IMG/VR virus record: IMGVR_UViG_3300037316_000181
Span: 1-25,492 of that record
Length of the DNA: 25,492 nt
Strand: one strand, 5' to 3'
Source of the DNA: a virus
Shown piece after piece: positions 1 through 25,492 of this stretch (position 1 is its first letter; the number at the start of each line of letters is the position of its first letter). The notes below the pieces were generated by a model. It was not told the DNA's origin. It ran no database searches and saw nothing but the letters and a program-made list of their open reading frames with translations. The translations under genes and the position numbers were made by a program.

Positions 1-32
1 CCTACGAGACCTTCATCACGGGAGAACCCCAG

Positions 33-356
33 ATGCTGCAACTTACTGATAACGCGACCTCTAAGGTCAAAGAAATTATGACGCAACAGAATCCCGCTCC
101 GTCGGCATTGCGAGTCGCCGTCGTAGGCGGCGGGTGCTCCGGGTTCAGCTACCATATGGCCTTCGATAATCAGGAAAACCCAGCCGATAACGTGTATCAA
201 TTCGACGGTGTAAAGGTTCTGGTCGACCAGATGAGTGAAATGTATTTGGACGGCGTGCAAATCGATTACATCGAAACGCTTGAGGGTGCGGGATTTAAAT
301 TCAATAACCCCAACGTGAAAAGCACGTGCGGCTGTGGCAGCTCTTTCAGCGTCTGA
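33..356 (+). CDS. erpA: A-type iron-sulfur carrier protein (ErpA/IscA family)
   Basis: The 107-aa product is full length for the HesB/IscA/ErpA family, which binds Fe-S clusters and passes them to apoproteins in the cytoplasm. The three ligand cysteines are present: C35 in GGGCSGF, and C99 and C101 in the C-terminal STCGCGSSFSV. The ending NPNVKSTCGCGSSFS matches ErpA better than IscA, which usually has a CGCGESF ending. The start is supported by a GGGAGAA ribosome binding site at 21-27, about 7 bases upstream. The frame stays open to the window edge, so a longer form cannot be excluded. The gene stands alone before a strong terminator. The family is certain; the ErpA subtype is inferred from the C-terminal motif. 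Confidence 0.93.
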   Translation: MLQLTDNATSKVKEIMTQQNPAPSALRVAVVGGGCSGFSYHMAFDNQENPADNVYQFDGVKVLVDQMSEMYLDGVQIDYIETLEGAGFKFNNPNVKSTCGCGSSFSV

Positions 357-375
357 CAACCTCTTATTTAATGCC

Positions 376-415
376 ATGGGGCTCCCGAGGCAGCTTTCGG
401 GGGCCCCATTTTTTT
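376..415 (+). terminator. Rho-independent terminator after the erpA-like gene
   Basis: A 13-bp stem (arms 376-388 and 397-409, ATGGGGCTCCCGA / TCGGGGGCCCCAT, one G-T pair) with an 8-base loop is followed by a run of T to 415. It lies 20 bases after the stop codon. Confidence 0.92.
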
Positions 416-483
416 GCTGGCCAGCGATGTAGCCGGTAAGATTACACGTCACGCTAGCGCCTTCTCTCGTGAAGCCCTGGGGT

Positions 484-505
484 AATATCAACACTGCGGG
501 ATATT
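484..505. promoter_or_regulatory. Inverted repeat upstream of the DsbA-like gene
   Basis: AATATC (484-489) and GATATT (500-505) form a perfect 6-bp inverted repeat separated by 10 bases. It ends about 25 bases before the start codon of the downstream gene. The position fits an operator or leader structure, but no regulator is identified. Confidence 0.3.
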
Positions 506-529
506 GCTTCAGGAGCGTTAGGAGAATCG

Positions 530-1423
530 ATGACACACCGAATTTTGTTGATTGCTTTTGTCGGGGTCGGACTCTTAGTTCATGCGCAAAACAAATCCTC
601 CGGTCAAACGGCGGCACCCACTGCGGGCGATCCTACTCCGAGCGCCGCATCAGCTGTTGAGAAACGCGTCGAAGGGTTTTTGAGAAATGTATACGCGTGG
701 GGCTCAGACTTCGAGGTGAAAGTCGGACCGGTGAAGCCTGCGCCGGCCAGCGGCTTCTATGAAGTCCCCGTAAGCGTAGGCACAAATGGTCAGTCCGATT
801 CTGCGATCGTGTATGTGTCGAAAGACGGTCGTTACATGTTCCGAGGAGAAATCCAGGACATGAACAGTGACCCTCTGGCCGCGACACGCCAGCAGCTACA
901 TCTCGACGGATTCGCCTCTAAGGGGCCGACAGATGCAAGGATTGTCCTTGTTGAGTTTGCAGATTTTGAATGCCCGGTTTGCCGCCAACTGGATGTGATC
1001 CTACGTCCCTTGCTACAAAAATCTCCGGGAGTTCGGCTGGTTTTCAAAGATTTTCCCATTGAACAACTGCATCCCTGGGCGATGACAGCCGCACTGGCGG
1101 GGAGGTGTGTCCTACAAACAAGCTCCGAGGCATTCTGGAAGTTTCACGACGCGGTCTACGATAGCCAGGACCTCATTTCGCCTGAAAATGCCTACAACAA
1201 ACTCAAGGACATTGCGGAAGCTTCCGGCGTCAAGGATGAACAATTTCAAACCTGCATGGCTGATCCCAAAACGGCGGACGCTGTGCACAGAAGCGTAGAT
1301 GAGGGCCGCTCTCTACAAATTTCAGCCACGCCGACCACATTCGTCAACGGTCGACGCTTAATCGGCCCGGATGAGCAATCATTACAGCAGTTCATCCAAT
1401 TCGACAGCAGAACGGTCCACTGA
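530..1423 (+). CDS. Exported DsbA-like thioredoxin-fold protein (CPVC)
   Basis: This 297-aa protein has a signal peptide (hydrophobic 4-18, likely cleavage near VHAQ). A linker and a small domain (about 43-115) resembling the N-terminal domains of secreted disulfide proteins follow. From about 135 comes a DsbA-type thioredoxin domain. The active site is C148-P-V-C151 in FADFECPVC, and the cis-proline loop is SATPTTFVNG (P268). Two further cysteines, C193 and C242, may form a structural disulfide. The expected role is thiol-disulfide exchange in the periplasm. An AGGAGA ribosome binding site at about 519-524 supports this start. It is the last chromosomal gene before the phage block, which runs towards it on the other strand. 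Confidence 0.88.
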   Translation: MTHRILLIAFVGVGLLVHAQNKSSGQTAAPTAGDPTPSAASAVEKRVEGFLRNVYAWGSDFEVKVGPVKPAPASGFYEVPVSVGTNGQSDSAIVYVSKDGRYMFRGEIQDMNSDPLAATRQQLHLDGFASKGPTDARIVLVEFADFECPVCRQLDVILRPLLQKSPGVRLVFKDFPIEQLHPWAMTAALAGRCVLQTSSEAFWKFHDAVYDSQDLISPENAYNKLKDIAEASGVKDEQFQTCMADPKTADAVHRSVDEGRSLQISATPTTFVNGRRLIGPDEQSLQQFIQFDSRTVH

Positions 1424-1739
1424 CATTGCCATCAGCGCATTGCAACATAATATACATTATCTTCTCATGCTTGTCAATAGGGAATGTGGGTGATTGGGTG
1501 TGTGCGGAGGACATACGGTTGATCACTTGGTTGATGGTGGGCAGGGAGGGCTGCCTGGGGACAACGTCGCCGCGACTGGCAAAGTCTTCCGAGCAGGCCG
1601 CGCTGATGCCGGATACGCTCGAGCGCGCGGTGGCCGATGGGGAGATCAAATTCGCTGATCAGACGACGGGCACGGCAAGTGGGCAGCGTTTTGCGGAACT
1701 CGAGCAGTTGCGCTTCCCTCTCGGGTAGAGGTGCGAGGA
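1424..1739. other. Junction between chromosomal genes and phage block, no convincing gene
   Basis: The stop codons of the DsbA-like gene (+) and the spanin-like gene (-) face each other across this stretch. I see no tRNA, no clear terminator and no recognisable attachment repeat. A short + strand frame at 1606-1728 (40 codons from ATG) reads like a helical protein fragment (TLERAVADGEIKFAD, then RFAELEQLR), reminiscent of short phage gpW-type proteins. It lacks a good ribosome binding site and runs against the phage genes, so it may be a remnant. An AT-rich patch (about 1446-1465, with ATAATATACATTAT) is unlike the surroundings. Confidence 0.4.
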
Positions 1740-2360
1740 TTAGCGGCGGGCAGCTGCGGCCGCTGTGGCGCCTATGGCGGCACCGATGGCCAGCCATTTG
1801 GCTCCTCGTTTCATGCGGAGCCACAAGGTTCCGCCTTTGGCGGCCTTTACGGCGGCGTCGCGCTCGGTTGCGAGGGCTGCTTCTTTCGTGCGCTCGTCGG
1901 CCAGGTCGCCTTGCGCGGTGCTGAGCTTTGCCTGGCAGGCGCGGCAATCCTGCAGGTAATCGTAGAGCGGCTTAAGGTCGGTTTGGGGGATGCTCGCGGC
2001 GGCGTCTGGCGTGGGCTGTGCCGCAGTGGGCGCGAGCAAGGCCAGTAAAATCGGGTCGGGCAGCGCGGGCAGGAGTTGCGGAAGTTGCGCGACGATTTCG
2101 GCGTGCGTCTGGATTTTGCGTTTGGCGGCCGCGATGCCCGTCAGCGTTTTGGCCAGTGCTGCGTCGCGCTGTTGCTGGCGGCTGGTGGCTTGCTCGAGCA
2201 GCTGCTTTTGCGCGCTCAATGTGGCGGCAAGTTGCACGGCGTTGTCATGCGACACGAGCCAGGAGCGCGCACCGATCCACCCCCCGGCCATGATTGCGAC
2301 TGCAGCGCCAGCGAGAAGCACCGGGGGGGTGCGACGCAGGATAGTTGCGAATGAGAACAT
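1740..2360 (-). CDS. Spanin-like protein with two membrane segments and a coiled coil
   Basis: The 206-aa product has an N-terminal membrane segment (about 13-32), an Ala/Gln/Lys-rich helical region likely to be a coiled coil (40-95), a Pro-rich linker (95-127), a second helix with two cysteines (C139, C142) and a C-terminal hydrophobic segment (about 187-204). The start is taken at the ATG at 2360, with AGGA 8 bases upstream; a longer frame to 2387 lacks this. It is the last phage gene, near the lytic transglycosylase, which fits a role in disrupting the envelope at lysis. Membrane-anchored coiled coils of this kind are typical of Rz-like spanins, but no sequence signature proves it. Confidence 0.55.
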   Translation of the reverse strand: MFSFATILRRTPPVLLAGAAVAIMAGGWIGARSWLVSHDNAVQLAATLSAQKQLLEQATSRQQQRDAALAKTLTGIAAAKRKIQTHAEIVAQLPQLLPALPDPILLALLAPTAAQPTPDAAASIPQTDLKPLYDYLQDCRACQAKLSTAQGDLADERTKEAALATERDAAVKAAKGGTLWLRMKRGAKWLAIGAAIGATAAAAARR

Positions 2361-2490
2361 TTCGTGTTCCTTTCGGGATACGGGCACGGGGATTCGTTAT
2401 GGCGCGCGCGAGCAAGCGATGCGATGTGACGGCGATTGAAGCGGCGCTGGGCGCGCGGCCCAGACGTTTGCCCCGTTCGCAGCTTGATGA

Positions 2491-2539
2491 GAAAACCTCG
2501 GGTCGCCACCTGAATCGACGGGTGACCCGAGCTACAAAT
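2491..2539 (-). repeat. Family A dispersed palindromic repeat
   Basis: Arms CTCGGGTC (2497-2504) and GACCCGAG (2524-2531) pair perfectly. The flanks GAAAACC and CTACAAATGCGC match other copies of the family. Confidence 0.8.
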
Positions 2540-2610
2540 GCGCGCTCGTTCCCCCGCTTTAACAGGTTCGCGGCGCCGGCGCGGTTGAATTCAGTCTCGC
2601 TTGGTATCTG

Positions 2611-2655
2611 GGGAAAAAGCCATCTGAATCTACGGACGTCTCGAGCTACAAATGT
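2611..2655 (-). repeat. Decayed family A repeat
   Basis: The right flank CGAGCTACAAATGTGC matches the copy at 2491-2539, as does CTGAATC in the centre. The left arm has lost the CTCGGGTC core. Confidence 0.5.
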
Positions 2656-2844
2656 GCAGCGAAGGCCGGCAGAGGCGAGCTGCCAGCGCGGAGGCCTCGG
2701 GAACAAGCTTGTTGCGGAATCGTAGGCGGCTACAATCGCGGTGGCGAATGGCGTCGAGGTGCAGCCACTCGCGGGGAACGGTGACCGGACGGGCCACTGG
2801 CGACGGGGATGGGCAGCGGGTAGCGTCGTAATTCCCTTTTCGCT

Positions 2845-3066
2845 TTAGTCCATGTCGAGGGCTTCGGCGGCGGCGCGGCCGGTCAGATAAAGTGGCTGAA
2901 GCGATGGCGGCCGCAAAGGGAACTCGACGCCACGCAGGCGTGTTGAACAACCTACGCAGACTGAGCGGCCGGCCTTCTCGATCGTGGCGCGCCGCAGACA
3001 CAGGTTAGAGAAAAAACATGGTGGCGCGGCAAAGGCCTGGGGCGCTGTGTGGCTGCGAACTGACAT
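2845..3066 (-). CDS. Small four-cysteine (zinc-finger-like) phage protein
   Basis: This 73-aa protein has cysteines at 17, 23, 37 and 40, the last two as CVGC, in a C-X5-C-X13-C-X2-C pattern. The pattern suggests a small zinc-binding fold around RRATIEKAGRSVCVGC. The start at 3066 is fixed by a perfect AGGAGG ribosome binding site 7 bases upstream. A longer frame to 3090 would start before that site. Its place between the lytic transglycosylase and the spanin-like gene is within the lysis end of the operon. The function is unknown; a DNA-, RNA- or protein-binding role is only inferred from the cysteines. Confidence 0.65.
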   Translation of the reverse strand: MSVRSHTAPQAFAAPPCFFSNLCLRRATIEKAGRSVCVGCSTRLRGVEFPLRPPSLQPLYLTGRAAAEALDMD

Positions 3067-3170
3067 GGTGCGGCCTCCTGGGATGAGCATTGGGTTTGTG
3101 AAGATTCGAGCCGAAATGGATCGCCTGCAATGTGCGATCGAAGCGAACAGCCTCTTTTCCCCATGAGGAA

Positions 3171-3219
3171 GAGACTAGGGTCTCCATCGTAAAGCGACGG
3201 AAGACCCGAGCTATCAATG
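3171..3219 (-). repeat. Family A dispersed palindromic repeat
   Basis: The inverted arms GGGTCT (3178-3183) and AGACCC (3202-3207), followed by GAGCTATCAATGCGG, resemble the right flank of the other A copies. It lies just past the end of the upstream lysis gene. Confidence 0.65.
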
Positions 3220-3255
3220 CGGAACCGGCGCACTGGCTTGCAGCACGATGGGGCG

Positions 3256-3708
3256 TCATCGAGCCGCGTAATGAGTGACACGAGCGAGGACCGCAGCGGG
3301 ATAATCGGGATTACCGCCGCCATTCCATAAGGCGAGGGCCCGCTCGACGCGGCCCTCGGCCACTGCCAGTTTGGCCGCCAAGACGCGGCAGCCGATATCG
3401 ACTGCGGTCGCGGGTTCGCAAAGTGCGGCAAGCGATGCGCCGGTGAAGCCGTGCTCGCGCGCGACTTGCCCCATCACTTGCATCAATCCCCATGAAAATG
3501 CGCGCGCGTGCGCCTCGGTGGCGGAGGCGATCGCCCCAGTGGCCATCCGAGGGGCAATGTATTTTGCGTAAAAGGAGGGCTCGTAGCGCAGCGCCCAGGG
3601 GTTCCAGGCAGATTCCTGCTCGATTATGGCGCAGACGAGGTCGGGCCAGAGTGCATGCACGCGGGCCGCTTCCTGCGCAAGCGAAACGTACTGGGGAGGT
3701 GGGGTCAA
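3256..3708 (-). CDS. Lytic transglycosylase (SLT-like, lysozyme fold)
   Basis: The 150-aa product carries SLT motifs in order: CAIIEQESAWNPWALR with the likely catalytic Glu (E32), SWGLMQVMGQVAREHGF, the helix CEPATAVDIGCRVLAAKL, and ALALWNGGGNPDYPAAVLARV. Such enzymes cleave the glycan strands of peptidoglycan, either at lysis or as part of the virion during DNA entry. There is no signal peptide. The start is a TTG without a clear ribosome binding site, in the same frame as the preceding membrane-protein gene. That gene's TAG stop lies six sense codons upstream, so translation may depend on reinitiation or on readthrough of that stop. Confidence 0.88.
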   Translation of the reverse strand: MTPPPQYVSLAQEAARVHALWPDLVCAIIEQESAWNPWALRYEPSFYAKYIAPRMATGAIASATEAHARAFSWGLMQVMGQVAREHGFTGASLAALCEPATAVDIGCRVLAAKLAVAEGRVERALALWNGGGNPDYPAAVLARVTHYAAR

Positions 3709-3726
3709 GGCTGCAAGGCCCGTGCG

Positions 3727-3987
3727 CTAGCGAGCGTGCCAATCCGTATTTTTGTCGTGGCAGTCGCGATCGGGAAGATCCAGGGAACGCAGGTCTTCGA
3801 GCGTGATGCCCAGGCGAGCGGCAATAAGGTTCAGCGCGTGGTACAGGTGCGGCAGGTGAACGCGCGCCAGGTCATGGACGAACGCACGCTCGACTTCCGC
3901 GGTACGCATGCGGCGGTGCAGCCAACGCACAAAAATGCAAAATTGCGTGAGCAGTGTAAAAGCAACGATCAGCCAATACGGATTCAT
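3727..3987 (-). CDS. Single-pass membrane protein upstream of the lytic transglycosylase
   Basis: This 86-aa protein has one membrane helix at about 4-20 (WLIVAFTLLTQFCIFV) followed by a basic stretch (RWLHRRMR). By the positive-inside rule the C-terminal part would be cytoplasmic. A helical region (31-70) and an Asp/His-rich tail follow. GAGG 4 bases upstream of the ATG at 3987 favours this start over a longer frame to 4071. It ends with TAG 18 bases before, and in frame with, the transglycosylase. A lysis role is inferred from position only. Confidence 0.6.
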   Translation of the reverse strand: MNPYWLIVAFTLLTQFCIFVRWLHRRMRTAEVERAFVHDLARVHLPHLYHALNLIAARLGITLEDLRSLDLPDRDCHDKNTDWHAR

Positions 3988-4318
3988 ACGCCTCGCGTAA
4001 CTCTGATTGCGCGGGCTCCAAGTAGAGCCCGCACCCGAGCTTTGCCGTCGCCAACCAAATCGCACCTGCAAATTCAGCTGCCGCGCCTTTGTAAGGCCGG
4101 AAGCCCGTTTAGTGGATTTGTCGGGGAATCCCAGTTTTGTAGTCGAGCACGCCCTGCGCTTCGGACTGAGCTGCGCCGCGGCCGGTGAATCAGATTCGCG
4201 CTGTGTAATGTGCCGCTAACGTAATGCGCCAACACCAGCGCGCGGCGACCACGCTTTATGGCCCGGGGCTATTCGTTCAGTATGAACGCCGGAAAAACGT
4301 GCCGAAGAGCCCCGCGGG
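3988..4318. other. Intergenic stretch with a hairpin repeat (family D)
   Basis: This stretch holds the hairpin at 4010-4040 and the leader of the 86-aa gene. No open frame with a ribosome binding site is seen. Confidence 0.4.
4010..4040 (-). repeat. Hairpin repeat, family D
   Basis: On the - strand it reads GGGTGCGGGCTCTACTTGG followed by AGCCCGC, a strong stem-loop. A near copy (GGGTGCGGGCTCTAACTGG then AGCC) is found on the + strand at 16964-16990. Confidence 0.55.
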
Positions 4319-4867
4319 CTACAGCAATTTGCCAAGCGTGCCGCCTAGCGAATTGAGGAACGACGAACCGAAGGTGGGCGTCTTGGCCACATTCGCGCTC
4401 ACGTTGAGAAGCTCCGACGGAATGCCAAGCGTGCGGCCGAGAAGCGAGCTATTCACGCCGTAGAGGCCGGAGAGGCCTTGCAGTGCGGTGAGCTGGTCCT
4501 GCTTGGACTGGCCGGCGAAGGCGAGCTGATTTTGCTGAGCGAGACTCGAAGTCTGCTGCCCCTGCTGTCGGGCGATTGCGTCAAGCATGTCTCCGTAGCC
4601 AGCGGAATTATTGGTGCGCGCCAGGCGATTAGCCGCACTGGAGGCTAGCGCGGCGAACGTGCTGGCGAGCGCGCCCATGGATTGGCCGTTAATGGCGGTC
4701 TGCTGCGCGGGCGTGTAGCCGGGATTCGCGAGTAGATTCTGATAGCCGGCGGCGGCGGTGTTTTGCAAGGACTGGCTCTGTCCGTAAAGCTGCTGGTTCA
4801 TGGCGTTCTGTGAAGCGAGCTGCTGGTCGGTCAATTGCATTGTCTGCTGTTGAGCTCCGCGTCCCAT
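4319..4867 (-). CDS. Gln-rich phage structural protein, possible DNA-ejection protein
   Basis: This 182-aa protein is rich in Gln, Ala, Ser and Asn. It has a predicted helical N-terminus (TMQLTDQQLASQNAMNQQLY), a central YTPAQQTAINGQSMGAL helix and a Gly/Leu-rich C-terminus. There is no signal peptide. The start is certain: GAGGAGG lies 4 bases before the ATG at 4867. Small Gln/Ala-rich helical proteins placed between the tail genes and a transglycosylase are often internal virion (ejection) proteins in short-tailed phages. That role is inferred from composition and position, not from a recognised domain. Confidence 0.6.
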   Translation of the reverse strand: MGRGAQQQTMQLTDQQLASQNAMNQQLYGQSQSLQNTAAAGYQNLLANPGYTPAQQTAINGQSMGALASTFAALASSAANRLARTNNSAGYGDMLDAIARQQGQQTSSLAQQNQLAFAGQSKQDQLTALQGLSGLYGVNSSLLGRTLGIPSELLNVSANVAKTPTFGSSFLNSLGGTLGKLL

Positions 4868-5001
4868 GTTTCCTCCTCGGTGCTATTCCCTGCTGGCAAC
4901 TGCTGCGAATACGTTTTCGAAAATATGATTGGCGATCCGTGGTCTGTGTCTTCACAAATCGGTGGTGCCGCCTTCTGGCGCGCGAACGCGTTTGCCGAGC
5001 G

Positions 5002-5391
5002 CTATACCAGCCGCGTGTAGCAAGTCCACGGGTCGCGGCGCCAGCCAAGCGAGGCGAGCCGGCGTCCAAACGCGCGCGCGATCGGTGGCGGAACAAAGGC
5101 CTGCACATCGCGCAGTCCGTGGGCCGCGGCGTCGCGACGGGTCGACTCGTGCAGTGCGGCCAGCCATTGCCAGCGCTCGCGCGGCGCGCCCTCCGCCGGA
5201 TCGGCGAGCAGATACGCTTCGGCGGTAAGCCGCAGCAGCGCGGCCATGCGCGGCCGCCCGGCGTCTTCGACCACCTGGCGCACCAAGAACAACGGGTCTG
5301 CGAGATCGGGAAACGCATATGCAAAACCCTGCGCGGCATGCATCGCGCGCAAGGCGTCGAGATCGGCGTCGGTGTAGGCGCGCACGTTCAT
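5002..5391 (-). CDS. GNAT-type N-acetyltransferase-like protein
   Basis: The 129-aa product starts like a GNAT domain (MNVRAYTDADLDALRAMH) and ends with the usual last strand motif FGRRLASLGWRRDPWTCYTR. The middle has AEAYLLADPA followed by a helix. The classical Q/R-X-X-G-X-G/A acetyl-CoA loop is not obvious, and the protein is short for the family, so activity is uncertain. Members transfer an acetyl group from acetyl-CoA to an amine. GNAT-like genes do occur among phage structural genes. The ATG has no clear ribosome binding site but overlaps the stop of a possible upstream micro-ORF (ATGA), which suggests translational coupling. Confidence 0.6.
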   Translation of the reverse strand: MNVRAYTDADLDALRAMHAAQGFAYAFPDLADPLFLVRQVVEDAGRPRMAALLRLTAEAYLLADPAEGAPRERWQWLAALHESTRRDAAAHGLRDVQAFVPPPIARAFGRRLASLGWRRDPWTCYTRLV

Positions 5392-5468
5392 GAAGCGAGT
5401 CGCGTCGCGAAGACTTTGTCGCTGGCGAGGCCGGCGCGCGAGGCAGTGCTCACGACGGGGCGGCTCAC
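5388..5468 (-). CDS. Possible coupled micro-ORF (26 aa)
   Basis: A GTG codon overlaps the TAG stop of the preceding gene (TAGTG). The frame runs 26 codons and ends in a TGA that overlaps the ATG of the GNAT-like gene (ATGA). Both overlaps are typical of translational coupling. The peptide begins MSRPVVSTASRAGLASDKVF and resembles nothing I know. It may serve only to carry ribosomes to the next gene. Confidence 0.35.
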   Translation of the reverse strand: MSRPVVSTASRAGLASDKVFATRLAS

Positions 5469-5998
5469 TATAGGAGGTTGCCGATCGACAGCGTCTGATC
5501 GACGCCGAATCCGCTGCCGCCCTGTTGCGCGCCGGCAGTGCCGCTGCCCGATGACGGCTGCAGTGGCGGCCCGGCCAAGCCGCCTCCGGTGACCGCTACC
5601 GGAGGAGCGCCGAAGGCCACAGGCGGCGACGGCACCGAGCCGATGTACTGGCTATACGCGCGCCAATAGAGCGTCTGGTTGCCGATGGAGACGCGCAAAT
5701 TGCGCGAGCTGCCCAGAAAATAAACGTGTGGGGCGATGAAGGCCGGCGTCGTGTCAGATTCGGCGAAATAAAAAATGCCGCGGCGAACCGGCGAGTTGTC
5801 GGTGAGCGCGATATCGAAGATGCCGTCCGCCGCGGCGACGGAAAGCGCGCCGATCGGGGCGGGCGCGGCAATCGAACCCGCGGGATCGACTCCCGTCGCG
5901 CGTCCCAGCGAATTCACCGCGCCTACGACTTGCTGGAGCGATTCGTAGAGATACGGATCGCGGCCCTTGATTTGCGCGAGCTGTGGAATGGTCAGCAT
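5468..5998 (-). CDS. Phage tail-associated protein of unknown function
   Basis: The 176-aa product has a helical N-terminus (MLTIPQLAQIKGRDPYLYES), then a beta-rich domain (about 50-140, with NLRVSIGNQTLYWRAYSQ) and a Gly/Pro/Ser-rich C-terminal tail ending in IGNLL. The ATG at 5998 is preferred. The frame extends to a TTG at 6097, but that extension overlaps a family A half-repeat and has no ribosome binding site. It directly follows the tail nozzle-type gene, so a role in the tail or at its tip is likely. The family looks like one of the uncharacterised phage proteins of environmental bacteria. Confidence 0.65.
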   Translation of the reverse strand: MLTIPQLAQIKGRDPYLYESLQQVVGAVNSLGRATGVDPAGSIAAPAPIGALSVAAADGIFDIALTDNSPVRRGIFYFAESDTTPAFIAPHVYFLGSSRNLRVSIGNQTLYWRAYSQYIGSVPSPPVAFGAPPVAVTGGGLAGPPLQPSSGSGTAGAQQGGSGFGVDQTLSIGNLL

Positions 5999-6060
5999 GG
6001 CTTCAGTATTACCTCGAAGTAGCAGTGTCCAGTTTTGGCGCAACGCAATTAAGAGCGAGA

Positions 6061-6082
6061 GAAAGCCTGAGGTCGCCCACGT
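6061..6082 (-). repeat. Half of a family A repeat
   Basis: GAAAGCCTGAGGTCGCCCAC matches the left end of family A copies such as those at 9111-9190 and (in reverse) 15320-15399. No right arm is found nearby. Confidence 0.45.
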
Positions 6083-6151
6083 TCTAACTGTTTCCAATCT
6101 TTAACGCGCGGATCTGCGGGCGGGCCTGATCGCAACTGCTCGGGCCGCGTA

Positions 6152-8857
6152 CTAATTTCCTCCACGGACTGGCGACCACGGATCTTGCTTGAGCGAAGGC
6201 ACCAGGCGCGACAACTGGAACCAGGCCCCCGGCTGGTTGGTACCTACTTGGAATGCCGCCCGCTCGGCGCGCACGTTGATCGGCAGCTCGAGATCTTTCG
6301 GCGCTGGCGAGCTCAATGGCAGCGGCGCGAGCACTGTGGCGAAGGTCTCATTGTCGGCAAAGACGCTGAGGTTCAAATTCCCTGCCCCTTGGACGTTGCA
6401 CGTCAGGTAAACAAAAAGTTTGCGATGCGATTGCAGCTGGAATTGCTGTTCCTCATCGACGCTAGGCACAAAATAGGTGGTGTAGTAGCCGGCGATCGAG
6501 GCGCCATCGTCGGAAAGTTGCGCGTCGCTCAGCTCGTAAATCTTGCCGTTGCCCGCTCCGCCGGCGCCTCCATTGCCCAGAAATAACTGCGCGGTGCCGT
6601 CGGAGCGCTCGGCGAGGGTAGCGCAATTTGCGGCCATAATCCACGGCGCCCATTTGCGGCAGCGTCCCGCGGACATAAACCGCCCGGTATAGGCGCTCGC
6701 GTGCAGCGAGCTGAGCGTGGCGATTTCGCTCGCGCTGCCGAGCCCGCGATAATCGAGCGCCAGGACGCGATTGGGCTGGGTCGCGGGCGCGATGGGCACG
6801 CCCACCAGGATGCGCTTGGCGCGCGTATCGACGCGCACCCAGAGCGTTTCTCCCGCAGCCCAATTGATCTGATCCCACAGCGGTTGAATTTCCTGCGAAA
6901 TTTTTACGGGCTCGCCGCCGTCAAAAATGTACAGGCCGGAGCGGTCGGCAATCACCGCCCAATCCTCGCCCACGTCGGCGCCGTGCACCGAAAATGTGCC
7001 CACAGTGCGCGACACTTCGTTCAGCGTCCAGTGGGCGGGCTCGTTCACCCCGTCGTCCTGAGTCGCGTGGATGGAGTGCTCCTTGACGAAGTAGAGCAGT
7101 CCGCGCAGCACGAAGGCGGCGCGCACCGCCTGTCCGTTATTCGCGGCCACCGCCAAAAGGCCGGTGACCCCGTCGTAGCTTTCCGGATCCTCGGGAAAGC
7201 TGGCGCGCACCAGGCTCGAGTTATACGGCAGAGCGGTGGGAAAAATTTCGACGTTGTCGATCGTGAAGCCGCCCGCGGCGGTGGGCGTGCCGCCAGCGTA
7301 AACGCGAAGCAACAGGTCGCTAGGAATGGCGGTAAGCGGCGCCGTAAGCGCGCCAATATATTCAGCAAAGCCGCTTTGCGCGTTCACTTGCGCGGCGGTG
7401 ACTTGCAGGCCTGCGGTCTGCAATCCCGTGGAGGCGCTATATAACTCGATATGCAGCGTGCCCTGCGCGAGCGCCGCGTAGGCCCGCACGCGGGCGCGCA
7501 CAGAATATCCGGTGTTCGGCGAAATGCGCGGCACGCCATCGGGATCGGTCGCGGCGGGCTGCGTGATCATGCCGCGAATCGCGGTGACGCCATCGCCGAT
7601 GATGTCGTAGCAGGCGCCGGCAATCGGGCTCGCATCGCGCAGGCCGCCCAGACCGCTGGTCAAGTCGGTGATCCAGCCGAGCGGTGTGTTGCCGCTCCAG
7701 CCACCGTCGAAGCTGAGGTTCGCGAAATTGTTCAGCTTGTTGCGCTCGCCCCACCAAAACAGGCGCGAGGAGTAACCGATGACGCCGGCACACTCACCTA
7801 GTTCGACCAGGTTAAACAGCGAATCGGCGGGCGAGCCCGCGAGCAGCACGGTGTCGGAGAAATCGAGGGTCACGCTGGTAGTGGAGTTGTCGCCAATCAC
7901 CATGCTGGGCGTGTTGGACAGCCCCGTGGTGTAGAAGAACGAATCGCCGCCTGACGCGGTGAAAGCCACTACGCGCGCGACCACGTTCTGGTCGCCCGAC
8001 GCCAGCGGAATGCCGCCGATCGTTACCCGGCGCCCCCCCGCCGCGTTCCACGCGACCGGCGGCGACGGCTGCGTCAAATAGCCTTGCCGCGTCTTGAAGA
8101 ACACCGCGACCTGGTGCACGCCCGCGGAAACTTGCGGCGTGAGCGTTGCCGTGCCAGCTCCGGAAGCGCTCGCGGCGCCGCTCTGCAAATACGTGAGGCT
8201 GGATGGCGACGGAACCGCGGCGATCACGAAGACGCCGTTGAACGACGCATCGGTAACGCCGGCGATGGTCACTGTCTGGCCGGCCGCGTACCCGTGCGCG
8301 GAAGTCGTGGTGATGGTGGCTACTGCGTTCGCGCGCACCGCCCCGGAGGGCGCCGCCGCGATGGCCAGGGCGGGCTCCGCTGCGGCATCGCCAACGAAAG
8401 CGGGTCCCGCTCCCGGCCCCACCTGGCTGACGCGATCGAAATTCGTGCCGTCGTATTGCCGCGGAATATCGACGCCAGATTTTCCGTCGGAGATGGCGAT
8501 ATATTCGCGCCCAAACAGTGTGGCGGATTTCGCGCGCGTGTTCGACGCCAGGCCCGTGGCCACCGGCGACAGGCTTCCGGGCGAAGCCTCGCCCCACAGT
8601 GTGCCCGCGGAGTCCAGCGCCAGCAGCGTTTGCGCCAGGTTCGGCTGGATGTACGTCTTCAGATAATTGATGGTTGGTTGGCCCGCTATCGGCGCAAACA
8701 TTGAGACCAGGCCCGGCCTGGTTTTCACCGCGCCCGCGATAAAGGCGACGTCGGCGCAATCGGGCGACACGCCCGGCGGCAGATCGCACGGCGCCATATC
8801 CGTAACCAGACCGCCAAAAAGATCGAGCGGAGCATCCGCTGTGCCCAGGACCGTCAT
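6152..8857 (-). CDS. Tail nozzle-type protein (tail tubular protein B-like)
   Basis: This 901-aa protein opens with LDLFGGLVTDMAPCDLPPG and then CADVAFIAGAVKTRPGL, the typical start of nozzle or tail-stabilising proteins of short-tailed phages. Repeated beta-strand blades follow. A common tail Ig-like insert lies at about 183-240 (HGYAAGQTVTIAGVTDASF). The platform motif YSSRLFWWGERNKLNNF and a jelly-roll-like stretch (TIDNVEIFP) come later. The expected role is forming the distal tube of the tail. It follows the adaptor gene in transcription order. AAGG 8 bases upstream supports the ATG at 8857. Family membership is judged from motifs and context. Confidence 0.8.
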   Translation of the reverse strand: MTVLGTADAPLDLFGGLVTDMAPCDLPPGVSPDCADVAFIAGAVKTRPGLVSMFAPIAGQPTINYLKTYIQPNLAQTLLALDSAGTLWGEASPGSLSPVATGLASNTRAKSATLFGREYIAISDGKSGVDIPRQYDGTNFDRVSQVGPGAGPAFVGDAAAEPALAIAAAPSGAVRANAVATITTTSAHGYAAGQTVTIAGVTDASFNGVFVIAAVPSPSSLTYLQSGAASASGAGTATLTPQVSAGVHQVAVFFKTRQGYLTQPSPPVAWNAAGGRRVTIGGIPLASGDQNVVARVVAFTASGGDSFFYTTGLSNTPSMVIGDNSTTSVTLDFSDTVLLAGSPADSLFNLVELGECAGVIGYSSRLFWWGERNKLNNFANLSFDGGWSGNTPLGWITDLTSGLGGLRDASPIAGACYDIIGDGVTAIRGMITQPAATDPDGVPRISPNTGYSVRARVRAYAALAQGTLHIELYSASTGLQTAGLQVTAAQVNAQSGFAEYIGALTAPLTAIPSDLLLRVYAGGTPTAAGGFTIDNVEIFPTALPYNSSLVRASFPEDPESYDGVTGLLAVAANNGQAVRAAFVLRGLLYFVKEHSIHATQDDGVNEPAHWTLNEVSRTVGTFSVHGADVGEDWAVIADRSGLYIFDGGEPVKISQEIQPLWDQINWAAGETLWVRVDTRAKRILVGVPIAPATQPNRVLALDYRGLGSASEIATLSSLHASAYTGRFMSAGRCRKWAPWIMAANCATLAERSDGTAQLFLGNGGAGGAGNGKIYELSDAQLSDDGASIAGYYTTYFVPSVDEEQQFQLQSHRKLFVYLTCNVQGAGNLNLSVFADNETFATVLAPLPLSSPAPKDLELPINVRAERAAFQVGTNQPGAWFQLSRLVPSLKQDPWSPVRGGN

Positions 8858-8943
8858 ATTCCTGCCTTCAGTGAGATTTTTAACGACATCAATGTGCTTG
8901 CTAAAGTGTGTCGGTATGCCGTGATCGAGCTATGCCGCTCTTT

Positions 8944-8975
8944 TAGTAGCGCAGGCATTCCTGCCTGCGCCCTCA
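8944..8975. repeat. Family B hairpin repeat
   Basis: GCGCAGGCA (8949-8957) and TGCCTGCGC (8962-8970) form a perfect 9-bp stem with loop TTCC. TAGTA precedes it. Confidence 0.8.
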
Positions 8976-9020
8976 CTGGGGTGCGCGATATGTGTGAATT
9001 ACCGCGCGAGTTTGTCGCTT

Positions 9021-9070
9021 TCGTAGCTCGGGTCGTCCCGGCTCCCTTTGCCGGGCGACCCGAGGCCTTT
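9021..9070 (+). repeat. Family A dispersed palindromic repeat
   Basis: CTCGGGTCGTCCCGG pairs with CCGGGCGACCCGAG (9051-9064) apart from one bulged T. The flanks are GTAG and GCCTTT. This is the most compact, best conserved copy. Confidence 0.85.
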
Positions 9071-9110
9071 CGCGTGGATCACACCTACAGGCGTATCCGT
9101 CAAATCCAGA

Positions 9111-9190
9111 GGGAAAAGCCTCAGGTCTCCCGCGGTGCGCATTGATTGCTGAAATCACGATGCCGAGCTGCGGGACGACCTGAGCTACAG
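9111..9190 (-). repeat. Family A repeat, long form
   Basis: CTCAGGTC (9120-9127) and GACCTGAG (9177-9184) are the arms. The roughly 50-base centre, including GCATTGATTGC, is shared with the copy at 15320-15399. Confidence 0.8.
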
Positions 9191-9289
9191 CTACTCCGTG
9201 CACGGTTTCCGCCGATGCCGACAGCGAGCACCAGGAGGAGTGCCCGTGCTAGGAAAACCGGCGAGGCCGCGCTTCAGCCGCTGTTAGCG

Positions 9290-10000
9290 TTAGCAATTGC
9301 GCGAGGTGTAAGGCCGCCGCCGACGTGCGCTCTGCTGTTCGCGCTGGGTGGCGCGCACGAGCAGATCCTCGAGCGCGTCGGCGCCGGCCTCGTCCCAACG
9401 CGCGGCTTGCGGAGCCCCGCGGGCGGCCGAAGCCATGGCCGCGGTGAAAAACGCGATCGCCTCCTGCGCGTTGCGGACGAGCACGGGGCTCGTCGCGTCG
9501 GTGAGGTCGGGCAAAGCTTTTTCGTAGCGCAGGCGTATCTGCGTGTCCTGCGTGGCGCCGAGAAAATACAAACCGTCGGCGCGCCACTCCCAGTAGACCA
9601 GGCTCGCGTCCTGCGGCAGCGAAGGAAGCCCGCCGTGCGCGGTGAGGTCGAGCATCTCCAGGAAGTCGTCGGTCGATCCGCTGGGCCGCTCCCACAATTT
9701 CAGCGGTACCAGCAAATCGGTGGGCAGTTGGTTGGGAGGCGCGGTCGCATCGGTGATCGAGACTTGCAGCGACGCATCCACTCCGCTTACTGCCGTCACC
9801 ACTAGGAGCGCGTCGTCGCTCAAAAATGTTCCTGACTGCACGCTCGCGAGCGCGCGCTGCACCTTGCGATACGCGGAGTTGGCGTAGGGCAGCAGCACGC
9901 CGTCGGTAAACAAATTGCCAGCCGCATCGTTCAGCAGCGCGCGCACCAGCGAGGTGATTTGTCCCGCGGTGTTATACGCGGATGTTCCGACAACCGGCAT
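9290..10000 (-). CDS. Head-tail adaptor protein (gp11/gp4-like)
   Basis: The 236-aa product is mostly helical. Motifs are ALLNDAAGNLFTDGVLLPY, YANSAYRKVQRALAS, a beta insert, LRLRY-type RLRYEKALPDLTD, and NAQEAIAFFTAAMASA. This matches the style of adaptor proteins that bind under the portal ring and connect head to tail in short-tailed phages. The start is clear, with AGGGGAGGG 4 bases before the ATG at 10000. The gene precedes the nozzle gene, as adaptor genes usually do. The last 30 residues are Gln/Arg-rich. Confidence 0.75.
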   Translation of the reverse strand: MPVVGTSAYNTAGQITSLVRALLNDAAGNLFTDGVLLPYANSAYRKVQRALASVQSGTFLSDDALLVVTAVSGVDASLQVSITDATAPPNQLPTDLLVPLKLWERPSGSTDDFLEMLDLTAHGGLPSLPQDASLVYWEWRADGLYFLGATQDTQIRLRYEKALPDLTDATSPVLVRNAQEAIAFFTAAMASAARGAPQAARWDEAGADALEDLLVRATQREQQSARRRRPYTSRNC

Positions 10001-10151
10001 TATTCCCTCCCCTGCCGCAATGGGCCGGCTTCATGGGCCACCCCGAACGTTTGCCGCATCGCTCGCTCCGATGTCGTAGTCATACTCCGCCAGGCGGTCA
10101 CGCTAACGTTGTCCGTGCGACCGCCCAAATGGTCGGCGCTAATGGCTGGCG

Positions 10152-10571
10152 CTAATGTTCCAACACGCGCCCGCCCGCACGATCGTCCTGGCGGTCGTCT
10201 GCGTGGTCCATGCGGCCGCGGTTGTCGGCATGATTACCGCGGTCGTCGCCCGCGCCGCCGGCGCTTCCGCCGGGTCGCCGGTCATTCTGGCGTTCGGGCT
10301 GCCGTTCGGCGTGCTGCCACGCGCCACCGTCGGAGTCGCCCCAGCCCGGATCGCACGGCAGCGGCGATTGCTTCAAATAGGCCGCGACGCCGATGATCGC
10401 GCTCATTATCGAGCTCACGCCCGCGAGCGAAAGTGTGTGCCCAAACCCGGCCGCCAGATTGAAATGCGAGGGGTCAATCCCGATCGCGGCGAACCCGGTA
10501 ATCGCGCCATTCGCTCCGCCGGAGATCACCGCGGCCGCCATTCCGCGCAGCCAAATTTCCGCCTTTGCCAT
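10152..10571 (-). CDS. Holin-like membrane protein with an unusual polar tail
   Basis: The first 70 residues contain two probable membrane segments (about 10-31 and 44-65, ending AYLKQSPLP), preceded by AEIWLRG. Small proteins of this shape, found among phage tail genes, are often annotated as holins. From residue 72 to 139 the sequence changes sharply to a Gly/Asp/Arg/His/Gln-rich tail (for example RQNDRRPGGSAGGAGDDRG). That tail may be a genuine low-complexity extension or the product of a frameshift. GGGGA upstream of the ATG at 10571 fits the start. The holin role is an inference from topology. Confidence 0.55.
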   Translation of the reverse strand: MAKAEIWLRGMAAAVISGGANGAITGFAAIGIDPSHFNLAAGFGHTLSLAGVSSIMSAIIGVAAYLKQSPLPCDPGWGDSDGGAWQHAERQPERQNDRRPGGSAGGAGDDRGNHADNRGRMDHADDRQDDRAGGRVLEH

Positions 10572-10734
10572 GCATCCCCTGTGTATTTCTAGGTGCGCAG
10601 TCGGTGTGTGTGCGTTGCGGCGTGGTCAGGTATGCGTATCGCCGAATTGGTAAGCGCAAGTCTTCCGCGTGCCGTATCGGCAAGCTCAGGTGTTCGCGCG
10701 GCTCCGCGTATTTAGTTGCTGCGCAACGCGAAAT

Positions 10735-13368
10735 TTACTGAATCACGCGCGCCTGCCATGCCACCGCGCTAGGCGTAATGCTTCCGGCGCTGGGATTGCA
10801 CACGCGCACGCTCACGGTGTTCGCCGCACTCACCCAGGCCGACCACGAAAGATTCACGCTGCCCAAGCTTGCCGTGGGACTCGCACTCGCAACGCCGGTG
10901 CCGGCCGCGCCGGCTACGGTAACGCTTTGTTCCTGGCAGGTCTGGGCCGCAATCGCCGTGTACGTAAGCGTCGCACTCGCCGCCAGCGGCCAGTTCGCGG
11001 CCGATATTTTACCGGCAGCTTGCAAGTCTCCCGCTACGCCGCCCACGGGAATCATACCAATGCCAAACGGCCCGCCCTTACCAACCCAACCAGGACCGTT
11101 GGGATTTAATTGATCGGTCGCCGCGACGGTCGTCGGGTCGTACTCCATCTGGGTCGGCCTGAACCCTGTAAATCCGCCTGCGCTCGTCCCTACATCGACA
11201 AAAGGAAATGCACCCGGAGCAACCACGAACGAAGTCAGATCGCTGGCAATTAAATCATCCTCAATAGGGCCGCCAATGCGGCGATAGATGAGGTAGTTCG
11301 CGACTCCGGGCACGGAGTACGGCAAGGCGAGCGATGCTGACGCGGTCGGGCCGGTGAGTGTCGAGCAAATATCGCCACTCGGAAATCCGTCCTTGCCCAA
11401 ACTATCCCGAACCACGATCATCCAGCAGACCAGACCCGAAGCGAACGACCCGCCACTGGAAGACGGGGTGATATTCAAAGACGGAGGGCCAATCGGAATC
11501 TTCATCCCGCCGCCGAATGCCGCGCTGGGGTTGTCGGAGTAGGTAGTTAGTCCACCGTGTTTATTGATGTTAAGCCAGTTGTTACCGTATCCATAAATGC
11601 CAAAGGGACAGTAGGCGGCAACGCAGCCAATATCGACAACGCCGTCAAACAGGTGCGGCCCTTCGGTATTGGTGCCGGGTGGCTGGCGATAGATGGGCCC
11701 GACCGGGCCTGGATTTACGATCAAGCTCGAATAGAAGGTGTGCACGCCGGGGATGCCAGTGAGCTGCACGACGGGCGTAGGCAGGCCGCCCGCATTGTCC
11801 GCTGTAATCGGCTCGTACAAATCCCATGCGCCGTAGCCGCCGCCGGTGATGTCCAAGCAAAACATGCAATCCGATCCACCTTCATAGAGTTGCAGTTGCG
11901 AGTGGACGAAGGTGGAATCACCCCCACCGGGACACAGGTGGCTGTCGAAAGTAAGGCCCTTCGCGTCCATGAAGGTGCGATCGAACAGCATGATGCGCGG
12001 CGGATCGCAGCCCGCGCCGCCCGGATCGCTGATGAATTTCATCGCTGGCGCGCCGGTGGGCCACGCGGAATTACCCTCGAATCCGCCACGCTCGAAGTAG
12101 TACCCAAATCCGTTAGTGCCCTGGAAGGGGAGGCCTGAATTGTTGTTGGTCTGCGACCAAATATCCCGGAACACCATGTTCGCGCTCTTGTTCATCGCGA
12201 TCTGCGTGCCCGAGCCGTAGAACGCGAGCCCTGACATCACTCCATTGAATCCCGAGCTATTCTCGAGGCTGAGCACCGGACTGAAAGCGTTGGTGCTGAT
12301 AAGGCACCCGGCGGCATTGTTGAAAGGAATTCCGGCTGGCCCGTTCAAGTAAGGCTCGTGGCAGGTTAGGCTGTAGCCCGAGGGCATGTGCATCGTGGCC
12401 GTGGGATTGAATCGCCCGCCCAGAGCAATGTTGATGCCGTGGCTCGGGCCGGTGAATGTGAGCGCGCCCCTGCAGTTGTCAGGAACAAGCGCCGTGCCGC
12501 CGGTGCTCAGCATCCCCGAAATGGTTGTGTTCAGCGGCGAGCTGTCATCATTCGAGCCGTTGCACACAGCTCCCGTGGCGCGCACGTCGGTCCACGGCAC
12601 TTTAGAACCGGCAATTACATCCTGGTTGAACGTTTGCGCCGCAGACCAGGTGTTGGCCTGCCCGGTGGAAGGCACCGCGGCGCCTCCGACGGTCAGCGCG
12701 CCGGTAACCGCGGTGCTTCCCGTGACCGTCAGATTGCCGCTGAGTGAAAGTGAAAACGCGTTGATGCCGCTCGTGGTCGTCAGTGAAGTAAACGTCGGCG
12801 CACTCGGATCGTTCGGCAAAATCACGTTGGGCAGTTGCTTGGTCGTAATGCCCGGGCCGTTGATCTCGATCATGTAGCGCCCCGGCGGGGCATAAAACGA
12901 ATAATTTCCCATCCCGTCGGTGGTCGTGGGATTCGCCAGAGCCTGCGTCAGCGCCGCGTCGGAATAAATATTTGCGAGCGGCGCGCACGGCTGTCCGGTA
13001 GCTGCAGCGGTGCAGACGCGCACCGCAGCTCCCGCCATGGGCCGCCCCTGCGCGTTGAACACTACGTCATCTTTGCGCGAGCCCTGCGCCTGCGAAGGCA
13101 ACGCGCTCCATGGCGCGAGGCTCGCCACCGCGGCGCATATCGCCAGGCCGCACCACGTCCGCCGCACGGCTCGAAGACGCATCGCATGTCGCCCCGTCGC
13201 CTGTTGCCGCGCCGCGTGCCCGCGCGTTGCGTGTTGCCGTGCAGCCGCCGGCCGCGGTCCGCACGCGACGCTGCCACGCGAACAAGATCCCGCACGGCTG
13301 CCGCGTATGAGATTGCGCCCGAAGACGCACGTAATCATCCGCATCGCAGTTTGCATCAGAGTCCTCAT
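10735..13368 (-). CDS. Tail spike or fibre protein with beta-helix-type centre and possible signal peptide
   Basis: From the ATG at 13368 the product is 877 aa. Parts are: an Arg/Ala/His-rich start, a hydrophobic segment (LAICAAVASLAPWSALPSQA), a small carbohydrate-regulatory-like domain (FNAQGRPMAGAAVRVC and GNYSFYAPPGRYMIEI), a Thr/Ser/Gly-rich repeat zone, and a pectate-lyase-like beta-helix region (from VRATGAVCNGSNDDSS). A final domain (SATLTYTAIAAQTC to the end) resembles fibre C-termini. The expected role is receptor binding or polysaccharide cleavage. Start choice is open: 13368 has GGAG 9 bases upstream, while the ATG at 13182 would leave a normal signal peptide. The frame runs up to 13536. 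Confidence 0.72.
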   Translation of the reverse strand: MRTLMQTAMRMITCVFGRNLIRGSRAGSCSRGSVACGPRPAAARQHATRGHAARQQATGRHAMRLRAVRRTWCGLAICAAVASLAPWSALPSQAQGSRKDDVVFNAQGRPMAGAAVRVCTAAATGQPCAPLANIYSDAALTQALANPTTTDGMGNYSFYAPPGRYMIEINGPGITTKQLPNVILPNDPSAPTFTSLTTTSGINAFSLSLSGNLTVTGSTAVTGALTVGGAAVPSTGQANTWSAAQTFNQDVIAGSKVPWTDVRATGAVCNGSNDDSSPLNTTISGMLSTGGTALVPDNCRGALTFTGPSHGINIALGGRFNPTATMHMPSGYSLTCHEPYLNGPAGIPFNNAAGCLISTNAFSPVLSLENSSGFNGVMSGLAFYGSGTQIAMNKSANMVFRDIWSQTNNNSGLPFQGTNGFGYYFERGGFEGNSAWPTGAPAMKFISDPGGAGCDPPRIMLFDRTFMDAKGLTFDSHLCPGGGDSTFVHSQLQLYEGGSDCMFCLDITGGGYGAWDLYEPITADNAGGLPTPVVQLTGIPGVHTFYSSLIVNPGPVGPIYRQPPGTNTEGPHLFDGVVDIGCVAAYCPFGIYGYGNNWLNINKHGGLTTYSDNPSAAFGGGMKIPIGPPSLNITPSSSGGSFASGLVCWMIVVRDSLGKDGFPSGDICSTLTGPTASASLALPYSVPGVANYLIYRRIGGPIEDDLIASDLTSFVVAPGAFPFVDVGTSAGGFTGFRPTQMEYDPTTVAATDQLNPNGPGWVGKGGPFGIGMIPVGGVAGDLQAAGKISAANWPLAASATLTYTAIAAQTCQEQSVTVAGAAGTGVASASPTASLGSVNLSWSAWVSAANTVSVRVCNPSAGSITPSAVAWQARVIQ

Positions 13369-13678
13369 CGTATTCCGCTCCCATGCGGTATGCTGCCGCA
13401 CCCGTTCGATGCCGGGCGCTATCTTCAAGTTTGTCGTTCGCTCCTGAATCGTGATGTCTTGGTAGCAGAGGCCCTCGTGCCTGTGCGCTTTACGCCCAAT
13501 TAAAATGCTCGACAAAATGCTCGATAAGCCGCGCAATTACCTGCCGCAAGAAGATGCGGAAATAGAATCCGATAAGCCGCTGCCAACCACCCGCCGCCTA
13601 GCGGGGCGCCGTGCCACCCGCGATAGTCCACCAAGCGTGCGCGAGGAACGCTCAACCGCGTGCCGCAGCGCGCACGTC
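13369..13678. other. Intergenic stretch with family B repeat and short direct repeats
   Basis: This stretch holds a family B repeat, a tandem AAATGCTCGA (13503-13512 and 13515-13524) and two copies of CGATAAGCCGC (13522-13532, 13569-13579). I see no gene in it. Confidence 0.4.
13461..13496. repeat. Family B hairpin repeat
   Basis: GGTAGCAGAGGCCCTCGTGC continues with CTGTGCGCTTTACGC. This matches the copy at 24091-24126 over most of its length, including the GCTTTACGC tail. Confidence 0.75.
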
Positions 13679-14461
13679 TCAGCCGCGCACAGGCCCCGCC
13701 GCGGTAACCGGCCGGTGTGCTTCCCTGTTCGTAGTCGGCGTGCCACTGGTCGGGGGTGCGCCGCTGGTTGCAGTCGCCGCTGGCCCGATCGGCGCGGCCG
13801 GCGGTATCAATCCCAGCGCGGCCGCTTTGGCGCGATCGAGAATCGCGCCGCAATTCTTGCACACGGCAAAGCCGGGCTTGATCTTCTCGCCGCAACCCGG
13901 GCACTCCACCGTCTCACGCGGTTGGTAGAACCACTCCTTCTCCACGCCCAGGTAGAGCGCGGCGCGCCGTTCCACATCGTTAATGAAGAGGTAGGAATGG
14001 GAACGCTCCCACTCGCGATCGGCTGCCGCCACCAGCCGCCGGTAAAACGCGGCCAGTCGTTCGCGCGATTCCGCCAGCTCATCGTCGGTGGGCTTTTCGC
14101 CCGCGGCCACGAACACGCCAAAGTAGCTGTCGTCACCGCCGTCGGCATTGATCTCGCGGCAAAGGTCACGCGCCACTTCGGCGGCCGTGATGGGCACTTC
14201 GAGCGTGCGCTTATCCCCCAGATCCATCACCGCGATGCGCGCGCTTACGCGCGTCAGGGCGTAGGGAGCGTCGTGCATGCGCGGCATCGTGCGCGGGCCG
14301 TTCGTATTTTGCGCCGCCACCGGCGCGCCCGCACTATGCGGGACCCCCGCCTGCCTGACGGGCGCGTCCGCGCAGCCGCGCACGGTGAATGTGCCGTAGC
14401 TGCGATGCAGCGTCCAGCTCTGCGCCGTAAGATTTACGATTATTGCTGTGGCATCCGCCAT
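13679..14461 (-). CDS. Phage accessory protein with a zinc ribbon
   Basis: The 260-aa product has a beta-rich N-terminus, a helical domain (about 124-175, DDELAESRERLAAFYRRL) and a zinc ribbon, C187-PGC190 with C201-KNC204 (ECPGCGEKIKPGFAVCKNC). A Pro/Thr/Ala-rich tail (215-260) looks disordered. It lies among the head and tail genes, next to another unknown protein (14544-15191). The GAGG about 10 bases before the ATG at 14461 fits the start. The zinc-ribbon call is firm; the function is unknown. Confidence 0.65.
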   Translation of the reverse strand: MADATAIIVNLTAQSWTLHRSYGTFTVRGCADAPVRQAGVPHSAGAPVAAQNTNGPRTMPRMHDAPYALTRVSARIAVMDLGDKRTLEVPITAAEVARDLCREINADGGDDSYFGVFVAAGEKPTDDELAESRERLAAFYRRLVAAADREWERSHSYLFINDVERRAALYLGVEKEWFYQPRETVECPGCGEKIKPGFAVCKNCGAILDRAKAAALGLIPPAAPIGPAATATSGAPPTSGTPTTNREAHRPVTAAGPVRG

Positions 14462-14543
14462 CTGTAGTTTCGCCTCGCGCTTTGGGATTTGGCTGGCTTG
14501 TGAAATCTAACGTTCGCCGCCCGCCGTCACATCATCGAAACGT

Positions 14544-15191
14544 TCACGCCACTGAAACAAACGAGTGCCCGTCAAACGCCGTGTCCAAGCTGAGCGCGTC
14601 CGACGCCCAGGCGTCGTACGCACGCTCGCCCTCACGCTCGCGTTCGTCGATGGCCGCGCGCCGCTGTGTCGCGCCGGCGTGCCGCCCGCGCTCGATCGCC
14701 TGCGCCACGTATTCCGCCACAGTCTGCGTGAGCTGCACGAATTCCCCTCCCGGCCCCGCCAGCGTGAAGCAATGCTCGTATTCGCCGCGCTCGGGATACG
14801 GTCCCAGTGCCGGCACGCTCACGCCGTTCGCGCGCTCGACCGTCTGCGCGTACCACTCCCGCGGCGATCCATACGCCTCGGGAGCGACCCAGCGCTCGAG
14901 GTGCCAGCGGTCGTGCGGCGTGTATTTCGGCTCGCGCCGCAGCGCCACAACTTCGCGCACCAGTTCCCCGCCTGCGCCGCGGTCTTCCCACTTGCCGCCA
15001 ATCCACCCCAGCCGCGACCATCCCCACACCGCGCGGTAATTCGGCCGGCCAAACCGGTTGACGCCCCCGGCAATTTCCAGTCGCCGCGCCACTGAAGCCG
15101 GCGCCCGATGCGTTTCTCTCACGACTTGAATCATCGAGCCCCATTCCGGCCACTGACGTAGCTCAGGCCGTCGGGCCCAAGCGCTTTCCAT
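14544..15191 (-). CDS. Phage head-region protein of unknown function
   Basis: The 215-aa product is rich in Trp and Arg (VWGWSRLGWIGGKWED, DRWHLERWVAPEAYGS), then has YEHCFTLAGPGGEFVQLTQT and a basic helix. This conserved style, with an N-R-F-G-P-N-Y-R motif, occurs in uncharacterised proteins encoded next to phage capsid genes. I do not know its role. The ATG at 15191 is chosen over a TTG at 15239; an ATG at 15134 is also possible. None has a strong ribosome binding site. The gene follows the capsid gene after a 260-base gap with repeats. Confidence 0.6.
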   Translation of the reverse strand: MESAWARRPELRQWPEWGSMIQVVRETHRAPASVARRLEIAGGVNRFGRPNYRAVWGWSRLGWIGGKWEDRGAGGELVREVVALRREPKYTPHDRWHLERWVAPEAYGSPREWYAQTVERANGVSVPALGPYPERGEYEHCFTLAGPGGEFVQLTQTVAEYVAQAIERGRHAGATQRRAAIDEREREGERAYDAWASDALSLDTAFDGHSFVSVA

Positions 15192-15246
15192 CGAATTGCC
15201 ATCAACTGCCCGTACGCACGACGCAGCGCCTAGTGACAACGCGACA

Positions 15247-15273
15247 CCAGTAGCACAAGCACTCTTGCCTGGG
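15247..15273. repeat. Decayed family B repeat
   Basis: AGTAGCACAAGCACTCTTGC followed by CTGGG matches the family B pattern with changes in both arms. Confidence 0.5.
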
Positions 15274-15319
15274 ACGTTGTTGGAGGAGAGCCCGCGCCTC
15301 GCGGGCCAATGTTGCGGTG

Positions 15320-15399
15320 CTGTAGCTCAGGTCGTTCCGCGCCTCGCAGAATGATTTCGCAATCAATGCGGACGCGGGCGACCTGAGGCTTTTTCCTTT
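15320..15399 (+). repeat. Family A repeat, long form
   Basis: The arms CTCAGGTCG and CGACCTGAG flank a roughly 50-base centre containing GCAATCAATGCGG. It is close to the reverse complement of the copy at 9111-9190, including GCTGTAG at one end and GGCTTTTTCC at the other. Confidence 0.85.
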
Positions 15400-15453
15400 A
15401 CAGCGTTATGCCCGAGCACATCCGGGCGCGATAGGTTCGAGTGAACGTGATGA

Positions 15454-16713
15454 TCAGTATCCGGAGGGCCGAGCCAGGCCGTCGATGTATGCTCCGCTGC
15501 GCGGAGAATCGTTCCAAACCTGAAACCCGGTGTCGAAGTAAAAAATGAACGCGGCGGAAACGCCTCCCGAGCTCCCGTAAATCGGGAACACGGTTTGCCC
15601 ACCGATCTCGAAGAAGTCGATGTCCTTCATCACCGCGCGGCCCCAATGCGACAGGTCGAGGAAATCGACGCGCGTCTGATCGGCGTTGATCGAGGACTTG
15701 ATGGGTACGCCCGACATGGTCTTGCGTCCGGAAAAGAGCAAGTCCAAATCGTTCGCGCGCCCGCCTGCTCCTTCCTTGATCACCTGGCTGATGGTGATGC
15801 CCAGATTTTCCCAGGCGTGCTCCTGCTCGACCGAGGTGTAGGCCACCAGCTGCCCCAGTTGCCCGATGCCCAGCGCCTTGCGCACTTTGTTGATTGCCAG
15901 ACGAACGTAGCTGGGTACCAGCGCCGAATTCGCGGCGTTGACGCGCGGCGTCGCCAGCTGTTGCGGATAGGTCGCGCGATTCAGATTGAGCCACGTGCCG
16001 GTGGCAGCGTTATTCTGGTGATACTTCACGCCGTAAAGCGAGACCGGCTGCGCGCCTGAAAGCCCGTCGTGCACGATTACGTCGGTGGCAATGGTCCCGG
16101 CCGGCAGCGCGTCCACGGTGATGGTCTGCGCACTGATGGGATCGGCCGCTACCACGTTGCACGAGCCGCGGTTGGTGGTGAGCGTGGTGTCGTACACCTG
16201 AATGGTTTGGCCCACGTAAACCAGAGCGGCGCCGCTCGGCACCGTCATCGTGATCGTGTTGCCGCTCACGCCGCCCGTGGCAATCGTGCCCAGCACGCCG
16301 TTCCCGCCCGTCTGAATCAGCTTGTCCAGGAACGAGCGAAACTGCTTCATGCCGTTGGCCACCTCGCGCTTGACGGCGTTTTCGATGGCCTTCTCGCGCG
16401 CGTTGCTGGCGTACTCGATGAGCTTCGAGATCTCCACCGCAAAACGGAAGAAAATCGGCGACACCTGCGCCACGTCGTACGTGGTGCCCGAGCCGCGTCC
16501 CAGATCGCCCCCATCGGCGTTGTACGATCCCGCCTTGCCCCCCGGCACGAGCTGCAAAGGCAGCCGCATGTTGCGCGAGCTGACTTTTTCGACGTCTCCG
16601 CGCTGCTGGATCATCGTCAGCAGCACATCGTCCCGCTCGTACAGCAGCGGCACCTTGTCGCGAACTTTTTCAAGTTGCAGCGCGATGGTCTGCGCATTCT
16701 GCATTTGAGCCAT
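15454..16713 (-). CDS. Major capsid protein (HK97-fold type)
   Basis: The 419-aa product forms the icosahedral shell. It has a helical N-terminal arm (NAQTIALQLEKVRDKVPLLY), the strand region SSRNMRLPLQLVPGGKAGSY, a spine-like helix (AVEISKLIEYASNAREKAIE to LDKLIQTGGNG), a P-domain with many short strands, and a C-terminal part (MSGVPIKSSINADQTRVDF and FPIYGSSGGVSAAFIF). The order after portal and scaffold genes supports the call. The start is fixed at 16713 by GGGAGGGAG just upstream; the longer frame to 16767 runs through the leader hairpins. A terminator upstream suggests the gene has its own promoter or high expression. Confidence 0.88.
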   Translation of the reverse strand: MAQMQNAQTIALQLEKVRDKVPLLYERDDVLLTMIQQRGDVEKVSSRNMRLPLQLVPGGKAGSYNADGGDLGRGSGTTYDVAQVSPIFFRFAVEISKLIEYASNAREKAIENAVKREVANGMKQFRSFLDKLIQTGGNGVLGTIATGGVSGNTITMTVPSGAALVYVGQTIQVYDTTLTTNRGSCNVVAADPISAQTITVDALPAGTIATDVIVHDGLSGAQPVSLYGVKYHQNNAATGTWLNLNRATYPQQLATPRVNAANSALVPSYVRLAINKVRKALGIGQLGQLVAYTSVEQEHAWENLGITISQVIKEGAGGRANDLDLLFSGRKTMSGVPIKSSINADQTRVDFLDLSHWGRAVMKDIDFFEIGGQTVFPIYGSSGGVSAAFIFYFDTGFQVWNDSPRSGAYIDGLARPSGY

Positions 16714-16732
16714 ATGATTCTCCCTCCCCTTG

Positions 16733-16862
16733 GCCGCAGTAGCGGCATACAAAATTAGCCGCAGCAAGCGGCTTTTATAAACTTACCCGCCAAACCGGTT
16801 TACGGAATTGACCGCAGAAGCCGCATAAAGACCCAGCCGCCGTAGGTCAGTTTTTGAAACTG
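16733..16862 (-). promoter_or_regulatory. Hairpin-rich leader of the capsid gene
   Basis: Three stem-loops are visible: GCCGC-AGTA-GCGGC (733-746 of 16 kb, i.e. 16733-16746), AGCCGC-AGCAA-GCGGCT (16757-16773) and CAGTTT-TTG-AAACTG (16848-16862). A related CCGCAGAAGCCGC lies at 16812-16824. With a terminator upstream, this leader should contain the capsid promoter, but I cannot place -35 and -10 boxes with confidence. Confidence 0.4.
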
Positions 16863-16906
16863 GTGGCACCACGCACCGCAACGGACGCCTTGCGTTAAAC
16901 AGTGCC

Positions 16907-16930
16907 AAAAAAAGAGCCACGATCTGGCTC
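16907..16930 (-). terminator. Rho-independent terminator between scaffold and capsid genes
   Basis: On the - strand GAGCCA-GATCG-TGGCTC is followed directly by seven T. It lies downstream of the scaffold gene and upstream of the capsid gene. Confidence 0.75.
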
Positions 16931-16948
16931 CTGAAAGGACTTACCGTT

Positions 16949-17013
16949 GTCATTCTGAGCGGCGGGTGCGGGCTCTAACTGGAGCCGGCTTAATAAAGCG
17001 AAGAATCTCTCTT
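16949..17013 (+). repeat. Family C repeat with an internal hairpin
   Basis: GTCATTCTGAGC (16949-16960) and GCGAAGAATCTCTCTTTC (16998-17015) are the two ends of a widespread dispersed repeat. Between them lie about 37 bases containing a family D hairpin (GGGCTCTAACTGGAGCC). Confidence 0.65.
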
Positions 17014-17053
17014 TCTTTTCTCGCACAGCGGCCAATGTCCGCGCGCTACATCC

Positions 17054-17107
17054 CGACCTTGTAACTCAAGTATTCCCGCGGCTTGCGCGAGACCCGAGGC
17101 TGTTTCC
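17054..17107 (+). repeat. Decayed family A repeat
   Basis: TTGTAACTCAAGTATTCCCG and then GCGAGACCCGAGGCTGTTTCC resemble both ends of family A with several changes. Confidence 0.5.
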
Positions 17108-17171
17108 GAAACGCTCACGCACGCCGCAAACGTGACGACGTCCTTAATCGTGTTCGTCGGTTTTTCGCTCG

Positions 17172-18587
17172 TTACATCCCGAGGATCTCTTCGTCGCTCA
17201 ACCGCCGATAATCGAGATCCCGCGAGCGCGGCATGTTCCCTGCTACCGGTTCCGGCAAGCGCCCTCCGGTAATATCGCGCCGCGAAGCCGCCGCATCGAT
17301 CCGCGCCGTTTTGGCGCGATCGGATGCCAGCACCGAGGAAGTCCACTCGGCCACCACCCGCCGCGCCACTTCCGGAAGCACTGCGCGCGCGCGGCCCGAA
17401 ACCAGCGCCACTACCTGTTGCCGCGCGCTTGCATCGAAGCGCCAGTCGCGCAGCGTGTCGCCCACCCGCCGCGATAGCTCGCGATCTCCCGACAGCGCTG
17501 CGTGCACCTCGCGGAAAATATCTTCGCCGATGCGCCGCCGCGCGCCCGCGGCGACTCCATCGGGCAGCGCCGAAGTCAGCGAGCGGTCAATGGCCTCGTG
17601 CATCTTGCGCGCGACGTCGTCATTGGTCGCCGCCTCAAACGTCCGGTAGGCCTCGGCAGGAAACGCACCGTGCGCGCCCGCAGCATTACTGGAGTCGTTG
17701 CCCGCCCCCGGTAATGAATTGTGGCCCGCATCGCGCCCCGAATTGTGGCCTGAATTATAAGACGTACTGTTCTCAGCGCCGTTTGCTACGCCGCCCGCAC
17801 GCCCCTCAATCGATGAATGCGTACCATTGACGCCGCCGTTGACCGGCCGCGCCACCTGCGAAACACTTTTGCCCCCACCCTGTCGCGCTTCCGCAGCCGG
17901 CGCCCCCAGTTGCTTGGCAAGTTCCGCCAGCCCCTCCGGATCGCGCGCCGCCAGCGTGCGCGCGCTCGCCGCCAGCATCTCGCGAAACGCCGCGGGATCG
18001 CTAGCGTAGAGCCGCTCCGCCAGTCCTGCACGCGCGCTCGAATCGGTGCTGAAGTAAGCCGCATCGAGTGCCGCCACATCCTTGGCCGCCGCCTGCCAGC
18101 GGCGCGCCTCCGCTGCAGCCGCAGGCTGCGCATCAAGCGCCGCCAGCCACGCCGGCTCGCTTGTCGCGTCGCCGGCTCGCTCAGCAGATGCGGCGCCCTC
18201 CGGCTCCTCATCTGTCGAACTGTCACTACGCGCCGAAGAGTCCGTCACGTCACGCAACGCTTCCTCAGCCGCATCCGCAGCCGCTGTCGCCGAGGACGAC
18301 ACCGCGTCCGCCGTCTCCGTGAGCGCTCCGCGTTCTGCCGCACCCCCCGTCCTGCCGTCGATCATGCGCCGCGCCCAGTCGCCGACCGCATCTGTCGCCG
18401 CGCGCCTTGCAGCTCGCGCCGTGTCGCTGCTCGCATCCGTCGCCGCGCGCCCTACGGCGCGCGCCGTTCCGTTGCTCGCCTCGCCGGACTCATTCTCCGG
18501 CGCCAATTCCATATCCAAAATCTGTTCGTCAGTAAGCGTCGCCGTCGCGACGCGGCCGCTGCCGGCGCTGCCATCTCCCTGCTGCAT
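17172..18587 (-). CDS. Scaffold-like protein upstream of the capsid gene
   Basis: The 471-aa product is acidic and Ala/Arg-rich. It has a low-complexity N-terminal half with a near-duplicate (TARAVGRAATDASSDTARAA then RRAATDA, about 41-66), an Asn/Gly/Ser-rich linker (265-305) and a helical C-terminal domain (about 310-425). The motif LTDEQILDMEL (18-28) near the start returns as LSDEEILGM (463-471) at the very end. Position between portal and capsid, length and composition fit a scaffolding protein that guides shell assembly. The start at 18587 has AGGAGG 9 bases upstream; a GTG at 18611 lies before that site. Confidence 0.68.
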   Translation of the reverse strand: MQQGDGSAGSGRVATATLTDEQILDMELAPENESGEASNGTARAVGRAATDASSDTARAARRAATDAVGDWARRMIDGRTGGAAERGALTETADAVSSSATAAADAAEEALRDVTDSSARSDSSTDEEPEGAASAERAGDATSEPAWLAALDAQPAAAAEARRWQAAAKDVAALDAAYFSTDSSARAGLAERLYASDPAAFREMLAASARTLAARDPEGLAELAKQLGAPAAEARQGGGKSVSQVARPVNGGVNGTHSSIEGRAGGVANGAENSTSYNSGHNSGRDAGHNSLPGAGNDSSNAAGAHGAFPAEAYRTFEAATNDDVARKMHEAIDRSLTSALPDGVAAGARRRIGEDIFREVHAALSGDRELSRRVGDTLRDWRFDASARQQVVALVSGRARAVLPEVARRVVAEWTSSVLASDRAKTARIDAAASRRDITGGRLPEPVAGNMPRSRDLDYRRLSDEEILGM

Positions 18588-18638
18588 ATTGCAATCGCCT
18601 CCTGACCCCACGGGCCTAATTCTTCCGGCGCTATGGTC

Positions 18639-18715
18639 CTGTAGCTCGGGTCGTCGCCGCCGGCGCGGTAAGCACCGCTAAATAAATCAGTGCCGGGCGA
18701 CCCGAGGCCTTTTCC
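18639..18715 (+). repeat. Family A repeat, long form
   Basis: GTAGCTCGGGTCG and CGACCCGAGGCC are the ends, around a centre that holds a further GCGGTAAGCACCGC hairpin. It lies between the portal and scaffold genes. Confidence 0.85.
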
Positions 18716-18748
18716 GTTCGCTCTGGAAATTTGCCCGGTGCGGCTCCC

Positions 18749-21475
18749 CTACTTCTTCGCCGGTGCCGCCGGCGCTGCCATCGCCGTTGCCAGCGCCTGC
18801 CTGTGTGCAAGGGCCAGAGCATGCTCGCCGGCGTGCGCGCGCACATTCGCAAATCCCGCAGGATTCTGCGCCCGCGCGATTTGCCCCGCGTCGGAGCTCG
18901 CCCAGCGCCGGCACTCCTCGAACTCGGTCGCGTGATCGTCGAGCAATTCATCCACCGCCACCGTCGAGATCAGGTGCACCTCGCCTCCACTCGTGGCCGC
19001 ATCCGTGCCGGAATCGCTGGCCCCGGCATCCTGATTCAACGTGCTCGCCGCTTCCGGAGTAGTTGCGGCGTCGCTCATGTCTGCGCGTCCACTCTCCCGC
19101 GCCTCGCGCCTCGCCACCGGAACCACCATCGGTCCCGCAGCCAGCAATTGCTGAATCTCGCGCAGTTGCTTGGTGCGCGCATCTTCACCGGGCACCACCA
19201 GTTCGCCCAGGCCGATGAGCGACTTGATGAATCCCAGGTTTGCCGGCTCGCGCAATGCCGCTTGAATCGTCGGATCGGCGCTGGTCATCAGTTGTTGCAG
19301 CACCGCGCGCTGCTGCGATTTCAATCGCGGAAACGTTTCATCCGATTCCGGATGCGCCTGGATATTGCCCTTCAAATCCGCCAGGCGAATGAATTTCGCC
19401 TCGAACTGCCCGCCCGCGCCGAGAAATGGAATCTCCACATCATTCGGCCGGTTCTTGCGGAAGCAATCCACCGACAGCAGCATCACGTCGCCGTAAAAAT
19501 GTTTCAGCCGCCGCCACACCAGCCCCAGCCTGCCGAGCGCCTGGTCGCGCGCCATGGCGTAGCCGCTGGCCGTCTTGACGTTTTCCATTTCGCCGCCGAA
19601 CACGGCAGGAAACAGCCCGGTCAGAAATTGCGCGATGGGACCGATCAAATCCTGCTGATGCCGCAGCATGTCGGGAGGCACTTGCGCCGGCGCCGGCTGG
19701 AAAAATCCGTCCGCGAGCGACATGCCCGGCCGCGCGCGCGCCGGATAGTGCGCCGCGGGTTCGGCCGTCTGGCTTTGCAGCGCGTCGAAATCGAGCACCT
19801 GCGGGTCCGCATAAATCGGCGGGATGCCGTACTCGTATGTCTCCGCCTGAATATTCGACAGCGTGTTGTAGCGCTCCTGCACTTCGATCAGCGATTCGCC
19901 CACGCTCGGACGATTCTGTCCGTCGCCGGGCAGCGCATGCATCACGCGCCAGCAATCGTCCATCGATTCGTTGCGCGATTCGCAATAGGTGTCGCCCGCA
20001 AATCCCGCGTAGCATCCGTCGGGAAACAGGCCGAGCAGCGCGTCGCGCACCGCCGCGTCCTCGATGGCGTAAAACGCCCATGGCCGTATCCAGGTGCGCG
20101 AAAATGTCACCAGGTTGAACAGCGCGTCGCCCGCCTGTCCGGAAGACATGCCCTGCGCCACCGCCACGCGCGTCGCGCGCGCGTAAATGTCGTCGGCCGA
20201 CGCCGCTCCGCCCATTTGAATTTTGTCTGCGACGTGCGGGTACGCCGCCTTCAATTTCGCGCGGTGCACCTCGAGCTGCCACTGCAAGTACGGAAATTCG
20301 TGCTGCTCGTTGGCCCATACCGGCGTGTTCAGCTCGAGCCCGCCGATAATCGAGATCACTTCCTGCCCGTTCGGAACGCGCCGCGTTCCGATACTCAGTG
20401 GCACTGGCACCAGTGGCGCCGCGTTGAACTCCGCATCGCCAAGCGCCGTGCCGCAGCCGGGGCAAATCGCGCCGGCGAGAAACGCCGGCGAGTCTTGTTG
20501 GCCGCTTACCGCGTAACGTTGTTGATCGCCGCTTACCGTGGCGCTCTCCTGGCCGCTTACCGCGTCATCGCGCACGTCGCTCCCAGCGCCGTCTGCCGCG
20601 TCGTCCGCATCGTCCGCGCTCGCGCCGCCCGCAATCTCGGTCTCCTCGCCACATTGCGAGCACACATACGCGTCGCGCCCCAGCCGTACCCAGCGCTCTT
20701 CGAGCACCAGCTCATCGCGCCACCCAAACCGCTGCCCATCGGCCACGTAGCGCACGTAGCCGCCGATCTTCCCATCGGTCCACAAATAAAATCCCAGGCC
20801 CGTCAGCAATTGCTCGGCGTGATTGTTCTGCTCGATCAGCTTCGCCACCTCAGAGCCCGCCTTCGCCGTGGTGATGTCCGCCTCGGAAAGCGTTGACTGC
20901 GGATAGAACCGCGTCGCCGGCACGTCCTGGCTGATCACCGAGACGAACGAAAGCCCAAACGCCTGGTACAAATTCGTCACGAACTGGTAGCGCGGCATGT
21001 CTTCGAGCGCCGACGCGTCGTGAATCTTCGCTTCGGTCGGCAGATGCCAGCTCATGTCTTGCGGATTCCACCAGGCATATTGCAATCCCTGCCAGAACAG
21101 GCGCGCCTGCCGTATCCGACGAATTTCATGCCGCCGCGCAGCGAGTCCTTCCGTGCGGTACTGCACCACCAGCTCGCGCAGTGCGTTCACCAGTTGCGGC
21201 GCCACGTCCGCCAGCCGCTCGTTGTTCGAGCCGAGATCCTGCGGCAGAGGCACGCCACCCGCCGATTGCGCCGCCGCTTCGGCGGCATTTCCGTCAGCTT
21301 CAACGGTGCCACCGCGCTCAGCAACCTTCAGCATCTTGATGCCGTTGCCGGAAGCGCCGCCAGCCGCATTTTTGCCAGCGCCGCTCACCGCGGCATCTCC
21401 AGCTGCGCCGCTTACTGCGGCGCCGCCATTCGCGAACATCGTCATGTTGTCAGGCATCGTCACGTTGGTCGCCAT
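18749..21475 (-). CDS. Portal protein with a zinc-knuckle insertion
   Basis: The 908-aa product is the likely portal, the dodecameric ring through which DNA enters the head. Supporting motifs are an N-terminal helical part (RRIRQARLFWQGLQYAWWNP, PRYQFVTNLYQAFGLSFVSV), the body with SLIEVQERYNTLSNIQAETY, and VKTASGYAMARDQALGRLG. A long C-terminal region follows. It is larger than most portals. Two cysteine pairs, C272-SQC275 and C338-PGC341, frame a loop of low-complexity repeats (AVSGQ, TVSGDQ, AVSGQ). The Gly/Ala-rich first 45 residues hold similar AAVSGA units. It lies between terminase and scaffold genes, as portals do. The start lacks a strong ribosome binding site. Confidence 0.78.
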   Translation of the reverse strand: MATNVTMPDNMTMFANGGAAVSGAAGDAAVSGAGKNAAGGASGNGIKMLKVAERGGTVEADGNAAEAAAQSAGGVPLPQDLGSNNERLADVAPQLVNALRELVVQYRTEGLAARRHEIRRIRQARLFWQGLQYAWWNPQDMSWHLPTEAKIHDASALEDMPRYQFVTNLYQAFGLSFVSVISQDVPATRFYPQSTLSEADITTAKAGSEVAKLIEQNNHAEQLLTGLGFYLWTDGKIGGYVRYVADGQRFGWRDELVLEERWVRLGRDAYVCSQCGEETEIAGGASADDADDAADGAGSDVRDDAVSGQESATVSGDQQRYAVSGQQDSPAFLAGAICPGCGTALGDAEFNAAPLVPVPLSIGTRRVPNGQEVISIIGGLELNTPVWANEQHEFPYLQWQLEVHRAKLKAAYPHVADKIQMGGAASADDIYARATRVAVAQGMSSGQAGDALFNLVTFSRTWIRPWAFYAIEDAAVRDALLGLFPDGCYAGFAGDTYCESRNESMDDCWRVMHALPGDGQNRPSVGESLIEVQERYNTLSNIQAETYEYGIPPIYADPQVLDFDALQSQTAEPAAHYPARARPGMSLADGFFQPAPAQVPPDMLRHQQDLIGPIAQFLTGLFPAVFGGEMENVKTASGYAMARDQALGRLGLVWRRLKHFYGDVMLLSVDCFRKNRPNDVEIPFLGAGGQFEAKFIRLADLKGNIQAHPESDETFPRLKSQQRAVLQQLMTSADPTIQAALREPANLGFIKSLIGLGELVVPGEDARTKQLREIQQLLAAGPMVVPVARREARESGRADMSDAATTPEAASTLNQDAGASDSGTDAATSGGEVHLISTVAVDELLDDHATEFEECRRWASSDAGQIARAQNPAGFANVRAHAGEHALALAHRQALATAMAAPAAPAKK
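20501..20564 (-). repeat. Short in-frame repeats inside the portal gene
   Basis: GCCGCTTACCG occurs at 20501, 20528 and 20552, spaced 27 and 24 bases. It encodes the (A/T)VSG units of the zinc-knuckle loop. Related GCCGCTTACTG and GCCGCTCACCG copies lie in the first codons of the gene (about 21383-21420). Confidence 0.7.
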
Positions 21476-21557
21476 CCTATCGTCCGCTTCGTCTTAGGAA
21501 TTCACGCGTTCATCGCGCGCGGACTTGAGCCTCTCCACTTTCATAAATTCAGGCGCT

Positions 21558-21688
21558 GTCATTCTGAGAGGATGTGACTTTATTGTGATATGACGATTTT
21601 TTCGCATCTAAGCCCGTTGTTTTCAGCGTCGCTTTTTGCGAGAAATCAAAAAAGTCACAGCCTCTGAGCGAAGCGAAGAATCTCTCAT
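21558..21688 (+). repeat. Family C repeat split by an insertion
   Basis: GTCATTCTGAG (21558-21568) and CTGAGCGAAGCGAAGAATC (from 21664) together rebuild the family C sequence once one CTGAG is removed. Confidence 0.75.
21569..21663. mobile_element. Candidate 95-bp MITE
   Basis: The element begins AGGATGTGACTTT (21569-21581) and ends AAAGTCACAGCCT (21651-21663). These ends are inverted repeats of 13 bp with one mismatch. It is flanked on both sides by CTGAG (21564-21568 and 21664-21668), a 5-bp target duplication, and it interrupts a family C repeat. It has no coding capacity, so a transposase elsewhere must have moved it. Confidence 0.75.
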
Positions 21689-21732
21689 TCTTCCGCCTCG
21701 CATGCCGCCGCACGCACCGCGTACGTCCACCG

Positions 21733-22095
21733 CTACGCCCTCCGTGCCCGCTCCGCGGCGCGCGCCTCGCGCGCAACCTCGATCTCCCGCTGCGTCGCAA
21801 TCTGAGGCCACGACCGCCGCCGCACCGCCGGCACGCTAGCCGGATGCATCGGCGGCGTCTCGATAGGAGGCACCCCCGCCGTACCGAGCACCGAATTCAG
21901 CAGCGCGCGATTCTCCACGCGCAGCCTCTCGATCTCCGCGCGCTCCCGGGCGACTTCCTCGCACTCCCGCGCCACTTCCGCGCGCGCGTGCGCAACTTCA
22001 TCGCGCGATCGCGCGACTTCGTCCTCGAGCAGCCGCACGTACCCGCCGCGCAACGCGCGGCGCACCCGCGTGCACCACTCCGCTATCGTTTTCAC
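21733..22095 (-). CDS. Small coiled-coil phage protein
   Basis: The 120-aa product is almost entirely charged helix from about 20 to 66, with heptad-like repeats (EVARSRDEVAHARAEVAREC). A Pro-rich linker (PPIETPPMHPASVP) and an Arg/Ala-rich end follow. It starts with GTG at 22095, with AGGA 7 bases upstream. It lies between the large terminase and the portal. A role in packaging or head assembly is inferred from position only. Confidence 0.6.
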   Translation of the reverse strand: MKTIAEWCTRVRRALRGGYVRLLEDEVARSRDEVAHARAEVARECEEVARERAEIERLRVENRALLNSVLGTAGVPPIETPPMHPASVPAVRRRSWPQIATQREIEVAREARAAERARRA

Positions 22096-22262
22096 CGTAA
22101 TTTCCTGATTACAACACGTTAAGAATGTGGATCACGGCGAGGAATCAAGTCTAATCCACCGACGCCGTGAGCCAGGAAACCAAAGCGCCCGTCCCGCTCG
22201 AATACGATTGGGAGCGCGTGACAAGACACATCTCCCTCAAGCTCCCAACAAGTAGTCTGCTC

Positions 22263-23771
22263 CTACCAACGGTGCGGCACCGGCACCGACCGCGAAGCCC
22301 GCCGCTCCTCGGCCATAAACTTCTGCATCCAGATCGCGCGCGAAGTTGCATCCACCGCGGTGATGCGCTCAGCCACTCGGCGTTCCGCGGGAGCGCGTCC
22401 CGGCGCGAGCCGCGTCTTGAGCCCATACCGCGCGCTGTCCGCGGGATCGTCGCCACTCGACTTCAGCACATCCTCGACATTTGCCGGATCGCGCGTCAGC
22501 GTCGGCAAGCACTCGATCAGCCGCGCGCACGAATCCGCGATTACCCACTGCTCCTGCTCCAGCATCTGGTACAAAAACATCCAGCCGCCCACGCGATCGT
22601 CGTCCGCGGGAGCCGGCCGCGGCAGGCCGTTTTGCGCCAACACATCTCCGAGTTGTTCCGCGATCGTCGATTCCGACGAGCGCCGCGCGTACGCGTCGGG
22701 CGAAAGATAAACCTCCGCGATGCGCTCGAACCGCCCCTCCGCGTCGAGCGAACGCTCCGCAATCGCCTGCCCCAGCATGCGCGGAGACAAATGATTGGCC
22801 ACGAATTCGCGATACGTCAGCACCGCCCCGTCGGGACGCGCCGCGTGCCAGTACACCGCGCTCGGATGCTCGAAGCCCCAGTCCACCGAGATCCACCGCG
22901 GCCACCACGTCTCGATTCCCAGCCGCTCGGCGCGCGCGGTATGCCGGCGCACGTCGAACAAATCAAAATATTGCCCCGCGAAAACGTTCCAGTCGCCCAC
23001 CAGAAACGCCTGGCGCAGATGGCGCGGCAGCGCGTCGAGCGTCTTCAAATAATCGGCGTCATCCTTGTAGAGCGGATTATCCGCCAGCGTCGCGCGAATG
23101 AACGCGTAGTCCTCCGGATCGTATTGCCCCGGCCGGTCCATCCCCGGAGCGGGCCGCTTGTCCACCCACAGCGCCTTTACCCAGGCGTGCCCGATGTTTC
23201 CGGGGTTGGTTGCGCCGGCCATATTCGGCTGCACATCCGCATGCGTGCAGCGATTGCGGCTGGTTAGAAATTGCCACTGCCCCAGCGTGAAAAGCGTCAG
23301 CTCGTCGATGCCGATAAAAGTAAACTCGGCGCCCTGGTACTGGTAAATATCCGACTCGCTCGCCGAGTAGCCGAACCGCGTGGTCGACCCGTTCAGCCAG
23401 GTGACCACGTGCTTGCTGTCGTTGTAGCTCGCATACATCTCGCGCGGCACGTCGCGCCGGAAATAACTCAGCAGCGAAGTCTCGAGCTCCGGAAACGTGC
23501 GCCGCAGCAGCAGCGTATCGATCCGCGCGTGGTCGTGGGCCTGGCGAATCGCCTCCCACAATAGCGCCTTGGTTTTTCCGGGACCCGCCGCGCCTCCAAA
23601 CAGCCGATACTTCGCGGTCGATTCGTGAAATTCCTTCTGCCGCGGAAACGCCGTATAAACGTCCGAGATCCGCAGCTTACGCAGCGGCTCCGGCTTCCCG
23701 CCGCGGGCGACACTCGCGGCCGCGCCAGCGGCGCGATTCGTTGCGCGGATATTTTTCTTTTTGCTCGCCAC
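22263..23771 (-). CDS. terL: Terminase large subunit (packaging ATPase/nuclease)
   Basis: The 502-aa product drives DNA into the head and cuts it. The ATPase has Walker A GGAAGPGKT (59-67), Walker B FTFIGIDEL (151-159, with D157 and E158) and a coupling motif GATNPG (187-192). The nuclease half starts with WISVDWGFEHPSAVYW (first metal Asp D298), with further acidic residues around VYLSPDAYA. All expected parts are present, so it looks intact. The GTG start at 23771 has GAGG just upstream. A Lys-rich N-terminus (MASKKK) precedes the ATPase. Similar order and motifs are found in short-tailed and some siphophages. Confidence 0.95.
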   Translation of the reverse strand: MASKKKNIRATNRAAGAAASVARGGKPEPLRKLRISDVYTAFPRQKEFHESTAKYRLFGGAAGPGKTKALLWEAIRQAHDHARIDTLLLRRTFPELETSLLSYFRRDVPREMYASYNDSKHVVTWLNGSTTRFGYSASESDIYQYQGAEFTFIGIDELTLFTLGQWQFLTSRNRCTHADVQPNMAGATNPGNIGHAWVKALWVDKRPAPGMDRPGQYDPEDYAFIRATLADNPLYKDDADYLKTLDALPRHLRQAFLVGDWNVFAGQYFDLFDVRRHTARAERLGIETWWPRWISVDWGFEHPSAVYWHAARPDGAVLTYREFVANHLSPRMLGQAIAERSLDAEGRFERIAEVYLSPDAYARRSSESTIAEQLGDVLAQNGLPRPAPADDDRVGGWMFLYQMLEQEQWVIADSCARLIECLPTLTRDPANVEDVLKSSGDDPADSARYGLKTRLAPGRAPAERRVAERITAVDATSRAIWMQKFMAEERRASRSVPVPHRW

Positions 23772-23802
23772 GTAGCCTCGTTGCCCGCCGCGCCCCGCTT
23801 AA

Positions 23803-23970
23803 TCAGGATTGCCGCAGCTTGTATCCCGTCGCGAGCGCCGCGATCCCGGCCACAAAACAGACGCCGATAGCGTAGTGATGCACGCTCAGAATAACTCCCG
23901 CCACCACCGCTGCCGCTCCGCCCAATTCTACGATTTGCGCGATCTTCACCATTTGCGCAGACAAAGTCAT
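23803..23970 (-). CDS. 55-aa membrane peptide, holin-like
   Basis: The product has two hydrophobic stretches (about 16-30, GGAAAVVAGVILSV, and 34-49, AIGVCFVAGIAALATG) with HHY between and a basic end (YKLRQS). The ATG at 23970 has GGGAGGACGAGG just upstream, an excellent ribosome binding site. It lies 31 bases before the large terminase gene. Its shape fits a small holin or another phage membrane peptide, but nothing else identifies it. Confidence 0.6.
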   Translation of the reverse strand: MTLSAQMVKIAQIVELGGAAAVVAGVILSVHHYAIGVCFVAGIAALATGYKLRQS

Positions 23971-24090
23971 CCTCGTCCTCCCAATTCTCTAAGACGATTT
24001 GTAAATCTTGATGGAAACGTTCAGACGGCCCACATATACGCAGTGCGTGTCCGAAGCGCGTGGTGTTGGGTTCATCCAAATCGCCGGGCT

Positions 24091-24126
24091 TGTAGCACAG
24101 GCATTCGTGCCTGTGCGCTTTACGCG
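24091..24126. repeat. Family B hairpin repeat
   Basis: GCACAGGCA (24095-24103) and TGCCTGTGC (24108-24116) form a perfect 9-bp stem with loop TTCG, followed by GCTTTACGC. Confidence 0.85.
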
Positions 24127-24177
24127 GGTCGTGAATCTGTTAATACGCACGCCACGTAAGCGGTTCGGACGAAGTTT

Positions 24178-24669
24178 CTAGCGCGGTTCGCGCACAGGCC
24201 CGGGCATGTCCCAGATGATTTGCAGCGCCGGTGCGGCTTCGCCGCCCGCCGGCGCAAACTCGCCCAGCGCGTAGTGCACCAGCGTCTCCCACACGCGTGC
24301 CTTCACCGTCGCGCTTTTCGATTGCAGCAGTTCCTGCCCGATGGTGACCATGTTGCTCTTCGCGAAAACAGCCTTCGCCAACCCACGATGGTTGCGCGGA
24401 GCCCGCCGTTTCGCCGGCTTCCTCGCGCCCGCTCCCAATCGGGAAGCCGCTCGCAAAGCCAAGCACGAAGCTTCGCTCGCTGTTTTCACCTTAGTTGTTT
24501 TCGCCCCAGCCGCTTTCGCCCCCACTGTTTTCGCCGCGCGCACCTTCACGTTACGTGCGGATGCGTCGCGCACTTCCGGTGGAGGTGCGCCCAAATCGGC
24601 GGCCTTGGTAGCACAACTCTTGCCTGCGCGCTTTTCTCCGGCCGTCATCGTTGATTTTTTCGGAGACAT
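24178..24669 (-). CDS. Probable terminase small subunit with a basic N-terminal tail
   Basis: The 163-aa product has a Lys/Ala/Arg-rich N-terminal region (1-95, for example KVRAAKTVGAKAAGAKTTK) that resembles histone-H1-like tails. A compact helical part follows (97-135, AKSNMVTIGQELLQSKSATV and ARVWETLVHYALGE). It lies two genes before the large terminase, where the small subunit usually is, and the helical end fits the oligomerising part of such proteins. I recognise no firm DNA-binding domain. The ATG at 24669 lacks a strong ribosome binding site; a second ATG lies seven codons in. Part of the tail is encoded by a family B-like sequence. Confidence 0.5.
   Translation of the reverse strand: MSPKKSTMTAGEKRAGKSCATKAADLGAPPPEVRDASARNVKVRAAKTVGAKAAGAKTTKVKTASEASCLALRAASRLGAGARKPAKRRAPRNHRGLAKAVFAKSNMVTIGQELLQSKSATVKARVWETLVHYALGEFAPAGGEAAPALQIIWDMPGPVREPR
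24605..24640. repeat. Family B-like repeat inside a coding region
   Basis: TTGGTAGCACAACTCTTGCC followed by TGCGCGCTTTT matches the family B pattern, with about four bases of the left arm missing. It encodes part of the basic tail of the small-terminase candidate. Confidence 0.5.
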
Positions 24670-24750
24670 CGAAATCAGCTAACTTCGCCGTCAATCCCGC
24701 CCAAATCCGTGCACGCCGTCGTCATCCTGCACCCTAGCCCCATCCGCACA

Positions 24751-25125
24751 TCACACCAGCAGCTTTGCCGTGAACCCCGCGCCCGCTCCCACCGTCGAGC
24801 TATTCACTTTAAGGCGCAGAAAACTAGCCTGCACCCCGGTGACCGTGCGTGCCTCGCCCGCGGCATTGGTGCTCGCGTCGATGTCCTTGTACTCGGCGTC
24901 CACGTCGGCCATGGCCGCTTGCAGACTCACATTGATGGCCGTAGGAGCGGTCCCGAAAAGTGTCTGCCAGCGCACCGCCCGCGACTGGTCGGGAATCCCC
25001 GCCGGATGCGGCAACGCGAATTGCGCCCCGGCAGCGGCGGCGGGCACCGCTTCATTGTTGAACGAATACCCCACATCGCCAGGTGAAAGCGCCAGCGGTG
25101 GCACCGCACTCGAATAGCTAGGCAT
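24751..25125 (-). CDS. Phage structural-type protein of unknown function
   Basis: The 124-aa product is the first gene of the visible - strand series. It is beta-rich, with WQTLFGTAPTAINVSLQAAM in the centre and a Gly-rich end (SSTVGAGAGFTAKLLV), a style seen in small virion proteins. The start is the ATG at 25125, with GAGGAG about 8 bases upstream; the frame itself runs to 25143. Its place before the terminase genes would suit a decoration or fibre-associated protein, but the function is unknown. Confidence 0.6.
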   Translation of the reverse strand: MPSYSSAVPPLALSPGDVGYSFNNEAVPAAAAGAQFALPHPAGIPDQSRAVRWQTLFGTAPTAINVSLQAAMADVDAEYKDIDASTNAAGEARTVTGVQASFLRLKVNSSTVGAGAGFTAKLLV

Positions 25126-25228
25126 GTCAGCATCTCCTCGCACGCCGTAGGCGCGCCGAAATATTGCCAGCGCCAGTGGCGCATAATTAATTTGAATTCG
25201 GAAGCGAACGGAACGACCGCGGCAGGAA

Positions 25229-25246
25229 GCGTCTCAACCGAGACGC
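25229..25246. repeat. Perfect stem-loop next to the terminator
   Basis: GCGTCTC-AACC-GAGACGC has a 7-bp stem. It has no T run on either strand, so it is not itself a standard terminator. Confidence 0.6.
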
Positions 25247-25280
25247 CTAAAAACAAAAAGCCCGGAAGTTTTCTCCGGGC
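25247..25280 (-). terminator. Rho-independent terminator upstream of the phage genes
   Basis: On the - strand GCCCGGA-GAAAACT-TCCGGGC (25260-25280) is followed by TTTTTGTTTTT. It would stop transcription coming from the right before it reaches the first phage gene in this window. Confidence 0.85.
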
Positions 25281-25369
25281 GCCGGACGTAACTTTCTACC
25301 AACCCAGTATACCACCCGAGTCAAACCAAGAATCAAAGCCGAGTCAAAGTTCAACGTCGCGCGCGCCTT

Positions 25370-25390
25370 TGGTAGCGCAGGCACTCATGC
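25370..25390. repeat. Truncated family B repeat
   Basis: GGTAGCGCAGGCACTCATGC matches the left two-thirds of family B. The expected right arm is replaced by unrelated sequence from 25391. Confidence 0.65.
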
Positions 25391-25492
25391 TGTTCAGTCT
25401 CATGACATCCTTTACACCGTGTTATCAGGACATCCTTTACACTCGCGCGCGAGTGGAGCGCGAGGGCGCTGGGCATAACCGGCCCTCGAAAG
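25391..25492. mobile_element. Possible end of an insertion sequence
   Basis: The sequence begins TGTTCAGTCTCATGACATCC and holds a direct repeat GACATCCTTTACAC (25404-25417 and 25429-25442, period 25). Repeats of this type are found at the ends of IS481-like elements. No transposase is visible before the window ends. Confidence 0.45.

Follow-up and report, generated by a model that had tools for sequence, protein, structure and literature searches.

Introduction

Some members of the IS1182 family of insertion sequences (ISs) are known to target palindromes, and for IS1272, which is placed in this family, a replacement of stem-loops with no duplication of the target has been proposed (PMC5678879). 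Non-autonomous elements linked to IS1182 have been described in Methanosarcina acetivorans, where the ISMac2-related MITEs are 160 and 169 bp long with ends of 25-26 bp and duplications of 4 or 0 bp, taking the published table columns as IR and DR sizes (PMC3852290). ISPsy8, ISPa11, ISPpu9/10, ISRm22 and ISRm19 occupy one fixed REP position in all of their copies; such REP-targeting has been reported for the IS3, IS110, IS4, IS256 and IS5 families, and IS1182 is not listed among these (PMC1525189).

Here we describe a 95 bp stretch in a viral record of 25,492 bases (the window), an Acidobacteria phage, which encodes a terminase large subunit and gives a weak match to a major head protein. This stretch is very probably a MITE mobilised in trans by an IS1182-family DDE transposase and inserting at the CTNAG of a REP-like repeat.

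Results

A short element interrupts a REP-like repeat in the phage

The stretch at 21569-21663 has inverted ends of 13 bp with one mismatch, and is flanked on each side by a CTGAG direct repeat. A reading made earlier from the letters of this DNA alone (the sequence-only reading) had called it a MITE with such ends flanked by CTGAG; its coordinates are exact to the base, and the two pentamers could be located. The features are as follows.

21569..21663, no strand: non-autonomous MITE of 95 bp, from the sequence and from relatives in several genomes
21569..21581, no strand: left terminal inverted repeat AGGATGTGACTTT; AGNNTGTGACTTT is also found in relatives and full-length ISs
21651..21663, no strand: right terminal inverted repeat AAAGTCACAGCCT, one mismatch relative to the left end
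21564..21568, no strand: left copy of the target-site duplication CTGAG
21664..21668, no strand: right copy of the target-site duplication CTGAG
21558..21568, + strand: portion of the split REP-like target repeat to the left of the element, GTCATTCTGAG, by comparison with empty host copies
21664..21686, + strand: portion of the split REP-like target repeat to the right of the element, CTGAGCGAAGCGAAGAATCTCTC
21609..21626, - strand: conserved core motif of the MITE family, CTGAAAACAACGGGCTTA (consensus CTGAAAACAANNNNCTTA), from an alignment of 11 subfamily representatives

The element contains no plausible gene and lies in the spacer between a 908-residue gene (18749-21475), which is assigned as the portal by position and gave no PHROGs match, and a 120-residue ORF (21733-22095). 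The REP-like repeat that it splits reads GTCATTCTGAG before the element and CGAAGCGAAGAATC after it. Removal of the element together with one CTGAG yields GTCATTCTGAGCGAAGCGAAGAATCTCTC, a canonical member of a repeat family dispersed in the hosts, which bears out the earlier claim that this deletion restores a repeat of what was then named family C.

By itself a 13 bp inverted repeat at such spacing is not rare, as the window holds 13 overlapping matches at about five places. What sets the element beyond chance is the occurrence of the complete element, with these ends and this duplication, at dozens of other loci.

The phage genome also carries scattered REP-like repeats resembling GTAGCGCAGGCATTCCTGC at 8936-8964, 9514-9542, 24082-24110 and 25362-25390. 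Related phages (L090-L100) have other palindromic repeats, for example GCAGATCCCTCGTCGTTCGCCCGCGTGAAGACACGCGGACGAACTTCCTCGGGATGACA, in the spacer upstream of the portal-position gene. At 33-1423 of the window there are a HesB/IscA-like ORF, with an unnamed PHROGs match only, and a thioredoxin-fold-like ORF, both assigned by reading translations; these ORFs may be the host flank of a prophage.

Relatives of the element in other genomes

A two-end pattern scan of GTDB genomes returned 22 stretches, of which 20 came from Acidobacteria MAGs and the other two from Rhodoblastus acidophilus and Paenibacillus, one each. The Acidobacteria MAGs and R. acidophilus hold relatives of 94-97 bp in unrelated flanks. 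The Paenibacillus locus (L010) fits the end pattern without element or duplication and was taken as a chance match. A further locus (L062) resembles the element and has both of its ends, but its sequence includes Ns and it was left out. These hosts are mostly MAGs, whose contigs often break at the REP-like repeats.

The MAG palsa_189 (G001) carries the phage of the window. One of its loci (L018) matches window positions 16673-21692 at 98.8% and another (L013) matches 21490-25230 at 99.65%, both including the element. Past about position 4994 of L018 the phage match ends, at window position 21692, and other sequence follows; this junction just past the element may be an assembly join at the repeat or a real recombination. 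Within the family of G001 the distribution of the MITE is patchy, with a sequence profile (R1) detecting it in 5 of 89 searched genomes (E<=1e-6). BLAST of the element against phages and plasmids gave short chance matches only, and a pattern scan of viral contigs found no end pair; 25 viral-contig matches to one end had no partner end and were read as chance.

The element inserts into pre-existing repeats

Unoccupied repeats matching CGCTCRGNATGACA number 5, 71, 108, 23 and 8 in the five host genomes G001-G005, a total of 215, with 0 matches for a reversed-pattern control. In G003, near-identical copies of a longer occupied repeat stand empty with a single CTCAG. Furthermore, nine elements in G002 are 100% identical to each other, while their target repeats average only 88% identity and the outer flanks are unrelated. 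Together with the direct duplications described below, these observations show that the element enters repeats which are already present and is not an internal part of them. The sequence-only reading had asked for empty family C sites in related strains, and had named the same 95 bp centre in every family C copy as the finding that would overturn its view. The centre is not present in every copy, and empty copies are abundant; those in the five host genomes are paralogous, not orthologous.

No orthologous empty site was found in a close phage, the nearest relatives (portal-position protein about 78% identical) having different spacers. The window has one further repeat copy, at 16949-17011 (GTCATTCTGAG...GAAGAATCTCTC), which lacks the 95 bp centre and is split by a different short palindrome, CGGGTGCGGGCTCTAACTGGAGCCGGCTTAAT. 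The inverted counterpart of this insert lies at 4006-4037.

Insertion occurs at a CTNAG pentamer

We tabulated the flanks of the copies in 37 rows after flank deduplication, two of which are the full-length ISs described below. One row is a chance match (L108) and one locus was entered twice (L161), giving about 35 real insertions; the pattern set L021 and L151 in the wrong frame, and by eye they read CTCAG/CTGAG and CTGAG/CTGAG, respectively. An exact 5 bp direct duplication is present in 23/37 rows and a 6 bp duplication in 0/37. Flank identity over the 37 rows is 4.2/5 in frame and drops to roughly 1.5 or below at all shifted offsets. The flanking pentamers comprise CTGAG (28), CTCAG (21), CCGAG (7), CTCGG (4) and rarer variants. 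Hence the CTGAG duplication named by the sequence-only reading holds for the window, and across copies it broadens to CTNAG (CTGAG, CTCAG, CCGAG or CTCGG). The copies are thus dispersed and bear target-site duplications, as MITEs do.

The CTNAG-like target usually lies within one and the same REP-like repeat, and both orientations of the element relative to this repeat are seen. The insertion point in the repeat is fixed, as it is for the REP-targeting ISs. The repeat is palindromic by inspection, and in 11 sampled copies 39/55 arm positions are paired against a shuffle maximum of 37. Insertions are found in other repeats too, at L007 and in Rhodoblastus; the surroundings of one Rhodoblastus copy resemble a repeat of which its genome has 36 exact matches. 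One longer repeat of G003 has two copies in which an identical CTCAG position is filled by members of two different MITE subfamilies. Insertion sites of the family keep their repeat and show a 5 bp duplication, unlike stem-loop replacement, in which the stem-loop is lost and nothing is duplicated.

That most copies share one repeat and one position within it would also be expected if the 95 bp centre and the flanking repeat formed one composite palindromic repeat (BIME/REPIN-like) spreading as a unit. This is most improbable, and is largely refuted by the 215 empty repeats. It is further opposed by the identical elements within diverged repeats, by the two MITE subfamilies in copies of one repeat, by the insertions at L007 and in Rhodoblastus, and by the duplication itself, which is a direct repeat and no extension of the inverted ends.

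Full-length ISs have the same ends and target

The sequence-only reading had proposed that matching ends on a full-length IS would identify the transposase, and two such ISs were found, both IS1182-type and both in genomes other than the host of the window. The IS in G002 (L054:598-2132, 1535 bp) has the MITE ends, is flanked by CTCAG and CTCGG and lies in the same target repeat. Its 462-residue transposase scores 310.6 bits against NCBIfam NF033551 (IS1182), above the curated cut-off of 270, and has DUF772 and DDE domains. The IS in G003 (L075:1338-2892, 1555 bp) also has the MITE ends, with CTCAG on both sides at the same target site, and its transposase is 73% identical to the first. The MITEs therefore have ends in common with autonomous ISs, and the two kinds of element co-reside in both genomes; further copies of the IS ends are found at contig ends in G002.

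A search of G001 for an IS with these ends, and hence for the partner of the subfamily to which the window copy belongs, gave none; this MAG may be incomplete. The G002 transposase had no match at E<=1e-100 in the 89 genomes of the G001 family, a threshold that diverged partners would escape, and no transposase was found in viral contigs. The empty-handed search of G001, and a MITE centre unlike that of the ISs, could mean that the element is moved by a transposase of another family whose ends are similar, the link to IS1182 being coincidental. We consider this very unlikely, given that two ISs have the same ends, CTCAG/CTCGG flanks and target site, and co-reside with the MITEs in G002 and G003. 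From these shared features we infer that an IS1182-type transposase moved the window copy.

The centre and fold of the element

A motif, CTGAAAACA...CTTA, is conserved in the MITE centre, and an alignment of the 11 subfamily representatives has CTGAAAACANNNNNCTTA-like bases common to the centre. By inspection this core is absent from both ISs and the centre is unlike the subterminal sequence of either, the MITE and ISs having in common only the end and a few bases. It follows that the MITE is not a simple deletion of these ISs. Internal deletion of a partner IS is usual for MITEs, though not required, and an origin from another IS is possible. Since the MITEs share a core which neither IS has, they are more readily understood as a satellite lineage than as recent deletion products of the L054 and L075 ISs. 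The earlier MITE assignment thus stands with the refinement that its centre is no shortened copy of the ISs found.

The element folds far better than shuffled sequences, as RNA or DNA, and its intergenic location would also suit a phage structured RNA or terminator that is not mobile. However, an Rfam search with the element gave no match, and a consensus RNA fold pairs nothing but the inverted ends, with no compensatory changes. The target duplications carried by the dispersed copies refute an RNA or terminator as the origin of the element, and we regard such a reading as extremely unlikely.

A model for insertion

In the model that we favour, of a MITE mobilised in trans, the transposase would recognise the AGNNTGTGACTTT ends and excise or copy the element. 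Insertion, in either orientation, would then be at a CTNAG pentamer situated where loop meets stem in a short REP-like palindrome, and would duplicate these 5 bp. Such an insertion into a REP-like repeat of the spacer that separates the 908-residue gene from the 120-residue ORF would have given rise to the phage copy. The target repeat may be recognised as structure rather than sequence.

Comparison with known systems

The elements resemble the IS1182 family in that a partner transposase exceeds the NCBIfam IS1182 cut-off and has DUF772 and DDE domains. Like the ISMac2-related MITEs they are non-autonomous and IS1182-linked, and hence of a kind already described, as the Methanosarcina precedent shows (PMC3852290). 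In contrast to that precedent, the window family is 95 bp long, with ends of 13 bp and a duplication of 5 bp. As with the REP-targeting ISs, insertion is at a fixed point in a palindromic repeat, whereas the family here is IS1182 and not one of those described (PMC1525189). In a search of open-access papers we found no report of IS1182 combined with REP-like target specificity.

A broader and tentative proposal, which we would put at somewhat less than even, is that a lineage of IS1182-type transposons and satellite MITEs with their own core has become a specialist of REP-like palindromes across more than one phylum. It would recognise a hairpin border and not one sequence, and phage-borne repeats would be its landing pads, possibly moving it from host to host. 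REP-like repeats also occur in phage spacers, and so may offer such elements a harmless site on a carrier that passes from cell to cell.

The locus links a MITE family, an IS family, an exact target and the unoccupied target, and it adds IS1182 to the families using REP-like repeats as landing sites. Unlike the stem-loop replacement proposed for IS1272, insertion here duplicates 5 bp and keeps the repeat.
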